Part shown: positions 1 to 64,000 of the stretch, one piece after another | Layout: the number at the start of each line of letters is the position of its first letter | Position numbering within the stretch: the first letter of the stretch is position 1 | Assembly: GCA_023957155.1 (NCBI GenBank) | Contig: JAMLHK010000013.1 | Coordinates: 1-64,000 of the forward strand | Direction of reading: 5' to 3' | From: Chitinophagaceae bacterium | GTDB taxonomy: Bacteria; Bacteroidota; Bacteroidia; Chitinophagales; Chitinophagaceae | Length of the DNA: 64,000 nt | Program-made: the position numbers and the translations under genes | The notes under the pieces: generated by a model | The model's database searches: none | Seen by the model: only the letters and a program-made list of their open reading frames with translations | What the model was told of the DNA's origin: nothing

Positions 1-375
1 ATGTACACGGAGTTTATGGCAGCGGCAGAGCTTTTTGCCATCAGGAAGCAATACCGGTTAGCCTGCTTTATGCTGCACCAGGCTGCGGAACTGGGGCTGA
101 ACAGCATACTAAAAGCAGGAACGGGTTTTCATTACCGCACACATAATATTGAAAGGCTGATCATCTATATCAGTCTTGTGCACGAAGAATTGTTTTACTT
201 GGTAAACGGTACGGAAAAGGAAAGAAAATTACTGCACAAGTTACAGCAGGCATATTCAGGTTCGAGATATGAGGAAACCTATGCCGTTAATGCTGTTGAG
301 GTCGGTGAGATTATGCAGTTGATACAACAGCTTAAACAATATTTTTTGCAGGAGACGAGGGTGTTGGGGGTATGA
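1..375 (+). CDS. HEPN-domain protein, probably 5'-truncated by the window edge
   Basis: The reading frame is open from the first base and ends at a TAA at 373-375, so the first ATG may be internal. The segment FMLHQAAELGLNSILKAGTG followed by HYRTHNIERLI matches the HEPN helical core, where a 'HQAAE' helix is followed by a 'TH-LE-L' helix. HEPN domains in Bacteroidota are often fused behind an MNT-type nucleotidyltransferase domain; any such N-terminal part would lie outside the window. HEPN proteins include ribonuclease toxins, but the Rx4-6H motif typical of active HEPN RNases is not obvious here, so no activity is claimed. Confidence 0.6.
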   Translation: MYTEFMAAAELFAIRKQYRLACFMLHQAAELGLNSILKAGTGFHYRTHNIERLIIYISLVHEELFYLVNGTEKERKLLHKLQQAYSGSRYEETYAVNAVEVGEIMQLIQQLKQYFLQETRVLGV

Positions 376-581
376 AATGCTGCTATCTATTTAATCTGCT
401 TTAAGGCGGGCAGAATTTTATCTGCATTTTAAATGAACGGGGAACGATCAAACAGGAACGCCGGATAATAAGTTCGGTTTACCCGGGAAAAACTGGTTTT
501 TGGCGGACTGGAGTATCGAACGCCCCGCTTTAATGAGGTAGTTCGGATGACATACAGTATAGGATCGGGTTTAAGCGAAAT
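376..581. other. Intergenic stretch, nothing recognised
   Basis: The region between the HEPN fragment and the tRNA terminator holds no convincing reading frame, hairpin or promoter match that I can see. Confidence 0.4.
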
Positions 582-621
582 AAAAAAACCGGAAAGGCGG
601 TAAGAAATTGCGCCTTTCCGG
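582..621 (-). terminator. Intrinsic terminator of tRNA-Arg
   Basis: Read on the minus strand, CCGGAAAGGCG (621-611) pairs with CGCCTTTCCGG (599-589) around an 11-nt loop and is followed by a run of seven U (588-582). It lies 6 nt after the 3' end of the tRNA, so it is likely the end of the tRNA transcript. Confidence 0.85.
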
Positions 622-626
622 TGAAG

Positions 627-698
627 TAGCCTCGACAGGAATCGAACCTGTATCTGGAGCTTCGGAAACTCTTATACTATCCATTGTACTACGAGGCC
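627..698 (-). tRNA. tRNA-Arg (anticodon CCG)
   Basis: On the minus strand the sequence folds as a cloverleaf. The acceptor stem is GGCCTCG (698-692) with CGAGGCT, closed by a G-U pair, and the discriminator base is A. The D-stem is GTAC/GTAT, the anticodon loop is TTCCGAA, and the T-arm CAGGTTCGATTCCTG is canonical. The anticodon CCG reads codon CGG. The first pair of the anticodon stem is an A/C mismatch. CCA is not encoded. It is followed directly by an intrinsic terminator. Confidence 0.95.
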
Positions 699-729
699 GG
701 GGTGAATTTGAGAATGGACCAATTTGAAG

Positions 730-751
730 ATTTGAAAATTCATTTTCAAAT
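730..751. repeat. Perfect 10-bp palindrome after the MarC-like gene
   Basis: ATTTGAAAAT (730-739) and ATTTTCAAAT (742-751) form a perfect inverted repeat with a 2-nt loop. It sits inside an AT-rich stretch (716-772) with several variants of 'AATTTGAA' and 'TTCAAATT', just downstream of the stop codon of the minus-strand gene at 775. It could form a hairpin at the 3' end of that mRNA, or belong to a family of intergenic repeats. Confidence 0.55.
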
Positions 752-774
752 TAGCACGCTTTCAAATTTTCACA

Positions 775-1353
775 TTACTTGATCAACCCGTGCGCATTCT
801 CCGCGAATATCTTCACGGCAATAGCGAGCAAAATTACGCCAAAAAATTTACGCACCGCAATTAATCCGGCATTTCCTAATAATCGGGCTATAAAATTCAG
901 TGACCTTAATACTACGTAAATAATAATAAGATTAATAAAAATGCCCAGGAATATCACCAGGTCGGAAAAGTTGGCCTTGAGCGACATAATGGTGGTGAGC
1001 GTTCCGGAACCCGCGATCAGCGGAAAGGCAATGGGGACCAACGTTGCGGCCTTCACATCTTTTTCGCTCTTGAAAAATTCCAGTCCCAGCACCATCTCCA
1101 GCCCCAGGATAAAAATAACCACGGACCCCGCTACGGCAAAGGTTTTGATATCCAGGCCCAGGATACGCAGGAATTTATCCCCGGCGAATAAAAACAGGAT
1201 CATTAATGCACCGGAAATAAGCGTGGCCCGCGACTCGTGGATACCCCCGATCTTTTCTTTCAGCGAAATCAGTATGGGCACCGACCCGATAATATCAATT
1301 ACCGCAAAAAGCGTAAATACGACTGTAACCAGTTCATTAAAGCTAAAAGGCAT
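775..1353 (-). CDS. MarC-family integral membrane protein
   Basis: The 192-residue protein has about six hydrophobic segments and resembles the MarC/NAAT family throughout: FTLFAVIDIIGSVPI near the N-terminus, and LVPIAFPLIAGSGTLTTIMSL in the middle, which is the family's most conserved block. The family sits in the inner membrane and its substrate is poorly defined; MarC itself is not a proven drug exporter. I chose the ATG at 1353 (MPFSFNELV). The frame stays open six codons further upstream, but the extension MYKPRI adds no family sequence. The gene is monocistronic and precedes the tRNA-Arg on the same strand. Confidence 0.85.
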   Translation of the reverse strand: MPFSFNELVTVVFTLFAVIDIIGSVPILISLKEKIGGIHESRATLISGALMILFLFAGDKFLRILGLDIKTFAVAGSVVIFILGLEMVLGLEFFKSEKDVKAATLVPIAFPLIAGSGTLTTIMSLKANFSDLVIFLGIFINLIIIYVVLRSLNFIARLLGNAGLIAVRKFFGVILLAIAVKIFAENAHGLIK

Positions 1354-1788
1354 GATCCGGGGTTTGTACAAAGGTATCGCTTACAGATTACAAGGCACAG
1401 GTTTCAGGTTGTGCCCATCGCCATTTCTGATTTATTGATTTCTGATTTCCTGATTTGCCCCCGCCGTTTCACGCCCGCCTGCCGGACGGGCAGGCAGCGT
1501 TCGCTACGGGGAGGCGACGCAAAGGAGAATACCATTCCATTATTACATTTCATTGTCCCTTCAATTTTCGTCCCGAACCTTCGGGATTTGGGCTTCGGAT
1601 TTTATTTGGTTCTTGTCTTTTGGTTCTTGGTGCTTTAAGATGTCAGGTATGCTTGTCCGAGAGCTCACAACCGATACCTGCCTTTCCCTTGCAGCCTGCA
1701 CCTTGCAACCTGCAACCCGAAACTCGTTCAGTCTTCTCCTCTAATGCCATGAAACTGTAAACCAGAACCAAGAAACTTCTCTCCTCCT
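1354..1788. repeat. Intergenic region packed with short palindromes and low-complexity repeats
   Basis: I see no credible gene in these 435 bases. They contain a hairpin GCCTGCC/GGCAGGC (1477-1483 and 1489-1495), a hairpin CCCGAA/TTCGGG (1572-1577 and 1580-1585), 'TTTCTGATT'-type iterations at 1420-1456, and at 1688-1722 a periodic CCTGCA/CCTTGCA/ACCTGCA tract that recurs near 38.4 kb and 50.6 kb. The open frames on both strands here look like chance, given the repeats. Confidence 0.65.
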
Positions 1789-2910
1789 TCACACCCTTAC
1801 GTAGATCTTTTTCCTGTCCATCCAGTACCCGATCATCCAGCATAAAAGCATATAGCAAAGCGCAAAAGCGAGGGCGCCCCAGGCTCCGGGTAGTATTTTT
1901 TGAAAGAAAGTAGTATTAACAGCTTCGTACAGCGGTATGTCGGAAGGGGTTTTGATCATGTAAAATACCGTGTACAGTATTTCAGACAGGATATAGATAA
2001 AAAGAGGATTTTTACCAAACACCTGGAAAAAATAGGATCCCCTGGTAATGGCTTTGATCTCCAGTATAAAAATAAGTCCCCCCAGGATAGCCAGGTCGAG
2101 CCCCACCGTATACAGCACAAAAGAGCTGGTCCAGAGCTTTTTGTTGATGGGAAAAACAAAGTCCCAGAAATAAGCGATGCAAAGCAAACCAAAAGCTGCT
2201 ATTAAAAGCCTGGCCACCGTTTCAAAGCTTTTGCCTTTTTGCTGGATGAACATCCCGGCATAATACCCCGCCGTTACATTTACAATGGAAGGTATGGTAC
2301 TCAGCAAACCTTCGGGATCGAAAGCCACACCTTCACCATGATAAAGATGATCTTCCCCAAGCAGCAGCAGGTCCAGCTTATGACCCGCATTGCCCGTCAT
2401 GCTGTAATCGCCGCCCACGTACAGGATCAGCCAGTAGCCCAGCAGGAAAACAACGCTCAGTGTCCAAACCGCTTTTTTGGATAAAAAATGGATCATCAGC
2501 CCGGCGGCACAATAGGCAAGCGCAATACGCTGCAATACACCCATGATACGGGTGTGGCTGACGGGCGAAAGGGTATAGCCTCCTCCCGGGGTTTCCGTGA
2601 AAAAAGGGAACCAGTACATGAGATAGCCCAGTAAAAAGATGATAACCGTTCTTTTAAATATTTTACCGAGTACGCTGCCCGTGCCCAGTTGCCTGTATTT
2701 GGGCATAGAAAAGCTCATGGCATTTCCCACCGCAAACATAAAAGTGGGAAATACCAGGTCGGTAGGGGTAAAACCATTCCAGGAAGCGTGCAACAGGGGA
2801 GCAAAAGGCTCCGCGCCGCTGCCGGGATTGTTTACAATGATCATAAGGCAAATGGTCATGCCCCTTAGTACATCCAGCGCTAAAAATCGGGGAGAAATGG
2901 CTTTGGTCAT
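1789..2910 (-). CDS. HGSNAT/DUF5009-like membrane acyltransferase (copy 1)
   Basis: The 373-residue polytopic membrane protein has about ten hydrophobic segments. The N-terminal block LDVLRGMTICLMIIVNNPGS and then HASWNGFTPTDLVFPTFMFA are hallmarks of the bacterial relatives of heparan-alpha-glucosaminide N-acetyltransferase (HGSNAT; DUF1624/DUF5009/YeiB-like). Such proteins are thought to move acyl groups across the inner membrane onto sugars; the substrate here is unknown. The protein ends WMDRKKIYVRV. The gene lies 9 bp after a clear paralogue on the same strand and is probably co-transcribed with it. Confidence 0.8.
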   Translation of the reverse strand: MTKAISPRFLALDVLRGMTICLMIIVNNPGSGAEPFAPLLHASWNGFTPTDLVFPTFMFAVGNAMSFSMPKYRQLGTGSVLGKIFKRTVIIFLLGYLMYWFPFFTETPGGGYTLSPVSHTRIMGVLQRIALAYCAAGLMIHFLSKKAVWTLSVVFLLGYWLILYVGGDYSMTGNAGHKLDLLLLGEDHLYHGEGVAFDPEGLLSTIPSIVNVTAGYYAGMFIQQKGKSFETVARLLIAAFGLLCIAYFWDFVFPINKKLWTSSFVLYTVGLDLAILGGLIFILEIKAITRGSYFFQVFGKNPLFIYILSEILYTVFYMIKTPSDIPLYEAVNTTFFQKILPGAWGALAFALCYMLLCWMIGYWMDRKKIYVRV

Positions 2911-2919
2911 ATAAAACGG

Positions 2920-4104
2920 TTATATTCTGATATAAATCTTTCGCTTATCCAGCCACCAGGCTATGGCCCAAAAGATAATGATGTGAAAAACAGCATATAA
3001 TAGGGAGCCGTTCATATTACCGCATAAAGGAGCAAATATATGGTCATACATCCACCCTCCTAATCCTTTATACACTGTTTTACCTTCTTTTACTCCCTCG
3101 GTGATCCTCACCAACCCGTATAACCTAACCCACACACCGCTCAATACAAAAATGAACAACGGGTTTTTACCGAATACATTAAAAAATCTGCTCCAGGCAC
3201 CACGCCATCCTTTTATTTCAATGGCATAGATCAGCATTGCCAGCACAATAATAGCGAGTCCCGAAGTATATAGCACAAAAGAGCTGGTCCATATTTTCTT
3301 ATTGAGCGGGAAAACGGTATTCCAGCACAACCCGGTAAAGATCAACAATACAGCTACTACAAAAAGTTTTGTGAGCAAGGAATAAAGAACATTTATATAT
3401 TCATTGCGTTCTTTACCCTGCGACCCATTTTGCCGGATAATGAGATTGCCTGCGCCATATCCGAGGAGCACCTGCACGATTGCCGGCAGGGTGCTCATTA
3501 AACCTTCCGGGTCAAAAGTCACTCCTTCCCCGTGGTACATATGGCTTTCGCCCAGCACCATTTTATCTATTGCCGTTCCGAACCACCCCTCTAAGCTAAA
3601 AGGATCCGGGCCTCCCCAAAGCAGGCACATTGCCCAATACATCAGCAGCAACAGCACGCCTGTGGCAAAAAGCCTGGCAGGACGTAAATAATAAATCAAA
3701 ACGGCAGCGAAAAAATAGCAGAGTGCAATACGTTGAAGCACTCCCATGATCCTGAGGTGCCGTAAAGCCTTTAATTCCAAAAACCCGTCTGTATTATACC
3801 TTACGAAAGGAAAAGCATTGAGGAAGAGACCCGTACAAAATATCAATACTGTTCTCCGGATCACTTTTTTCCACATCACTGCATCGCCCTCCTGCCTTAG
3901 CCTGGGCGTGGTAAAAGCCATAGCGTTCCCTACGGCAAACAGGAAAAAGGGAAATACGAGATCGGTAGGGGTACAGCCATGCCATGTGGCATGATCCAAC
4001 GGAGCGTATATATACTTCCAGCTTCCGGGATTATTGACCAGTATCATGAAAGCCACGGCAGCTCCCCTGAATACATCCAAAGGATAAAAACGTTGTTTCA
4101 ACAT
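2920..4104 (-). CDS. HGSNAT/DUF5009-like membrane acyltransferase (copy 2)
   Basis: This 394-residue paralogue of the next gene shares the full architecture: LDVFRGAAVAFMILVNNPGS, then HATWHGCTPTDLVFPFFLFA, LRIMGVLQRIALCY, MYHGEGVTFDPEGLMSTLPA and a C-terminal WLDKRKIYIRI. The same blocks occur in the same order in copy 1, so the pair is a tandem duplication. Copy 2 has a longer loop near residues 345-365 (LVRITEGVKEGKTVYKGL). It is the promoter-proximal gene of the pair. The inferred role is acyl transfer to a periplasmic glycan; a precise function cannot be read from the sequence. Confidence 0.8.
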   Translation of the reverse strand: MLKQRFYPLDVFRGAAVAFMILVNNPGSWKYIYAPLDHATWHGCTPTDLVFPFFLFAVGNAMAFTTPRLRQEGDAVMWKKVIRRTVLIFCTGLFLNAFPFVRYNTDGFLELKALRHLRIMGVLQRIALCYFFAAVLIYYLRPARLFATGVLLLLMYWAMCLLWGGPDPFSLEGWFGTAIDKMVLGESHMYHGEGVTFDPEGLMSTLPAIVQVLLGYGAGNLIIRQNGSQGKERNEYINVLYSLLTKLFVVAVLLIFTGLCWNTVFPLNKKIWTSSFVLYTSGLAIIVLAMLIYAIEIKGWRGAWSRFFNVFGKNPLFIFVLSGVWVRLYGLVRITEGVKEGKTVYKGLGGWMYDHIFAPLCGNMNGSLLYAVFHIIIFWAIAWWLDKRKIYIRI

Positions 4105-4459
4105 TGGAATTTGAAGATATTAAAGATACAGATTGTGCATTATATGTTGAAGTGCTGTACTCTCGCTTACATTCTGCGGGGAAAAGCTCCAATATAAAAG
4201 TAGCATGGTAACATTAAGTGTGCGGGCCGGATATTATGCTTATATATGCTGGAATATCATGCGCTTATAAAAGATAACACTTAGACGGAGCAAACGAATG
4301 AGCGTTCTTTTAAACATTTTTCACAAAGCATTAGGCATATTTTGATTTCTTTTTACGAAACTTTGTAACAGAATTTGAGAGATGGCATTGTAATTGCAAT
4401 TTTATTTTGTATATTACGTTAGAAAGAAAAGATCTTTAGAAATATTTAACAATCCGGGA
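4105..4459. other. AT-rich intergenic stretch upstream of the acyltransferase pair
   Basis: There is no gene-like frame. The stretch is AT-rich and has several isolated TTTG boxes (4341, 4362, 4374, 4406), but I could not find a correctly spaced TAnnTTTG partner on either strand. The promoter of the minus-strand acyltransferase pair must lie here. Confidence 0.4.
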
Positions 4460-4485
4460 GTAAACTTTTTCCCCTCATTTGCGTC
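4460..4485 (+). promoter_or_regulatory. ECF-sigma-type promoter (GTAAAC-N16-CGTC)
   Basis: GTAAAC at 4460-4465 and CGTC at 4482-4485 are separated by exactly 16 nt, the usual geometry of ECF-sigma promoters (-35 AAC, -10 CGT). The same AAC-N16-CGT(C/A) layout occurs upstream of the ECF sigma gene (13178-13206) and of the secreted protein gene at 24675. Initiation would fall near 4492, with no ORF downstream on this strand, only a terminator at 4545-4576. Confidence 0.45.
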
Positions 4486-4491
4486 TTAATA

Positions 4492-4576
4492 TAAAGAGTT
4501 TATAAAAACAGTCAATTTTCTCATAAGCAGTTAGTTTTGGTTGCGGCCTCTATTTCTATAGAGGCCAATTTTTTTT
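4492..4576 (+). ncRNA. Candidate small RNA of about 85 nt
   Basis: The interval runs from the predicted start of the ECF-type promoter to the end of a strong intrinsic terminator. It contains no ORF worth the name, and the flanking genes are on the other strand, so the terminator has no known mRNA to end. The 5' half is AT-rich and single-stranded in appearance. The transcript would stop 4 nt before the convergent VanZ-like gene. This is inference from promoter and terminator only; no RNA family was recognised. Confidence 0.35.
4545..4576 (+). terminator. Strong plus-strand intrinsic terminator
   Basis: GGCCTCTAT (4545-4553) and ATAGAGGCC (4558-4566) form a perfect 9-bp stem with a TTCT loop, followed by AA and eight T (4569-4576). 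On the minus strand there is no U-run after the hairpin, so it is oriented to stop plus-strand transcription. Confidence 0.85.
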
Positions 4577-4579
4577 ATA

Positions 4580-4960
4580 CTACTTTCTCCTGCTCAAAAA
4601 GAAATAACGGTAAATCAGCCAGCCCATCGCAGATCCTATAATATCTGCTACTATATCTTCCGTTTCAAAGCTTCTGTTGGCCACTCCATATTTCTGAACA
4701 AATTCCATAGCGATACCAAACAGGCATGAAATAAAAAATACCAGTAAAAAGTTCCGCAATACAGGAGTGGTACGGTTGAGATCAATATACCTGCACCATA
4801 AAAGTACCTGGATACCGAATAAGAAGATATGAATAATTTTATCCAGAAAAGGGACCCGGGGAGCCCCGGAAAACTCCTGTCCCGGGATAATCAATAGAAT
4901 AAAAATAGTTACAGACCATAACAGGGCAGTCCAAAAAACAATCTGCGGCTTTTTTTTCAT
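4580..4960 (-). CDS. VanZ-family membrane protein
   Basis: The 126-residue protein has four predicted membrane helices and a VanZ-like pattern: the conserved loop FLDKIIHIFLFG between helices 1 and 2, then AMEFVQKY and FETEDIVADIIGSAMG near the end. VanZ itself confers low-level teicoplanin resistance, but most homologues, including this short type, have no known function. It follows gcvH by 11 bp on the same strand, so the two are probably one transcript; gcvH next to a VanZ-like gene is a common pairing in Bacteroidota. Confidence 0.8.
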   Translation of the reverse strand: MKKKPQIVFWTALLWSVTIFILLIIPGQEFSGAPRVPFLDKIIHIFLFGIQVLLWCRYIDLNRTTPVLRNFLLVFFISCLFGIAMEFVQKYGVANRSFETEDIVADIIGSAMGWLIYRYFFLSRRK

Positions 4961-4971
4961 AGCCTACCGGA

Positions 4972-5352
4972 TTAGCCCTGAACAAGGGCGGCATACGCAT
5001 CTGCTTTCAGTAAACGTTCTGCTTCCGTAACATCATCTACCTTAACCTTAACCATCCAGCCTTCACCATAGGGATCATTATTAATTAATTCCGGCTTATT
5101 ATTAAGTTCGGGGTTAATTTCAACTATAGTGCCCGTTACCGGTAAAAAAAGGTCACTTACTGTTTTTACTGCCTCCACTGTGCCGAATACAGAATCGGCG
5201 GCCAGGTGCTGATTTAGCGTTTCGATCTCAACATACACGATATCGCCCAGCTCACTTTGTGCAAATTCAGTAATACCTATGATTGCCATATCATCTTCCA
5301 GGCGAACCCATTCATGGTCTTTTGTGTAGCGCAGATGCTCGGGGAAATTCAT
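4972..5352 (-). CDS. gcvH: Glycine cleavage system H protein
   Basis: GcvH is the lipoyl carrier that shuttles the aminomethyl group between the P, T and L proteins of the glycine cleavage complex. The 126-residue length is standard. The lipoylated lysine is K in FGTVEAVKTVSDL, followed by the typical PVTGTIVEINPELNNKPELIN block; the N-terminus YTKDHEWVRL and IGITEFAQSELGDIVYVE are also diagnostic. No other gcv gene is nearby, so the system is dispersed. A near-match to the -7 box (TAATCTTTGC, one base longer than consensus) lies just upstream on the minus strand. Confidence 0.97.
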   Translation of the reverse strand: MNFPEHLRYTKDHEWVRLEDDMAIIGITEFAQSELGDIVYVEIETLNQHLAADSVFGTVEAVKTVSDLFLPVTGTIVEINPELNNKPELINNDPYGEGWMVKVKVDDVTEAERLLKADAYAALVQG

Positions 5353-5478
5353 GATGTTTAATTTTGTGTTGCAAAGATTACAAAAACAGTTGGAATAAAA
5401 AATGCAACCGGGCAGAATCTCCGGTGCTGTAAAGTTGCTGTTGCTATAAAGCTGATACAGAACAGGTTATCTGAAAAA

Positions 5479-5820
5479 TTAAAAGTGCTCAAAATATAGT
5501 AAAATGTGATCTTTCATAAAATTCTCCTGCTCTGTCGGGTTCATTACCGGCAGGGATTTTAACTGTTTAAAATGCGGCCAGCCGTCATCATCCACTTTTT
5601 CTACTTCGTAGTAGCCACTTTGTGCAAAAAGGCAGCATACGGCTACGTGCATCAGATCCTGCTTTTGTTCCTTGGTAAACTTCTGATGGATATCCCCCAA
5701 TTCTTGTATACCTATTAAAAATAATATCGCTTCCATATCCGGCTTTTTGCCAAACCTTTCGGCTAATTGTGCTTCGAGGTTCCGCCAGCGCGATGGTAAG
5801 TCACTTCCTGTATTACTCAT
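5479..5820 (-). CDS. Conserved small protein of unknown function
   Basis: The 113-residue, mostly helical protein has no signal peptide or membrane segment. It has an acidic middle (YYEVEKVDDDGWPHFKQLKSLPVM) and ends in HILLYFEHF. I do not recognise a named family, but the sequence reads as a normal cytoplasmic protein with the codon use of its neighbours. It is alone between gcvH and the divergent typA gene. No function is proposed. Confidence 0.65.
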   Translation of the reverse strand: MSNTGSDLPSRWRNLEAQLAERFGKKPDMEAILFLIGIQELGDIHQKFTKEQKQDLMHVAVCCLFAQSGYYEVEKVDDDGWPHFKQLKSLPVMNPTEQENFMKDHILLYFEHF

Positions 5821-6021
5821 GCCTGCAAAAATACAGGGATTTACTCATGCCATCCATAGTAAAGTAGCGTATCCGAATGTTTCGCTGATGGACCCCGGTC
5901 TTCGCTGGCTGGTGGTGTTCTCTGTGGCCGGCTGCAGAACACTTCGCCCGGTAATCCCGGTTAACACGATGCGGGACGATTTTAGGCTCAAAAAAACAGC
6001 CATACTCCCACAGATTTGTTG

Positions 6022-6029
6022 TACCTTTG
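6022..6029 (+). promoter_or_regulatory. -7 box of the typA promoter (TACCTTTG)
   Basis: TACCTTTG fits the Bacteroidota housekeeping -7 box TAnnTTTG. I see no good TTTG at the -33 position. The start would be near 6036, giving a leader of about 85 nt before typA. The rest of the 300-bp divergent region (5821-6122) shows nothing else clear. Confidence 0.5.
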
Positions 6030-6122
6030 CAAACTCAAAAAAATAGCCATCCGGCTTTAGGTGTCTCATACAGCCTCATTGGGCGTTGCTGATTTCTAAA
6101 GGCTGAGTTAAAGAATTAAAAA

Positions 6123-7940
6123 ATGCAGATAAGAAACATAGCCATCATCGCCCACGTTGACCACGGTAAAACTACGTTGGTTGATAAGATATTACATCAA
6201 ACCAATGTATTCCGTGCCAACCAGCAGAGCGGTGAGCTGATCATGGACAACAATGATCTGGAAAGAGAGCGCGGGATCACTATCTTTAGTAAGAACGCTT
6301 CTGTTATCTATAAAGATGTAAAAATTAACGTAATAGATACGCCCGGTCACTCTGACTTTGGGGGAGAAGTGGAGCGGGTTTTAAAAATGGCGGATGGTGT
6401 GCTGCTGCTGGTAGATGCATTTGAAGGTCCTATGCCGCAAACCCGTTTTGTTCTCCAAAAGGCTCTGCAGCTAAATCTGAAACCCATAGTCATCATCAAT
6501 AAAGTAGACAAGCCAAATTGTCGTCCTGACGAGGTGCATGACGCGGTATTTGAGTTGTTTTTTAACCTGGATGCTACCGAAGAACAGCTGGATTTTCCAA
6601 CCTTTTATGGTTCGGGAAAGAATGGCTGGTTCAATGATTCGCTTACGCCTTCGGATGATATTACTCCCTTGCTGGACGGGATATTAAAGTATGTGCCTGA
6701 GCCTAAGGTAAATGAGGGACCTCTGCAGATGCAGATCACTTCGTTAGATTATTCTTCATTCCTGGGGCGTATAGCAGTAGGTAAAGTAACCAGGGGTAGC
6801 GTTAAAGAAGGACAGCCCATTGCTTTGGTACAGGCAGACGGCTCTATCAAAAAGTCGAGAGTAAAAGAGCTCTATGTTTTTGAATCGCTGGGTAAGAAAA
6901 AAGTTACGGAAGTGATAGCCGGTGATATTTGCGCAGTAGTGGGATTAGAGGGCTTTAACATTGGTGATACCATCACGGATGCGGAAACACCGGAAGCATT
7001 GCCTGTAATCAGTGTGGATGAACCTACTATGAACATGCTGTTCAGCATTAATAATTCTCCTTTCTTCGGTAAAGACGGAAAGTTTGTGACCAGCAGGCAT
7101 TTGCGTGACCGGTTACTCAAGGAAACAGAAAAAAACCTGGCGCTGAAAGTGCTGGATAATGATAATGGCGACAGCTTTATGGTATATGGTCGCGGTATAC
7201 TGCACCTCGGCATATTGGTAGAAACCATGCGCCGCGAAGGCTATGAATTAACGGTAGGTCAGCCGCAGGTAATTGTGAAAACAATTGACGGTATAAAATG
7301 CGAGCCGTATGAAACCCTGGTAATAGACGTGCCTGAAGCTTTTGCCAGTAAGGCCATTGACCTGGTATCAAGGCGCAAGGGTGAAATGCTGGTGATGGAA
7401 ACGAAAGGGACTATGCAACACCTTGAATTTGAAATTCCCTCGCGCGGACTGATTGGCTTAAGAACCCAGCTGTTAACAGCCACTACCGGTGAAGCTGTGA
7501 TGGCGCATCGTTTCAATGAATACAAACCCTGGAAAGGTCCTATTCCCGGCAGGAATAATGGGGTATTGTTGTCCAAGAACCAGGATAAAACCACCGCTTA
7601 TTCTATTGATAAATTACAGGATCGCGGAACCTTCTTTGTAGACCCGGGGGAAGATGTATATGCCGGACAGATTATTGCGGAGCATATAAAGCCGGGTGAT
7701 CTGGTAGTGAATGCCACCGAAGCAAAAAAGCTTACCAACCACCGTGCCAGCGGTAGCGATGATGCTACCCGCATAGCGCCCAAAACCCTGATGTCGCTGG
7801 AAGAATGTATGGAATATATCCAGCACGATGAATGCATTGAGGTTACTCCCAACCATATTCGCATGCGTAAGGTAATACTGGATGAAGAGGAACGTAAAAA
7901 GCAATCGAAAAAGCTGAGTAGCCAGGAAGTAACAGCCTGA
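6123..7940 (+). CDS. typA: Translational GTPase TypA/BipA
   Basis: This is a 605-residue ribosome-associated GTPase of the EF-G superfamily that assists 50S assembly and growth under stress. The G-domain motifs are all present: G1 AHVDHGKTT at residues 8-16, G2 within RERGIT, G3 DTPGH and G4 NKVD. Domains II, III and V follow, with the TypA-specific C-terminal region (LQDRGTFFVDPGEDVYAGQI, HIKPGDLVVNATEAKKLTN, ALSLEECMEYI-like). The length is right for the family. It converges with the small membrane gene at 7945, only 4 bases apart. Confidence 0.97.
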   Translation: MQIRNIAIIAHVDHGKTTLVDKILHQTNVFRANQQSGELIMDNNDLERERGITIFSKNASVIYKDVKINVIDTPGHSDFGGEVERVLKMADGVLLLVDAFEGPMPQTRFVLQKALQLNLKPIVIINKVDKPNCRPDEVHDAVFELFFNLDATEEQLDFPTFYGSGKNGWFNDSLTPSDDITPLLDGILKYVPEPKVNEGPLQMQITSLDYSSFLGRIAVGKVTRGSVKEGQPIALVQADGSIKKSRVKELYVFESLGKKKVTEVIAGDICAVVGLEGFNIGDTITDAETPEALPVISVDEPTMNMLFSINNSPFFGKDGKFVTSRHLRDRLLKETEKNLALKVLDNDNGDSFMVYGRGILHLGILVETMRREGYELTVGQPQVIVKTIDGIKCEPYETLVIDVPEAFASKAIDLVSRRKGEMLVMETKGTMQHLEFEIPSRGLIGLRTQLLTATTGEAVMAHRFNEYKPWKGPIPGRNNGVLLSKNQDKTTAYSIDKLQDRGTFFVDPGEDVYAGQIIAEHIKPGDLVVNATEAKKLTNHRASGSDDATRIAPKTLMSLEECMEYIQHDECIEVTPNHIRMRKVILDEEERKKQSKKLSSQEVTA

Positions 7941-7944
7941 GCCA

Positions 7945-8298
7945 TTATTTTTCTATCTCTCTTTTCTTCAAAACCTGCATTTCCCGTGCATCTGCAATAG
8001 CACGAACAAGGTAAATGAGGATGAATATTTTAATGACAATGCTGCCGCCAAGAAAGCTGGGCTTCAGTGCTGCCGTTATAATGGAAATGATAATAAACAA
8101 AACCAGGGCGGACAAGATGGAAGGGTAAGGGTTCCTTTTAGCCAGCAGGGCAAGGATAAAAAAAAGAATGACCTCGCCTGCGGTAATAAGTGTAACCGCC
8201 CATGAAAAATTTTTACCGGCTAACAGGGAAATGATCTCTCCTACAATAAGCAGGCATAAAGCATCTAAAATTATATTTTGGGTTTTATTTTTATCCAT
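7945..8298 (-). CDS. Small membrane protein of unknown function
   Basis: The 117-residue protein has four hydrophobic segments: IILDALCLLIVGEIISLLAG, WAVTLITAGEVILFFILALL, PSILSALVLFIIISIITAAL and VIKIFILIYLVRAIADA. It ends with a charged tail (REMQVLKKREIEK). I chose the ATG at 8298 (MDKNKTQN) because the 15 residues encoded further upstream look non-conserved; a start at 8343 is possible. No family was recognised. It overlaps no other gene and converges on typA. Confidence 0.6.
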   Translation of the reverse strand: MDKNKTQNIILDALCLLIVGEIISLLAGKNFSWAVTLITAGEVILFFILALLAKRNPYPSILSALVLFIIISIITAALKPSFLGGSIVIKIFILIYLVRAIADAREMQVLKKREIEK

Positions 8299-8498
8299 TT
8301 TTCGGTATGGTGCGGGTAGCTCTGTTTGAGAAGAAGAGAGCACGTTATGCTTCCCTGTTCGTTTTTGAAACCAAAATAACGTAAAAACGTAATACCCCCA
8401 AAAGAAACCCCCAATGTTTTAAAACAATTATTTATAAATACCTCCTTATTTATATATCCCATCCATTGCCAGATTTAGGGGTATCATGTAAGCGTCAG

Positions 8499-9989
8499 TT
8501 ATTCCAGTGGAATATCCCGCTTTAACATGTCATTTCGGTTGGCCATTTCCCAGGCGGTAAAAAAAATCAGCTGTGCTCTTTTCTGCATCAGCGGGTAATT
8601 GATCTTGTCTGGTGTATCGGAGGGTTGATGATAATCGTCATGCAGGCCACTAAAGTAAAATATAACAGGTACCCCTTTTTTGGCAAAATTGAAATGGTCG
8701 CTGCGATAATAGATCCTTTCGGGGTCTGCCGGGTCGTTGTATTTATAATCCAGCTCCAGCTTACTATACTTTTTATTAACGGTTTCGCTGATGGGTTTAA
8801 GATCTGAGCTCAGCTTATCATCGCCGATAATATAAATATAGTTAGCAGGATTACCCTGTTCACGACCGGGATCTATACGTCCTACCATATCAATATTAAG
8901 ATTGACGGAGGTTTTCTCCAGCGGTACCGCCGGGTGCGAAGAATAGTAATCCGATCCCCATAGCCCTTTTTCTTCGCCGCTTACTGTCATAAACAAAATG
9001 CTTCTCCGGGGACCTTTTCCTGCTGCTTTTGCTTTGGTAAACGCTTTTGCCAGTTCCAGGATAGTAACCGTACCCGAGCCGTCATCATCCGCTCCATACC
9101 ATATAGTATTACCTCTTTTTCCGAGGTGGTCATAATGGGCGGTCAGAACAACGTATTCGTCCTTCAAATCGTTCCCTTCCAGGATACCCAATACATTACT
9201 GCTTTGCAAGGCAATGGTTGTTTTATTAAAGCGAAGCGCTATATCCGCTTCAAACAGCATTGGCTTTTCAGCAGCTTTTTGAGCAGCGGGTTTTATGCCC
9301 ATAATTTTTTCAGCCAGCTGCTCACTGATGTAAAAAGTATTGATGCGCTGTGTTTTCCGATACCGGTTTACGTACATACTGCTTTTATATGCCGGAGCTG
9401 TAATTTTCTTTGTTATGATCAAAAGTGCCGCAGCGCCATTTTTCATAGCTGCCATCTGCTGTGTGAAATGGCTATATCCCCTTCGGATATTTCCCGGGAG
9501 TTTCCCGCCCACTTCTTCAGACCAAACCATTACTAATTTTCCTTTGGTGTCTATTCCCTGGTAGTCATCCCGGGTGGAGTCGCTCAGTCCATATCCTGCA
9601 AAAACAACCTCAGAGAAGTGAAAGTCTGCGGTATGATTTTCTGTAAGGTTAGCCGAGAAATCCTGTCCCGCTGTGTAGTTCGTGTCATTTACGGAGAAGG
9701 AAAGATTTTCTAAAGAATCGGTATATACCGGAAAATACATTTCATAGCTGCTCTTGTTTCCCGGCGCCAGCCCCAATGATCTGAATTCGTTTTCGATATA
9801 AGCTGCGGCCTTTCGTTGTCCTTCCGTAGCGGTTTCCCTGCCTTCCATTTCAGCACCTGCTATGATATATAAATGCCGCTGCATGTCTTCTGTGGTGATT
9901 TCTTTTGCAAAAGGCTTGGGATTGGGATATCGCTGGGCCTGACCTGCGAGGGTGCATAATACCAAAATCAGCAAAGGCAATTTTTTCAT
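8499..9989 (-). CDS. M28-family zinc aminopeptidase with PA domain, exported
   Basis: The 496-residue protein begins with a signal peptide (MKKLPLLILVLCTLAGQAQ). The ATG at 9989 is chosen for that reason; the frame is open 19 codons more. A protease-associated (PA) domain spans about residues 110-230 (KGKLVMVWSEEVGGK, MKNGAAALLIITKK). The M28 domain carries the co-catalytic zinc ligands: H in TAHYDHLG, D in ADDDGSGT, E-E in SGEEKGLWGSDYY, D in NLNIDMVGR and the last H in GLHDDYHQPSDT. It is likely a periplasmic or outer-membrane peptidase that trims N-terminal residues. It stands alone, divergent from tadA. Confidence 0.92.
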   Translation of the reverse strand: MKKLPLLILVLCTLAGQAQRYPNPKPFAKEITTEDMQRHLYIIAGAEMEGRETATEGQRKAAAYIENEFRSLGLAPGNKSSYEMYFPVYTDSLENLSFSVNDTNYTAGQDFSANLTENHTADFHFSEVVFAGYGLSDSTRDDYQGIDTKGKLVMVWSEEVGGKLPGNIRRGYSHFTQQMAAMKNGAAALLIITKKITAPAYKSSMYVNRYRKTQRINTFYISEQLAEKIMGIKPAAQKAAEKPMLFEADIALRFNKTTIALQSSNVLGILEGNDLKDEYVVLTAHYDHLGKRGNTIWYGADDDGSGTVTILELAKAFTKAKAAGKGPRRSILFMTVSGEEKGLWGSDYYSSHPAVPLEKTSVNLNIDMVGRIDPGREQGNPANYIYIIGDDKLSSDLKPISETVNKKYSKLELDYKYNDPADPERIYYRSDHFNFAKKGVPVIFYFSGLHDDYHQPSDTPDKINYPLMQKRAQLIFFTAWEMANRNDMLKRDIPLE

Positions 9990-10106
9990 CTGTGTGTTTT
10001 TATGTATGACAGGAAACTTCGATTCTTTTAAAAACGGTTCAAACATAATATAAAATTATAAGCGGTATATAATTGAAAATACAGAATTGTTATAAATTCG
10101 GCATTT

Positions 10107-10562
10107 ATGCAGGAAGATATCCATTTTATGCGGCAGGCTTTAAAAGAAGCCGGGAAAGCTTTTGAAGAAGAAGAGATACCGGTAGGTGCGGTCGTGGTCA
10201 TGAACAATACCATCATAGGGCGCGGGTATAACCAGGTGGAAAAGTTAAATGATCCTACTGCACATGCAGAAATGATAGCCCTTACTTCGGCATTCAATTA
10301 TTTAGGCAGTAAATATTTACCGGAGGCCTGCATTTACATTACGGTGGAGCCCTGCCTGATGTGCGCAGGGGCCTTATACTGGAGCAAGATCGGCAGAATC
10401 GTATTTGGCGCCTCTGATGAGAAGAACGGAAGCATCAGCCGCCCTCCTTTCAGGGATCAGCAAAGCCTTTCGCCGTTTCATCCTAAAACGGTTGTAGTAA
10501 AGGGGCTGTTGCAGGAAGAATGTACGCAATTGATGAAGCTTTTTTTTAAAAGCAGGAGGTAG
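10107..10562 (+). CDS. tadA: tRNA adenosine(34) deaminase TadA
   Basis: TadA converts A34 to inosine in the wobble position of tRNA-Arg(ACG). The 151-residue length fits. The zinc and catalytic motifs are HAE in PTAHAEMIAL and PCxxC in TVEPCLMCAGAL, and the conserved N-terminus is MRQALKEAGKAFEEEEIPVGAVVV. It is divergent from the M28 peptidase and convergent with the sigma-factor operon. Confidence 0.96.
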   Translation: MQEDIHFMRQALKEAGKAFEEEEIPVGAVVVMNNTIIGRGYNQVEKLNDPTAHAEMIALTSAFNYLGSKYLPEACIYITVEPCLMCAGALYWSKIGRIVFGASDEKNGSISRPPFRDQQSLSPFHPKTVVVKGLLQEECTQLMKLFFKSRR

Positions 10563-10598
10563 TCCGGAGCATCGTAAGAATATGTACATTCCGGACGG

Positions 10599-11435
10599 TT
10601 ACCAATTGCCCAGGCGCAAACCGATTGCATAAGGATGTTGCTCAACGCCATACTGGTGCAACGGGGTGATGGCATAGGAACCATAAAGCTGTACAGGTCC
10701 CAGTCCCAGCTCAGCTAAATAGGCGAACTTCCATCTTTCAAGATTAAAATCTCCTGAAAATTTTTCTTTGCCAAACTCGTTGCTCTTTTGTTTATTTCTT
10801 GCACCATACAAATAGCTGGCGCTTAACCCTACGCTCAAATTTATACCGCTGTTTTTATGCCGTGGTTTAGGATTAATATTAAGCATAAGCGGAACGGTTA
10901 CATAATCAAAAGCCAGCTTGTTTTTCTTAAACGAGATATCCTGCCTTTCTACATAAGGCTCAAACCCCTCGATGTACCGGATATCAGACTTGTAATAGTA
11001 TTTATACAACTCTATTCCTGCGCCGTATTTAAGATTTACCACCTGCTTGTACAGGCTCATTCTTTGCATAAAAAGCCAGAGGTTAAAATTGTATGAACCT
11101 GTTTTTACCGTAAAGTCATTTTTAGCCGCCGGCTTGTCGGGGGTAGCACCATGAATAAACGATTTGGCTTCCGGAGAAGTATAGTTGGTTAAGTCATTGT
11201 GATTGGCAAACCCCAGGTCTATAATGATCCAGTTAGTAGACACCTTATTTTTCCAACGTGCCGGCTGGTTCTTTGGAGGGGCCTTTTCTGTTTTATCCCC
11301 ACCATCGCCTTTTACAATAATAATAGATCCCACCTTTATCGTATCCGGGCTGCTTTGCCTGCTGCTGTCTGTTTGGGCTACCCCGGTAAGACAAAGCAAC
11401 AGACCGCCTGCCATCAACAGATGTATTTTTTTCAT
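10599..11435 (-). CDS. Predicted outer-membrane beta-barrel protein, last gene of the sigma-factor operon
   Basis: The 278-residue protein starts with a signal peptide (MKKIHLLMAGGLLLCLTGVAQ), which is why the ATG at 11435 is preferred over the frame opening at 11546. A low-complexity linker follows (about residues 25-60), then alternating aromatic and polar strands (WKFAYLAELGLGPVQLYGSYA, the C-terminal YAIGLRLGNW) typical of a small porin-like barrel. It lies 25 bp after the anti-sigma gene and is probably co-transcribed. It may be the envelope component sensed or maintained by this ECF system; that link is inference. Confidence 0.7.
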   Translation of the reverse strand: MKKIHLLMAGGLLLCLTGVAQTDSSRQSSPDTIKVGSIIIVKGDGGDKTEKAPPKNQPARWKNKVSTNWIIIDLGFANHNDLTNYTSPEAKSFIHGATPDKPAAKNDFTVKTGSYNFNLWLFMQRMSLYKQVVNLKYGAGIELYKYYYKSDIRYIEGFEPYVERQDISFKKNKLAFDYVTVPLMLNINPKPRHKNSGINLSVGLSASYLYGARNKQKSNEFGKEKFSGDFNLERWKFAYLAELGLGPVQLYGSYAITPLHQYGVEQHPYAIGLRLGNW

Positions 11436-11460
11436 TTTACTGATTTTAATAGTTGGTATG

Positions 11461-12606
11461 TTAATCTTTCCTGGTAATCTCAAAACCGGCAACCCGGACA
11501 ATAGCCTGGTTATCTTTTGTATGGGAAGCTGTAAACTGCTCAACATACCGGGAAGCCCTTCTTACCAGTCCGCGTAATTTCTTTTTTGATTTCTTTTCTG
11601 AATCCCAGTAAGCAAGGTCTTCCCCGCCCGCTGTGATATTTTCATTTTTGCTTTCATCACCTCTCTGCTTAAAGACAGACTGGTCAGGAATAACGGGATC
11701 TTTGCCTGCAACAATATGGTGATTTGCCTCTATTGTTTCAGGAGCTGGCAGTACAGGAGCCGGTTGCCCGGAATCTTCAGCAGGTAAATCAGAGACCTGT
11801 TCTATGTTCCCGGTTGGATGGCTTGCCTGGTTTTGGGTAATGCCGTTTGTTGCCGGTATAGATGCCGTGTTAATATTATGGTTAACAGTTCCTGGTAAGT
11901 GGTCCTTATGCTTTGAAGATAATGGTATGGTTTCCGTACGGGTTGTTTGGGATAAAGACTTTTCGGTATTTTCTTTTATACCACCCGGAAGCGGTGTTTC
12001 TGTTGCTGCATGACGCTGAACCTGCTGCGGTGGTGCCGGCGGTGTGGTTCTCTTTGATAAAGGCTGATCTGTTGCCTGTTGCGGCATATCAGGCTGGATG
12101 TTTATCCATAGCCAGCTTCCTATGGCCACTATGGAAGCCGCTGCTACGATACGCTGCCAGGGTAAAGCAAATACGGATGCCGGAGTTTTTTTTGTTTTGT
12201 ATAACGAAGCTTTTCCGGGAAATATAATGGTGTCATCGGGTTGTATTTTTGCCTGCAGTATACGCTGTAGTTCTGCCCGTTTAAGAGGATATTTTTCAAC
12301 AAAATGTTCCACCGCTCTCCGTTCTGCTGCATGGAGTTCGTTATCTGCATATAACAGAAAATATGCTTCATAATGATCCGTATCTATAGCCGGTTCCTTT
12401 CCGGGTGTACGGTATAAGCTTTCTTTTTTTAAGAAAGAAATATCATCATGGGTAGAAAGACGGGTTTGCAGCAGCGTATTCAACTCTTCTTTCAGATCAG
12501 CATGGAGATCAACGAAAGCTTCTACTGCTTTTTGTTCTGCTGCATCCAGTTCATTATCGGTATACAGCAAAAAATATAATTCGTAGTTATCTCTGTTAAT
12601 TTCCAT
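11461..12606 (-). CDS. Anti-sigma-factor-like membrane protein with duplicated N-terminal module
   Basis: The protein of about 381 residues follows the ECF sigma gene by 36 bp. The N-terminal cytoplasmic part consists of two copies of a ~62-residue module, each with YxxYFLLYxDNEL and then A(E)xxAVExFV and a final SLYR/SLYK (about residues 5-66 and 77-137). One transmembrane helix follows (about 152-170, RIVAAASIVAIGSWLWIN), then a long Pro/Gln/Thr-rich periplasmic region, and a basic C-terminal block KKKLRGLVRRASRYVEQFT. The order sigma - single-pass protein - barrel fits an anti-sigma factor. Tandem duplication of the N-terminal, presumably sigma-binding, module is unusual. Confidence 0.75.
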   Translation of the reverse strand: MEINRDNYELYFLLYTDNELDAAEQKAVEAFVDLHADLKEELNTLLQTRLSTHDDISFLKKESLYRTPGKEPAIDTDHYEAYFLLYADNELHAAERRAVEHFVEKYPLKRAELQRILQAKIQPDDTIIFPGKASLYKTKKTPASVFALPWQRIVAAASIVAIGSWLWINIQPDMPQQATDQPLSKRTTPPAPPQQVQRHAATETPLPGGIKENTEKSLSQTTRTETIPLSSKHKDHLPGTVNHNINTASIPATNGITQNQASHPTGNIEQVSDLPAEDSGQPAPVLPAPETIEANHHIVAGKDPVIPDQSVFKQRGDESKNENITAGGEDLAYWDSEKKSKKKLRGLVRRASRYVEQFTASHTKDNQAIVRVAGFEITRKD

Positions 12607-12642
12607 CATTGATAATTTATACCGGCTCTTTTTCCATCACCT

Positions 12643-13125
12643 TTATATTACGTTTTCCATCTTAACCAGGTAATCCCTCAGTTGCAGCCGGGCACGGTGC
12701 AGGTATACTTTTACCTGGCTTTCGTTTAACCCGGTTATTTTTCCTATTTCCTCGTAAGAGTATCCTTCATAGTCTTTTAACATCACCAAAGAGCGGTGGG
12801 TTTCATTTAGTCTGCCCAGCGCCTGCTCTAATATTTTTTTTACATTATGTATAGGCTGGGTAGTGCTGGCATCATCCCCGAATTCTTCCCGTAAGCTTAC
12901 CCGTTTTTCTTTTCTGACATGGTCAATCATTTGATTGTATGCCACGGTAAACAAATACGATTTACTTTTCTCAAACTGTATTTCGTTCCGGCTACGCCAC
13001 ATTTTTTCAAAAGCGGTTTGGACCACATCGCGGGCATTTTCTTCATTCCTGAGATTTTTGAGAATAAACCTGTACACATTGTCTGCGTAAAGGGTAACAC
13101 ATTCGTTATACTCTGTTTCGGTCAT
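12643..13125 (-). CDS. ECF-family RNA polymerase sigma factor
   Basis: The 160-residue sigma-70 family protein has only regions 2 and 4. Region 2 is seen in the segment from YADNVYRFILKNLRNEENARD through FEKSKSYLFTVAYNQMIDHVRK, and region 4 in LNETHRSLVMLKDYEGYSYEEIG with the helix-turn-helix LNESQVKVYLHRAR. It directs polymerase to an envelope-type regulon and is presumably held by the membrane protein encoded next. Its own upstream region has an ECF-type promoter (GTAAC-N16-CGTA), which suggests autoregulation. Confidence 0.95.
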   Translation of the reverse strand: MTETEYNECVTLYADNVYRFILKNLRNEENARDVVQTAFEKMWRSRNEIQFEKSKSYLFTVAYNQMIDHVRKEKRVSLREEFGDDASTTQPIHNVKKILEQALGRLNETHRSLVMLKDYEGYSYEEIGKITGLNESQVKVYLHRARLQLRDYLVKMENVI

Positions 13126-13177
13126 ACAGTCAGTTAAATTCTCTTAAAAATACCGCGCTAAAATGTGATTTTGTATA

Positions 13178-13206
13178 TAATACGGGTAAGCGGTAAAAAT
13201 GTTACA
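13178..13206 (-). promoter_or_regulatory. ECF-type promoter of the sigma-factor operon
   Basis: Read on the minus strand, TGTAAC (13206-13201) is followed after exactly 16 nt by CGTATTA (13184-13178). This fits the AAC-N16-CGT geometry of autoregulated ECF promoters. The gene start is at 13125, giving a leader of roughly 45 nt. Confidence 0.55.
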
Positions 13207-13263
13207 TCAAAGTAAAAATTAAATGATATAGGTTTGCGGGTATCATTTGAATTGTTTAATTTG

Positions 13264-13800
13264 ATGGTAATGAACAACCAGCATGACCTTATCCTGGTAA
13301 ATGACAGGGATGAAGAAATGGGCTCCATGGAAAAAATGGAAGCACACCGCAAGGCATTATTACACCGGGCCTTTAGCGTATTTATTTATAATAGTAAGGG
13401 TGAAATGCTGTTACAGCGAAGGGCTTTGGGTAAATATCACAGTCCGGGCTTATGGACAAATGCCTGCTGTAGCCATCCGCGGCCCGGAGAAACCACATTG
13501 GCCGCTGCACAAAGGAGGTTAAAGGAAGAGCTTGGTTTTGTGGTGCCGTTGCAGAAAGCGTTTGATTTCATTTATACCGCACGGTTCGATAATGGTCTTA
13601 CGGAAAATGAATTTGACCACGTGTTCGTTGGTCAGTACGAAGGAGTAATATTGCCCGATCCTTCGGAAGTAATGGAGTATTGCTATAAATCACCGGATGT
13701 CATCCGCCGGGAGCTGGGGCAAAACCCCGGACAATATACCGCCTGGTTTATTATCGCTTTTCCAATGGTTGAAGAGCGGGGTATCAGTCATGGGGTTTAA
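13264..13800 (+). CDS. idi: Isopentenyl-diphosphate delta-isomerase, type 1
   Basis: Idi interconverts IPP and DMAPP for isoprenoid synthesis. It is a Nudix-fold enzyme of 178 residues here. The catalytic cysteine lies in TNACCSHPRPGE and the metal-binding and acid residues in LTENEFDHVFVGQYEG; the N-terminal LVNDRDEEMGSMEKMEAHRKALLHRAFSV is also typical (quoted in parts: LVNDRDEEMG, EKMEAHRKALLHRAFS). I chose the ATG at 13264; another lies two codons later, and the frame opens at a TTG at 13234. It converges with korA. Confidence 0.95.
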   Translation: MVMNNQHDLILVNDRDEEMGSMEKMEAHRKALLHRAFSVFIYNSKGEMLLQRRALGKYHSPGLWTNACCSHPRPGETTLAAAQRRLKEELGFVVPLQKAFDFIYTARFDNGLTENEFDHVFVGQYEGVILPDPSEVMEYCYKSPDVIRRELGQNPGQYTAWFIIAFPMVEERGISHGV

Positions 13801-13813
13801 TCCGGAGTACCGG

Positions 13814-15661
13814 TTAATCAAGCATTTCTTTCATCACCCGCGTTAGCTCTCCTTTAGTGATGGGTACCCCCATAATTTTATTGTAGCCTTTAGCATCCAC
13901 CAGGTATTTATCCCGGATGATTTTAATGAGTTGCCCGTTATTGATCTCCGGGATAAGCACCTGTTCAAAGTTCCGGATAAGGGCTCCGAGATTCTTTGGA
14001 AAAGGCCTTAAATGGCGGATATGGGCATGGGAAACCGCGTAGCCCCGGGACTGCAATTCAGCCACTGCGCTTTTTATTGCACCGTAAGTAGATCCCCAGC
14101 CTAATACGAGTAGGGCTCCTTTTTCCGGGCCACTGTCTAATTGTTGTTCGGGAATATTCTCTGCTACTTTTTCTACCTTTTCTTCCCTGATCTTTACCAT
14201 GAACTGGTGGTTTTCGGGATCGTAGCTTACATTCCCGGTAATGTGCTGCTTTTCCAATCCTCCCATACGGTATTCCATTCCCGGCGTGCCGGGTATTACC
14301 CAGGGACGAACTAATTTTTCATTCCGCAGGTAGGGTTGGTACTTCTCTTCTCCTTCGTTAAGCTCTTTTTTAAAATGAACAGGTACTTCGGGCAGGTCTG
14401 CGCTTTGAGGGAAACGCCAGGGCTCGGCGCCATTGGCAATATATCCATCGCTTAAAAAAATAACGGGGGTCATGTGCTGTGTTGAAATGCGGCAGGCTTC
14501 GAATACGGCGTCAAAGCAATCGCTGGGGGAAGAGGCGGCGATTACCGGCATCGGACATTCTCCGTTCCGTCCGTAATAAGCCTGAAGCAGATCGCTTTGT
14601 TCTGTTTTGGTAGGTAATCCCGTGGAAGGTCCTCCGCGTTGTACGTCAATAATAACTAAAGGGATTTCCAGCATGACAGCCAGCCCCATAGCTTCGGTTT
14701 TCAATGCCATCCCCGGCCCGGAGGTAGTGGTAACACCCAGGCTGCCTCCATACGAAGCGCCGATAGCGGCAGAAATACCGGCAATTTCGTCTTCTGCCTG
14801 AAAAGTCCGGATGCCGAAATCTTTATGCCGGCTCAATTCGTGTAGAATGTCTGATGCGGGGGTAATAGGGTAAGTGCCTAAGAACAGGGGCAGCCCGCTT
14901 TTTTGCGAAAAAGCGATCAGCCCGTAAGCCAGCGCCTGGTTTCCCATAACAGACCGGTAGGTGCCGCTTTTCATTCGTGCTTTTCCAACCGTGTAAGTGG
15001 TTCCAAAGGTTTCGGTGGTATCACCGTAATGATAGCCGGCTTTTAGCGCTCTTATATTACTTTCCAGTATTTCAGGCTTTTTACCGAATTTTTCTGTAAT
15101 GAACTGAATGGTATTATCCATGTCCCGGTTGTACATCCAGTATAAAAAGCCCAGGACGAACATGTTCTTAGCCCGGTCTTTTTCTTTTGTACCCATGGTA
15201 ATATCTTTCAATGCTTCACGGGTCATTTTGGTAACATCCATTTTAATAACCTCGTAATTGCCGAGGCTGTTATCATCCAACGGGCTGATCCCATCGGTAT
15301 AGTTAGCCAGCCTGAGGTTTTTTGCATCAAACCCGTCTGTATTAGCAATGATTTTTCCTCCCTTTTTCAGGGCTTTCAGATTTACTTTCAGTGCAGCGGC
15401 GTTCATTGCCACAAGCACGTCACATTCATCGCCCGGGGTATATACCATATCGCTGGAAAAGCGCAACTGATAGCCGCTGACGCCCGGTAAGGTGCCCTGG
15501 GGCGCCCGGATTTCTGCGGGGAAATCCGGGAATGTGGCTAAATCAATCCCTAAAAGAGCCGTATTATTGGTAAACTGGCTTCCGGTAAGCTGCATTCCAT
15601 CTCCACTGTCACCTGCAAACTTGATCACTACTTCCTGCAATACTTCTTTCTTTCTGTCCAT
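13814..15661 (-). CDS. korA: 2-oxoacid:acceptor oxidoreductase, fused gamma-alpha subunit (KorA type)
   Basis: The 615-residue protein is a fusion. An N-terminal gamma domain (about 1-190; FAGDSGDGMQLTGSQF, FPAEIRAPQGTLPGVSGYQL) is followed by the alpha domain (about 230-615; LFLGTYPITPASDILHELS, TTTSGPGMALKTEAMGLAV, VDVQRGGPSTGLPTKTEQSD). Together with a beta subunit that binds TPP and an iron-sulfur cluster, it would oxidise 2-oxoglutarate to succinyl-CoA using ferredoxin. The usual korB partner is not adjacent: both neighbours face the other way and are unrelated. A -7 box TAACTTTG lies at 15694-15687. Confidence 0.92.
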   Translation of the reverse strand: MDRKKEVLQEVVIKFAGDSGDGMQLTGSQFTNNTALLGIDLATFPDFPAEIRAPQGTLPGVSGYQLRFSSDMVYTPGDECDVLVAMNAAALKVNLKALKKGGKIIANTDGFDAKNLRLANYTDGISPLDDNSLGNYEVIKMDVTKMTREALKDITMGTKEKDRAKNMFVLGFLYWMYNRDMDNTIQFITEKFGKKPEILESNIRALKAGYHYGDTTETFGTTYTVGKARMKSGTYRSVMGNQALAYGLIAFSQKSGLPLFLGTYPITPASDILHELSRHKDFGIRTFQAEDEIAGISAAIGASYGGSLGVTTTSGPGMALKTEAMGLAVMLEIPLVIIDVQRGGPSTGLPTKTEQSDLLQAYYGRNGECPMPVIAASSPSDCFDAVFEACRISTQHMTPVIFLSDGYIANGAEPWRFPQSADLPEVPVHFKKELNEGEEKYQPYLRNEKLVRPWVIPGTPGMEYRMGGLEKQHITGNVSYDPENHQFMVKIREEKVEKVAENIPEQQLDSGPEKGALLVLGWGSTYGAIKSAVAELQSRGYAVSHAHIRHLRPFPKNLGALIRNFEQVLIPEINNGQLIKIIRDKYLVDAKGYNKIMGVPITKGELTRVMKEMLD

Positions 15662-15686
15662 TATGCTTTATTTAGATGAAACTTTG

Positions 15687-15694
15687 CAAAGTTA
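15687..15694 (-). promoter_or_regulatory. -7 box of the korA promoter (TAACTTTG)
   Basis: The minus strand reads TAACTTTGC 26 nt before the korA start codon, a full match to TAnnTTTG. No good -33 TTTG is seen. Confidence 0.5.
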
Positions 15695-15818
15695 GCTTAA
15701 CCTGCTATTGAAAAGGTAAAATTTTACGCCACCTGTTTGTCGGGCCCGGGATTTTGCGCTAAGATTTTGCAGCCTCCTTTAAAATGTATTAATTCGTTGT
15801 ATCAATCTGTATATCAGC

Positions 15819-16697
15819 GTGCTTTCAATAATCATCGTTAACTATAATGTAAAGTACTTTCTTGAGCAGTGTCTCTCTTCTGTATTTGAAGCAGGACGGC
15901 ATATTGACATGGAGGTTATCGTAGTGGATAATTTTTCATCGGACGGCAGCCGGGATTATCTGGAGCCTCTTTTTCCGGAAGTAACTTTTTTATGGGCTAC
16001 GGAAAATATGGGCTTTGCCAAAGCCTGTAATCTGGGGTTAAGACGGGCTAAGGGAGCGTATATTCTTTTTTTAAATCCCGATACGATCGTTGCCGGGGAT
16101 TGCTTTGTAAAGTGCATCGGTTTTTTACAATCGCATCCCCGGTGCGGTTTGCTGGGAGTACGCATGACGGATGAATCAGGCCGGTTTTTAAAAGAGAGCA
16201 AAAGAGCTTTTCCTTCCCCGGCTACTTCTTTCTTTAAGCTCAGCGGGCTGGCCGGATTATTTCCCAGGTCCGGGTATTTTGCAAAATATTATCTCGGTAA
16301 CCTCGATGAATTAGAAACACATGAAGTAGATGTAATAGCAGGCGCCTTTATGATGGTGAAGAAAGAAATACTGGATACAACGGGTGGTTTTGATGAGGCT
16401 TTTTTTATGTATGGCGAGGACATAGACCTGAGCTATCGTATTCAAAAGCAGGGGTATAAAAATTATTATTATCCGGCAGTAACCATTATCCATTATAAAG
16501 GAAAGAGTACTCCCCGGAAAAACCTGCATTATGTACGCATGTTTTACGGGGCCATGCGTGTTTTTGCAAATAAACATTACGGAAAGCGCTATGGAGGCTT
16601 ATATAACCGATGTATACAAGCAGCTATAGGACTGAGTGCAGCGATAGCCGGTATACGTTATTGGATTAGCCGTCATTTGCGGAGATCATCAGATTAA
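15819..16697 (+). CDS. GT2-family glycosyltransferase (rhamnosyltransferase-like)
   Basis: The 292-residue protein begins with a GTG codon and the GT-A motif LSIIIVNYNVKYFLEQCLSS, then VIVVDNFSSDGS and the metal-binding DxD-type site FLNPDTIVAGD. The acceptor-side motif is MYGEDIDLSYRIQKQGYK with the catalytic acid E-D. It resembles the GT2 proteins often called dTDP-rhamnosyl transferases; donor and acceptor are unknown. A short hydrophobic C-terminal segment (AAIGLSAAIAGIRYWIS) may anchor it to the membrane. It is divergent from korA. Confidence 0.88.
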   Translation: MLSIIIVNYNVKYFLEQCLSSVFEAGRHIDMEVIVVDNFSSDGSRDYLEPLFPEVTFLWATENMGFAKACNLGLRRAKGAYILFLNPDTIVAGDCFVKCIGFLQSHPRCGLLGVRMTDESGRFLKESKRAFPSPATSFFKLSGLAGLFPRSGYFAKYYLGNLDELETHEVDVIAGAFMMVKKEILDTTGGFDEAFFMYGEDIDLSYRIQKQGYKNYYYPAVTIIHYKGKSTPRKNLHYVRMFYGAMRVFANKHYGKRYGGLYNRCIQAAIGLSAAIAGIRYWISRHLRRSSD

Positions 16698-16812
16698 TCC
16701 GGCTGCCGGGGCACAGTATAATGTAAGAGCAGCAACACATACCGGGGATGTAAAACCGTTGCAGGTGAGCGGGGTTGGTGTATTGCAGATCACAAAAGCG
16801 GATGGAATTTAG
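16698..16812 (+). pseudogene. Possible 3' remnant of a coding sequence
   Basis: Immediately after the glycosyltransferase stop, another frame reads without interruption for 38 codons to a TAG at 16810, with protein-like composition (AGAQYNVRAATHTGDVKP, then VSGVGVLQITKADGI). No start is apparent and the family is not recognised. It may be the tail of a deleted gene, or chance. Confidence 0.2.
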
Positions 16813-16876
16813 GCACATACGAACTTGTGTTATACATTTGCCTGTTGACTAAATAACGTTAACCCATATTTATTCT

Positions 16877-18403
16877 ATGGGGCTTATTGAAATACCGATT
16901 CCTAAAACAATTGCACGAACATTAAAACTGCACCCCGGTTCGCAGCGGAGGCAACAGGCCCGTGTGTTAAAAAGATTATTAAAAAAAGCAAGGTATACCG
17001 AGTTTGGGCAGTTTTATCATTTCGATGAGATATTATTAGACAGGGAACCTGAAAAAAAATTTCAGGAGCTTGTTCCTATTTTTGATTACGATAGCATATA
17101 TGCGCAATGGTGGCACCGGACATTAGAAGGCATTCCGGATGTATGCTGGCCGGGGAAGATTGAATATTTTGCTCTTAGTTCGGGAACTTCGGGGTCAGCC
17201 AGCAAATATATTCCCATTACCAATGATTTAATGCGGGGTAACCGTATTGTAATGATCAAACAAATGCTTACCCTGTTTAACTATGAAGATATCCCGGTTA
17301 AATCCATCAGTAAAGGGTGGCTGATGCTGGGAGGAAGCACGGATCTGCAAAAAGGTCCGGGTTATTATTCGGGTGACCTGAGTGGTATTACAGCGAAGAA
17401 AGTACCCTTCTGGTTCAGCCCGTTTTATAAGCCGGGCAAGAAAATTGCCCGTACAAAAGACTGGAATACCAAGTTAGATGAAATTGTAGAACAGGCGCCG
17501 CACTGGGATATCGGTTTTGTAGTTGGCGTACCGGCCTGGATACAAATGTGCATGGAGATGATCATAGAAAAATACCGGCTCAATAATATACATGAAATAT
17601 GGCCCAACCTTGCTTTTTATGTGCATGGTGGTGTAGCGTTCAGCCCCTATAAAAAAGGATTTGAAAAATTATTGGCTAAGCCGCTCACCTATATAGAAAC
17701 CTATCTTGCTTCGGAAGGGTTTATAGCTTACCAGGACCGGCAGAACGGGAAGGGGATGAAGCTCAGCACCAATGAGCATATTTTCCTTGAGTTTGTACCT
17801 TTTAATAACCGGAATTTTGACCAGGATGGAAATATTACGGCTGATGCGGAGGTCTTGTTATTAGACGAAACGGAGGAAGGTACGGATTATGCGATTTTGC
17901 TGAGCACCTCGGCGGGGGCCTGGCGCTACCTTATAGGAGATACCGTGCGTTTTACGGATAAAGCGAGATCGGAGATTGTGATTACCGGCAGAACAAAACA
18001 TTTTCTCAGCCTGGTTGGTGAGCACCTGAGTGTGGATAATATGAATAAGGCGATCCAGATGGCCGGTCAGCAACTGAATATTTCTATTCCGGAATTTACT
18101 GTTGCCGGTATCCCGTACCATTCTTTTTTTGCCCATCACTGGTATGTGGCTTGTGATGATTCGATAGATAAAGAAAAATTGTGTGCAGCAATAGATAATA
18201 ACCTGAAGGAGCTGAATGATGATTATGCGGTAGAAAGAAAAAGTGCATTAAAAGCGGTTCTTCTGACGGTATTGCCTGAAAAAAACTTCATGATGTTTAT
18301 GGAAAGTAAAGGAAAGCTTGGAGGGCAGCACAAATTTCCGAGGGTTATGAAAGGCAAAATGCTGGAAGAATGGCAGCGGTATATTGCTTCCGTAAACACA
18401 TAA
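16877..18403 (+). CDS. GH3 auxin-responsive-promoter-like acyl-adenylating protein
   Basis: The 508-residue protein belongs to the bacterial branch of the GH3 family, whose plant members adenylate carboxylic acids such as indole-acetate and jasmonate and join them to amino acids. ATP-binding motifs of the ANL superfamily are visible: FALSSGTSGSASKYIPIT (about residues 98-115), YLASEGFIAYQD in the middle, and LIGDTVRFTDKARSEIVITG with GRTKHFLSLVGEHLS towards the C-terminal subdomain. The bacterial substrate is unknown. It follows the glycosyltransferase by about 180 bp and precedes a LysE-type exporter on the same strand. Confidence 0.88.
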   Translation: MGLIEIPIPKTIARTLKLHPGSQRRQQARVLKRLLKKARYTEFGQFYHFDEILLDREPEKKFQELVPIFDYDSIYAQWWHRTLEGIPDVCWPGKIEYFALSSGTSGSASKYIPITNDLMRGNRIVMIKQMLTLFNYEDIPVKSISKGWLMLGGSTDLQKGPGYYSGDLSGITAKKVPFWFSPFYKPGKKIARTKDWNTKLDEIVEQAPHWDIGFVVGVPAWIQMCMEMIIEKYRLNNIHEIWPNLAFYVHGGVAFSPYKKGFEKLLAKPLTYIETYLASEGFIAYQDRQNGKGMKLSTNEHIFLEFVPFNNRNFDQDGNITADAEVLLLDETEEGTDYAILLSTSAGAWRYLIGDTVRFTDKARSEIVITGRTKHFLSLVGEHLSVDNMNKAIQMAGQQLNISIPEFTVAGIPYHSFFAHHWYVACDDSIDKEKLCAAIDNNLKELNDDYAVERKSALKAVLLTVLPEKNFMMFMESKGKLGGQHKFPRVMKGKMLEEWQRYIASVNT

Positions 18404-18501
18404 ATAATAATACGGGATTTGAATGAATTGTTTTTTACACCTGCAGTTGATGGGGGTTTCTTACATTTATAGCTTTAATTGATGACTTTAAACGGGAGAT
18501 C

Positions 18502-19143
18502 ATGATTGAGGCCCTATTGAAAGGATTGGCCCTGGGATTAGTTTTAGCCTTGTCTGTTGGTCCGGTTATCTTTACCATAATCAAACAAAGCATTTATAAC
18601 GGCCATGAAGGTGGCTTTAGTTTTGTTGCCGGGGTATGGATAAGCGATATTATTCTTGTTGTATTATGTAACGCTTTTACCGAGCTGGTGAAAGAATTGC
18701 TGGAGTATAAAAAATTGATCGGGTATACCGGCAGTTCTTTTCTGCTTGCTATGGGGGTGTATTATCTCTTTTTTAAAAAAGTGATATTGAAAAGCAATGG
18801 TAACGGCCCGGAGATTAAATTAGGCCGGGGCGATCATACCCAGATCTTTTTTTCCGGTTTCCTGATCAATACCCTTAATCCCAGTGTTATTATTTTCTGG
18901 CTGGTGAATGCAACGGCGTTTGCAGTAAGCCACACGCTTCAGCAGCGGATAATCATCTTTACGGTTTGTATTCTTTTTAATATGGCGGCCGATACGGCAA
19001 AAGTACTTTTGGCCGGCAGTTTGCGAAAGAGGTTAACCGTTCATAATATCTCCGTCATTACCAAAATTTCGGGAGGCATATTAATCGCTTTTGCTTTTGC
19101 GCTTATCTATGGCATTATCTTTTTGAGTGATAAAGTACAGTGA
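18502..19143 (+). CDS. LysE-family translocator
   Basis: This 213-residue inner-membrane protein has about six helices. It begins MIEALLKGLALGLVLALSVGPVIFTII, in which the SVGPV motif is the LysE/RhtB signature (GxxxxxxPGP-like). Family members export amino acids or related solutes. Internal GGFSFVAGVWISDI and FFSGFLINTLNPSVIIFW are also typical. It lies about 100 bp after the GH3 gene; if GH3 makes an amino-acid conjugate, a shared transcript with an exporter would make sense, but this is speculation. Confidence 0.88.
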   Translation: MIEALLKGLALGLVLALSVGPVIFTIIKQSIYNGHEGGFSFVAGVWISDIILVVLCNAFTELVKELLEYKKLIGYTGSSFLLAMGVYYLFFKKVILKSNGNGPEIKLGRGDHTQIFFSGFLINTLNPSVIIFWLVNATAFAVSHTLQQRIIIFTVCILFNMAADTAKVLLAGSLRKRLTVHNISVITKISGGILIAFAFALIYGIIFLSDKVQ

Positions 19144-19240
19144 GGAGGGTGTTGGTGGTAATTACGCAACAGGCTAAAAAGTCGAACTGACCATAAAGAA
19201 TACTACATATTTAACAAAAGCATTAGGACTCCCCAATAAG

Positions 19241-20878
19241 ATGAAAATACTGTCATGCGTTTTACTAAGCTTATGTATTAAAGCTTCTACAACGGGCTAT
19301 TGTTCTCCGGTAGTCAACAGAGATGATTCTTTGGAAATTAGAATAAATGCCCTGCTTAAGGAATATGACAATCCCAAAAACCCTGGGCTTCTACTAGGCA
19401 TTATAGACAACGGAAAGCTTATTTTTAAAAAGGCCTACGGTTCTGCAAACATAAAAAAGAACATACCCAACAACTATAGCGTTAAATATAATGTGGCTTC
19501 TGTAAGTAAGCAATTTACTGCTGCTGCAATTATGAAGTTGGTTCTTGAGCAAAAGATATCCTTGAACGATGATATCCATAAATATCTCCCTTCATTTCCA
19601 GACTATGGCACCCCTATAACAATAGATAATTTGTTGTATCACACAAGCGGTATTAGAGATTATATGGTACTTATGTGGCTAACAGGTATCAGTTTTGAAG
19701 ATCCCTTCACTAATAAGGATGCTCTGCAATTAATCACTAAGCAAAAAGAATTGAATTTTAAGCCGGGTACAAGATGCGTTTACAGCAACGCTAACTATAT
19801 TTTATTAGCTGAAATAGTAGAAAAAGTAACAAGCCTAACATTATCCGAATATGCACAAACTAACTTGTTTGAACCGTTAGGCATGAATGAAACAGGTTTC
19901 GGTAAATCTCAATCGGAAATTGCTTTAAGTTACGGTACTACTGAAAAAAGATATATTCCTTACAAAAACAATAATACTGCCATTGGAGACGGAGGACTTT
20001 ACACCACACTAAATGACCTGTTAAAATGGGATGCTCAATTTTATGACAGCACTTCTTTAAACCACAAACTTCTTACGCTGGGAAAGTTAAACAACGGCAA
20101 CCCTCTAAGTTATGGCATGGGCATTATGACCGGCCGTTACAGGAATGAAACAATACAAATGCATCCCGGAGCATTTTTGGGGTATAGAGCCGAACTGCTT
20201 AGGTTTCCTAAAAAAGGAATCTCAATAATATGTCTGGGAAATACAGAAGATATTAATCCTGAGACGATAACCCGGCAAATTTCAGATATCTATGTATTTG
20301 GCGATAAAGGCATTGAAGGAGAAACACAAAAGCCAACATACAATCTGAAAGCTATAGAAACGATAGAAGGGAAATATGAAGTTGCACCAGGTGTACTAGT
20401 TGACATAAAATTTGAGAATGGTCTGCTAACAGGACAAGCTACTGGTCAGCCAAAACAAATACTTTATCCTTATACCACAAATTTTTATATCATCGGCCGC
20501 ACCGCAGATACCGTTTCATTTAGTGAAAATGACAAAGGTGATGTTAATCAGTTAACAATAGTTCAAAAACAGGGTAATACCATTGCTAAGAAACTTGAAT
20601 TGGTGTCGGACAATATCCCCGACTATGCCGGAAAATATTATAGCACCGAACAAGATGCAACTTATTCGTTTTATATCAAGGAGAATGCATTATGGTTTAA
20701 GGTAGGGACGAGCCAACCGAACAAAATAGAAATATTAAAAAAATACGACAGAGCATATTTCGGATACAAAAACTTAGAACAAGCAACAATAGATTTTACC
20801 CGAAATGATTTAGGCAAGATTGTTGGTTTTACGCTAAGTTCAGGACGTATTTCCGGATTTAAATTTATTAAACAGTAA
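19241..20878 (+). CDS. Exported serine hydrolase, class C beta-lactamase fold
   Basis: The 545-residue protein has an N-terminal signal peptide (MKILSCVLLSLCIKASTTGYC) and then a penicillin-binding-protein-like domain (about 30-375). The catalytic SxxK is SVSK in NVASVSKQFTAAAIMKLV and the YxN is YSN in RCVYSNANYILLAE; a C-terminal lipocalin-like part follows. Members include esterases and D-amino peptidases, and resistance cannot be assumed. The gene is visibly richer in A+T than its neighbours, prefers AAA/ATA/TTA codons, and is followed by an odd non-coding tail, so it was probably acquired. Confidence 0.88.
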   Translation: MKILSCVLLSLCIKASTTGYCSPVVNRDDSLEIRINALLKEYDNPKNPGLLLGIIDNGKLIFKKAYGSANIKKNIPNNYSVKYNVASVSKQFTAAAIMKLVLEQKISLNDDIHKYLPSFPDYGTPITIDNLLYHTSGIRDYMVLMWLTGISFEDPFTNKDALQLITKQKELNFKPGTRCVYSNANYILLAEIVEKVTSLTLSEYAQTNLFEPLGMNETGFGKSQSEIALSYGTTEKRYIPYKNNNTAIGDGGLYTTLNDLLKWDAQFYDSTSLNHKLLTLGKLNNGNPLSYGMGIMTGRYRNETIQMHPGAFLGYRAELLRFPKKGISIICLGNTEDINPETITRQISDIYVFGDKGIEGETQKPTYNLKAIETIEGKYEVAPGVLVDIKFENGLLTGQATGQPKQILYPYTTNFYIIGRTADTVSFSENDKGDVNQLTIVQKQGNTIAKKLELVSDNIPDYAGKYYSTEQDATYSFYIKENALWFKVGTSQPNKIEILKKYDRAYFGYKNLEQATIDFTRNDLGKIVGFTLSSGRISGFKFIKQ

Positions 20879-21188
20879 ATGATCATACAAAATAAACTAC
20901 CGCCAACAGGCAGTTTTGCGTCAGCATGGGGTGACGAATAATAACTTGGTACTATCATCAGCTACATATCCGGCAGACCGAATGCTAATAAGCAACAAAA
21001 CATATTCTCAACTTTTGTATCTTACATCAGCTGTAGCTCAGGGCTGGGTGCGTTTTTCGAATGCCCTGCCGAACGCAAGGCTGTTAAACGTTATAGGATA
21101 CATGGGGCAGGCTTACGGTAGAAAAAGCAGGGTTGAATTGCTCTTCCCGTATAAATTGGAAGCTGGTTTCCAATTTTACTCCGCATCC
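20879..21188. other. Non-coding tail with interleaved inverted repeats after the serine hydrolase
   Basis: There is no gene in these 310 bases. After the stop codon comes CGCCAACAGG, and about 190 bases later GTTAAACGTTATAGG. Between them lie two inverted repeats that interleave: CAGGGC (21039-21044) with GCCCTG (21063-21068), and TGCGTT (21049-21054) with AACGCA (21072-21077). The composition resembles the hydrolase gene rather than icd. It looks like the recombination tail of a mobile gene cassette but does not fit the attC consensus. Confidence 0.4.
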
Positions 21189-22640
21189 TTATTGTCCCTG
21201 TGCCAGGCTATACGCTTTCTTATCTCCCCACATATTGAGTAATTCGGAAGAGCATATCTTAAAATTACCGCTCATACTCACATAAAGTCCCAGCACATCC
21301 TGTTGGGTAAGCGGCTCGTCATCAAGTGTTTCAAATCGCACATTGTATAGGTTCACCAGGTTAGTATATACCGAACCGGTTGGCCATACCTGTGTACCCC
21401 GGTTGCTGATGCTTACTAATTTGAATTTGACCCCGGCATGGCGCTGGCATTTGGCTGCAATAGCTGCCGGTTGCTCGTTACTTTCTATAAATAAATCAAC
21501 CCCCACGATGCTTTCGTTCACAAGTTCTTTCGATACCATCATGGCATTTTGCTGTAGTTTAAAAGGGGTAGGTGTACCCGGTTTGTTGGCTTCAACAGGC
21601 TTTGCATTAAATTCCGGCTTTTTACCGAGGTTGCTGATAATAGCGTCTGCAAATTCAGACGTATTGACTGCCGGAGTTGATTTATTGCCGAAATCGCCGG
21701 TATGTACACCGCTTTCGAGCGTGTATAATAAGGCGTTTTCTATAATAGCTGCATTTTCCGTAAGCCCTACGTGCATCAGCATGGATATGCCGCTTAGAAT
21801 GAGTGCAGTGGGATTGGCGATATTTTTTCCTGCAATGTCCGGTGCGGTGCCATGTACGGCTTCAAAAATGGAAATATGATCACCAATATTGGCTGAAGGT
21901 GCAAAACCTAATCCTCCAACCAATCCGGCACATAAATCAGAAACAATATCCCCCTGTAAATTAGTAAGCACCACCACATCAAAAGTGTCGGGTTTGGTCA
22001 CTAATTTCATACAAAGGTCGTCTACGATGATGTCATCGGCTTTCAGCTCGGGGTATTCTTTTGCCACCTCATAAAAACATTCCAGGAACAGCCCGTCTGT
22101 TATTTTCATAATGTTGGCCTTATGGCCGCAGCTTATACGTCTTGCCTTTTTTAGCTTAGCCATTTCAAAAGCGTAGCGGATCACCTGTTCGCTTCCGGGG
22201 CGGGTAATAAAGCGCCGGCTTAAGGCCACATCATGCGTGAGCATGTGCTCAATACCGCCATAAGTATCTTCAATGTTTTCTCTTACCACGGTGATATCAA
22301 TGGGTATCCCCGCTTTAGAAAAAACAGTATCTACACCATGTAAAGTCTGGAACACTCTTTTGTTTGCAAAGGTGTTCCAGGTTTTCCGGGCCGTTACGTT
22401 AATGCTTTTTACGCCTTTACCTTTGGGCGTTTCCATCGGTCCTTTAAACAACAGCCCGAGCGTTTCTATGGTCAGCTTGGCCTCCGGGGTCATTCCGTTT
22501 GAAAAACCTTTGTCAAAAACCCATTTACCCATATCTACAAACTCATATTCAAGCGGCACTTTGTTGGCTTTAAATATGCTTAAAGTGGCACTCATGATCT
22601 CCGGTCCTATTCCATCTCCTTTTGCTACGGCAATTTTCAT
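21189..22640 (-). CDS. icd: NADP-dependent isocitrate dehydrogenase
   Basis: This 483-residue TCA-cycle enzyme oxidatively decarboxylates isocitrate to 2-oxoglutarate. It starts MKIAVAKGDGIGPEIMSATL and has the substrate loop VFQTLHGVDTVF, TVVRENIEDTYGGIEHM and the metal-binding VDDLCMKLV and LQGDIVSDLCAGLVGGLGFAPSANIG (quoted in parts: VDDLCMKLV, GDIVSDLCAGLVGGLGF). HGTAPDIAGKNIANPTA is the nucleotide site. The extra C-terminal domain of about 150 residues makes it the long, Thermus-like type. It produces the substrate of the KorA enzyme encoded 5.5 kb away. Confidence 0.95.
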   Translation of the reverse strand: MKIAVAKGDGIGPEIMSATLSIFKANKVPLEYEFVDMGKWVFDKGFSNGMTPEAKLTIETLGLLFKGPMETPKGKGVKSINVTARKTWNTFANKRVFQTLHGVDTVFSKAGIPIDITVVRENIEDTYGGIEHMLTHDVALSRRFITRPGSEQVIRYAFEMAKLKKARRISCGHKANIMKITDGLFLECFYEVAKEYPELKADDIIVDDLCMKLVTKPDTFDVVVLTNLQGDIVSDLCAGLVGGLGFAPSANIGDHISIFEAVHGTAPDIAGKNIANPTALILSGISMLMHVGLTENAAIIENALLYTLESGVHTGDFGNKSTPAVNTSEFADAIISNLGKKPEFNAKPVEANKPGTPTPFKLQQNAMMVSKELVNESIVGVDLFIESNEQPAAIAAKCQRHAGVKFKLVSISNRGTQVWPTGSVYTNLVNLYNVRFETLDDEPLTQQDVLGLYVSMSGNFKICSSELLNMWGDKKAYSLAQGQ

Positions 22641-22698
22641 AATATAAAGAATTTAAGATTAAACTATATATGAATCAAAAACAGGTGAGGTTTTGCAG

Positions 22699-22706
22699 CA
22701 AAGGTA
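22699..22706 (-). promoter_or_regulatory. -7 box of the icd promoter (TACCTTTG)
   Basis: The minus strand reads TACCTTTGC about 59 nt before the icd start codon, matching TAnnTTTG. No -33 TTTG is seen at the right distance. Confidence 0.5.
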
Positions 22707-22796
22707 AACCGGATTTGGTTGAGGGCATAAAATTCTCATTATTTCAATACGCTATCGTTGTTTTTTGCTACTTTTAAGTCAAACTATGGCGAGGCA

Positions 22797-23183
22797 ATGG
22801 CATCAAAAGTAACGGAAGGGGTAACGGTAACTGTTGAAACATTCTATCAGCCGGATTATAGTAACCCGGTTGGCGGAGAGTTTATGTTTGCTTATCGCAT
22901 TACCTTACAGAATAATAATGCATTTCCCGTCAGACTGTTGCGCCGGCACTGGTTTATTTTTGACAGTAATGGCACGCAGCGCGAAGTGGAAGGGGAAGGC
23001 GTAGTGGGGGTACAGCCGCAGATTAATCCGGGTGAACAATACCAGTATGTTAGTGGTTGCAACCTGCGTACGGAAATGGGGAAAATGTATGGTACCTATG
23101 CAATGGAAAATATTGTGTCCCGGAAGCAATTTGAAGTTAAAATTCCCGTATTTGATATGATTGTTCCGTTTAAAATGAATTAG
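22797..23183 (+). CDS. apaG: ApaG-domain protein
   Basis: The 128-residue protein is ApaG along its whole length: VTVETFYQPDYSNP, FMFAYRITLQNNNAFPVRLLRRHWFI (in parts: FAYRITLQNNNAFPVRLLRR), GVVGVQPQINPGEQYQYVSG and MYGTYAMEN. The fold is a fibronectin-III-like beta sandwich; in enterobacteria the gene is linked to Co/Mg phenotypes, but the biochemical role is uncertain. I start it at the ATG at 22797 (MASKVTEG), because the 13 residues further upstream are not part of the family. Confidence 0.93.
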   Translation: MASKVTEGVTVTVETFYQPDYSNPVGGEFMFAYRITLQNNNAFPVRLLRRHWFIFDSNGTQREVEGEGVVGVQPQINPGEQYQYVSGCNLRTEMGKMYGTYAMENIVSRKQFEVKIPVFDMIVPFKMN

Positions 23184-23205
23184 CTCATTTTCGTAATAAA
23201 AATCC

Positions 23206-23213
23206 TAACTTTG
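23206..23213 (+). promoter_or_regulatory. -7 box of the desaturase promoter (TAACTTTG)
   Basis: TAACTTTGCG matches TAnnTTTG. Transcription would start near 23220, leaving a leader of about 140 nt before the desaturase ATG at 23359. No good -33 box is seen. Confidence 0.5.
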
Positions 23214-23358
23214 CGAACCGCATTTAAAATCAATATTTTTTGAGCAAAAGGAAAAAGGTGTGGCCGATTTTGGAATTTATTCCCCCCGATTATTCTTTCA
23301 TTTATTAATTGCACGGTAAGTGCTGTAACACCATATATATTCAGGAAAATTTAAATCA

Positions 23359-24429
23359 ATGTACAAGGTAAGTTTCAACAATAAGAACAAGGTCTTTTTC
23401 AATGCGCTGAAGGCAAACGTAGATCAATACTTTATTGATAATAATATCCGCAAAACCGGCAACTGGAAATTGTATGTAAAATCGGCCGTACTGATCCCGC
23501 TGGCCATACTGCTCTATCTTTCCCTGTTGCTTTTACCGCTGAACATTTTTACCGGTGTAATACTCAGCGGCTTATTCGGGTTTACCCTTGCCAGCATAGG
23601 CTTTAACATCATGCATGATGCCTGCCATGGTAGTTTCTCCACACGTAAGTGGGTTAATGATTTATTCGGGCTGAGCATGAATGCGCTGGGAGGAAATGCT
23701 TTCTTATGGAAGCTGAAACATAATATTGTGCATCATACCTATACGAACATAGACGGAGTGGATGATGATATCAATAATATGCCTTTTATGCGCGAATGTT
23801 CCACGCAACCCTGGAAACCTATCCACCGCTATCAGCATTATTATATGTTTTTCCTTTACGGATTTACTTCGATTTTCCTGTTGTTTATTACGGATTATAT
23901 TAAATATGTAACCCGCAAGGTATATACAACGCCCTTAAAGCCGATGGACATTACAGAGCATCTTGTTTTCTGGATATCGAAGCTGCTTTATATCGCTATT
24001 ACTATTGTTATTCCCATACTTGTGGTAGGCTGGCAGGCCTGGCTGCTGGGATTTGCAGTTATGCATTTTGTTCTGGGATTGACTCTTGCAGTAGTATTCC
24101 AGCTGGCACACGTGGTAGAGCATGCTGAATTTGATGTAGCGGGTATCGAGCCTAAAAAAATTGATAACGAGTGGGCTATCCACCAGGTAAAAACTACAGC
24201 CAATTTTGCCGCAAACAGTAAAATTCTTTCCTGGATTGTGGGGGGGTTGAATTTTCAGATTGAGCACCACCTGTTTCCCCGCATCAGCCATGTACACTAT
24301 CCTGCCATCAGTAAAATTGTACAGCAGACCTGCGAGCAGTTCGGTTTGCAATACATTTACTATCCCACGCTTGGAGCAGCGGTAGCATCTCATTACCGGT
24401 TTATGAAGTACCTGGGGCAAAAGCCATAA
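23359..24429 (+). CDS. Membrane fatty acid desaturase (acyl-lipid/acyl-CoA type)
   Basis: The 356-residue membrane di-iron enzyme introduces a double bond into an acyl chain, probably a front-end or delta-5/6-like desaturase. The three histidine boxes are HDACHG (about residue 90), HNIVHHTYTN (about 121) and QIEHHLFP (about 303), in which Q replaces the first His of the third box, as in front-end desaturases. Four hydrophobic helices lie between the boxes. It is monocistronic and ends in a strong terminator. Confidence 0.93.
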   Translation: MYKVSFNNKNKVFFNALKANVDQYFIDNNIRKTGNWKLYVKSAVLIPLAILLYLSLLLLPLNIFTGVILSGLFGFTLASIGFNIMHDACHGSFSTRKWVNDLFGLSMNALGGNAFLWKLKHNIVHHTYTNIDGVDDDINNMPFMRECSTQPWKPIHRYQHYYMFFLYGFTSIFLLFITDYIKYVTRKVYTTPLKPMDITEHLVFWISKLLYIAITIVIPILVVGWQAWLLGFAVMHFVLGLTLAVVFQLAHVVEHAEFDVAGIEPKKIDNEWAIHQVKTTANFAANSKILSWIVGGLNFQIEHHLFPRISHVHYPAISKIVQQTCEQFGLQYIYYPTLGAAVASHYRFMKYLGQKP

Positions 24430-24450
24430 AGAACATCATTTCCGGTCAGT

Positions 24451-24488
24451 ATAAAGGCGACATCTTAAGAGGAGAATGTCGCCTTTAT
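24451..24488 (+). terminator. Intrinsic terminator after the desaturase
   Basis: ATAAAGGCGACAT (24451-24463) and ATGTCGCCTTTAT (24476-24488) form a perfect 13-bp stem with a 12-nt loop, followed by TTATTAT. It is 22 nt after the stop codon. Confidence 0.8.
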
Positions 24489-24620
24489 TTATTATAGATC
24501 AATAGAAAAGATTTCTGTTGTACAGGCTGCTGTATCGCTATGAAGAAGCAGTTGTTCAGGTATGGCAAAACATTAACAAAACCCGTTGGAAAAGCAACCC
24601 CTGATTTGGTAATTTTAAAT

Positions 24621-24645
24621 TAAACTAACACGTATACGTTTCGTC
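24621..24645 (+). promoter_or_regulatory. ECF-type promoter (TAAAC-N16-CGTC)
   Basis: TAAAC at 24621-24625 and CGTC at 24642-24645 are exactly 16 nt apart, as in the sigma-factor operon promoter and at 4460. The start would be near 24652, about 23 nt before the ATG of the next gene. The spacer contains the palindrome ACGTATACGT. Confidence 0.5.
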
Positions 24646-24674
24646 ATACTGTTACACGATTAAATGTTTACAAT

Positions 24675-27074
24675 ATGAAAGCTTTTTCTACCATCATAAT
24701 CGCTGCGCTTTTCAGCAGCATCCTGCCGGCTGCCATTACAGCTCAAAGTGAATGGCCGAAGATCATAAACACACCGGATGGTCAGCTCGTAAAAGTGTAT
24801 CAATGGCAGCCAGAGTCCTTTTCAAACGAAACGCTGGAGGCCAATGCTGCAATATCGGTAAGCAAAAATGGAAAGGAAGATCCTGAATTTGGAGTGATCT
24901 GGCTTACCGCTTCTACAAGCTCTAACGGTCAGCAGGTTGGTATTCGGTCTGTTCAGGTCAATGCCATCCGGCTTCCGAATGAGAATGATGAAAATAAGCT
25001 GGCAGCCCTCCAAAGCAGTATTGCTAACGGACTGTCTAACCGCAATATTTCTATTGCTGCAAATGAAATAAATACGGCGTTACAAACCACCCGGGAACAA
25101 CAAAGTGTTTCCGGTGAATTGAATAATACGCCACCTAACATCATCTATACCAATACGCCATCACTTCTTATTGTTATTGACGGGGCGCCCCGGTTACAAA
25201 AAAACAGCAACTGGGGACTGGAAACGGTGATCAACACACCTTTTATTATTATTAAAAACGATAAGCAGTTTTATCTGTATGGGGGTAAGCACTGGTATTC
25301 TGCCCCGGCAGCTACCGGTCCTTATGCCATTACAACCAGTGTTCCTTCCCGGCTCAGGGAGATACAGGCGGAAATTGCACAGGCAAACAAAGACAACAAT
25401 GCCCGGCAGGAAGAAAACGAGTATGTTATTTCCAACATTATTGTAACTACCGAGCCTGCCGAATTGTTGCAGTCTGACGGGGAGCCCAATTTTGTGCCGA
25501 TACCACAAACAAACCTGTTGTATGTAAGAAATTCGGGTAATGATATTTTTATGGATGTGGCCAGCCAGCAATATTATATACTGCTTTCCGGCCGCTGGTA
25601 CAAATCAACCGCTTTAAGTGGTAAATGGAACTATGTGGCATCGGATAAACTGCCTGCCGATTTTGCAAAGATCCCGGAAGGTTCACCCAAAGACAATGTA
25701 CTATCCAGCGTGGCAGGTACGCTTGCAGCCCATGATGCCGTGATGGATGCCCAGGTGCCTCAAACAGCTAAGGTGGATCGTAAAAAAGCGAATGCCGATA
25801 TTCAATATGACGGTAATCCTCAGTTTGAAGATATTGATGGCACCGATATGGCTTATGCCGTTAATACCCCGGATTATGTAATACGCTGGAGGGGGATATA
25901 CTATGCCGTAGACAATGGCGTATGGTTTCAGTCATATTATCCCAACGGACCCTGGATAGTGAGTACGGTGCGTCCTTATGCTGTTTCGCTTATCCCCCCA
26001 CGCTATCCTGTATACGCCATGAAGTATGTATATATATATGACGTTACCCCGGATTTTATTTATATGGGCTATACCCGGGGTTACCTGAATGCATTCGTAT
26101 ATGGACCAACCGTAGTGTATGGTACGGGATATTATTATCGCCCGTGGTTTGGCAGGTATTATTACGCCCGCCCGTATACGTGGGGCTTTAGTATGCACTA
26201 TAATCCATGGACAGGCTGGGGCTTTGGATTCAATTATAATGTGGGATGGTTTGGTATGAGTATTGGAAATTACAGCCCGTGGGGATGGGGCGGATGGTGG
26301 GGACCTGCAATATATCGTCCTGTATATTGCTTAACCCCCTATTATGCCGGGTACCGGCACGGCTATTATGGGCAAGGGAATTACCGCGGCAGAAATAACA
26401 CCGTTATTATAAACAATATTAATGTTTATCACAACAATAACATATATAATAACCGCCGGGATGTGGTAACCAGGGACAATCGCAGACCGGTTGCATCCAA
26501 TAGCAGGAGTGCACAGTCCGCGCCGGTCAGAAGATTTGATAATCCCCGTTCCGGAGAAAGGATAACCGGTCAGAATGGTAATGGCAGGGTGCGTCCCGGC
26601 GAAGGAAGAGCGGGCAATCCCCGGAGCACTGCACCGCGAACTTCCCCCCGCAGTTCGGATGTGCGCACAGGCGGAACCGTTACCACGCCTGATGCCAATA
26701 CACCCCGGCCGTCCAGGAATTTTCAGGTCCCTGTAACCGGTAATACGGAACGTGTTACTCCGCAACCCCGGGTATCCGGTAATACCAATAACGCTCCTGC
26801 CAACCAGCAACTGCTCCAACGCAGGGAAGAAAGCCGCAAGGCTCCGGAACCTCCGATCAGAAGAGAGATTGTTCGTCCCCAGGAGCAGCAACGAAATTTG
26901 TTATCGGAAAGAAAAGGGTCCAATATAATTAGTGAAAGAAAAACACCATCGGTTAGTAGAAATATAGAGCAGGCACGTCCTTCCGCTTCTCAAAGAGCAG
27001 ACAGGCCTGCTAACCGCATTTCTTCCTTCGGGAATGAAAGCAGAAATAGTAGCCGGGGTGCCGGTAACAGGTGA
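24675..27074 (+). CDS. Large exported protein with aromatic/glycine-rich core and disordered basic tail
   Basis: The 799-residue protein has a signal peptide (MKAFSTIIIAALFSSILPAAITAQ). The first ~440 residues are globular and contain repeats of the form FYLYGGKHWYSAPAATGPY, YYILLSGRWYKSTALSGKW and IYYAVDNGVWFQSYYPNGPW, i.e. three related 'xYxxxxGxWYxxxxxxGPW' units. Residues ~485-572 are extremely rich in Tyr, Trp and Gly, followed by an Asn-rich run (~573-592) and a long Arg/Pro/Ser/Asn tail without order (~593-799). It is probably a cell-surface or periplasmic protein. An ECF-type promoter lies just upstream. The family is not named here; similar proteins in Bacteroidota are annotated as hypothetical. 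Confidence 0.8.
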   Translation: MKAFSTIIIAALFSSILPAAITAQSEWPKIINTPDGQLVKVYQWQPESFSNETLEANAAISVSKNGKEDPEFGVIWLTASTSSNGQQVGIRSVQVNAIRLPNENDENKLAALQSSIANGLSNRNISIAANEINTALQTTREQQSVSGELNNTPPNIIYTNTPSLLIVIDGAPRLQKNSNWGLETVINTPFIIIKNDKQFYLYGGKHWYSAPAATGPYAITTSVPSRLREIQAEIAQANKDNNARQEENEYVISNIIVTTEPAELLQSDGEPNFVPIPQTNLLYVRNSGNDIFMDVASQQYYILLSGRWYKSTALSGKWNYVASDKLPADFAKIPEGSPKDNVLSSVAGTLAAHDAVMDAQVPQTAKVDRKKANADIQYDGNPQFEDIDGTDMAYAVNTPDYVIRWRGIYYAVDNGVWFQSYYPNGPWIVSTVRPYAVSLIPPRYPVYAMKYVYIYDVTPDFIYMGYTRGYLNAFVYGPTVVYGTGYYYRPWFGRYYYARPYTWGFSMHYNPWTGWGFGFNYNVGWFGMSIGNYSPWGWGGWWGPAIYRPVYCLTPYYAGYRHGYYGQGNYRGRNNTVIINNINVYHNNNIYNNRRDVVTRDNRRPVASNSRSAQSAPVRRFDNPRSGERITGQNGNGRVRPGEGRAGNPRSTAPRTSPRSSDVRTGGTVTTPDANTPRPSRNFQVPVTGNTERVTPQPRVSGNTNNAPANQQLLQRREESRKAPEPPIRREIVRPQEQQRNLLSERKGSNIISERKTPSVSRNIEQARPSASQRADRPANRISSFGNESRNSSRGAGNR

Positions 27075-27124
27075 AATGAAGGTCCGGAAAGGGTGAATTT
27101 CATAGTAAACGGGCGATAGTCCAT

Positions 27125-27162
27125 AAAAAGGGAAAGAATGTAGTAATATTCTTTCTCTTTTT
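27125..27162 (+). terminator. Intrinsic terminator after the large exported protein
   Basis: A 15-bp stem (27125-27139 with 27148-27162, one G-U pair) encloses an 8-nt loop; the 3' arm ends in TTTTT and the sequence continues ATTT. It lies 50 nt after the stop codon. Confidence 0.75.
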
Positions 27163-27265
27163 ATTTAAAAATAATAGCTTTGTGCCATATTTTCAATCCC
27201 TGAAACGATTTTAATTCATTTTCATACCATATCTTTACCAATAACATCTCAAAAAACAAGTCAAA

Positions 27266-28132
27266 ATGAAATTGAAGTATTTTTTACTCTTGGCCCTTGC
27301 ACCGGCTTTTCTGTTTTCTTGTGTAAGCAGTAAGAAATTTAAAGCTGCCCAGGCTAAGTTAGATTCTCTGAATCAGGCTCACACCAAGCTACAGGGTGAC
27401 TTTAAAATTTGCGAAGACGATAAAGCTGAGAATGCCCGTAGAATTGCGGCTTATCAAAGCGAGATCGAGGCGCTGAATAAGCAGCTCGCATTTCTTAAAG
27501 AAAACAACACCACTACATTAAAGCAACTGGAAGACCTTTCCGTTATTTCCAGTGCGCAGGCGCAAAGTATAAAAAAATCGCTTGAAAATATCGGTGCAAA
27601 AGATGCTTATATCCAGGATCTGCAGGCAGCTATGGCCCGTAAAGACTCATTGAATATGGCATTGGTAATGAACCTTAAGGGAGCCATTGGTAACTTAGAC
27701 GATCAGGATATCAATATTAAAGTGGATAAAGGTGTTGTATTCATTGACATCTCCGATAAACTGTTGTTCAGAAGCGGTAGCTATGTTATTACCGACAAAG
27801 CAAAAGAAGTGCTGGGTAAAGTAGCGCAGGTGTTGAAAAATCAGCCTGATCTTGAATATATGGTTGAAGGACATACGGATGATGTAGCCTTCAGCAAAGG
27901 TGTATTGTTAGACAACTGGGATCTGAGTGTTAAACGTGCCACCTCAGTAGTAAGAGTGCTGCAAAAGCAATACGGTATCGCTCCTGCCCAGCTTACCGCA
28001 GCAGGACGTAGTGAATATGTGCCGGTTGCTGATAACAATACTGCAGCAGGAAGAGCCGCTAACCGCAGAACAAGAATTGTTGTGCTTCCGCAATTGGATC
28101 AGTTCTTTAAGCTTCTTGAAACCAACAAATAA
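27266..28132 (+). CDS. OmpA-family peptidoglycan-binding lipoprotein
   Basis: The 288-residue protein has a lipoprotein signal with a lipobox cysteine in AFLFSCVSSKKF. A coiled-coil segment follows (about 25-130, heptad-like AKLDSLNQAHTKLQGD onwards), then a C-terminal OmpA domain (about 150-270) with the peptidoglycan-binding motif VEGHTDDVAFSKG, the NWDLSVKRATSVVRVL helix and GRAANRRTRIVV. It would tether the outer membrane to the cell wall. It is followed at once by a terminator, so it is monocistronic. Confidence 0.92.
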   Translation: MKLKYFLLLALAPAFLFSCVSSKKFKAAQAKLDSLNQAHTKLQGDFKICEDDKAENARRIAAYQSEIEALNKQLAFLKENNTTTLKQLEDLSVISSAQAQSIKKSLENIGAKDAYIQDLQAAMARKDSLNMALVMNLKGAIGNLDDQDINIKVDKGVVFIDISDKLLFRSGSYVITDKAKEVLGKVAQVLKNQPDLEYMVEGHTDDVAFSKGVLLDNWDLSVKRATSVVRVLQKQYGIAPAQLTAAGRSEYVPVADNNTAAGRAANRRTRIVVLPQLDQFFKLLETNK

Positions 28133-28155
28133 ATTACTTTAGACGTGTTATTATG

Positions 28156-28186
28156 GTAAAGCCATCCGCTATCAGGATGGCTTTAC
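28156..28186 (+). terminator. Intrinsic terminator after the OmpA lipoprotein
   Basis: GTAAAGCCATCC (28156-28167) pairs perfectly with GGATGGCTTTAC (28175-28186) around a 7-nt loop, 23 nt after the stop codon. The U-tract is weak (TTATAT), and the A/T-flanked stem could act in both directions. Confidence 0.7.
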
Positions 28187-28290
28187 TTATATAGGTAAGT
28201 CTTGGGCAAGCTTAAGACAACAGGGGCTTACGGAGTAGCTGAAAGTTGAAAACGGAGGTAAACATTTTTAATAAATAATATGAGAACATC

Positions 28291-29262
28291 ATGGAAACAT
28301 CAATGACACAAAACATAAACCAGACGGAAAACTACCACCTTGAATTTTTTGGAAAAGGGTCTGAGTATTTTGCTATTATGATTGTCAATTGGCTATTGAC
28401 ACTTATTACATTCGGATTTTACTATCCCTGGGCGAGAGCTAAAAGACTACGCTACGTTTACGGACAAACCGCTCTAAATAATGAGCGTTTCCATTTTGCA
28501 GGAACAGGAAAAGAAATGTTTCGCGGGTTTATTAAAATCATTCTTTTCTACATAGCTGTAATAGCACTGTATATACTACTTCTTAAGGTAGTTAAATCGC
28601 CTGCGCTTGCGATACTCTTTTTATACCTTGCGATTTTTGCTATTATCCCATTTGCCATTCACGGTTCGTTTCGTTACAGAATGAGCCGGACTTCATATCG
28701 TGGAATACGGTTTGGTTATCGTGGCAACCGCAATGAATTTGTAAAAAACTTCTTTAAATGGGTTTTGTTCACTATTCTTACTTTGGGTATTTATAGTGCG
28801 TGGCTACAAATGAATATTCGGCGTTACACACACACAAATATTCGTTATGGGGATGTTGAGTTTTCCAACAACTGTAGCGGAGGTGAATGGTTTATCCTAA
28901 ACCTGAAAGGATATTTCCTTACCTTAATTACGCTTGGTATTTATATTTTTTGGTGGCAACGCGATATTTTTAATTATTACATCAATAATATGGAAATGAC
29001 AAAAGGCGAACAAGAAATTGCCTGCTATTCAACAGCAACAGGCGGTGGCTTTTTCGCTCTCTTAATGGGTAATTTACTGATTATAGTTTTCACTCTTGGC
29101 TTTGGAAAAGCATGGGCGGATATGCGGACACAAAAATTTATTTGTGATAATGTAAAAATGGAAGGCAATATCAACCTGGAAGAAATTCACCAAACCGAAG
29201 AAGAATACACCAACGCTTTTGGCGAAGACGCGATGGATTTCTTTGAAATAGATCTGGCGTAA
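28291..29262 (+). CDS. DUF898 (YjgN-like) polytopic membrane protein
   Basis: The 323-residue membrane protein has the DUF898 pattern, in which the unit 'TLGIY-x-W' recurs after each pair of helices: LITFGFYYPWARAKRLRYVY, ILTLGIYSAWLQMNIRRY, LITLGIYIFWWQRDIFNY and VFTLGFGKAWADMRTQKF. The function of the family is unknown. It is separated from the following M48 peptidase by a single base, so the two are translationally close and surely one operon. Both are AT-rich compared with the neighbourhood. Confidence 0.88.
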   Translation: METSMTQNINQTENYHLEFFGKGSEYFAIMIVNWLLTLITFGFYYPWARAKRLRYVYGQTALNNERFHFAGTGKEMFRGFIKIILFYIAVIALYILLLKVVKSPALAILFLYLAIFAIIPFAIHGSFRYRMSRTSYRGIRFGYRGNRNEFVKNFFKWVLFTILTLGIYSAWLQMNIRRYTHTNIRYGDVEFSNNCSGGEWFILNLKGYFLTLITLGIYIFWWQRDIFNYYINNMEMTKGEQEIACYSTATGGGFFALLMGNLLIIVFTLGFGKAWADMRTQKFICDNVKMEGNINLEEIHQTEEEYTNAFGEDAMDFFEIDLA

Positions 29263-29263
29263 G

Positions 29264-30331
29264 ATGAAGAACATAATTGAGGCGAAATATTTTGACGGGC
29301 AATCATCTGCCTCACAACAAATTTCGATTGTATACGATGAAACAATAAACGAACTCTGTCTCCAAACCTTAGACGGAGTTTCGTTTATTTGGCAGTCGGA
29401 AGATTTACAATTTGAACAGTATGATAGTTTGCTAGAAATAAGAAACAAAAACTATTCAGGTGCAATATTAAAAATTGACAACAAAGACTTTTCTCAAAAA
29501 TTTTACGAATCAATGAAGCAAAACAAGCGTGTTGATATTCATACACGCTTATTAAATCTTGGCTTTTCAAAAATCATAGCCATTGCAGCCTGTTTGCTTG
29601 GATTGATTGTGCTGGCATATTTCTATGTTTTGCCACCACTTGCCGAGAAATCTGCCGAGCTATTACCTGAAAGTTTTGATAACGAAATTGGAAATACGTT
29701 TATGGAAGCATTTCTTAACGAAAGCGAGGTAGATAATGAAAAAACTAAATATATAGAACAGTTTGCATCAGAACTTAACTTAGGGAACACCAAACCACTT
29801 CATTTTACTGTTGTAAAATCGGACGAAGTGAATGCTTTCGCATTACCCAACGGACAAATTGTAGTTTATACTGCAATTTTAAACAATATGGAAAATTCTG
29901 ACGAACTTGTTGCTTTGCTCGGACACGAAGCATCGCACGTTAATAACCGGCATTCAACAAAGATGCTTTGTAGAAACCTTGCGGGTTATATGATAGTTTC
30001 CTTATTGTTTAGTGATGTGAACGGAATTATGGCTGTAATAGCAGGCAATGCACAAGAACTTCACTCACTTTCTTATTCACGCAAATTTGAACAAGAAGCT
30101 GATGAACAGGGTTTGAAAATTTTAATGAACAACAATGTTAATCCAAACGGAATAGTAAAACTATTTGAGCAATTAGAAAAAGAGAATAAATTTTCTGTCC
30201 CCCAAATTATTAGTACACACCCATTGACGAAGGAACGCAAAGAAAATATGCAGAAAATTATATCGGAATCAATTTATGAAATAACACCAAACGGCAATCT
30301 GACTTCTCTTTTTGAACATCTTAAAAAATAG
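29264..30331 (+). CDS. M48-family membrane metallopeptidase
   Basis: The 355-residue protein has a cytosolic N-terminal domain (about 1-95) of the type found in front of many M48 peptidases, one transmembrane segment (about 103-125, IIAIAACLLGLIVLAYFYVL) and a C-terminal M48 domain. The zinc site is HEASH in LLGHEASHVNNRHS, with the third ligand E in FEQEADEQGLKIL. It is likely a periplasm-facing quality-control protease. The pairing with a DUF898 gene suggests a joint role at the membrane, which is inference. Confidence 0.92.
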   Translation: MKNIIEAKYFDGQSSASQQISIVYDETINELCLQTLDGVSFIWQSEDLQFEQYDSLLEIRNKNYSGAILKIDNKDFSQKFYESMKQNKRVDIHTRLLNLGFSKIIAIAACLLGLIVLAYFYVLPPLAEKSAELLPESFDNEIGNTFMEAFLNESEVDNEKTKYIEQFASELNLGNTKPLHFTVVKSDEVNAFALPNGQIVVYTAILNNMENSDELVALLGHEASHVNNRHSTKMLCRNLAGYMIVSLLFSDVNGIMAVIAGNAQELHSLSYSRKFEQEADEQGLKILMNNNVNPNGIVKLFEQLEKENKFSVPQIISTHPLTKERKENMQKIISESIYEITPNGNLTSLFEHLKK

Positions 30332-30544
30332 AAAAATAGAGGTTTTCGTCTGACTATCTTGCAGACAGCCCGCTGGAAAACCACCCCATAAAAGAATGTA
30401 AAGGATGCATGCAGGAGACAACAGGAATACGATCCCCGCTGCAGGCGGAGCCTGTGGCAAATGAAGGAAACGATATGCAGCGCCCGGTATGTTCTGAAAT
30501 AGAAAATAAACGTGTAATTTGCTGAAGTAGAATAAACCTGTAAC

Positions 30545-31579
30545 ATGAAACAAATTCCTGCTTTATACAGCCGCGTTTTGCGCGTTTTAGTGATTATTAT
30601 TTTTAGCACCTCCTGTTCCATGAGCCAGCCGTCAAAGCAGTGGGTTACCTATACCGGCGGCGAGGGTCCGGGTAAGGGTAAACATATTGTTCTGATCAGC
30701 GGCGATGAAGAATATCGTTCCGAAGAAGCCCTGCCTATGCTTGGTAAAATATTGGCGGTGAAATACGGATTTAAGTGCACGGTATTGTTTGCTGTTGATC
30801 CTAAGACCGGTTATATCAACGTAGAAACACTTGATAATATACCGGGACTTGAGCATTTGCAAACGGCAGACCTCATGATCGTTTTTACCCGCTTCAGGGA
30901 ATTACCGGACCACCAGATGAAATATATTGACGATTATATCCGCAAGGGCAAACCGGTAATTGGACTGCGTACCGCCACCCATGCATTTAACTATAAGAAA
31001 GATCCCGGTAACAAATACGCGAAGTATCATTTTGGCAGCAAGATAAAAGAATGGGAGGATGGCTTTGGAAGAAGAATATTGGGTGAAACCTGGGTCAATC
31101 ATCATGGAAAGCATGGAAGTGAGGGCACACGTGGATTGATCAACGGGATAATAAAAGATGAAAAAAATCCTATCCTCAACGGTGTTTCTGATATATGGGG
31201 GCCCACAGATGTGTATACCGTCAGGGAGCTGCCGGCCGATACAAGAGTGCTGGTATACGGGCAGTCAACCCGTGGGTTATCACCGGACAGCAGCGTAAAC
31301 CTCAGCAAATCCGTCATGCCCGTTGCGTGGATCAGGAGCTACCAGGGAGAAAATGGAGCAACCGGGCGTGTTTTTGCCAGTACCATCGGCGCTTCTATTG
31401 ATCTTAAAAGTGAAGATCTCCGCAGGTTGCTGGTGAATGCCGCTTTCTGGTGTACAGGTCTTGAAAATAAAATTCCTGAAAAAGCGGATGTGGATGTAAT
31501 CGGTGAATACCATCCCACGATGTTTGGCTATAACCTGTTTAAAAAAGGTGTGCGTCCTTCGGCGTATGAACTGAAATAA
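30545..31579 (+). CDS. ThuA-domain lipoprotein
   Basis: The 344-residue protein has a lipoprotein signal (LVIIIFSTSCSMSQ) and a ThuA/glutamine-amidotransferase-like fold: KHIVLISGDEEYRSEEALPM near the start, DLMIVFTRFRELPDHQMKYI, and IGLRTATHAFNY in the middle. The ThuA family is linked to trehalose and other sugar use and is common in Bacteroidota as exported proteins of unknown activity. It has no sugar-utilisation neighbours here. It returns to the base composition typical of the window. Confidence 0.85.
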   Translation: MKQIPALYSRVLRVLVIIIFSTSCSMSQPSKQWVTYTGGEGPGKGKHIVLISGDEEYRSEEALPMLGKILAVKYGFKCTVLFAVDPKTGYINVETLDNIPGLEHLQTADLMIVFTRFRELPDHQMKYIDDYIRKGKPVIGLRTATHAFNYKKDPGNKYAKYHFGSKIKEWEDGFGRRILGETWVNHHGKHGSEGTRGLINGIIKDEKNPILNGVSDIWGPTDVYTVRELPADTRVLVYGQSTRGLSPDSSVNLSKSVMPVAWIRSYQGENGATGRVFASTIGASIDLKSEDLRRLLVNAAFWCTGLENKIPEKADVDVIGEYHPTMFGYNLFKKGVRPSAYELK

Positions 31580-31643
31580 TATACCTGTGCCCTGGAGGGT
31601 ACCCGACCGGGCTAAATAACCTGCTGATCATTTTAAATACAGG

Positions 31644-32630
31644 TTAATACCGGCTGCTTTTCCCTGTCTTCAGCGACAGGTATGCGATATCACCAACAGC
31701 GGGGGGAGCCTTTTCTGTTCGGACGGTAATTTTGCTGTCGGAATATAGCAGGTCTACTTCATAATAGCTTCCCCCAAAATATACTGCATTTACTTTTCCT
31801 TTAAGCGTATGTGCGTTATTGTTATCTCCGATTGTTAATGCTTCCGGCCGTATAAATACCGGCTTGTTGTCCGTTGTATTATCCTGTATGCCTAACATAG
31901 ATTTAATCTGTGCATCACGGATAACGTTGCAGGTGCCGAATAATTCGGCTGCATAGGCATTAAGGGGAGATTGATAAATTTCTTCAGGCGATCCCTGCTG
32001 GATGATCTGTCCTTCTTTCATGATTAAAATAGTATCCGCCCAGGGAAGAATATCACCGGGGTCATGCGAAGCCAGTGTGCAGGTGATTTGGAGAATCTCA
32101 CTGATATCGCGGATAACAGCCTTTAGTATTTTTTTGTGGATCAGGTCAAGATTGGAAAAGGGCTCATCTAATAATAAGAGTTTGGGTGATGTAGTGAGCA
32201 GCCTCGCCAGGGCAATGCGTTGTTTTTCTCCCCCTGATAATGCGTCTGTTTTTCGTTGCAGCAGGTGGCTTATCCTGCAAACCTCGTATAAAGCTTCCGC
32301 TTTACCGGGCAATAATGTATTTGCGTACTCCAGTATTTCTGCTATCCTGTAGTTATTGCGTAATTCAAAATGCTGGGATAAATAAGCTATTTGCGGATGT
32401 CCCGGCACCAGCTTTTCATGCGGGCCTTTTACCCTTTTATTTTCCAGTATTACCTCCCCTTCATCCGGCTGTATCAGTCCTGCCAGGATTTTAAGCAGGG
32501 TGGTTTTACCTGAACCGGATGCCCCTGCAATAGCAATTTTTTGAAGATGCTGCTGCTCAAAATGGATGTTACGTACCATTACATCATGCCCCTGCCGCTT
32601 ACTGATCGCTGAAACTTTTAATAAAATCAT
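31644..32630 (-). CDS. ABC transporter ATP-binding protein with TOBE domain, orphan
   Basis: The 328-residue protein has a full ABC ATPase domain: Walker A GASGSGKTT, Q-loop in YLSQHFELRNN, signature LSGGEKQRIALARLL, Walker B LLLLDEPFSNLD and the switch His in ASHDPGD. The C-terminal ~90 residues look like a TOBE domain (VFIRPEALTIGDNNN, VNAVYFGGSYYEVDLLYSDS), as in the iron, sulfate and spermidine importers. No permease or binding protein is next to it, so the partner must be elsewhere. Confidence 0.88.
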   Translation of the reverse strand: MILLKVSAISKRQGHDVMVRNIHFEQQHLQKIAIAGASGSGKTTLLKILAGLIQPDEGEVILENKRVKGPHEKLVPGHPQIAYLSQHFELRNNYRIAEILEYANTLLPGKAEALYEVCRISHLLQRKTDALSGGEKQRIALARLLTTSPKLLLLDEPFSNLDLIHKKILKAVIRDISEILQITCTLASHDPGDILPWADTILIMKEGQIIQQGSPEEIYQSPLNAYAAELFGTCNVIRDAQIKSMLGIQDNTTDNKPVFIRPEALTIGDNNNAHTLKGKVNAVYFGGSYYEVDLLYSDSKITVRTEKAPPAVGDIAYLSLKTGKSSRY

Positions 32631-32768
32631 GCTGTATTTGTTGTGATTATTTCCACCTGTAGCCTGCTGAATCTTCTAATGCTTCCGGATGGTTATAGCC
32701 GGTAAATGTAAATTATCAGCCGGGCTGCCGGCGGTCAGCCATCAGCTTGGAGCAATGATCACCAAATT

Positions 32769-34313
32769 TCAGATCTCCAATTTACGGTCATCCCCTTCCC
32801 TTTTCTCCGGCCGCATCTGTGGAAAGAAAAGGACATCCTGTATAGAAGGTTGATTGGTGAGCAGCATGCATAAGCGGTCAATACCGATACCGATACCTGC
32901 GGTAGGCGGCATGCCGTATTCCAGCGCTCTTAAAAAATCGTGATCAATGAACATGGCTTCTTCATCTCCCCGTTCCATCAGTCGTACCTGCTCCTCAAAA
33001 CGTTCACGCTGGTCAATGGGATCATTCAGCTCACTATAAGCGTTGGCTATTTCCTTACCATTGATCATCAGCTCAAAACGTTCTACCAGTCCCGGCTTAC
33101 TGCGGTGTTTCTTGGTGAGGGGACTCATCTCTACGGGATAGTCAATAATAAAGGTGGGCTCTATATAATGCTGCTCACATTTTTCGCCAAAGATGCAGTC
33201 AATAAGCTTTCCGCGGCCCATGCCCGGTGTGGTATCTATGTGCAGCTTCTTACAGGTTTCTCTTAAAGCCGCTTCATCCATTGCACTGATATCAATACCC
33301 GTGTGTTCCTTTATCGCATCGTAGATAGAAACCCGCTTAAAAGGGGCTTTAAAGCTGATCACTTTATCTCCCACAGGTACATCTGTGGTATGATGTAAAG
33401 CAACGGCAACCTGTTCCAGCAGGTTTTCCGTGGTGTTCATCATCCAGAAATAATCCTTATAGGCCACATAAAATTCGAGAATAGTAAATTCCGGGTTGTG
33501 CGTACGGTCCATCCCTTCATTCCGGAAATTACGACTGAACTCGTATACCCAGTCAAAGCCGCCAACGATCAGTCTTTTCAGGTACAGCTCGTTGGCAATA
33601 CGCAGGTACAGGGGAATATCCAGTGCGTTGTGATGCGTAATAAAAGGCCGGGCAGCTGCACCGCCGGGAATGCTTTGCAATACAGGCGTATCTACTTCAA
33701 GCGCCCCGTGCTCATTTAAAAAATCGCGGATGGTATTGATCATCAGCGTACGTTTGGCAAAGGTTTTTCTTACCTGCGGGTTGATGATCATATCGGCATA
33801 GCGCTGGCGGTATTTGAATTCCGGATCAGTAACGGCATCGAAGCTTTCTCCTTCGGCTTCTTTTACCACCGGCAATGGCTTGAGCGATTTGGAAAGCAGC
33901 GTAAAGGAAGTAACATGAATGGAGGTTTCGCCGGTTTTGGTAATAAAACCGTATCCTTTTACACCAATGATATCACCAATATCTAATAATTTCTTCCAAA
34001 CGGTATTATATAGTGTTTTATCCTCTCCTGTGCATATATCATCGCGCTTCACGTAGATCTGTATCCTGCCCGAATGATCCTGGAGTACGGCAAAAGAAGC
34101 CTTGCCCATATCCCGTATGCCCATGATACGCCCGGCAAAGCTGATATCCGCAAAATGTGCTTTATTTTCTTCTGAGAAGTTATTTTTTATATCCAACGCC
34201 GTATGGGTAACAGGAAATGCTTCCGCAGGATAAGGATCAATTCCCAGCTTCTCCAGCTCCTGCCTTTTTGCTCTCCTGATGCTCTCCTGTTCGGATAAAT
34301 GTGATGTGCTCAT
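32769..34313 (-). CDS. lysS: Lysyl-tRNA synthetase, class II
   Basis: The 514-residue enzyme charges tRNA-Lys. The N-terminal anticodon-binding OB-fold (about 50-160; [20 protein letters not shown]) is followed by the class II catalytic core. Motif 1 is around [21 protein letters not shown], quoted in part as [15 protein letters not shown]. Motif 2 is [20 protein letters not shown] and motif 3 [13 protein letters not shown] near the C-terminus. A consensus promoter precedes it. It is monocistronic or leads into the ABC gene 138 bp away. Confidence 0.97.
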
Positions 34314-34340
34314 TGCATTTTATTTTTCAAAAAAGTGGAA

Positions 34341-34371
34341 CAAAGGTACTGGATACACGGAAGCCGGCAAA
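34341..34371 (-). promoter_or_regulatory. Full Bacteroidota-type promoter of lysS (TTTG-N19-TACCTTTG)
   Basis: On the minus strand, TTTG (34371-34368) is followed after 19 nt by TACCTTTG (34348-34341), the complete -33/-7 consensus. The -7 box ends 27 nt before the ATG of lysS, giving a leader of about 20 nt. Confidence 0.75.
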
Positions 34372-34375
34372 GATT

Positions 34376-35296
34376 TTAGCGCTGCAGCTCCGCGAGCAGG
34401 TGTTCCACTGCTTCTTGGGGAGTAGCAGGCGTATAGGAAAAGCGCCGGTTGAATTTGCTGCTGTCAAAAAAATAATCGCGATCGTACTGGTAAGCCATTT
34501 CTTTGACCTCCTTTAGTACGGGTATAAATATCCCTAGTAGCCCGAGCATAAAGGGAGATAAAATACTATAGCGGGGGCTGGCATTGAGCGCATCGGCCAC
34601 CAATTCGATCCATTGCTTTCCGGTGAGCCTGCTGCTGTCTGTTGGCAGATGCCACACCTGGTTAAAGGCGTCCGGCGTATTGCCTAAAATAGCGGTTCCT
34701 TTTGCCGCATCGGGCACAAAGGTGAAGCTGTGTATTTTACCGGCATCTGTGAGCCAGTTGGCCTTTTTTCCTTTTAACAGGTTATCGGTAACCAATTGAT
34801 GCAACAGGCTGGACTTGCCACCGGAGAAATCTGCTGACCGCGCAATAAGTGCAGTAAGATTTCCTTCTTTTACTTCACTCATCAGCATATCTGCTATCTG
34901 CCTGCGCACTGTTCCTTTCTTACTGGTTGGGCGGATGGGTGTTTCTTCCGTCATCTGCTGCAGGTGATCGCGGTCGTACATATAGATATTATCAAAAAAA
35001 ACCAGGCGGGCGTTATGCCGTTTGCAGGCATTTATTACATTGTGCATGGTAACCGGCCAACGTTGTTCCCATATCTTTGTGCGATAGGGAAATCCAACAG
35101 TAAGATACACTACTTCAGAGCCGCTCACTGCTTTATCCACGGCAGCTGCATCCGTTAAATCGGCGGCAAATAATTCATCGCCGGCATTCACTTTCTGTGG
35201 TGTCCGGCTTACTAAGCGAATACGATCGGTAAAGGCGGGAAGCGCTTTGGCAAGCTCAACGCCTATCGAACCCCCGGCACCTAAAATAGTTTGCAT
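34376..35296 (-). CDS. NAD(P)-binding epimerase/dehydratase-like protein
   Basis: The 306-residue protein has a Rossmann fold with the dinucleotide motif GAGGSIG at residues 6-12 and the SDR-like pattern LVSRTPQKV, FAADLTDAAAVDKAVSGSEVVYLTVG (quoted in parts) and RLVFFDNIYMYDRDH. It is most like the atypical/extended SDR family of NAD-dependent epimerases; the YxxxK catalytic pair is not in its usual form, so the reaction is unclear. It lies upstream of lysS on the same strand but lysS has its own promoter. Confidence 0.78.
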   Translation of the reverse strand: MQTILGAGGSIGVELAKALPAFTDRIRLVSRTPQKVNAGDELFAADLTDAAAVDKAVSGSEVVYLTVGFPYRTKIWEQRWPVTMHNVINACKRHNARLVFFDNIYMYDRDHLQQMTEETPIRPTSKKGTVRRQIADMLMSEVKEGNLTALIARSADFSGGKSSLLHQLVTDNLLKGKKANWLTDAGKIHSFTFVPDAAKGTAILGNTPDAFNQVWHLPTDSSRLTGKQWIELVADALNASPRYSILSPFMLGLLGIFIPVLKEVKEMAYQYDRDYFFDSSKFNRRFSYTPATPQEAVEHLLAELQR

Positions 35297-35357
35297 GATA
35301 CGCTGTAATTAGAAAGATTAAAGTAGTGTTATGTTAACCGTAATATACCACATCATT

Positions 35358-35389
35358 TTGTGAATAGTGAATTTATTCATTATTCACAA
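35358..35389. repeat. 32-bp near-perfect palindrome of the 'GTGAATA' type
   Basis: Fifteen bases (35358-35372) pair with 35375-35389 around a 2-base loop, with a single G-T pair at 35367/35380. It is built from GTGAATA/TATTCAC units. Direct iterations of the same unit occur at 38306-38332. It lies between the epimerase-like gene and the glycoside hydrolase, both on the minus strand. Confidence 0.6.
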
Positions 35390-35502
35390 TTGCCCATTCA
35401 CCTTTAAGTCGCGCCGGGGTCTTTATCAAGAGGGTTACAGAACAGCCATGAGACCCAGGCGCTGAATGATCGCCGGTAGCTTATGTTCATTTCATTCCCT
35501 GG

Positions 35503-38181
35503 CTAAGAAGCTGCCTGCCTTTCGGCGGTAGCTGCCTCAGATGCCAGGTCGGTCTTATGTTTTCCGCTGCTGTGGTGCAGCTCATTGATCAGCTCGGCCA
35601 CCAGCGATGTCCATCCGGTTTGATGCGAAGCGCCCAACCCGTTGCCATCATCGCCATGAAAATATTCATAAAACAATACCAGGTCTTCATTGCCGGCTCT
35701 TTGATAAAACCAGTTGTGACTTCCGAATAATTTTCGCTTCCCGGTATCGTCCTTCTTGAAAAGGCTGATTACCCTTTTGGTAAGCTCATCTGCCACTTCG
35801 CCCAAAGGCATCTGCCTGCCTGAGCCTGCCGGACATTCTACCTTTACATCATTTCCGTAAAAGGCGCCGTATTTTCGGATAGACTGTATGATCAGGTAAT
35901 TGATAGGCATCCATACCGGCCCGCGCCAGTTGGAATTGCCGCCATAGAAATCGGAAGTAGCGTCTCCCGGATCATACTGCGCGGTATACTGAGTGCCATT
36001 GATGGTAACGCTGTAAGGATTTTGCTCATGATGCTTCGACAGGGCCCGGATACCACCGGGAGAAAGAAACTCATTTTCATTCAGCAAATGCTCCAGCAGG
36101 TAAACGAGACGTTCCCTCGGCACGAGCGACAGCAACATCGCCTCCCCATCGCTGCGCTCTTCATTCGGCCAGAATTTCCCGTTCTTCTTACGGTAGTTTT
36201 CAAACCAGCCGATCCGCTTTTTAAAATCGCTTAATTTATCAAACACTTTTTTCTCAATGGTAGATACCGCAAATAAGGTGGTAAGTCCGACTATAGATTG
36301 TATGCGCAGCTGCAATGGCCCGGAGCCTGCAATGGACAACGTGTCATAAAAGAATTTATCTTCTTCATTCCATAGCCCGTGCTCATTAATGGCTTCAGCG
36401 ATCAGCACAAACTGTTCAAAAAACTTGGTGGCGGTGTCTTCAAAAGCCAGATCATGCACGGCAATTTCCAGCGCCATATCCAGCATGTTCAGCGCATACA
36501 TGCCCATCCAGCTGGTACCATCGGCCTGCTCTAATTGTATATTGCTACCTAACTGGGAACTCCGGTTAAATACACCTATATTGTCTAATCCCAGGAAGCC
36601 CCCCTCGAAAAGATTATTACCGCTCAGGTCTTTCCGGTTCATCCACCAGGTAAAATTGATCAGCAGCTTTTGAAAAACTTTCTTCAAAAACTCCACATCG
36701 CCTTTTCCTTCCCTTTTCTTTTCGATATAATATACCTGCATGGCAGCCCATCCCTGTACGGGAGGGTTAACGTCGCCAAAATTCCATTCGTAGGCGGGCA
36801 GTTGCCCATCGGGCTTCATATACCATTCACGCATGATGAGCAATAACTGGTTTTTCGCAAAACAGGGGTCTGCTACCGCCATTGATATACAATGAAAGGC
36901 AAGGTCCCAGGCTGCGTACCAGGGATATTCCCATTTATCGGGCATGGAAATCACATCCTGGTTTTTAAGGTGCTTCCAGTCGTGGTTGCGGCCATTCTGC
37001 TTACCCTCGTTTACGGGTGTAATGCCATCACTGGTAGTAAGCCAGCGCTCCACATCGAAATGATAATACTGCTTGCTCCACAGCAAACCTGCCAGTGCCT
37101 GGCGTTGTATCTTGGCCATTTCCTCATCCATTTCCTCGGGCAGTATGGCGGCATAAAAATCATCGGCTTCCTTTTTACGGGTCACAAACATCTGCTCAAA
37201 GTCCCGGTCAAAAGGCTTGTCTGTAAGCCGGTTGGTGAACCTGCAGTATATTGTTTTTGTAGCGCCGGCAGAGACCTTTAATTGATATACAGGAGAAAAT
37301 TTTGTCCCTGATTTTTTATCACGTAACGCTTGCCGGTTCTTTCCTTCAATAATGGCATCATGAAAAGCATCTTTTACAAAAACTGTGGTATTGGGCGTTT
37401 GGCTGACCTTTTCCGTATTGGTTTCGTTTTCGGTAAACAGGCAATCATCCGCATTCTGAAAATACAGGTAATAGTTACCCAGCTTGTAATGTGAGGCCCG
37501 TACCGCGTTTTTATTCAGCAGCGTTATCTCCGGCTTTACATCCAGTCCTGCATAAGCCCAGCGGTTGTAAAACCACAATGTTGGCAATATCGTTATTGGA
37601 GCGGGTTTCAGCGCCCGGTTCGTAACCTCAATTTTAATAAATATGTCCTTGGGATCCTGCTTTGCATAAGTAACCTTAACATCAAAGTATTCGTTATTAT
37701 CAAATATGCCGGTATCCAGGATCTCATATTCAGGGTCCTGCTTTGACCGTTTGCGGTTTTGCTGCAACAGGTCTTCGTAAGGAAAAGCCTGCTGGGAATA
37801 TTTGTACAAATATTCCATGTAGTAATGCGTAGGCAAATTATCAAGATGATAATACAGCTCTTTTACATCCTCCCCATGATTGCCCTCGCTATTGCCGAGT
37901 CCAAACAACCGCTCTTTTAATATCCTGTCTTTGCCATTCCAGAGTGCAATGCCGAAGCAAAGATTACCGAAATAATCACAAATGCCTGCCAGCCCGTCTT
38001 CTCCCCAGCGGTAGGCGCGGCAATGAGAATGACTGAAAGGGAAATAGTTCCATGCATCGCCGTTTGTACTGTAATCTTCCCGAACAGTGCCCCACTGACG
38101 CTCGCTTAAATAAGGTCCCCATTGCTCAAGCGGGACCGGCTTTTGCGCATTAACAGAAAGCCGTTGATGTTCTGCCGTCAT
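35503..38181 (-). CDS. MGH1-like (GH63-related) glycoside hydrolase
   Basis: The 892-residue cytoplasmic protein matches the large MGH1-like glucosidases of clan GH-G: N-terminal ERQWGTVREDYSTNGDAWNY and RWGEDGLAGICDYFGNLCFG, an (alpha/alpha)6-barrel in the C-terminal half with YPWYAAWDLAFHCISMAVAD, AYEWNFGDVNPPVQGWAAM, GGFLGLDNIGVFNRSS and the closing WRGPVWMPINYL. Family members cleave glucosyl- or mannosyl-glycerate or related alpha-glucosides; the substrate here is unproven. No signal peptide is seen. It stands alone. Confidence 0.85.
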   Translation of the reverse strand: MTAEHQRLSVNAQKPVPLEQWGPYLSERQWGTVREDYSTNGDAWNYFPFSHSHCRAYRWGEDGLAGICDYFGNLCFGIALWNGKDRILKERLFGLGNSEGNHGEDVKELYYHLDNLPTHYYMEYLYKYSQQAFPYEDLLQQNRKRSKQDPEYEILDTGIFDNNEYFDVKVTYAKQDPKDIFIKIEVTNRALKPAPITILPTLWFYNRWAYAGLDVKPEITLLNKNAVRASHYKLGNYYLYFQNADDCLFTENETNTEKVSQTPNTTVFVKDAFHDAIIEGKNRQALRDKKSGTKFSPVYQLKVSAGATKTIYCRFTNRLTDKPFDRDFEQMFVTRKKEADDFYAAILPEEMDEEMAKIQRQALAGLLWSKQYYHFDVERWLTTSDGITPVNEGKQNGRNHDWKHLKNQDVISMPDKWEYPWYAAWDLAFHCISMAVADPCFAKNQLLLIMREWYMKPDGQLPAYEWNFGDVNPPVQGWAAMQVYYIEKKREGKGDVEFLKKVFQKLLINFTWWMNRKDLSGNNLFEGGFLGLDNIGVFNRSSQLGSNIQLEQADGTSWMGMYALNMLDMALEIAVHDLAFEDTATKFFEQFVLIAEAINEHGLWNEEDKFFYDTLSIAGSGPLQLRIQSIVGLTTLFAVSTIEKKVFDKLSDFKKRIGWFENYRKKNGKFWPNEERSDGEAMLLSLVPRERLVYLLEHLLNENEFLSPGGIRALSKHHEQNPYSVTINGTQYTAQYDPGDATSDFYGGNSNWRGPVWMPINYLIIQSIRKYGAFYGNDVKVECPAGSGRQMPLGEVADELTKRVISLFKKDDTGKRKLFGSHNWFYQRAGNEDLVLFYEYFHGDDGNGLGASHQTGWTSLVAELINELHHSSGKHKTDLASEAATAERQAAS

Positions 38182-38519
38182 AGCTGTAATTATATATAAA
38201 GCACGAAATTAACTGTTAAGGGGGAAATGGTGAAGGGGTAAAGGGGGGTAGAAGGTGATGGGTGAGAGGAAAGACGGGAATAGTTTATCGTTTCACGTCT
38301 ATTAGGTGAATAGTGAATAGTCAATAGTGAATCGCCAGCCGATGGCTCCAAAGTAAGAGGAGAAACGGGAGAAGAGAGAGGCTAATGGCTTGTCGTTTTT
38401 CCCTGAACCTTGTACCCTGCACCCTGAAACCTGCACCCTCCTCCTCAACAATAGTTTGAATGTGTATTGTTTTTTATCAGACTTTTGATACCTCTTAATC
38501 CTGTTAATCCAGAACATAC
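38182..38519. repeat. Divergent intergenic region made of low-complexity repeats
   Basis: No gene is seen in 338 bases. From left to right it contains a G-rich tract (38220-38262, four runs of three or more G), GTGAATAGTGAATAGTCAAT iterations (38306-38332), a purine-rich stretch (38345-38385) and at 38401-38440 the CCCTGNA/CCTTGTA periodic repeat shared with 1688-1722 and 50585-50616. Promoters for the two divergent genes must lie here but are not evident. Confidence 0.6.
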
Positions 38520-39242
38520 ATGGTAACACTTTGTTTTGATTTCGGAAATACAAGGCTTAAATATGCCGTATTTAAAGAACGCGATCTGCAATCGGTAGAG
38601 GTTTTAGATGATGCGGAGCCGGAAACCATTGCCCGGATAGTACAGCAGATCCGTCCTCAAAAAACTATCTTATCTTCTGTCATCAGTCATAACAGCGCCA
38701 TGGATGATATTTTGGCAGCCCATTCAGAATTTCATTTACTCTCCAACCGGTCTAAGCTGCCTTTTACCGCACCGGTTACAAAGCCGGAAACCATTGGCGC
38801 CGACCGGTTGGCTTTGTGTGCCGCTGCGGTTACTTTTTTCCCGGGCAAGCACAACCTGGTGATCGGCTTAGGGACCTGTATTACCTATAATTTTATCAAT
38901 AAATACAACCAGTTTTTAGGGGGAGGCATCTCGCCCGGAATGGAAATGAGGCTTAAATCCTTAAAGGATTATACGGCTAAATTGCCCCTGGTAAAGCCGG
39001 ACTGGAACTTTCCGTTAATAGGATATGATACCAGAACCAATATCACCAGCGGTGTAATCCTGGGAATGGCAAAAGAAATTGATGGTATAATTGACGCATA
39101 TTCAGAGAGATACAACAACTTTAACGTGCTTTTAACCGGGGGAGATGCACCCTATTTTGCTCAAGTGCTGAAAAATAAGATATTTGCAGACCCTCATCTA
39201 ATTTATAAAGGCTTGTATGCGATCAGTGAGTACAATAACTAA
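38520..39242 (+). CDS. coaX: Type III pantothenate kinase
   Basis: CoaX phosphorylates pantothenate in the first step of coenzyme A synthesis. The 240-residue protein starts with the ATP-binding DFGNTRLKYAVF, has the pantothenate-site GADRLALCAAAV and GLGTCITYNFI, and ends with the actin-fold block VLLTGGDAPYFA. It is the first gene of a three-gene run in which each gene overlaps the next by about 26-28 bases. Confidence 0.95.
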   Translation: MVTLCFDFGNTRLKYAVFKERDLQSVEVLDDAEPETIARIVQQIRPQKTILSSVISHNSAMDDILAAHSEFHLLSNRSKLPFTAPVTKPETIGADRLALCAAAVTFFPGKHNLVIGLGTCITYNFINKYNQFLGGGISPGMEMRLKSLKDYTAKLPLVKPDWNFPLIGYDTRTNITSGVILGMAKEIDGIIDAYSERYNNFNVLLTGGDAPYFAQVLKNKIFADPHLIYKGLYAISEYNN

Positions 39243-40527
39243 CTGCAGAATATTCTTTTTGTTCCTTGTTATTTTTTCGATAAAAAATAATGCTTTGGCA
39301 CAGGAAAATTCTCCTTATTCCAGGTATGGACTGGGTGATTTAATGCCTGGTCAGAATATCGTAAACCGTGCAATGGGAGGAGTTACCGCTTCTTACTATG
39401 ATGCGGTAACTGTAAATTTTACGAACCCTGCATCGTATGCCCGGTTAAAATATACCACGTTCGATGTGGGACTTGATTATACTGTACGTACGCTTAAAGC
39501 CTCTGATCCTGTTCGTACCCTGAATTCCGGTTACCTGATACCCTCTTATGTTCAGGTGGGCTTTCCGTTATCGAAAAAGAACAACTGGGGTATGAATCTT
39601 GGTCTGCGCCCTTTAACCCGGATTAATTACAACTTACAGCAAACCACCCGCTTACCCGGCATAGACAGTGTGTATACCTCTTTTATCGGGGAGGGAGGTT
39701 CTTACCAGGTATATATGGGTACCGGTATAGGTAGTAAAAATTTTACGGTGGGCGTTAATGCCGGCTATGCTTTTGGCAGTAAGAATTATGCTACGGAAAG
39801 ATTATTTATCAATGACAGTGTGTTGTATGAAAAAGGCAGATGGGCAGACAGTACCTTTTTTGGCGGGTTATTTCTGCATGCCGGCGCACAGTATTCCACC
39901 CGTATCAGCAAAAACTATATGTTGAAGCTGGGGGCATTTGCCCAGCTTAAAAATTCACTTCATGCTTCCAGGAGTATTGTCCGGGAAACTTTTGAATACA
40001 ATCCTTCAGTAGGAGAAATTCAGAAAGACAGCATTTATCTTTCAAAAAACAATGAGGGTAAAATTATTATACCGGCTACCTATGGAGCAGGCATTACTAT
40101 TGAAAAAGATTATACCTGGTCTGTAAGTGCGGAGTACAGCTTATCGCAGTGGGCGGATTACCGTTACTACGATCAGCCGGATGAAGTGAGCAACAACTGG
40201 CAGTTCAGGCTGGGCGGAACGGTGATACCGAATTTTAAAAGTACCAACTACTGGGCACTGGTGCAATATCGTGCCGGGTTTTATATAGGTCCCGACTATA
40301 TTACAGTGAATAAAAAGCTTCCTGCATACGCTGTTACCCTCGGTGCGTCCTTCCCTGTTCGTAAGTATGGATACAACTTATACTCCGGCCAATACACCAG
40401 CATTAATACCGCCTTTGAGATCGGCGCCCGCGGAAATAAAAGCAATTCACTCCGGGAAACCTTTTACCGGATTTCCATAGGCTTATCTTTGAGTGATATA
40501 TGGTTTATAAAACGTACATACCAGTAA
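39217..40527 (+). CDS. Outer-membrane beta-barrel protein of the coaX-lptC operon
   Basis: The 436-residue protein overlaps coaX by 26 bp. It has a signal peptide (about 1-29, ending NNALAQ). The mature start SPYSRYGLGDLMPGQNIVNRAMGG is typical of FadL/PorV-like barrels of Bacteroidota, followed by amphipathic strands to the C-terminus (FYRISIGLSLSDIWFIKRTYQ). It may serve in envelope biogenesis, since lptC follows in the same operon. The ATG lies within coaX, and no later ATG would preserve the signal peptide. Confidence 0.82.
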   Translation: MRSVSTITNCRIFFLFLVIFSIKNNALAQENSPYSRYGLGDLMPGQNIVNRAMGGVTASYYDAVTVNFTNPASYARLKYTTFDVGLDYTVRTLKASDPVRTLNSGYLIPSYVQVGFPLSKKNNWGMNLGLRPLTRINYNLQQTTRLPGIDSVYTSFIGEGGSYQVYMGTGIGSKNFTVGVNAGYAFGSKNYATERLFINDSVLYEKGRWADSTFFGGLFLHAGAQYSTRISKNYMLKLGAFAQLKNSLHASRSIVRETFEYNPSVGEIQKDSIYLSKNNEGKIIIPATYGAGITIEKDYTWSVSAEYSLSQWADYRYYDQPDEVSNNWQFRLGGTVIPNFKSTNYWALVQYRAGFYIGPDYITVNKKLPAYAVTLGASFPVRKYGYNLYSGQYTSINTAFEIGARGNKSNSLRETFYRISIGLSLSDIWFIKRTYQ

Positions 40528-41201
40528 TACCTGCCGGCAAAGCTTCAACTTATTTAACCTGTGTCCTGCTGTGTATGCTGTGTTTCTGTATTTCCGGCTG
40601 TGAAAACAGTGAGCAGGAAATAAAAGCGTTTACGGAAAAAAAAATAGGGGTTGATGAGGCCAGGATGATTGACACTTATTTCAGCCAGGCCGGTAAAATG
40701 CGGGCCAGGCTTACTTCACCATTAATGTTTCGTTACCAGGATACGTTGCCGAGAGTGGAATTTCCCAATGCATTGCATGTTGATTTTTATAATGATTCGC
40801 TGCAGGTAGAAAGTATACTTGATGCCTTGTATGGCCGGTATCTGGAAGGGCAGAAAAAAATGTTCCTGAAAGACAGTGTGGTGGTAATCCAGCGGTTCAA
40901 CCAGGATACACTTCGCTGCGAAGAGCTGTGGTGGGACCAGAATAAAGAGATCTTTTATACCGATAAGCCGGTGAAGATCACAAAAAAAGACGGAACTGTT
41001 CTGCCGGGCAAGGGGTTGGAAGCTTCGCAGGATTTCAGGAATATTAAGATCATTAATCCATCGCAGGGCATTCTGCCGGTACCCGAATCGGAATTTACGG
41101 GTGCTCCCGTACCCGACAGCACTGTTGTTCCGGATAGCAGCCGTCCTAAGAGCAGGCCGTTTCCTGTTACGGATTCTTCTGCACAGGTAAAGCCTGATTA
41201 A
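40500..41201 (+). CDS. lptC: LptC-like LPS-export lipoprotein
   Basis: The 233-residue protein has a signal peptide with lipobox cysteine (CISGCENSEQE) and an LptC/OstA-like jellyroll domain (about 45-185): AGKMRARLTSPLMFRYQDT, FPNALHVDFYNDSLQVES, YGRYLEGQKKMFLKDSVVV and EELWWDQNKEIFYTDKPVKI. It would be the periplasmic link of the lipopolysaccharide export bridge. The C-terminal ~40 residues are Pro/Ser/Asp-rich and probably disordered. It overlaps the preceding gene by 28 bp. Confidence 0.85.
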   Translation: MVYKTYIPVIPAGKASTYLTCVLLCMLCFCISGCENSEQEIKAFTEKKIGVDEARMIDTYFSQAGKMRARLTSPLMFRYQDTLPRVEFPNALHVDFYNDSLQVESILDALYGRYLEGQKKMFLKDSVVVIQRFNQDTLRCEELWWDQNKEIFYTDKPVKITKKDGTVLPGKGLEASQDFRNIKIINPSQGILPVPESEFTGAPVPDSTVVPDSSRPKSRPFPVTDSSAQVKPD

Positions 41202-41210
41202 ATTGGAAAT

Positions 41211-42149
41211 TTACGGTGTCCGGGTTGCCTGTTTTTTATTATTGATGATATCCCGGCAATATTGCATGCATTTATTTAATTCAGTTTTGGTATCCGGACC
41301 GTTGTATTCATACTCAATATTGGCCGGGATTGGCCATTGGTTGTCGCGTACCAATTCCAGTACTTCTTTAATAGGCGTATCGCCTTCACCAAAAGGCACA
41401 TTTATACCCTGGTTCTTTTTCCTGTCTTTTATATGCAGGCATACGATTTTTTGATGGTTGTTTTTAATAAAATCAACCGGGTCGAAATTAGCTGCAACAA
41501 AATGGCCGATATCCAGGTTAATACGGGTATAGGATGAGCAGCCCTCCATGGCACGGGTAAAGCTTTCCGGTGATGAAAAATCATTCGGCCGGTCAACATT
41601 GGAATGATTGTGCATTCCTACCCTGATCTTATATTTTTGGGCGAAGGCGTCAATCCTTTTCATAGATGTAATGGTAGCGGAAGTGGTAAGGGTATCTGTT
41701 TTCAGCGCTTTTGCGATCCTGAAAGCCAGTTCCATATCATGATCGGAAGTGGCATCGTTCATATTGCTGGCATAGGCCTGTATATGGATGCCGGCATCTT
41801 TAAATTGTTTCCGCATGGCTGCTATATCTTTCATATCTGCCTGCTGCCTCCATTTTATAAGCGATTCCTGGCGTACCCGTAACTGCTCAGGGGTTAAGTT
41901 CCGCACCGATTGAAATTCCCGGGGTTCAATATGTCCCTGCCATATTTCACAGCTTTTTATACCCAATTCTTTCATCATTTGTATAGCGTCTTCCCTGGAC
42001 CGGTCGCGCAGGCTGTAGGTTTGTATTCCGAGTACAAAAGACGGCCTATAAAGCGTGGATTTGGCTGATAGTGCGGAAGGGATCATGGCGCCGGCAACCC
42101 CGGTCAGCATCAGTTTGCTCCATTCTCTCCGGTTGAATGTGCTTTGCAT
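41211..42149 (-). CDS. Sugar phosphate isomerase/epimerase-like TIM-barrel protein, exported
   Basis: The 312-residue protein begins with a likely twin-arginine signal (NRREWSKLMLTGVAGAMIPS). The body is an AP-endonuclease-2-type TIM barrel: LGIQTYSLRDRSREDAIQMM, KSCEIWQGHIEP, YKIRVGMHNHSN with the metal-site His, INLDIGHFVAANFDP and ICLHIKDR-like VCLHIKDRKKNQ. Relatives isomerise or epimerise sugars, often as periplasmic proteins in Bacteroidota. It converges on lptC with a 9-base gap. Confidence 0.85.
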   Translation of the reverse strand: MQSTFNRREWSKLMLTGVAGAMIPSALSAKSTLYRPSFVLGIQTYSLRDRSREDAIQMMKELGIKSCEIWQGHIEPREFQSVRNLTPEQLRVRQESLIKWRQQADMKDIAAMRKQFKDAGIHIQAYASNMNDATSDHDMELAFRIAKALKTDTLTTSATITSMKRIDAFAQKYKIRVGMHNHSNVDRPNDFSSPESFTRAMEGCSSYTRINLDIGHFVAANFDPVDFIKNNHQKIVCLHIKDRKKNQGINVPFGEGDTPIKEVLELVRDNQWPIPANIEYEYNGPDTKTELNKCMQYCRDIINNKKQATRTP

Positions 42150-42239
42150 ATAGGAATAAATTAGAGGATTTGTTGGTGATTAGGGTTCAAGATAAGGATT
42201 TTTATTATGTTGTTTCATTAGGGGGATTGAATCCACCTG

Positions 42240-42788
42240 CTATTCATTTCCTGAAAATGTTTTGCCTGCCTCATCAAAAAAAGTTTGCAGCTCCCCGAAC
42301 GTATTTTTAAATGTAGGTATGAGGGTGCCCAAACCTTCCGTTACGGCTGGCGCCAGTCCTGCTGTAAGTGAATATGCACGGCTGGCGGATAAAGTTTCCG
42401 GGCTGACCAGCCGCATCTTTTCGGCATAAAACAACAGGATGCTGCCGAGCAGTATATACATCCCGGCATACAGTAAAGCACCGCCTAAACGATTGACGCA
42501 GCCTAACAGGGTAAGATTAAATATATGTTCCAATAATTTACCTGCCCAGCGTACCAGTAAGGCTGCAATGGTAAATACAAGCAGGAACGCCGCCAGGGGT
42601 AACCATTGGTGGTTAATACGGGTGTGATCCCGGAGGTATACCGCCACCGTTGCAGAGAGTTTTAACGCGGCAGCCAGGCCGATGATCCATCCGGCAAATG
42701 AAAATAAAGCCATTATAATTCCCTGCATGACTCCTTTGATAAAACCGGCTATGAGCAACCCCAGGAAAATAAGATCAATCCACATCAC
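42240..42788 (-). CDS. CvpA-family membrane protein
   Basis: The 182-residue inner-membrane protein has the CvpA pattern: four helices in the first ~125 residues, starting MWIDLIFLGLLIAGFIKGVMQGII, with FAGWIIGLAAALKLS, and LGCVNRLGGALLYAGMYILLG where the family has its most conserved loop. The C-terminus is a soluble helix. CvpA is needed for colicin V production and envelope stress tolerance in E. coli; the function in Bacteroidota is unknown. It follows yqeY by 23 bp. Confidence 0.88.
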   Translation of the reverse strand: MMWIDLIFLGLLIAGFIKGVMQGIIMALFSFAGWIIGLAAALKLSATVAVYLRDHTRINHQWLPLAAFLLVFTIAALLVRWAGKLLEHIFNLTLLGCVNRLGGALLYAGMYILLGSILLFYAEKMRLVSPETLSASRAYSLTAGLAPAVTEGLGTLIPTFKNTFGELQTFFDEAGKTFSGNE

Positions 42789-42811
42789 AAAAAATAGAGT
42801 AAGGAGAAAGA

Positions 42812-43264
42812 CTACTTTGAGAGTAAGCTCTTTACTAAAGCGCTGATGGTTTTTCCATCAGCTTTTCCGGCTAATTGTTTTGTTGCGGCAGCCATTACTT
42901 TGCCCATATCGGCAGGGGAGGCTGCGCCGGTATCCGCAATGATCCCGGTAAGCGCTTCTTTTAATTCTTCTTCGCTTAACTGCTTAGGTAAAAACGCTTC
43001 TATCACATCAATTTCTTCCTGTTCCGTTTGTGCAAGGTCTGTGCGGTTTTGCTTTTGGTAAATCTCGAGCGAATCTTTGCGCTGCTTCACTAATTTTTGC
43101 AGCAGTTTTGTTTCATCAGCTTCGGCTAATTGTCCGCCGGCCCCTTCTGATGTTTTGGCAAGAATAATGGCGGCTTTTATGGCTCTGAGTCCACGCAGTT
43201 TTTTTGCATCTTTCGCCAGCATAGCATGTTTAATCTGATCATTTATTGTTTGCTCTAATGCCAT
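42812..43264 (-). CDS. GatB/YqeY-domain protein
   Basis: The 150-residue protein is the stand-alone YqeY type, related to the C-terminal tRNA-binding tail of GatB: MLAKDAKKLRGLRAIKAAI, LVKQRKDSLEIYQKQNRTDLA, EQEEIDVIEAFLPKQLSEEEL and the end DGKTISALVKSLLSK. Its cellular role is not well established. It sits between gldC and the CvpA gene, all on the same strand. Confidence 0.93.
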   Translation of the reverse strand: MALEQTINDQIKHAMLAKDAKKLRGLRAIKAAIILAKTSEGAGGQLAEADETKLLQKLVKQRKDSLEIYQKQNRTDLAQTEQEEIDVIEAFLPKQLSEEELKEALTGIIADTGAASPADMGKVMAAATKQLAGKADGKTISALVKSLLSK

Positions 43265-43331
43265 AATGCATGTATTTTAAATGGAGTGAACGGAGATAGT
43301 ATTAAAAGACAGGCGTACTTCTATGTTCAAT

Positions 43332-43670
43332 TTAACTTTTTTCCAGGAGTTCTTTTGATTTTTTATAAAAATCAGCGGCAAACAGCTTAATGGCCTCCTC
43401 CAGTTCAGCCTGCCCGGTAGACCTGCGATATGTATCCGCCATAGTCATCAGGGTCTGGTAAAAAAAATCACCCATTTCATCTATCATCATTTCCTTAGTC
43501 CACAGGTCTATACGCAGGGCGCTTTTTTCCCGGCTATCCCAAAAAGCCAGCATCATAGCCTTTGCCTGCTCCGGCTCTTCCGTATTTTTGCTGCTTGCCT
43601 TCCATGAAATCTGGTTAGGGATTTTCCCCTGATCGAGCATAACGTCTATTGTAATTGTTGATTTTTCCAT
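43332..43670 (-). CDS. gldC: Gliding-motility protein GldC
   Basis: The 112-residue protein matches GldC along its length: the N-terminal STITIDVMLDQGKIPNQISW, then AMMLAFWDSREKSALRIDLW and MMIDEMGDFFYQTLMTMADT. GldC is an accessory protein for gliding and type IX secretion in Flavobacteriia and widely conserved in Bacteroidota. Here it is not beside gldB but beside yqeY. Its promoter has a good -7 box (43701-43694). Confidence 0.93.
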   Translation of the reverse strand: MEKSTITIDVMLDQGKIPNQISWKASSKNTEEPEQAKAMMLAFWDSREKSALRIDLWTKEMMIDEMGDFFYQTLMTMADTYRRSTGQAELEEAIKLFAADFYKKSKELLEKS

Positions 43671-43693
43671 AACGCCTTTATAATAAAATGCTG

Positions 43694-43701
43694 CAAAGGT
43701 A
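43694..43701 (-). promoter_or_regulatory. -7 box of the gldC promoter (TACCTTTG)
   Basis: The minus strand reads TACCTTTGC 23 nt before the gldC ATG, matching TAnnTTTG. It lies between the stop of the glycosyltransferase (43709) and gldC; the -33 position falls inside the glycosyltransferase gene and has no TTTG. Confidence 0.5.
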
Positions 43702-43708
43702 AGCGGAT

Positions 43709-44791
43709 TTATCGGGTAACCACCTGTTGTATATAATTCCAGAATTTTTCCATTATAATTTCTTCCTTTACCGGCATGATCCGTTCTTTTCCTTTAAGGA
43801 CGAGGGTTTGCCTGAATTTTTCATCCTTATATAGTTTTACCATTTCGCCGGCAAGATGGGGTATATCTCCGGGGTCACTATACAATACGGCATCGCCGCC
43901 TGCTTCTCTGAGAAGAGCAGAAGGAGCGGTAATAACCGGTATGCCGCATTGCATGGCTTCAGCTATCAGTATGCTCTTTTCTTCACCGGCAGGCAGATAG
44001 ATTATTGCCATAGCCGATGCCAGTATTTCCGTATATGTTTTTTCGTCTGTATTTTTCTCCATGATGAGTACGTCTTTGCGGTACCGGTAAGTATCTAACA
44101 GTTGCTGTGTTTGTTTATTCATTACCGGGTTACCTCCGATCACTAACTGCATGTTGCTTTGCTGCCATTTTTTGAATTGAGAAAAAGCCTTTAACGTATT
44201 GATTATATTTTGAGCAGGTACCTGCGTTGCAGGCATAAAAAAGAATTCCTTTCCCCCGGTATATTTATTTTTAACTGTTTCTTTTTTTTCCCAGTCAACC
44301 GGTTGATAGTGTACATTCGGTGCATGAGGTAGCACCAGGATATTGGTCTCGGCGATACCCTGTTCTTCCAGCTTTTGCTTCATAAGACCGGAAGACGTGA
44401 TGATCTTATGCCACTGGTGGATTTGTATATGTTGATGAACTGATTTTATTACCCTGTTTCCTGTATCCTCAGATATAATAAGCATCTGAGTTATGTCAGC
44501 AGATATAGGCCTACCGTTGAGTGAGATGTATATACCGGGTTCTTCTTTCTTAATAAGAGCGCTTAGTTTCCGGTTATACCAGGCTGTGCTTATGGGTTGG
44601 GCAAAGAATGGAATTTTAACTTCAGCAGGTATTCCGTTGCCCGGCAGCGGGATACGGTTATCGTAAGATAAAAAAACAAAAGTATCTGTATGTTTCAGCC
44701 GGCAGAGGCTGTACAACAGGTGGTAAATGAATCCTTCAAAGCTTTTCTCTTTTGGTAAAAACCCCACCCCCCCGTTTATGATCAGCTTCAT
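43709..44791 (-). CDS. GT4-family glycosyltransferase
   Basis: The 360-residue protein is a GT-B fold enzyme. The N-terminal domain begins LIINGGVGFLPKEKSFEGFI, and the C-terminal domain has the nucleotide-sugar pattern: EFFFMPATQVPAQNIINTLKAF, LVIGGNPVMNK, then the ExxxxE site EEKSILIAEAMQCGIPVI. Donor and acceptor are unknown. It lies upstream of gldC, which has its own promoter. Confidence 0.85.
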   Translation of the reverse strand: MKLIINGGVGFLPKEKSFEGFIYHLLYSLCRLKHTDTFVFLSYDNRIPLPGNGIPAEVKIPFFAQPISTAWYNRKLSALIKKEEPGIYISLNGRPISADITQMLIISEDTGNRVIKSVHQHIQIHQWHKIITSSGLMKQKLEEQGIAETNILVLPHAPNVHYQPVDWEKKETVKNKYTGGKEFFFMPATQVPAQNIINTLKAFSQFKKWQQSNMQLVIGGNPVMNKQTQQLLDTYRYRKDVLIMEKNTDEKTYTEILASAMAIIYLPAGEEKSILIAEAMQCGIPVITAPSALLREAGGDAVLYSDPGDIPHLAGEMVKLYKDEKFRQTLVLKGKERIMPVKEEIIMEKFWNYIQQVVTR

Positions 44792-45013
44792 GATTTACAA
44801 TAGTTTAAAAGAAACATATTTTTGAATCTGTTATCCCGCCCGTTTTTCATGTACTTAAGGTATATCGTCATCGTTATTAATATTGGAATATTGTAAAGAT
44901 AACCTGCTTGTTCATTTCCGGTACGATGTTATTGAAACCATCGGTATACCGGGTATAAAATCGGGCAACTTTCTTTATGCTATCCAACCTATTGTAAACT
45001 AAAATCCATACCT

Positions 45014-46282
45014 ATGAGGCTTAGAACTCTACGCATTTGCTTTGTTTTAGTATATGCATTGCTGAACTGGAATAAGGTATCTTTTGCCCAGTGCCCCGGC
45101 GGCAAACCCCTGCAAACGGTAACATATAGCACTACAAACTACCTGGGTAGCTTAACGGACTCCATTTATTTCCCGCATAAATTTGACCCGTCAATGGGGA
45201 CCTTAATGGGAGTAGATATGAGCATTTCCACCCTCGGTTATGCCCTGCTGGAAGTAATTAATGATGTGGGTGCTGCCATAACCTACAAAATCACGTATTA
45301 TAGAACCGATTATATCAATGGTCCCGGACTCGGAGCCGGAATTATACTTGACACAACGGTTGTTTTTAATGGTATTAATATTGGCGCCAGTGATAACCCG
45401 GCAGTTGCAACCAGTACGCCGCCATGGATGAGTAACGGTCCTAATGCAGACTATTCCAATTACTGGGGCGCTATACAGGCCGCGCCGGTATATAGCGATA
45501 TGGATGGTGACCATCCGCGTGTTTTCAACACGAGTATTGCTCCAGGGGATTTTGGCTTATTTACCGGTTCGGGACCGTTGGTTTATTACTATGATGTGAT
45601 CGCCTCTCTTTTGGCGCAGGGAATCGGCGGACGCTATACCCAGCGGATCGTTACCCTCAACACCGAGGTAAACATCAGCATCACCTATACCTACTGCCCA
45701 ATGGCCGTATTGCCGGAAGGAAAGCTGACCTTCTCGGCACGTAAAACCGATGCTGGTAATATTCAGTTAAGCTGGGTAAAGGAAAGAGAGGAAAATGGTA
45801 TAACCTATATGCCCGAAGTTAGCTATGACGGTTACCAGTTTAGCAGTGTAGGTGTTATGCAAAGCCAGGAGCCGGAGCAATCTTCTACCGTGGTGAAATA
45901 CGAAATGGATTATACGGTTCCAAAATCTGCAAGCGGCAAATTGTATTTCCGCTTAAAACAAACCAATGCACAGGGCAGGGTAGAATATTCGGCTATCACA
46001 TCGGTTTCCGTAGAAAATTTGCCTGAGCTGACTCTGATGGTCTATCCCAACCCGGCAGAAAAGGAGATTAACCTGCAATTTAGTACTGTCCAGAAACACA
46101 ATCTTCAGGCCGACCTGCTCAATAGCGCCGGCCAGGTGGTAGAAAGGAACCGGCTTGTTTCTAACGGTACCCGGCAATATGTAATGAGCTTTACTAAAAA
46201 GCACCCGGCAGGTATGTATTTTATCCGGGTAACCAACCCGGTAAGTAAAACCCAGTATACGAGCCGGTTAATGATCAGGTAA
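45014..46282 (+). CDS. Secreted protein with type IX secretion C-terminal sorting domain
   Basis: The 422-residue protein has a signal peptide (about 1-27, ending KVSFAQ). The N-terminal ~200 residues form a beta-rich domain of unknown family (YLGSLTDSIYFPHKFDPS onwards). A fibronectin-like segment (about 235-330; NIQLSWVKEREENGI) and the T9SS type A sorting domain (about 345-422) follow; the latter is recognised by VYPNPAEKEINLQFS, DLLNSAGQVVER and PAGMYFIRVTN, ending SRLMIR. It should be exported by the Por/T9SS system and anchored on the cell surface. Confidence 0.9.
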   Translation: MRLRTLRICFVLVYALLNWNKVSFAQCPGGKPLQTVTYSTTNYLGSLTDSIYFPHKFDPSMGTLMGVDMSISTLGYALLEVINDVGAAITYKITYYRTDYINGPGLGAGIILDTTVVFNGINIGASDNPAVATSTPPWMSNGPNADYSNYWGAIQAAPVYSDMDGDHPRVFNTSIAPGDFGLFTGSGPLVYYYDVIASLLAQGIGGRYTQRIVTLNTEVNISITYTYCPMAVLPEGKLTFSARKTDAGNIQLSWVKEREENGITYMPEVSYDGYQFSSVGVMQSQEPEQSSTVVKYEMDYTVPKSASGKLYFRLKQTNAQGRVEYSAITSVSVENLPELTLMVYPNPAEKEINLQFSTVQKHNLQADLLNSAGQVVERNRLVSNGTRQYVMSFTKKHPAGMYFIRVTNPVSKTQYTSRLMIR

Positions 46283-46339
46283 CCTGTACATGCGTCCGGC
46301 ACCCGATAAAAGAGGGTCAGACCACATCTGATTCTTCAT

Positions 46340-46377
46340 AAAAGAGTTGGCATACCTTAAAAGTTGCCAACTCTTTT
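46340..46377 (+). terminator. Intrinsic terminator after the T9SS cargo gene
   Basis: AAAAGAGTTGGCA (46340-46352) pairs perfectly with TGCCAACTCTTTT (46365-46377) around a 12-nt loop, with the 3' arm ending in TTTT. Confidence 0.8.
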
Positions 46378-46405
46378 GTACTTTTACTGATATTTTAACT
46401 CATAC

Positions 46406-47086
46406 ATGGAATATAATACCACGAGAAACCATCTCATTATGCGCGAATATGGCCGCCATATTCAAAAAATGATTGATTATGTAATTACGATTGAGGACAG
46501 GGAAAGGAGGCAAAAAAATGCCCAGGCGCTTATTGAGCTGATGGGTTTTCTAAATCCTCATTTGAAAAATGTAGAAGATTTCAGGCATAAATTATGGGAT
46601 CATCTTTTTTTAATTTCCGACTTTAAGCTGGATGTTGACAGTCCGTATCCTATTCCTACAAGGGAAACCTTAAAGGCTAAGCCGGAGCCGATGCCTTATC
46701 CGAAAAGATATCCCCGGTACTCGCATCTTGGAAAAAATATCGAACACGTTATCCAGAAGGCATTGAAAGAAGAAAATCCGGATAAACGCTCCGGGTTTGC
46801 CAATGCCATTGCCTACTATATGAAGCTGGCTTATAATACATGGCATAAGGAGCTGGTACATGATGATGCTATCCGCAGCGAATTAAATGCCATTACCAGC
46901 GGGCAGCTGGAGTTTACCACTACGCCGTTCGTAAAAGCCTACCGGGAAAGAGACAGCCGGGATGGCAATCGTTTTCAGCGTGGCGGCGGTAATAAAGGCG
47001 GTAACTACCAGCAACGGAGCAATGGCGGCGGCAGCGGACGTAATGGTAAAAGCGGCGGCAAACATTACAAGAAAAGGTTTAAATAA
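46406..47086 (+). CDS. DUF4290 protein with glycine/arginine-rich tail
   Basis: The 226-residue cytoplasmic protein has a helical DUF4290 domain (about 1-180): MEYNTTRNHLIMREYGRHIQ, ELMGFLNPHLKNVEDFRHKL and MKLAYNTWHKELVHDDAI. The last ~40 residues are a disordered RGG-like tail rich in Gly, Arg, Asn and Lys (RDGNRFQRGGGNKGGNYQQR, ending KHYKKRFK). Such tails often bind RNA, but no activity is known. The gene directly precedes murA, a pairing seen across Bacteroidota, and is separated from it by a terminator-like hairpin. Confidence 0.85.
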   Translation: MEYNTTRNHLIMREYGRHIQKMIDYVITIEDRERRQKNAQALIELMGFLNPHLKNVEDFRHKLWDHLFLISDFKLDVDSPYPIPTRETLKAKPEPMPYPKRYPRYSHLGKNIEHVIQKALKEENPDKRSGFANAIAYYMKLAYNTWHKELVHDDAIRSELNAITSGQLEFTTTPFVKAYRERDSRDGNRFQRGGGNKGGNYQQRSNGGGSGRNGKSGGKHYKKRFK

Positions 47087-47107
47087 CGGGTAATTCTGAA
47101 AATAACC

Positions 47108-47142
47108 AACCCCGGTAGTATGTTCGCCATGCCCGGGGTTTT
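47108..47142 (+). terminator. Terminator-like hairpin between DUF4290 and murA
   Basis: AACCCCGG (47108-47115) pairs with CCGGGGTT (47133-47140) around a 17-nt loop, followed by TTTT. The T-run merges with the -7 box of the murA promoter. Confidence 0.65.
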
Positions 47143-47149
47143 ATATTTG
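47142..47149 (+). promoter_or_regulatory. -7 box of the murA promoter (TATATTTG)
   Basis: TATATTTGC matches TAnnTTTG. The start would be near 47156, leaving a leader of roughly 10 nt before the ATG at 47167. Confidence 0.5.
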
Positions 47150-47166
47150 CATTCATTACATTGTAT

Positions 47167-48471
47167 ATGCATTCATTTGAAGTAACCGGAGGCAAAAAGC
47201 TGAAGGGTGAAATTATACCACAGGGGGCAAAAAACGAAGCGCTGCAAATCATTAGCGCCGTATTGCTCACTCCGGAAAAGGTAACTGTTCATAACATACC
47301 GGATATTGTAGATGTAAACCTGCTGATAGAGCTTCTTGAAGAAATGGGCGTTAAGGTTGATCGCCATAGCCGTCATTCCTGCTCGTTTACCGCAGATGAT
47401 GTTAACATTGATTACCTCCACAGCAAAGATTATCATAAAAAAAGCGGGAGGCTGCGTGGCTCTGTTATGTTGGCCGGGCCGTTGCTTGCCCGTTATAAAA
47501 AAGCGTTTATACCCCGGCCCGGCGGAGATAAGATTGGGAGAAGACGCTTGGATACGCATATCATCGGGTTTGAAAAATTAGGCGTACAGTTCGATTATCA
47601 GCATGAAGACGGTTTCTTTCATCTTAAAGCCCCGGTTTTAAAAGGTGTGGAAATGCTGCTGGATGAGCCTTCGGTGACCGGGACGGCCAATATCCTGATG
47701 GCAGCGGTTTTGGCTGAAGGGAAAACCATCATTTATAATGCGGCCTGTGAGCCTTACGTACAGCAGCTATGCAATATGTTAAACCGTATGGGTGCGCGGA
47801 TAAGCGGTATAAGCTCTAACCTGCTTACCATTGAAGGGGTGGATCATTTAAGCGGCACAACCCATACCCTCCTGCCTGATATGATTGAAGTAGGCTCTTT
47901 TATCGGGCTGGCAGCTATGACCCGGAGTGAGATCACTATAAAAAATGCCGGTATTGCCCACCTGGGACAGATACCCGATAAATTTCGCCAGCTGGGCATT
48001 GGAATGGAATATAGAGGAGATGATATTTATATTCCTGAGCAGGAGCATTATGAAATCCAGACTTTCTTAGATGGCTCGGTGATGACGATTTATGATCATC
48101 CCTGGCCGGGTTTTACACCCGATTTGCTGAGTATAGTGCTGGTGGTGGCTACACAGGCTAAGGGTTCCGTGCTGGTACATCAGAAAATGTTTGAAAGCCG
48201 GCTGTTTTTTGTAGATAAGATTATTGATATGGGTGCGCAGATCATCCTTTGCGATCCGCACCGGGCCGCCGTGATCGGGCTGGGCCGGCAGCATCCCCTG
48301 CGTGGTATTACCATGAGCAGCCCGGATATAAGAGCCGGTGTTGCCCTGCTTATTGCGGCCCTCAGCGCGGAAGGTAAAAGCATCATACAAAATATAGAAC
48401 AGATAGACAGGGGATATCAGTACATTGATAAAAGATTACAACAGTTAGGCGCCCAGATACAGCGTATTTAA
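47167..48471 (+). CDS. murA: UDP-N-acetylglucosamine 1-carboxyvinyltransferase (MurA), Cys-to-Asp variant
   Basis: MurA transfers enolpyruvate from PEP to UDP-GlcNAc, the first committed step of peptidoglycan synthesis. The 434-residue protein has the family pattern: FEVTGGKKLKGEI, PQGAKNEALQIISAVLL (the catalytic Lys/Asn region), RGSVMLAGPLLARY, and DMIEVGSFIGLAAM. At the active-site loop it reads PGGDKIGRRRLDTH, so Asp stands where E. coli MurA has Cys115, the fosfomycin target. Asp variants are active in other bacteria and insensitive to fosfomycin. I use the ATG at 47167; the frame also opens at a TTG two codons earlier. Confidence 0.96.
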   Translation: MHSFEVTGGKKLKGEIIPQGAKNEALQIISAVLLTPEKVTVHNIPDIVDVNLLIELLEEMGVKVDRHSRHSCSFTADDVNIDYLHSKDYHKKSGRLRGSVMLAGPLLARYKKAFIPRPGGDKIGRRRLDTHIIGFEKLGVQFDYQHEDGFFHLKAPVLKGVEMLLDEPSVTGTANILMAAVLAEGKTIIYNAACEPYVQQLCNMLNRMGARISGISSNLLTIEGVDHLSGTTHTLLPDMIEVGSFIGLAAMTRSEITIKNAGIAHLGQIPDKFRQLGIGMEYRGDDIYIPEQEHYEIQTFLDGSVMTIYDHPWPGFTPDLLSIVLVVATQAKGSVLVHQKMFESRLFFVDKIIDMGAQIILCDPHRAAVIGLGRQHPLRGITMSSPDIRAGVALLIAALSAEGKSIIQNIEQIDRGYQYIDKRLQQLGAQIQRI

Positions 48472-48528
48472 AGTGTTTTCTTTACCGGATGCTGCGATTT
48501 CCCGGGGTTAAAAGCAGCTGATTACAAT

Positions 48529-49095
48529 ATGAATCAAAATAACATCATTATCATAACGGCTCCTTCGGGGGCAGGGAAAACAACTATTGTACACTACCTG
48601 CTGCAACAATACCCGGAAAAACTTGCCTTTTCCATATCTGCTACCACGCGCCAGCCCAGGGAAGGCGAAACCGATGGCCGGGATTATTATTTTTTGAGCG
48701 AGGAGACATTCAGGCAAAAAATACAACAGAACGAATTTGTAGAATGGGAGATGGTATACGAAGGAAAATATTACGGCACATTACAGTCGGAGCTGGAACG
48801 TATCCGGGAAACAGGAAGGATCCCCGTACTGGATATTGATGTTAAAGGAGCACTGCATATACAACGCCGTTTTCCGGGATCTTCCGTTTCTCTTTTCATT
48901 GAGCCTCCTTCGGTTGAGGAATTAAGGAAGCGATTAGAAAGCCGTGGAACAGAAACTCCTGAATCGCTGCAGGCAAGAGTTAATAAGGCCTCCTATGAAT
49001 TGTCTTTCAGGAATCATTTTGATCATATCATTGTAAATAATAACCTGGCAACAGCGTGCCGGGAAGCGGAGGAAATCATAACGGGTCTTTTTTAG
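48529..49095 (+). CDS. gmk: Guanylate kinase
   Basis: Gmk phosphorylates GMP to GDP. The 188-residue protein has the P-loop APSGAGKTT at residues 10-18, the GMP-binding SATTRQPREGETDGRDYYFL segment, FVEWEMVYEGKYYGT and VLDIDVKGALHIQRRFP, all standard for the family. It follows murA by 57 bp on the same strand and is probably co-transcribed. Confidence 0.97.
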   Translation: MNQNNIIIITAPSGAGKTTIVHYLLQQYPEKLAFSISATTRQPREGETDGRDYYFLSEETFRQKIQQNEFVEWEMVYEGKYYGTLQSELERIRETGRIPVLDIDVKGALHIQRRFPGSSVSLFIEPPSVEELRKRLESRGTETPESLQARVNKASYELSFRNHFDHIIVNNNLATACREAEEIITGLF

Positions 49096-49201
49096 CGGTT
49101 GGCTGATCGTTTAAATAGCGCAGCAACAGGTGATTGCTTATTACGGACTTATTATAACCATTAGGTAATCATAATATAAAATACCATCGCAGCGTTTTTA
49201 T

Positions 49202-49209
49202 TATATTTG
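49202..49209 (+). promoter_or_regulatory. -7 box immediately before the CBS/CorC gene (TATATTTG)
   Basis: TATATTTG ends only 7 nt before the ATG at 49217, so a transcript from this promoter would be leaderless or nearly so. No -33 TTTG is evident. Confidence 0.45.
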
Positions 49210-49216
49210 AAGATAT

Positions 49217-50509
49217 ATGACGGATGTAGATATATTAAAATTAATCGGTATTATTTTAACCCTGCTGCTGGTGGGGTTTTTTGCCGGTATTGAAGCGGCA
49301 TTTGTATCCGCAAATAAGTTTTCCTTTGAACTGAAAAGAAAACAGGGCTTACGCAGCGGCAGAATATTATCCCAGCTACTGGATCAGCCGGTAAAATTTA
49401 TAGGAACTACTTTAGTTGGACTGAGCTTAGTGGTGGTGGTATACGGACTACTGGTGGGAGAGGTTCTTTCTCCTTTGTGGGACTGGATCGAGGTGCATCT
49501 TGCAGCGTCCTTTTCGGATTATGTAAAATACCTGCGGCTTATTTTTGAAACGCTTATTTCTGCCCTGATCCTGCTAATTGTTCAGTTTTCTTTCCGTGCT
49601 GTATTCCGGGCAAAAAATGATTCCGTACTTTCTATTTTTGCCCAATTGGGCATATTGGAGTTTTTCCATGGGATACTCTATCCCATTGCCTCTTTTTTTA
49701 TTGGCATTTCTGAATGGGTGCTGACTTATTTGTTTAATATCCGGATATCTGATCAGAAAAGAGCGGCGATCTCTCCGGTGGATCTTGAACATTTTATTCA
49801 GCAGCATAAGAACCAGTCCGAGGGAGGACAGGATCTGAACGCCCAGCTGTTTGAGAATGCGCTGCAGCTTCCTTCGGTTAAGATACGCCAGTGCCTTATC
49901 CCCCGGAAGGAGATTGAATCTGTGGAGATCAATATGTCAATAGATGAGGTGAAACAAAAATTTATTGATACTAAGCTCAGCCGGCTTGTGGTATATGAAA
50001 ACAGCATAGACAATATCCGGGGATATATTCACCAGATTGAACTTTTTAAAAATCCATCCGGTATCTCATCTATCCTGTTGCCTATACCGGCAGTGCCCGA
50101 AAGCATGAGCGTGATGGACCTGATCAGTAAATTCAATAAGGAACAAAAAAGTATTGCCTGGGTTGTTGATGAGTTTGGAGGCACGGCGGGCATCATTACC
50201 ATGGAGGATCTGCTGGAAGAGATTTTCGGTGAGATCCGTGATGAGTATGATACGGACAAATTTGTTGAAAAGCAGATTGCTGAAAATGAATTTATTTTTT
50301 CAGGCCGGTTAGAGCTGGATTATTTAAATAAAAAATACCATCTCGATTTTGGTGAAACGGAATCGGAAACACTTTCGGGATATATCATCCGGTATCACGA
50401 AATGATCCCCAAGATCAAAGAAAGAATTATCATTGACAACTTTGAATTTGATATCATTAACGTAAGTGATACCCGTATCGAAATGGTTAAGATGAAGCGG
50501 TTGAAGTGA
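49217..50509 (+). CDS. HlyC/CorC (CNNM)-type membrane protein with CBS domains
   Basis: The 430-residue protein has an N-terminal CNNM/DUF21 membrane domain (about 1-190; LLVGFFAGIEAAFVSANKFS, FIGTTLVGLSLVVVVYGLLV), a CBS pair (about 210-330; IRQCLIPRKEIESVEINMSI, QKSIAWVVDEFGGTAGIITM, EDLLEEIFGEIRDEYD) and a C-terminal CorC/HlyC domain (about 345-430; FIFSGRLELDYLNKKYHLDF). The family includes Mg2+/Co2+ transporters and, in Bacteroidota, GldE. I cannot tell GldE from other members here; the lack of gld neighbours argues against it. Confidence 0.88.
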   Translation: MTDVDILKLIGIILTLLLVGFFAGIEAAFVSANKFSFELKRKQGLRSGRILSQLLDQPVKFIGTTLVGLSLVVVVYGLLVGEVLSPLWDWIEVHLAASFSDYVKYLRLIFETLISALILLIVQFSFRAVFRAKNDSVLSIFAQLGILEFFHGILYPIASFFIGISEWVLTYLFNIRISDQKRAAISPVDLEHFIQQHKNQSEGGQDLNAQLFENALQLPSVKIRQCLIPRKEIESVEINMSIDEVKQKFIDTKLSRLVVYENSIDNIRGYIHQIELFKNPSGISSILLPIPAVPESMSVMDLISKFNKEQKSIAWVVDEFGGTAGIITMEDLLEEIFGEIRDEYDTDKFVEKQIAENEFIFSGRLELDYLNKKYHLDFGETESETLSGYIIRYHEMIPKIKERIIIDNFEFDIINVSDTRIEMVKMKRLK

Positions 50510-50584
50510 GCAGACATTCTATTGTACAGGATGAACAGGCAACAACGGATAAGCCGGGTGCCGATGCGAAAAATGAAACCTTCC

Positions 50585-50616
50585 TCCCTGTACCCTGTGA
50601 CCTGCACCTTGTCCCC
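50585..50616. repeat. Periodic CCCTGTA/CCTGCAC repeat
   Basis: This short tract of CCCTGTA, CCCTGTG, ACCTGCA and CCTTGTC units lies between two convergent genes and is clearly related to those at 1688-1722 and 38401-38440. Confidence 0.6.
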
Positions 50617-50622
50617 TCTCCA

Positions 50623-52215
50623 TCACCACCGGTCTGTATGCGCAGCTTCTACATCCTGCTTATATTTTTCGGGAATTTGGCCCCGGATAATACAGCCCGG
50701 TTGCAGGGATGGAAAGATATCTTCAAACGTTCTTACTTCATTCATAAACACCCGGCGATAGATATGAGAACGGTTTAGCTGTTCTTTTTCGCTTACTCCT
50801 GCTGCACTGCAAAGCTCAACAAAAGATTTAACCACTTCTTCGTGGTAGTTGGCTACGCGCTGCTTTTTGTCTTTCACTACCAAACCCACGGTTAATTTAG
50901 GATCCTGCGTGGCAACACCGGTAGGGCACCTGTTGGTATTACATAGCAATGCCTGGATACAGCCGATAGCCATCATCATCGCCCTGGCGCTGTTACAGCC
51001 GTCTGCTCCCAGCGCTATGGCGCGGAGAATATGAAAGCCGGATAAAATTTTTCCGGAAGCAATTACTTTAATATGCTGCCTGATCCCAAAACCCACAAGC
51101 ATGTTGTGTACAAAAGCCAGCCCGTCCATCATCGGGGCGCCCACATAATTGGAAAACTCCTGGGGTGCGGCGCCGGTGCCTCCTTCGCCGCCATCTACTG
51201 TTATAAAATCAGGATAGGTATCCAGCGCTGCCATTGCCTTACAGATTCCTGCAAATTCGCTTTTTTTACCCACGCAGAGCTTAAACCCTACCGGTCTGCC
51301 ATCACTCAGCGCTCTTAATTGCTGAATAAATCGTATCAACCCTTCAGGAGAGTTGAATGCGGTATGGAAAGGAGGTGATGCCACTGTTGTAAAAGGCTTT
51401 ACATGCCGGATCGTTGCAATTTCAAGCGTATTCTTTTTAGCGGGTAATATGCCGCCGTGCCCGGGTTTGGCGCCCTGTGAAAGCTTGATCTCTATCATTT
51501 TGATCTGTGGGCGACTTACATTTTTTTTAAACACTTCCGCTGAAAAATTACCTTCCTCGTCCCGGCAGCCGAAATATCCTGTTCCTATCTGCCATATAAG
51601 ATCACCTCCGTGTTTAAGATGGTAAGCGCTTATGCCGCCTTCGCCGGTATTATGCGCAAAGCCCCCGATTTTTGCACCTCCGTTCAATGCCTCAATGGCA
51701 TTGGAGCTTAATGCCCCGAAGCTCATTGCCGATACATTTAAGATGCTGGATGAATAAGGTTGCGTACAGTCTTTATTACCGATCGTTATTCTCGGATCGT
51801 GGTTCAATGTATTGAAATCCTTTGGCGATATGGAATGGCTCACCCATTCATATCCTTCCTGGTATACATTTAATTGTGTTCCGAAAGGCATCGTATCCAT
51901 TTCACGTTTAGCCCGCTGGTATATGGTTGAGCGGTCAATCCGGTTAATGGGACTGCCGTCAATATCCGATTCAATAAAATACTGGTACATTTTAGGCCGG
52001 ATGTCTTCCATCCAATACCGGATGCGGCCTACTACGGGGTAGGTGCGCATAATGGAATGCCGGGTTTGAAGCATATCATAAATACCCATTATAACGAGCA
52101 GTACCACAATGATAAAAGTGACCAGCCACCACGGGCTTACTGCGTAGGATAATAATCCGGTAACCAGCAAACTGAAAAAAGAGGTGATAATAAATGTTCT
52201 TCTCATGTTTCCCAA
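50623..52215 (-). CDS. Membrane-anchored FMN-binding glutamate-synthase-like protein
   Basis: The 530-residue protein has two N-terminal hydrophobic segments (about 5-45; FFSLLVTGLLSYAVSPWWLV, TFIIVVLLVIMGIYDML) and then the FMN/Fe-S synthase domain of GltB: NVSAMSFGALSSNAIEALNG, GFAHNTGEGGISAYHLKHGG, VDGGEGGTGAAPQEFSNYVG and CNTNRCPTGVATQDPKL with cysteines that fit the cluster site. There is no amidotransferase domain and no gltD nearby, so it is unlikely to be a full glutamate synthase. The real reaction is unknown. Confidence 0.88.
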   Translation of the reverse strand: MGNMRRTFIITSFFSLLVTGLLSYAVSPWWLVTFIIVVLLVIMGIYDMLQTRHSIMRTYPVVGRIRYWMEDIRPKMYQYFIESDIDGSPINRIDRSTIYQRAKREMDTMPFGTQLNVYQEGYEWVSHSISPKDFNTLNHDPRITIGNKDCTQPYSSSILNVSAMSFGALSSNAIEALNGGAKIGGFAHNTGEGGISAYHLKHGGDLIWQIGTGYFGCRDEEGNFSAEVFKKNVSRPQIKMIEIKLSQGAKPGHGGILPAKKNTLEIATIRHVKPFTTVASPPFHTAFNSPEGLIRFIQQLRALSDGRPVGFKLCVGKKSEFAGICKAMAALDTYPDFITVDGGEGGTGAAPQEFSNYVGAPMMDGLAFVHNMLVGFGIRQHIKVIASGKILSGFHILRAIALGADGCNSARAMMMAIGCIQALLCNTNRCPTGVATQDPKLTVGLVVKDKKQRVANYHEEVVKSFVELCSAAGVSEKEQLNRSHIYRRVFMNEVRTFEDIFPSLQPGCIIRGQIPEKYKQDVEAAHTDRW

Positions 52216-52253
52216 TTAGATTTCAGCAAATGTATCGAAATCGTTTATTTATT

Positions 52254-52285
52254 TTTGGCGGAATCCGGACGGGCAATTACCTTTG
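52254..52285 (+). promoter_or_regulatory. Full Bacteroidota-type promoter of the asd leader (TTTG-N20-TACCTTTG)
   Basis: TTTG at 52254-52257 and TACCTTTG at 52278-52285 are separated by 20 nt, an excellent match to the -33/-7 consensus. Transcription should begin at about 52290-52293, immediately before the leader ORF and 160 nt before asd. Confidence 0.75.
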
Positions 52286-52293
52286 CCGCCATT

Positions 52294-52356
52294 ATGTTGA
52301 TCATAACGAAGCATACAAAACGCACAAAGAAACAGTTCCTCCAAAGGAAAGGTTAA
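52294..52356 (+). CDS. Candidate leader peptide of the asd attenuator
   Basis: The 20-codon ORF reads MLIITKHTKRTKKQFLQRKG. It has five Lys and three Thr codons, eight of twenty, clustered as T-K-H-T-K-R-T-K-K at codons 5-13; Lys and Thr are end products of the pathway served by asd. Its ATG is within a few bases of the predicted transcription start, so it would be translated without a leader. The last codons (52346-52354) are complementary to the 5' arm of the terminator that follows. It is too short for ordinary gene finding and rests on this context. Confidence 0.55.
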   Translation: MLIITKHTKRTKKQFLQRKG

Positions 52357-52415
52357 AGAGTGTATAGTATGATCGAATATATTCAAGGCCTTTCCGGAAC
52401 AGGGAAGGCTTTTTT
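52346..52415 (+). promoter_or_regulatory. Predicted transcription attenuator upstream of asd
   Basis: Two exclusive structures are possible. Terminator: 52388-52395 (GCCTTTCC) with 52402-52409 (GGGAAGGC), loop GGAACA, then TTTTTT (52410-52415). Antiterminator: 52346-52354 (GGAAAGGTT) with 52387-52395 (GGCCTTTCC), seven Watson-Crick and two G-U pairs, which takes up the whole 5' arm of the terminator. A ribosome stalled at the Lys/Thr codons would leave 52346-52354 free; one that reaches the stop at 52354 would cover it. Confidence 0.6.
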
Positions 52416-52455
52416 AGTGTGATATATTTAAACAAAAACCATAAAACAAATCAAA

Positions 52456-53463
52456 ATGAAAGTTGCAGTAGTTGGAGCTACCGGATTAGTAGGCACCAAA
52501 ATGTTACAGGTTCTTTCGGAAAGGAATTTCCCGGTAACAGAATTATTACCTGTTGCTTCGGAAAAGTCTGTTGGAAAAGAAGTTGAATTTAAGGGCAGAA
52601 AATTCAAGGTAGTAAGCGCCGCGGATGCTATCGCAGCTAAACCGGATGTGGCTTTGTTTTCGGCCGGCGGAAGTACTTCACTGGCGTTAGCTCCGCAATT
52701 TGCTGCAGCGGGTATTACCGTTATAGATAACTCTTCTGCCTGGAGGATGGATGCCTCTAAAAAATTAGTTGTACCTGAAATTAATGCTGATGTCTTAACA
52801 AAGGAAGACAAGATTATTGCCAATCCCAATTGCTCAACCATACAGATGGTGGTAGCGCTTAACCCGTTACATAAAAGGTACGGAATTAAAAGGATTATCG
52901 TAAGCACTTACCAGAGTGTTACCGGAACAGGTGTAAAGGCGGTGCAACAAATGATGGGTGAAAGAGAACAGGCGGTTAAAGGAGAAAACGAGGAATACCC
53001 GATGGCATATAAGTACCCGATTGATTTGAATGTTATACCCCAGATTGATGTATTCCTGGATAACGGATATACCAAAGAAGAGATGAAGATGGTGAATGAA
53101 ACCCGTAAAATATTAAGGGACGATAACATCCGGGTAACGGCTACTACGGTCCGTATCCCGGTGATGGGCGGGCACAGTGAAAGTGTGAATATAGAGTTTG
53201 AGCAGGATTTTGATTTGAATGAGATAAAAGAAATACTGGGCAATGCGCCGGGAGTTGTGGTTGTGGATGATCCTGCCAATGCGTTGTATCCTATGCCTAA
53301 GGATGCGCACGAAAAGGATGAAGTGTTTGTGGGAAGATTAAGAAGAGATGAATCGCAACCCAATACCCTTAATATGTGGATTGTTAGCGATAATCTTCGT
53401 AAAGGTGCGGCAACCAATGCCGTACAGATTGCAGAATACCTTGCTGCAGAAAATTTATTGTAG
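52456..53463 (+). CDS. asd: Aspartate-semialdehyde dehydrogenase
   Basis: Asd reduces aspartyl phosphate to aspartate semialdehyde, the branch point to lysine/diaminopimelate, threonine, methionine and isoleucine. The 335-residue protein starts with the NADP site VGATGLVGTKMLQVL and has the catalytic Cys in IIANPNCSTIQMV, the substrate residues in YQSVTGTGVKAVQQM and the His in PVMGGHSESVNIEF. Upstream is an apparent Lys/Thr attenuator. Spacing from the terminator to the ATG is about 40 nt, with an A-rich region rather than a Shine-Dalgarno. Confidence 0.97.
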   Translation: MKVAVVGATGLVGTKMLQVLSERNFPVTELLPVASEKSVGKEVEFKGRKFKVVSAADAIAAKPDVALFSAGGSTSLALAPQFAAAGITVIDNSSAWRMDASKKLVVPEINADVLTKEDKIIANPNCSTIQMVVALNPLHKRYGIKRIIVSTYQSVTGTGVKAVQQMMGEREQAVKGENEEYPMAYKYPIDLNVIPQIDVFLDNGYTKEEMKMVNETRKILRDDNIRVTATTVRIPVMGGHSESVNIEFEQDFDLNEIKEILGNAPGVVVVDDPANALYPMPKDAHEKDEVFVGRLRRDESQPNTLNMWIVSDNLRKGAATNAVQIAEYLAAENLL

Positions 53464-53481
53464 GTTGTATTATAACCCGGT

Positions 53482-54150
53482 TTAATCTTCTATTGCCCGG
53501 TTAAGAAACAGGATCAGGGGATGAAGTGTGTGAAAAGCCTGCACCGTTTGTTGTAGCAGGCTTTTTTTATGCAGGTCCGTGTCACCAATTGCCTGCATGG
53601 CGATCCAGCTTTTTAGCCTGAGGTAGGGAGCTGCAGGGTTATCTTTTGTGTATCCTTTAGGTACGTTAACCAGCGAGATTTCCGGATCATTATCCAGGCA
53701 GCCGTATATGGTTTTAAATTTTTTTGCTGTCAGTATTTTGTTGAACTCGGGTAAACTATAATCAATTTCCTGCCGGATCTTTTGTGTCTCTGCCGGTCCG
53801 GGCATCCAGATACCACCGCCCACAAAGCTGTTACCGGGTTCGAGGTGAAAATAGTAACCGGCAAAAATGGATTTTTTTCCTCCGCGGTTAATGCTGGCCG
53901 CAAAGTTTTTTTTGTAGGGCGTTTTATTTTTACTGAACCGGATGTCCCGGTTGATGCGGAATAAACATGACTTTGCCGTTAAGGGAGCAATGGAGGAATC
54001 GTATTTTCCAAAAGAGTCAATTACATGCTGTATGAAATCTTCAAAATCTTTACGGGCAGTTTCATAATCTTTCCTGTGCAGGTCAAACCAGGTCTTATGG
54101 TTATTTTTTGCCAGGTCTTTAAGGAACCGTACAGTATCAGGTTGTATCAT
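53482..54150 (-). CDS. DUF2461-family protein
   Basis: The 222-residue protein matches DUF2461 (TIGR02453): FLKDLAKNNHKTWFDLHRKD near the start, then CLFRINRDIRFSKNKTPYKK and FAGYYFHLEPGNSFVGGGIW, which are the conserved blocks of this family. Its function is unknown. It ends 18 bp from the convergent asd gene and follows the HNH-like gene by 8 bp, so it is in the same minus-strand run. Confidence 0.9.
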   Translation of the reverse strand: MIQPDTVRFLKDLAKNNHKTWFDLHRKDYETARKDFEDFIQHVIDSFGKYDSSIAPLTAKSCLFRINRDIRFSKNKTPYKKNFAASINRGGKKSIFAGYYFHLEPGNSFVGGGIWMPGPAETQKIRQEIDYSLPEFNKILTAKKFKTIYGCLDNDPEISLVNVPKGYTKDNPAAPYLRLKSWIAMQAIGDTDLHKKSLLQQTVQAFHTLHPLILFLNRAIED

Positions 54151-54158
54151 TTGCTTTA

Positions 54159-54722
54159 TTATTTTACTCTTCGCCAGTTTTCACCGCTTTTAATTCTGTA
54201 TAGTGTCATTTCACTTACCGCATATTTTTTGGCGAGCTGCTTATAGGTAAGCCTGCGTTTGGGATCCGCTATTATTTTTTTAATAGCGCTTACCTGGTTT
54301 GCATTGAGCTTTAGTCCGGAAGACCTGTTGGCCTGGATTTTTTTGTAGGCGATTTTAGCCGGGCTGTTTTGCTGATGCCGGCTAACTTCATCTGATACCA
54401 CCCACTTCAGGTTGGCGGCTTTATTGTCTGTTTTGTTGTGATTGAGGTGAATAACAAAGCGGTGCCTGGGAGATGGCTTTTTACAGAACAGGCGTGCAAT
54501 TTCCCGGTGTATATAGAGTGTGCCTTTGTTGTTTGGCCGGTGCAGGTTCAGGCTCCTGTAGCCTGTAGTCAGCGACCCGCTGAGCAATTGTCCGTCGGCG
54601 TGAAGATCATCGGTATAGCTGGCTATTCTGCCATGGTTTGAAACAGCATATTTTTTCCGAAGCTGCTTCCATCCGGGAAACTGTAATGGCTTCCATGCTT
54701 CTCCGGGCGTTTTTTTTATCAT
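54159..54722 (-). CDS. NUMOD4/HNH-type DNA-binding protein
   Basis: The 187-residue protein begins with a NUMOD4-like motif (GEAWKPLQFPGWKQLRKKYA, then VSNHGRIASY), followed by an HNH-endonuclease-like core (IHREIARLF, FVIHLNHNKTDNKAANLKWV) and a C-terminal helix-turn-helix (LTYKQLAKKYAVSEMTLYRI). Such free-standing proteins resemble phage or intron homing endonucleases. Here the core reads HLNHNKTDN instead of the usual NHIDGNKxNN, so nuclease activity is uncertain. It lies between ligA and the DUF2461 gene. Confidence 0.75.
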   Translation of the reverse strand: MIKKTPGEAWKPLQFPGWKQLRKKYAVSNHGRIASYTDDLHADGQLLSGSLTTGYRSLNLHRPNNKGTLYIHREIARLFCKKPSPRHRFVIHLNHNKTDNKAANLKWVVSDEVSRHQQNSPAKIAYKKIQANRSSGLKLNANQVSAIKKIIADPKRRLTYKQLAKKYAVSEMTLYRIKSGENWRRVK

Positions 54723-54824
54723 AAGGAGATGTTTTTAGGTGTTATAAATGTAATAAATTAGAATGGCTTGGCATATTTATTTTTATTGCCATTCCTTCTG
54801 TTGTGGTCGCCCCTGTATGATCTT

Positions 54825-56933
54825 TTATTTTTCCGGTTCGCCAACCATCTTCAAAAACTCCTCTTCATTAATGATTTTAATTGTAGCAATTTTTTTTGCT
54901 TTTTCCAGCTTTGAACCTGCATCGTCTCCTACCACTAAGTAATTCAGCTTACTGCTTACACCGCTGAGTATGGCGCCCCCGTTTTCTTCTACTATAGATT
55001 CGGCTACATTTCTTTTTAGCTGGTTGAGTGTTCCGGTAAAAAGAAAAGTTTGCCCCGACAGGTTGTTACTGCTATGCAGCTCTTTCTTTTTATTTTTAAG
55101 CTGTAATCCGATATCCTCCAGTTGCTTCAGCATTTGTATATTTTCTGCATTATGGAAAAACTGGTACACGCTCTCCGCAACTTTAGGACCAACATCTTCC
55201 GTTTCCTGGAGCTCTTCTATGGTGAGGGTGGTAAAATCCAGGAGATGCTCTACCCGTTGCGCCAGTGCCTTAGCCGTAGCTTCACCTATATACCGGATCC
55301 CTAATGCGTAAATCAACCGGTGGAGCGGCTGCTTTTTGGATGCTTCAATTGCCAGCTGTAAATTGGTTACACTCTTGTTTCCGAAACCTTCCATTTCCCG
55401 GATTATATCGTATGGGAGATGATAAATGCCGGGGATATCCTTCAGGTAGCCGAGGGTATAAAATTTCCTTACGATGGCATCGCCAAGTCCCCGGATATCC
55501 ATTGCATCTTTACTGTTGAAATGAATGATCCGTTCTACAATCTGTGCCGGGCAGTGATTGCTGTTGTTACATCGCCATATCGCTTCTTCTTCAGGCTTTT
55601 CCAGCGGGTAGCCGCACACAGGGCAGGAAACGGGGAAAAGAATAGGGGTTTCTTCCCCGGTTCTAAGCTCCGGGAATGATTTAACCACTTGCGGGATTAC
55701 ATCACCCGATCGTTCGATCAGAATATGATCGCCTATCCGCAGGTTCTTTTCCCTGATGTATTCTTCATTATGCAGTGAAATACTACCTACGGTAACGCCA
55801 CCCACCAGTACCGGGTCAATTTTTGCAACAGGAGTAACTGCCCCTGTTCTGCCCACCTGAAATTCTACAGCTCTCAGTTTACTGGTTCCCTGCCGGGCCT
55901 TAAATTTATACGCAATTGCCCAACGGGGATGGTGTGTGGTCATACCCAGCTTTTCCTGTACTGCTACTTCGTTTACTTTAATTACCATCCCGTCAATTTC
56001 ATAGGGCAGGGTATCCCGCTGTTTTTCGAATGCTTCGCAATAGGCAATAACCTCGTCTATGCCGGTAAGTACTTTTTTTTCGTTTTCAGGACTTCTGAAA
56101 CCAAGTTCCCACAGCATTTTCAGTGACCCGCTATGTGTTTCCAATGCAGGAGAAGCGTGATGACCCGGTAAAAGCGTTATGTCACTGATATGATACAGGA
56201 ATGCCTCCAGGTTCCTACGGTTTACCTCCCGCGGATCTTTTATGCGAAGTGATCCTGCAGCAGCATTGCGCGGGTTGGCCAGCCTGTTTTCACCTTTTTC
56301 CTCCAGCAAGTCGTTATAGGCTTTAAAATGATCTTTGTTCATCAGCACTTCTCCGCGTATTTCAATTTGCTGTATGCCGTAGGCTGAAAAATTTGCCGAC
56401 AGGGGCACCGACCTGATCTGCCGGATATTGGTGGTGATATCATCTCCTACCACTCCGTCACCACGAGTGGCGCCACGAACCAGCAGGTCGTTTTCGTATA
56501 TCAGTGAAATACTGGCGCCATCAAACTTAGGCTCAACACAATATGCAATCACCGGGAGTCCGCTCAGTTCCTTAGCCTTACGGTCGAAGTCGGCCAGGTC
56601 GGGTGCATTATAAGAATTATCCAGGGAGAGCATCGGGACAAGGTGCTGTACTTTCGGAAAGTCTTTTATAAGTCCTTTACTTACCCGTTGGGTGGGAGAG
56701 TCGGCGGTTATAAGCCCGGGTTGCTGCTGTTCTATCTTTTCCAGCGCCTTATACAGCCGGTCATATTCGGCGTCAGCGATTAACGGGTCATTTAATATAT
56801 AATACCGGTACTCGTGAAAACGCAATACCTGGCGAAGCAGGTTAACGGGGGCTGCTTCAATATGCTCATCGGAATCGTTTAAAAAAGACAGGGTTTGCTG
56901 CTGTAAATGTTGCGTTTGTTCTTTGTTGTACAT
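54825..56933 (-). CDS. ligA: NAD-dependent DNA ligase
   Basis: LigA seals nicks during replication and repair. The 702-residue protein has all domains: N-terminal Ia (HEYRYYILNDPLIADAEYDR), adenylation domain with the active Lys in CVEPKFDGASISLIY, OB-fold, the Cys4 zinc finger (CPVCGYPLEKPEEEAIWRCN, then CPAQIVER), HhH repeats and a C-terminal BRCT domain (LSGQTFLFTGTLNQLKRN). The length is slightly above the usual 670 residues. No consensus promoter is obvious upstream. Confidence 0.97.
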   Translation of the reverse strand: MYNKEQTQHLQQQTLSFLNDSDEHIEAAPVNLLRQVLRFHEYRYYILNDPLIADAEYDRLYKALEKIEQQQPGLITADSPTQRVSKGLIKDFPKVQHLVPMLSLDNSYNAPDLADFDRKAKELSGLPVIAYCVEPKFDGASISLIYENDLLVRGATRGDGVVGDDITTNIRQIRSVPLSANFSAYGIQQIEIRGEVLMNKDHFKAYNDLLEEKGENRLANPRNAAAGSLRIKDPREVNRRNLEAFLYHISDITLLPGHHASPALETHSGSLKMLWELGFRSPENEKKVLTGIDEVIAYCEAFEKQRDTLPYEIDGMVIKVNEVAVQEKLGMTTHHPRWAIAYKFKARQGTSKLRAVEFQVGRTGAVTPVAKIDPVLVGGVTVGSISLHNEEYIREKNLRIGDHILIERSGDVIPQVVKSFPELRTGEETPILFPVSCPVCGYPLEKPEEEAIWRCNNSNHCPAQIVERIIHFNSKDAMDIRGLGDAIVRKFYTLGYLKDIPGIYHLPYDIIREMEGFGNKSVTNLQLAIEASKKQPLHRLIYALGIRYIGEATAKALAQRVEHLLDFTTLTIEELQETEDVGPKVAESVYQFFHNAENIQMLKQLEDIGLQLKNKKKELHSSNNLSGQTFLFTGTLNQLKRNVAESIVEENGGAILSGVSSKLNYLVVGDDAGSKLEKAKKIATIKIINEEEFLKMVGEPEK

Positions 56934-57023
56934 GGTGAACTTTTCTGGTGTAAAAGTAGGTTAAAGCAGGAGAAGCGATACGGAAAGGAGGCTAATAATA
57001 TGATTACCTTCCGGAAGGATTCC

Positions 57024-57734
57024 TCAGATGGTAAACTTATACCCTACACCCCTGATAGAGTGGATATAGCGTGGGTTACGGCTGTCTTCTTCAAAGTATT
57101 TTCTGAAGCTCAGTATAAAATTGTCTACGGTGCGGGTAGTGGGATATACATTATAACCCCAAACGGCCTGTAATATCTTTTCCCGGGTAACCACATCATT
57201 TTTATTTTCTATCAGCAATTTCAGCAGCATGGTTTCTTTCCGGCTTAGCTCTATGTTTTCCCCGCGGTAATTAACGGCGGTCTGGGCTTTAAAGTCTATG
57301 CTGTTTTTCCCAAACCGGTATTGATCCCCGATAGATTCTTTTTCCTGGATACGTTTGTTTTTATTGATCAGTTTTTTTATTCGTAATAAAAGCTCTTCCA
57401 GGTTAAAGGGCTTGGTAATATAATCATCGGCTCCTTTTTTGAGTCCCAGCACTTTTTCCGCGCTGCTGCTTTTTGCGCTTACAATCAAAATCGGCGTATC
57501 GTTATTATTGAGCCGTACATGCTCAGTAACGCTGATGCCGTCAATTTCAGGCAGCATCACATCCATGATGATGAGGTCAAAATATTCTTCGCTTATACAT
57601 TTCAACGCCTGGGCGCCGTCTCCGGCGCAGGTCACTTCGTACCCTTCCATCGCTAAATTAAGCTTAAGGGCTTCCTGGAGATTTTCTTCATCTTCAACCA
57701 GTAAAATATATCCCTGTTCTGTGGCTTTGCTCAT
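57024..57734 (-). CDS. OmpR-family response regulator
   Basis: The 236-residue protein has a receiver domain (about 1-122) with the acidic pair in VEDEENLQ, phospho-acceptor Asp in FDLIIMDVMLPEIDG and Lys in DDYITKPFNLEELL, and a winged-helix DNA-binding domain (about 140-236) ending RYIHSIRGVGYKFTI. I chose the ATG at 57734; it overlaps the stop of the kinase gene as ATGA, so the two are translationally coupled. Target genes are not known. Confidence 0.95.
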   Translation of the reverse strand: MSKATEQGYILLVEDEENLQEALKLNLAMEGYEVTCAGDGAQALKCISEEYFDLIIMDVMLPEIDGISVTEHVRLNNNDTPILIVSAKSSSAEKVLGLKKGADDYITKPFNLEELLLRIKKLINKNKRIQEKESIGDQYRFGKNSIDFKAQTAVNYRGENIELSRKETMLLKLLIENKNDVVTREKILQAVWGYNVYPTTRTVDNFILSFRKYFEEDSRNPRYIHSIRGVGYKFTI

Positions 57735-58723
57735 GAGGCATCTTCCGTTATGGGTAATGATATGGCAAAAATACACCCGGAAGGGATATTATCCTTCACG
57801 GTTATGCTTCCATTGTGATCTTTAATAATTTTTTTGGTGAGGTATAGCCCGATCCCGGTACCTTTCGTTTTACGGGTATTTTCATCGCCTGCCCGGTAAA
57901 ATTTTTCAAATATTTTTTTCTTCTCATCATTGGCTATCCCTTTTCCCTGGTCTTTTACCCGTAATACGGCTACACCATCGGCCTGGCGCAGGTGAATAAC
58001 AACAGCCTGCTGCTTACCTGAATATTTTATAGCGTTTTCAATGAGGTTATTAATTGCTAACTGGAGCAGCAGACCGTCTCCTTTTATATAGATACCCGGT
58101 TCAATAACTTCTTCAATGAGCTGGTGAGGGAATCGTGTTTTAAAATAAGCGGCGCTTGTCCCGGCCAGTTCACCCAGGTTGATCAACTCTTTGCCGGGCT
58201 TATAATTCCCCGCATCTATCTGGGAGGCCAGCAGAATGTTATTGCAAAGGTCATTAAGCCGGTTTGTTTCCTGGAGAGTATTGTGCAGGAGCTTTTCCTG
58301 TTGCGCTTCCTCCAGCTTTCTTTTAAGCAGGGTTTCGATATTCAGCTTTGTAACGGCAATGGGTGTTTTTAACTCGTGTGTAATAGCCATCATAAAGTTC
58401 TGCTGCTGTATGTTAAGCCTTATCTGTCGCCGGGTTGCCCGGTAAACGAATACTGCCCCGATCAGGATCAGCAGCATAAACGTGGACCCTTCACCGGTGT
58501 ATTGGGCGATTTTCCTTTTCTCTTCATTCTGAATTTCTGCTACTTTGAGATGGTAGTCAGGCGTGTCTTTTTTCAGCTGCAGCAGCTTGTATTCCGACAT
58601 CTGTGTGCTTTGCCTCACTAAGGAAAGAAACCAGAATATCAGGGCGGTAGTAATATAGGTAAGCAGGAACCAGTAAACGATGGTGATTACGGTGAGTCTT
58701 TTTCTTTTGTAGAGGCTGGCCAT
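57731..58723 (-). CDS. Sensor histidine kinase
   Basis: The 330-residue kinase has two transmembrane helices (about 10-33 and 78-98), enclosing a small periplasmic domain of ~45 residues, and the kinase core: H-box FMMAITHELKTPIAVTKLNI, N-box INNLIENAIKYSGKQ, G1 VKDQGKGIANDEK, F-box IFEKFYRAGD and G2 TGIGLYLTKKII. It has no HAMP or PAS domain. It starts within the stop codon of gldH (TAATG), so gldH, kinase and regulator form one coupled unit. Confidence 0.95.
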   Translation of the reverse strand: MASLYKRKRLTVITIVYWFLLTYITTALIFWFLSLVRQSTQMSEYKLLQLKKDTPDYHLKVAEIQNEEKRKIAQYTGEGSTFMLLILIGAVFVYRATRRQIRLNIQQQNFMMAITHELKTPIAVTKLNIETLLKRKLEEAQQEKLLHNTLQETNRLNDLCNNILLASQIDAGNYKPGKELINLGELAGTSAAYFKTRFPHQLIEEVIEPGIYIKGDGLLLQLAINNLIENAIKYSGKQQAVVIHLRQADGVAVLRVKDQGKGIANDEKKKIFEKFYRAGDENTRKTKGTGIGLYLTKKIIKDHNGSITVKDNIPSGCIFAISLPITEDAS

Positions 58724-59220
58724 TACCGGTTCGCTTTTTCAACACGGATACCTGCATTCATAATATGCTTCAACGGGTTTTCGCGCATGATCTGTTCAAG
58801 CGTAAAGGTACATTGTCCCGGGTTTTTAAACCGGTAGGGTTGTGGTGTGATCAGTTTTCTTACTTCGTAAATGTCGTCCATACCTGTACCTATCCACCCT
58901 TTATTGTTGTCTGCAAGCAGGATGTCTACCCTTTGCCGCCTGGCGGTGTCGCCGGGAAGCGTAAAGTTAACGTTTAGCCAGATATTATTATAATTATAAG
59001 CGTGGGTATGCCGGAGCGTTACATAGATATTATAAAGCGCAGCCGTGTCGCTGATATTAAATGCGATAGCAGGCTGAAAAGAGCGGTCCCATTCCTGTTG
59101 GGGGATAGTAACGTTCTTTTCAAAAACATCAACGGTTTTACACGCTATACCTCCCAGTATCATACCGCCGGTCAGTATGGCAAAGAGAACTGCCGAACCC
59201 GTTTTTCTTTTCAAGTGCAT
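58723..59220 (-). CDS. gldH: Gliding-motility lipoprotein GldH
   Basis: The 165-residue protein has a lipoprotein signal (AILTGGMILGGIACKTVDVF, lipobox Cys about residue 27) and the GldH pattern: FEKNVTIPQQEWDRSFQPAI, FNISDTAALYNIYVTLRHTH, YNNIWLNVNFTLPG and the C-terminal LEQIMRENPLKHIMNAGIRV. GldH is needed for gliding and chitin use in Flavobacterium. Here the stop overlaps the start of a histidine kinase gene by one base, and yicC lies 11 bp upstream. Confidence 0.88.
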   Translation of the reverse strand: MHLKRKTGSAVLFAILTGGMILGGIACKTVDVFEKNVTIPQQEWDRSFQPAIAFNISDTAALYNIYVTLRHTHAYNYNNIWLNVNFTLPGDTARRQRVDILLADNNKGWIGTGMDDIYEVRKLITPQPYRFKNPGQCTFTLEQIMRENPLKHIMNAGIRVEKANR

Positions 59221-59231
59221 ATATTTTTTAC

Positions 59232-60107
59232 TTACAAAACATTTAGAACCTGTTCTTTTGCCTTTTCCAGTTCATCTTTCATAAGCACCACGCATTTTTG
59301 TATAGTGGCATCGTACGCTTTGGCTCCCGTAGTATTGATCTCCCTTCCTATCTCCTGTAAAATAAAAGAAAGTTTTTTTCCTTTGGCTTCGCCTTTTTCC
59401 TGCAGTAAAGCCTGAAAATAATCACAGTGATTTTTCAATCGTACCTGTTCTTCGCTGATATCAATCTTTTCAATATAATAGATCATTTCCTGCTCCAGGC
59501 GGTTACTGTCGAAATTATCTTTTCCCACATTATCTTCCAGCAGCTTTTTCAGCCCTTCCCGGATCTTTTGCTGCCGCAACGGTTCCAGCGCAATCACTTC
59601 TTTTTGAAGTGTCCTGATATTATCAATACGCAGGGTAAGGTCTTTTTCCAGCACATCACCTTCATTTACCCGGTGCGCATTGATATGCTGAATAGCATTA
59701 AGCAGGATTTCCCGGAAGCCTCTCCAGTCTTCTTCCTCCAGTACTTCCGTAGAGGGTACCACCACTTCAGGCAATTTGAGCAGGGAGCTCAGGATAGAAC
59801 CGGTATCGAGATTCAGGTCGTTAGCCAGTTCAGCCAGCGACTGGTAATACGCTTTTGCCAGTTCGGAGTTGATGACAACGGGTTTGGCTGCGCCATTTTG
59901 TTTTAGCGTAATGGAACAGTCAACACTTCCCCTGAGCAGGTGCTCGGAGAGCATATTTCTTATATCAAATTCATAGGGGCGAAGTAAAGAAGGCATTTTA
60001 AGCGAAAGCTCAAGCTGTTTCCCGTTCAGGGACTTGATCTCTACTAAAAAAGCATTTTTCCCGATGGTTTGTTCAGCGCGTCCAAATCCGGTCATTGACT
60101 TTAGCAT
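59232..60107 (-). CDS. yicC: YicC-family endoribonuclease
   Basis: The 291-residue protein matches YicC/YloC: MLKSMTGFGRAEQTIGKNAF at the start, VEIKSLNGKQLELSLKMPSL and LRPYEFDIRNMLSEHLLRGS, and the C-terminal DUF1732 block KGKKLSFILQEIGREINTTG with KDELEKAKEQVLN. Members are RNA endonucleases that in E. coli affect the small RNA RyhB. I take the ATG at 60107 (MLKSMTGFG); the eight upstream residues are not typical. In other bacteria yicC is often beside gmk, but here gmk is 10 kb away. Confidence 0.93.
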   Translation of the reverse strand: MLKSMTGFGRAEQTIGKNAFLVEIKSLNGKQLELSLKMPSLLRPYEFDIRNMLSEHLLRGSVDCSITLKQNGAAKPVVINSELAKAYYQSLAELANDLNLDTGSILSSLLKLPEVVVPSTEVLEEEDWRGFREILLNAIQHINAHRVNEGDVLEKDLTLRIDNIRTLQKEVIALEPLRQQKIREGLKKLLEDNVGKDNFDSNRLEQEMIYYIEKIDISEEQVRLKNHCDYFQALLQEKGEAKGKKLSFILQEIGREINTTGAKAYDATIQKCVVLMKDELEKAKEQVLNVL

Positions 60108-60137
60108 ATCTCCGATAAGTTTGGAAGGCAAGGTAAT

Positions 60138-60728
60138 TTATTTTCCGAAGAGTTGATGATAGATCGTTTGGTGCGACAAAGATTTGATATCTCCGGGCTG
60201 CATACCTTTTATGTCTGTGCCTTCAATACGATAACGAATTAACCGGAGTACGGGGAAGCCGGTGTAAGCCAGCATCTTTCGTACCTGCCGGTTCTTTCCT
60301 TCTGTAAGAATAAGTTTTATCCATGATGTAGGAATATTTTTACGGAAGCGTATCGGCGGGTTGCGATCGGGTATCCCGGAAGGTTCATTCCAAATCCGGG
60401 CCCGGCAGGGCCGCGTGTGATACGGTTTCCTGTTGACCTGGATGGGCACACCCGTTATAAGCTCCTGTATGGTCTTATCGGTTATCAGTCCTTCGCATTG
60501 TGCCAGGTATTCCCGTTCGTGTATAAATTTCGGATGCAGTAAACGATGGTTTAAAGAAGTATCGTTCGTTAAAATAAGAAGTCCTTCGCTATCATAGTCC
60601 AGCCTTCCAACGGGGTAAACATCTTTTTCAACGGAGAAAATATCTTTCAGGCATGGTTTATTATCTGCAGAAGTGAACTGTGATAACACCTGGTATGGTT
60701 TGTAAATAATGTAGTATTTATACTGCAT
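60138..60728 (-). CDS. rRNA pseudouridine synthase (RluE-like, no S4 domain)
   Basis: The 196-residue protein has the RsuA/RluB/E/F catalytic core with the active-site Asp in YPVGRLDYDSEGLLILTND, then FIHEREYLAQCEGLITD and ILTEGKNRQVRKMLAYTGFP. The absence of an N-terminal S4 domain and its short length point to the RluE type (U2457 of 23S rRNA in E. coli). I chose the ATG at 60728; the longer frame to 60767 would run through a terminator hairpin. It is the first gene of the minus-strand run towards ligA. Confidence 0.92.
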   Translation of the reverse strand: MQYKYYIIYKPYQVLSQFTSADNKPCLKDIFSVEKDVYPVGRLDYDSEGLLILTNDTSLNHRLLHPKFIHEREYLAQCEGLITDKTIQELITGVPIQVNRKPYHTRPCRARIWNEPSGIPDRNPPIRFRKNIPTSWIKLILTEGKNRQVRKMLAYTGFPVLRLIRYRIEGTDIKGMQPGDIKSLSHQTIYHQLFGK

Positions 60729-60735
60729 GGCAAAT

Positions 60736-60762
60736 AAAAAAGCCTCCCGTTTTGCGGGAGAC
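60736..60762 (-). terminator. Intrinsic terminator 8 nt upstream of the pseudouridine synthase
   Basis: On the minus strand, GTCTCCCG (60762-60755) pairs with CGGGAGGC (60749-60742), one G-U, loop CAAAA, followed by six U (60741-60736). No minus-strand gene lies upstream, so it ends either a short RNA or a leader of the gene it precedes. Confidence 0.75.
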
Positions 60763-61152
60763 TTCATTATATGGATGGGTTAGTAAGTACCGGGAATTTT
60801 ATTTCCCATCACAATATTAAAAATAATTTTTTCTACCAAGAAAAATTTTCGATTAAATTTTATACACATTTTTTTTCACCGGCTTGTGGATATCAACAGG
60901 GTTTAAAATGAAGCTGCTGAAAATCGGTGAGCAGCAGTTGCCGTTTTTTGTTTTTCGCAGGTAAAAAAAGAACAGCTTTAAAAAATGCCTTCCTGTGTTT
61001 TTAAAAAACGATACTGTACCAACATGTGTTTTTATTTTTACTGTAATCTTTGTCCATGCGGTATTTGCGATATGGTGTTTATTAAACGGTATGGTTGAAA
61101 AGTAATACAGCGATCATTAATAATAAGTGCGGAGAAGTTGTGTAAGCTGCTT
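60763..61152. other. AT-rich intergenic region with two DnaA-box-like sites
   Basis: No substantial gene is seen. An AT-rich block (about 60805-60880) is followed by TTATACACA (60860-60868), an exact DnaA box (TTATNCACA), and TGTGGATAT (60885-60893), a one-mismatch box on the other strand. A 9-codon ORF (MGNKIPGTY, 60809-60780, minus) precedes the terminator at 60736-60762. Genes to the left run leftwards for 7 kb and those to the right run rightwards. Confidence 0.4.
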
Positions 61153-61160
61153 TATTTTTG
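61153..61160 (+). promoter_or_regulatory. -7 box of the lpxD-like gene (TATTTTTG)
   Basis: TATTTTTG matches TAnnTTTG. The start would be about 7-8 nt before the ATG at 61175, so the leader is very short. The -33 position shows only a partial TTG. Confidence 0.45.
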
Positions 61161-61174
61161 CCAAAACTTCACGT

Positions 61175-62125
61175 ATGAAATTTCCCTCTCCCGTTTCTGT
61201 TCAATGGATAGCAGAATTGATTGGTGCCGACGTAGCAGGCAATATTAACGGTTCCGTAACAGGGATAAATGAAATTCACCGGGTGGAATCCGGAGATATC
61301 GTATTTGTAGATCATCCGAAGTATTATGACAAGTGTATTCATTCCGCAGCAACATGCATCATTATTAATAATACGGTAACTGTTCCTGAAGGAAAGACCC
61401 TGTTGATTACGGACAACCCTTTTGAGGCGTATCTTACTATTGTTCGTCATTTCAAACCTTTTATCCCGGCTGTTAAAGAGATCAGTGATACAGCTGTTAT
61501 CGGAGAGGGAACAACAATAATGCCGGGCGTGTTTATCGGAAATGAAGTGACCATTGGGCGCAATTGTGTTATCTATCCCAATGTTACTATTCTTGATCAT
61601 TCTGTTATCGGCAATAATGTTGTTATTCAGTCCGGCACGGTGATCGGATCGGATGCATTTTACTATAACAGCAGGAAGGACCGGGAAGTATGGTATAAAA
61701 GAATGGAAAGCTGCGGACGGGCGGTTATTGAAGATGATGTTGAAATTGGCGCCGGCTGTACGATTGACCGGGGGGTTACGAATGATACTGTGATCGGCAG
61801 CGGTACGAAGATGGATAATATGATACATATCGGGCATGACACCCTTGTCGGTAAGAATTGTTTACTGGCTGCCCAGGTAGGTATAGCCGGTGGGGTTGAA
61901 ATTGGTGATGGGGTAACATTATGGGGACAGGTAGGCGTAAGCAAAACAATAACGATAGGAGATAATGTAACCGTACTTGCGCAAAGCGGTATTAAAAACT
62001 CGCTGGAAAAAGATAAGGTATATTTCGGTTACCCGGCGGAAGATGCGGGTTTAAAAAAACGTGAGCTGGTTTGGATTAAACGAATACCGGAAATCTGGAA
62101 GAAGGTGATGCATAATGATGCGTAG
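61175..62125 (+). CDS. lpxD: UDP-3-O-acylglucosamine N-acyltransferase (LpxD-like)
   Basis: The 316-residue protein has an N-terminal uridine-binding domain (about 1-95; WIAELIGADVAGNINGSVTG) and a left-handed beta-helix of hexapeptide repeats (about 100-290; IGEGTTIMPGVFIGNEVTIG, IEDDVEIGAGCTIDRGV), with the catalytic His in MIHIGHDTLVGKNCLLAAQV. It would add the N-linked acyl chain in lipid A synthesis. Bacteroidota often carry a second lpxD-like gene, so this may not be the main enzyme. I use the ATG at 61175; the frame extends 16 codons upstream. Confidence 0.85.
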   Translation: MKFPSPVSVQWIAELIGADVAGNINGSVTGINEIHRVESGDIVFVDHPKYYDKCIHSAATCIIINNTVTVPEGKTLLITDNPFEAYLTIVRHFKPFIPAVKEISDTAVIGEGTTIMPGVFIGNEVTIGRNCVIYPNVTILDHSVIGNNVVIQSGTVIGSDAFYYNSRKDREVWYKRMESCGRAVIEDDVEIGAGCTIDRGVTNDTVIGSGTKMDNMIHIGHDTLVGKNCLLAAQVGIAGGVEIGDGVTLWGQVGVSKTITIGDNVTVLAQSGIKNSLEKDKVYFGYPAEDAGLKKRELVWIKRIPEIWKKVMHNDA

Positions 62126-62135
62126 CGTTGTTTGC

Positions 62136-62142
62136 TATAATG
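62136..62142. repeat. Target-site duplication, left copy (TATAATG)
   Basis: TATAATG directly abuts the left inverted repeat of the insertion sequence and recurs at 63431-63437 directly after the right one. Confidence 0.75.
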
Positions 62143-63430
62143 TGTAATAGTTAAAACTTAATCTGACAATTCTTAAATTAGTTAATTTAAAAACAGATTA
62201 AGATGACAACACAAAAAAAGTTAATTCAGCCGAAGTTGGGTGTTCTAAAGCTGGCCGAGAAACTGGGTAATGTTTCTGAAGCCTGTAAAGTAATGGGATA
62301 CTCCCGCGACAGTTTTTATCGGTTCCAGAAATTATATGAAGAGGGCGGTGAGATGGCCTTGAAGGAGATTAGCCGTAGTAAGCCATTGTTGAAGAACCGT
62401 ATTGAAAAAGCATTAGAAGATGTTGTAGTGGCCTATGCAACCGAGCAACCAGCTCACGGGCAACAGCGTGTGAGTAATGAGTTGCTTAAAAGGGGGCAGA
62501 TGGTAGCACCATCGACTGTTAGAAGTGTCTGGCTACGTCATGACCTGGAGACCTTTCAAAAGCGTTTAAAAGCATTAGAAGCCAAAGTTCAACAAGACGG
62601 TCTTGTTCTTACCGATGCACAGGTGGCAGCACTGGAAAAGAAAAAAGAAGACGAACAAAGCAAAGGCGAAATTGAAACTCATCATCCAGGTTACCTGGGG
62701 TCGCAGGATACTTACTATGTTGGCTACATTAAAGGCGTAGGTAAAATATACCAGCAGACGTTTATAGATACCTATACACGGGTGGCTTTTGCAAAGGTCT
62801 ATGATCGGAAAAATGCTTTGGTAGCAGCCGATATGCTCAATGACAAAGTACTTCCTTTTTATCAGGAACAGGATATAAAGTTGCTACGTATTCTTACCGA
62901 TAGAGGAACCGAATATTGCGGGGCAAGAGAGCATCACGAATATCAGCTTTATCTCAATATTGAAGATATTGACCACACCAAGACCAAAGCAAAGAGCCCT
63001 CAAACTAATGGCATTTGCGAACGGTTCCACCGCACCATGCAGGAAGAATTTTACGCGATTGCTTTTAGAAAAAAGCTCTACAACACGCTGGAGGAACTTC
63101 AATCAGATATTGACCACTGGATCGATTTTTACAACAGCGAGCGTCCTCATAGTGGTCGTTATTGCTTTGGCAAGACACCGGCACAAACGTTTGCCGATAG
63201 TAAAAATTTAGCGCATGAAAAAGACCTCAACAACTTTTTCAGACAAAGCATTAACTTTAAATCGCCAGACGAAACGGAAACAGGCGCTGCTGAGGAGCAA
63301 CCTGTCAGGGATAGTCTGACAGACGGAAATGAAAAAGCGGTTGAATCTACAGCCGCTTCTTCTTCAAAATCATTTTTGTCTCAAATGCCTTAAAAAACCT
63401 AAACTGTCAGATTAAGTGATGACGATTACA
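62143..63430 (+). mobile_element. Complete IS481-type insertion sequence, 1288 bp
   Basis: The element is bounded by 26-bp imperfect inverted repeats (62143-62168 and 63405-63430; 22 of 26 match) that begin TGTAAT and end with 13 identical bases ACTTAATCTGACA. A 7-bp direct repeat TATAATG flanks it on both sides. The only gene is a 396-residue transposase. The intact ends, transposase and target duplication point to a recent insertion. It lies downstream of the lpxD-like gene without damaging it. Confidence 0.88.
62203..63393 (+). CDS. IS481-family transposase (DDE/rve integrase core)
   Basis: The 396-residue protein has an N-terminal helix-turn-helix (about 12-60; [36 protein letters not shown]), a linker with a basic coiled segment (about 115-150) and an rve integrase core (about 165-335). 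The DDE residues are D in [15 protein letters not shown] in [14 protein letters not shown] and E in [15 protein letters not shown]. The C-terminal 40 residues are Glu/Ser-rich. A full-length frame without stops suggests it is active. Confidence 0.93.
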
Positions 63431-63437
63431 TATAATG
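63431..63437. repeat. Target-site duplication, right copy (TATAATG)
   Basis: This is the second copy of the 7-bp direct repeat, immediately after the right inverted repeat of the insertion sequence. Confidence 0.75.
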
Positions 63438-63511
63438 TGATGTATCATTGGTCAAAGGAGAGTCCGGATTTCTGGTTTCAGGGTAAAATGGTAAACGATT
63501 CATCTCGCCCC

Positions 63512-64000
63512 TCACTCCCTGTTCGGGGTTTCTTCTGCAGGAACGCTTTCCTCTGTCCCGTTTTCTTTTTGGGCTTCCCTGTGTATACCGGCTTTCATAT
63601 TATCAATGGTATCTTTATCGGGGTGGTAATCATAGGGTAAAAAGTCCGCCATCTTTTCCCAGGCCCAGTATCCCAGGGTAAGTACATCCTTCTGATCGAA
63701 ATAGTAGCCGTTTTCTTCAACTATAATACCATTTGCAAGATCGAGAATGGATATTTGCACCGGTGTACCTGCGGGTAATTTATTTGCAGCAAGATATTCC
63801 GGCCCTGGTTTTTCTTTTGAGTATACCACCCGGAGTTTGCCGGGAAAGAAAAGCTCCACCCGTTTAAAATCAAGGGTATCATAATAAGGGGCTTCATACG
63901 GGTTATAGATGGGAGAGGGCTTACTGTTGCCATCACCAATAAGTTCGATCCGGAAGCCATCGCCGTGTAATGTACTATCGTGGTATGCTCTCAAAAATTG
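63512..64000 (-). CDS. Protein of unknown function, 5' end outside the window
   Basis: The frame is open to the last base of the window, so at least 162 C-terminal residues are seen and the start is missing. The visible part reads as a beta-rich, probably exported or envelope domain (FRIELIGDGNSKPSPIYNPY, RVELFFPGKLRVVYSKEKPG, NGIIVEENGYYFDQKD) and ends in an acidic, Glu/Pro-rich tail (KENGTEESVPAEETPNRE). No family was recognised. The TTG at 63994 is not a convincing start. The insertion sequence lies 80 bp beyond its stop codon. Confidence 0.7.
   Translation of the reverse strand, partial: QFLRAYHDSTLHGDGFRIELIGDGNSKPSPIYNPYEAPYYDTLDFKRVELFFPGKLRVVYSKEKPGPEYLAANKLPAGTPVQISILDLANGIIVEENGYYFDQKDVLTLGYWAWEKMADFLPYDYHPDKDTIDNMKAGIHREAQKENGTEESVPAEETPNRE

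Follow-up and report, generated by a model that had tools for sequence, protein, structure and literature searches.

Leader-peptide attenuators for thr, his, trp, ilv and leu are well known from the Proteobacteria, and the attenuators of this group were reportedly described by Vitreschak et al. 2004. The mycobacteria, members of the Actinobacteria, possess leaderless cysteine attenuators in which the leader ORF lies at the 5' end of the transcript. The known forms of RNA control for lysine are the L-box riboswitch and the T-box; the L box binds lysine directly, possesses no ORF and controls lysine-pathway genes. We know of no regulator for asd or dapA in the Chitinophagaceae. The Bacteroid-trp RNA is one that we take to be an attenuator, presumably of the trp operon. 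It is a named cis-regulatory RNA of the Bacteroidetes (RF01692), as presented in PMC2864571. Leader peptide attenuation of amino acid biosynthesis operons was inferred from the transcriptome of Flavobacterium psychrophilum (PMC9723704), and in a general sense leader-peptide attenuation in the Bacteroidota is already known or inferred. The nearest published relative that we found of the element described here is the SEP5 sORF of Sinorhizobium meliloti, a proposed leader peptide that is translated, contains six Thr and three Lys codons, is conserved in Sinorhizobium only, and precedes a gene that its authors call aspartate dehydrogenase, as described in PMC10117765. Our searches of the open-licence literature yielded no account of a leader attenuator for lysine in the Bacteroidota.

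Here, we analyze the sequence upstream of asd, the gene for aspartate-semialdehyde dehydrogenase, in a 64,000-nucleotide stretch of DNA from a Chitinophagaceae bacterium, referred to as the window. This leader is, with high probability, a ribosome-mediated transcription attenuator that responds to lysine, whether or not threonine contributes.

Organization of the asd leader

The source genome is a 4.6-Mb assembly of 26 contigs that is 88% complete. The parts of the asd locus are as follows.

52254..52285, + strand: promoter of the Bacteroidota type, TTTG-N20-TACCTTTG, with TTTG at 52254-52257, N20, and TACCTTTG at 52278-52285, read from the sequence
52294..52356, + strand: leader ORF MLIITKHTKRTKKQFLQRKG of 20 codons (ATG 52294, TAA 52356), read from the sequence, frame kept in relatives
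52309..52332, + strand: putative control codons K H T K R T K K, assigned from Lys conservation in 94 asd leaders
52312..52371, + strand: P1 hairpin on the Lys codons, CATAC 52312-52316 with GTATG 52367-52371 and CGC 52321-52323 with GTG 52360-52362
52336..52349, + strand: P2 local hairpin, TTCCT 52336-52340 with AGGAA 52345-52349, present in the minimum-energy fold
52346..52354, + strand: antiterminator arm A, GGAAAGGTT, at the ORF end, complementary to GGCCTTTCC at 52387-52395
52387..52415, + strand: intrinsic terminator, with arm B GCCTTTCC at 52388-52395, arm C at 52402-52409 and the T-run at 52410-52415
52456..53463, + strand: asd, the putatively controlled gene, 442 bits to TIGR01296 asd_B (cut-off 324)

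On rereading the sequence, the promoter, the 20-codon ORF, the terminator and the complementarity of GGAAAGGTT with GGCCTTTCC reported in the initial annotation proved exact to the base. That account contained neither P2 nor P1, the strongly covarying hairpin on the Lys codons. The leader ORF contains five Lys and three Thr codons and has nine codons in a row reading T-K-H-T-K-R-T-K-K. Arm B is the 5' arm of the terminator and is common to the terminator and the antiterminator helix, and the end of the T-run lies 40 nt before the asd ATG at 52456. P1 is imperfect in the source genome and is not drawn as such by the minimum-energy fold, and P2 could sequester arm A. The encoded Asd also passes NF011456 of the NCBIfam profiles. 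Far from this locus, a tRNA gene at 627-698 on the - strand is the sole Rfam match at gathering score within the window.

Among 5000 dinucleotide shuffles of 52216-52455, none contained an ORF of 8-40 codons with at least seven Lys plus Thr codons per nine, a measure that was picked after the ORF had been seen. Folding of 52290-52421 gave a z of -3.9, with none of 200 shuffles equally stable, and when both strands of the window were scanned for a -7 box, a close ATG, a short ORF and a terminator, the asd leader was the sole match. It is the conservation across genomes that settles the question of whether the element is real.

Distribution among relatives and genes downstream

All 12 genomes of the same genus, the source included, possess the promoter, an H-T-K-type peptide and the terminator, in every case before asd. 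R1, a covariance model built from 30 leaders, matched 206 of the 294 genomes and 82 of the 101 genera of the family at E <= 0.01, with approximately 185 family genomes (counted by hand) at E <= 1e-4; the other 88 of the 294 gave no R1 match at E <= 0.01. The weak end of these matches is mixed, L232 of G125 being chance and L231 a real asd leader, and at L125, a weak match in the source genome (E of at least 0.15), no leader was seen. Within the order, R1 matched 80 of 348 genomes at E <= 1e-4, and within the class, 19 of 345. The 14 class matches outside the order were all fetched, and 13 are positioned before asd and one before hisG; the two order matches outside the family represent an ilvD leader (L255) and a chance-like match (L256). 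The model R2 matched 45 of 340 class genomes and 27 of 296 phylum genomes at E <= 1e-4; these are not counted as members because R2 matches near an E of 1e-5 are often chance. Ten of 20 further loci that were read look like chance or are unclear.

The element is carried by 23 of 80 asd loci from named genomes. The remaining 57 gave no sense-strand match upstream of asd, three of them (L033, L034 and L042) having less than 240 nt of upstream sequence; the best match among the 57 (E 0.0089) lies elsewhere in L071, and that of L051 is antisense (E 0.83). No element was found at the Flavobacterium-labelled asd loci among the 80. Niastella yeongjuensis, a culturable member of the family, carries the element at L016. 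Judged by sequence comparison, a lysine attenuator before asd very probably recurs in many related bacteria.

The genes downstream of the copies are mostly asd. In a first batch of 110 well-scoring loci, the element precedes asd in 101 and dapA in nine; dapA encodes 4-hydroxy-tetrahydrodipicolinate synthase, the first lysine-only step (at L109, 294 bits to TIGR00674, cut-off 206). A second batch of 44 loci, which repeats several places of the first, one dapA locus among them, comprises 31 asd and six dapA loci, one aminotransferase, one hisG and one ilvD locus, three chance-like matches (L232, L240 and L256) and one locus, L238, that stops at a contig end. Across both batches there are 14 distinct dapA places with the element. 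The source genome has one strong copy only by the R1 search, and in this 88% complete assembly no copy was seen upstream of the aspartokinase gene or upstream of the best of five matches to the DHDPS family.

Covariation of the leader hairpins

The alignment comprises 100 leaders, 94 from asd and six from dapA, of which 99 are distinct. Among the distinct leaders the terminator is paired in 96% of cells, with two-sided changes in nine of 10 pairs, and the two P1 helices in 85% and 76% of cells, with two-sided changes in eight of 12 pairs; in a more diverse set of 75 leaders, 11 of the 12 P1 pairs show such changes. With the proviso that the shuffle tests are inflated by sequence relatedness and that the alignment (A3) is fitted to P1 and the terminator, these two elements together possess 201 two-sided cells against 66.7 in shuffles (0 of 500), and 17 two-sided pairs against 13.3, a count reached by six of 500 shuffles. 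The antiterminator helix was left out of the fitted model, and three of its five measures beat all 500 shuffles and two do not. It is paired in 88% of cells (86% in shuffles), has 27 two-sided cells (13.2 in shuffles; 0 of 500) and a covariation of 0.222 (0.179 in shuffles; 0 of 500), which becomes 0.194 if the helix is slid by one column. Its two-sided pairs, five of eight, are not above shuffles (164 of 500), and its pair types are reached by 31 of 500.

Native arms pair more stably than swapped arms for P1 (-11.1 vs -8.3 kcal/mol) and the terminator (-17.6 vs -14.9 kcal/mol), in each case with none of 2000 permutations reaching the native value. For the antiterminator the difference is small (-12.4 vs -11.6 kcal/mol; 0 of 2000), and for P2 it is small, weak but positive (-6.3 vs -5.9 kcal/mol; two of 2000); two control pairings gave 1981 and 90 of 2000. 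P2 is the weakest part of the structural model. At L038, all three arms of the switch, the one at the ORF end and the two of the terminator, are replaced in concert by G/C-rich runs that are complementary. From the raw alignment, RNAalifold drew the antiterminator only, probably as a consequence of variable loops that misaligned arm C, and the counts were therefore taken on model-fitted alignments.

The initial annotation had proposed a leader-peptide transcription attenuator before asd, to be checked by searching relatives for a conserved Lys/Thr-rich short ORF and compensatory changes. A conserved ORF and such changes are present: an ATG-started ORF runs through the Lys codons in 100 of the 100 aligned leaders, and the hairpins covary, which upholds the proposal. 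The relatives share a control run that is conserved at the codon level, an intrinsic terminator, and an antiterminator that is exclusive of it and exhibits compensatory changes; P1, though imperfect in the window, occupies the place of a protector hairpin on the control codons.

A predicted near-leaderless leader ORF

In 90 of 99 leaders the motif TAnnTT[TC]G is found no more than 60 nt upstream of the leader ATG, and in 80 of 99 a TTTG is positioned 17-23 nt before this box; the promoter consensus of the Bacteroidota is given in PMC7366714. If the leader ATG is taken as the in-frame ATG that lies furthest upstream in the vicinity of the Lys codons, it follows the -7 box by 5-10 nt in 81 of 99 leaders and by 8 nt in the source genome. 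The leader ORF would be near-leaderless if transcription starts just after the -7 box. Such a start had been called unusual in the initial annotation, and from the spacing in those 81 leaders it can be added that it is conserved. Approximately 3.7% of the 5' UTRs of Bacteroides thetaiotaomicron are shorter than 10 nt (PMC7366714), and 5.5% of the mRNAs examined in Flavobacterium psychrophilum are leaderless (PMC9723704). Since near-leaderless starts are rare in both of these Bacteroidota, that of the leader seems to have been selected for and not to be simply the usual arrangement.

Ribosome position and the proposed mechanism

Geometry counts on 99 leaders used a ribosome footprint that extends 12 nt past the first base of the codon in the A site. 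Arm A is covered in all 99 leaders when the ribosome has reached the stop codon. If the A site holds the last Lys codon, arm A is clear in 75, and the other 24 are short by 0-2 nt. The minimum-energy folds form the antiterminator in all 99 leaders when the ribosome is stalled at Lys 7 and arm C has yet to be made; when it is at the stop, all 99 form the terminator. Geometry and folding are thus the two grounds on which ribosome position is predicted to decide the hairpin. In the source genome, a finished arm C tips the stability in favour of the terminator even if the ribosome is stalled, and therefore the antiterminator must win by timing. Naked RNA favours the antiterminator before arm C in 72 of 99 leaders and forms the terminator in 97 of 99 when the whole leader is present; together, these results imply that timing matters, and make a fully untranslated off state less certain.

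From the parts, their conservation and covariation, the geometry and the gene neighbourhood, we infer the following course of events. Transcription would begin a short distance, a few bases, upstream of the leader ATG, and translation would start near-leaderless, with the ribosome following the RNA polymerase. When tRNA-Lys is charged, the ribosome would reach the stop codon and cover arm A, arm B would pair with arm C, and transcription would end before asd. A shortage of charged tRNA-Lys would stall the ribosome on the Lys codons, where it would cover the 5' arms of P1 and P2 and leave arm A free to pair with arm B before arm C is made; the terminator would then not form and asd would be transcribed, so that the gene would be switched on at lysine shortage. 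In the case of no ribosome, P1, P2 and the terminator would be expected to hold asd off.

The sensed amino acid and alternative explanations

The four Lys positions of the leader peptide hold Lys in 84, 87, 83 and 86 of the 94 asd leaders. The AAN codons at these positions specify Lys in 340 cases and Asn in four, with AAA and AAG mixed. In the six aligned dapA leaders, Lys is found at the four positions in 6, 6, 6 and 5, and Thr at position 6 in none; in the full set of 14 dapA leaders the Lys count is 3-6 and the Thr count 0-2, with position 6 never occupied by Thr. Outside the order, the 13 asd leaders, two of which are identical, possess 4-7 Lys and either no Thr (10 leaders) or one (three leaders), examples being MMIKKIKCAKKLFR, MNISCMKRKMKKPLL, MYSGMKHKEKKPAQ and MKMICSKKCMKKPVR. 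Two more asd leaders were obtained via R2, and one of these, L261, has two Thr. Lys codons are therefore the constant of the ORF in comparisons of the sequences, and the element is found before lysine-branch genes. Elsewhere in the class, two thrA-type aspartokinase loci have their own Thr/Ile leaders, such as MTINNTTIITIITTGKYFGGK.

The sensor had initially been given as Lys and/or Thr, and the comparison speaks for the Lys half of that claim. Thr as the main signal is rejected, since Thr 6 drifts, is absent from the dapA leaders, and no more than one Thr remains in any of the 13 asd leaders outside the order. There is a milder form, in which stalling at either codon would free asd, which refines the lysine reading and is compatible with it; the E. 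coli thr leader senses both Thr and Ile, and Asd feeds Thr too. Thr is retained at position 3 in 81 of 94 asd leaders (12 of 12 in the genus) and at position 6 in 59 of 94 (11 of 12 in the genus). However, Thr 3 lies inside P1, the pairing of which may or may not explain its retention, and Thr 6, which lies outside P1, is replaced by Ile in 18, Asn in nine and Ser in five asd leaders and is found in none of the 14 dapA leaders. With the Thr-poor asd leaders outside the order and the separate Thr/Ile leaders of the thrA-type loci also against it, we regard such a bivalent attenuator as unlikely, although worth keeping in mind for this genus. Lys is kept, copies precede dapA and have lost Thr 6, and Thr/Ile leaders exist separately; therefore, lysine alone is the best reading of these leaders, and the sensed amino acid is most likely lysine, rather than lysine and threonine together.

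The conserved KHTKRTKK core, with His 2 in 76 of 94 asd leaders, might instead indicate a small cationic peptide with a function of its own, or a programmed arrest peptide that responds to a signal other than the charging of tRNA-Lys. That is quite improbable: the C-terminus varies, two main length classes of 14-16 and 18-23 codons share the stop-codon geometry, His 2 is part of P1 and is mostly absent outside the order where Lys stays, and the conserved terminator/antiterminator switch would be left without explanation. A lysine-binding riboswitch with an incidental ORF would also present a structured leader, complete with terminator and antiterminator, upstream of genes of the lysine pathway, but the Lys frame is held with A or G third bases (the 340 Lys against four Asn) and P1 is built on codons. 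No match to the asd leader at gathering score was found among the Rfam amino acid leaders, Bacteroid-trp and the lysine riboswitch. A permissive Rfam scan of 52200-52470 gave only four sub-threshold matches, all to families other than the lysine riboswitch: HTH-XRE at 19.8 bits (gathering 49.8, on the other strand), Phe_leader at 15.6 (55), PyrR at 15.6 (54) and DicF at 15.4 (48). The riboswitch was rejected on these results and is scarcely credible. As for a constitutive terminator beside a chance ORF, with no regulation, the chance ORF is rejected by the shuffles and by conservation across the family, and the conservation and covariation across the family leave this explanation a negligible probability. 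The preferred reading thus remains a lysine attenuator.

Other leader peptides

The same models also drew His, Thr/Ile, Ile/Val, Phe/Tyr, Asn and Met/Cys-rich leaders, most of them before fitting genes. In another family of the class, L253 contains at 300-440 a His-rich leader, MKQFTHIHHHHTFP, and a terminator before hisG (TIGR00070, over cut-off), a putative His attenuator. At L271 and L274, Thr/Ile-rich leaders (MTINNTTIITIITTGKYFGGK; MYNSTIIITIIITTGRNLAEE) and terminators are positioned approximately 300 nt from the start of the reoriented loci, before aspartokinase genes whose best NCBIfam match is bifunctional aspartate kinase/homoserine dehydrogenase I, below cut-off, with the gene ending at the locus edge; these would represent an E. 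coli thrL-like leader in the Bacteroidota. Ile/Val-rich leaders (MKNMIQIIVIISIIILMNG; MKQKNLNIIVIIQTP) precede ilvD and a branched-chain aminotransferase gene at L255 and L268, and at L272 a Phe/Tyr-rich leader, MNTTTKYFFFNYFYFKQ, and a terminator precede a prephenate dehydratase-like gene (191 bits, cut-off 219). An Asn-containing leader, MKTQTHNNNRFFALASR, before asparagine synthase B at L277 is a possible asparagine attenuator, and the closely alike leaders of L262 and L269, which end in MMCCMMCI and have a terminator, are possible Met/Cys attenuators. The leaders of L229 and L279 (MMNNKPYKKDKKRIPQR; MMKINTEYKRNKRSYLLG) contain both Lys and Arg and precede a class I-type aminotransferase that reached no curated NCBIfam cut-off among the matches listed and may be a lysine-pathway transaminase.

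We lean, by a little, toward the view that the Bacteroidota possess a whole repertoire of leader-peptide attenuators for amino acid biosynthesis, of which the Lys class, before asd and dapA, would be the most widespread found. The Lys leader would be near-leaderless from its transcription start, and attenuation would then work in a phylum from which Shine-Dalgarno sequences are largely absent.

Discussion

In our proposal, asd and dapA would be under a regulator whose signal is charged tRNA-Lys, across a large bacterial family. If true, this would represent the lysine counterpart of a type of control for which E. coli provides the best-known examples. The conserved near-leaderless leader ORF also offers a clean test of translation-transcription coupling at leaderless starts in the Bacteroidota.

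Like the Bacteroid-trp RNA, the asd leader would be a cis-regulatory RNA of the Bacteroidota; it has no Rfam match. The attenuation described in Flavobacterium psychrophilum belongs to the same phylum, and the word lysine is absent from the main text of PMC9723704. The likeness to SEP5 is by description only: SEP5 is dominated by Thr codons, and the passage on it in PMC10117765 does not mention an attenuator structure. As with the L box, the element is found before lysine-pathway genes; in contrast to the L box, it has an ORF, and it has no Rfam match. The mycobacterial cysteine attenuators share with it a leader ORF at the transcript 5' end and differ from it in phylum and amino acid.

It is because of its structure that we class the asd leader with the ribosome-mediated attenuators. 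Like those of the Proteobacteria, it has a short ORF rich in codons for an amino acid of the pathway, positioned before a biosynthetic gene, and antiterminator and terminator are mutually exclusive, with one arm in common. It differs from them in that arm A lies at or just past the ORF end and could be sequestered by a local hairpin nested in P1. What would be new, from the sequences compared here, is lysine as the amino acid, with Lys codons in the control run, the near-leaderless start of the leader ORF, and the occurrence of such an attenuator in the Bacteroidota.
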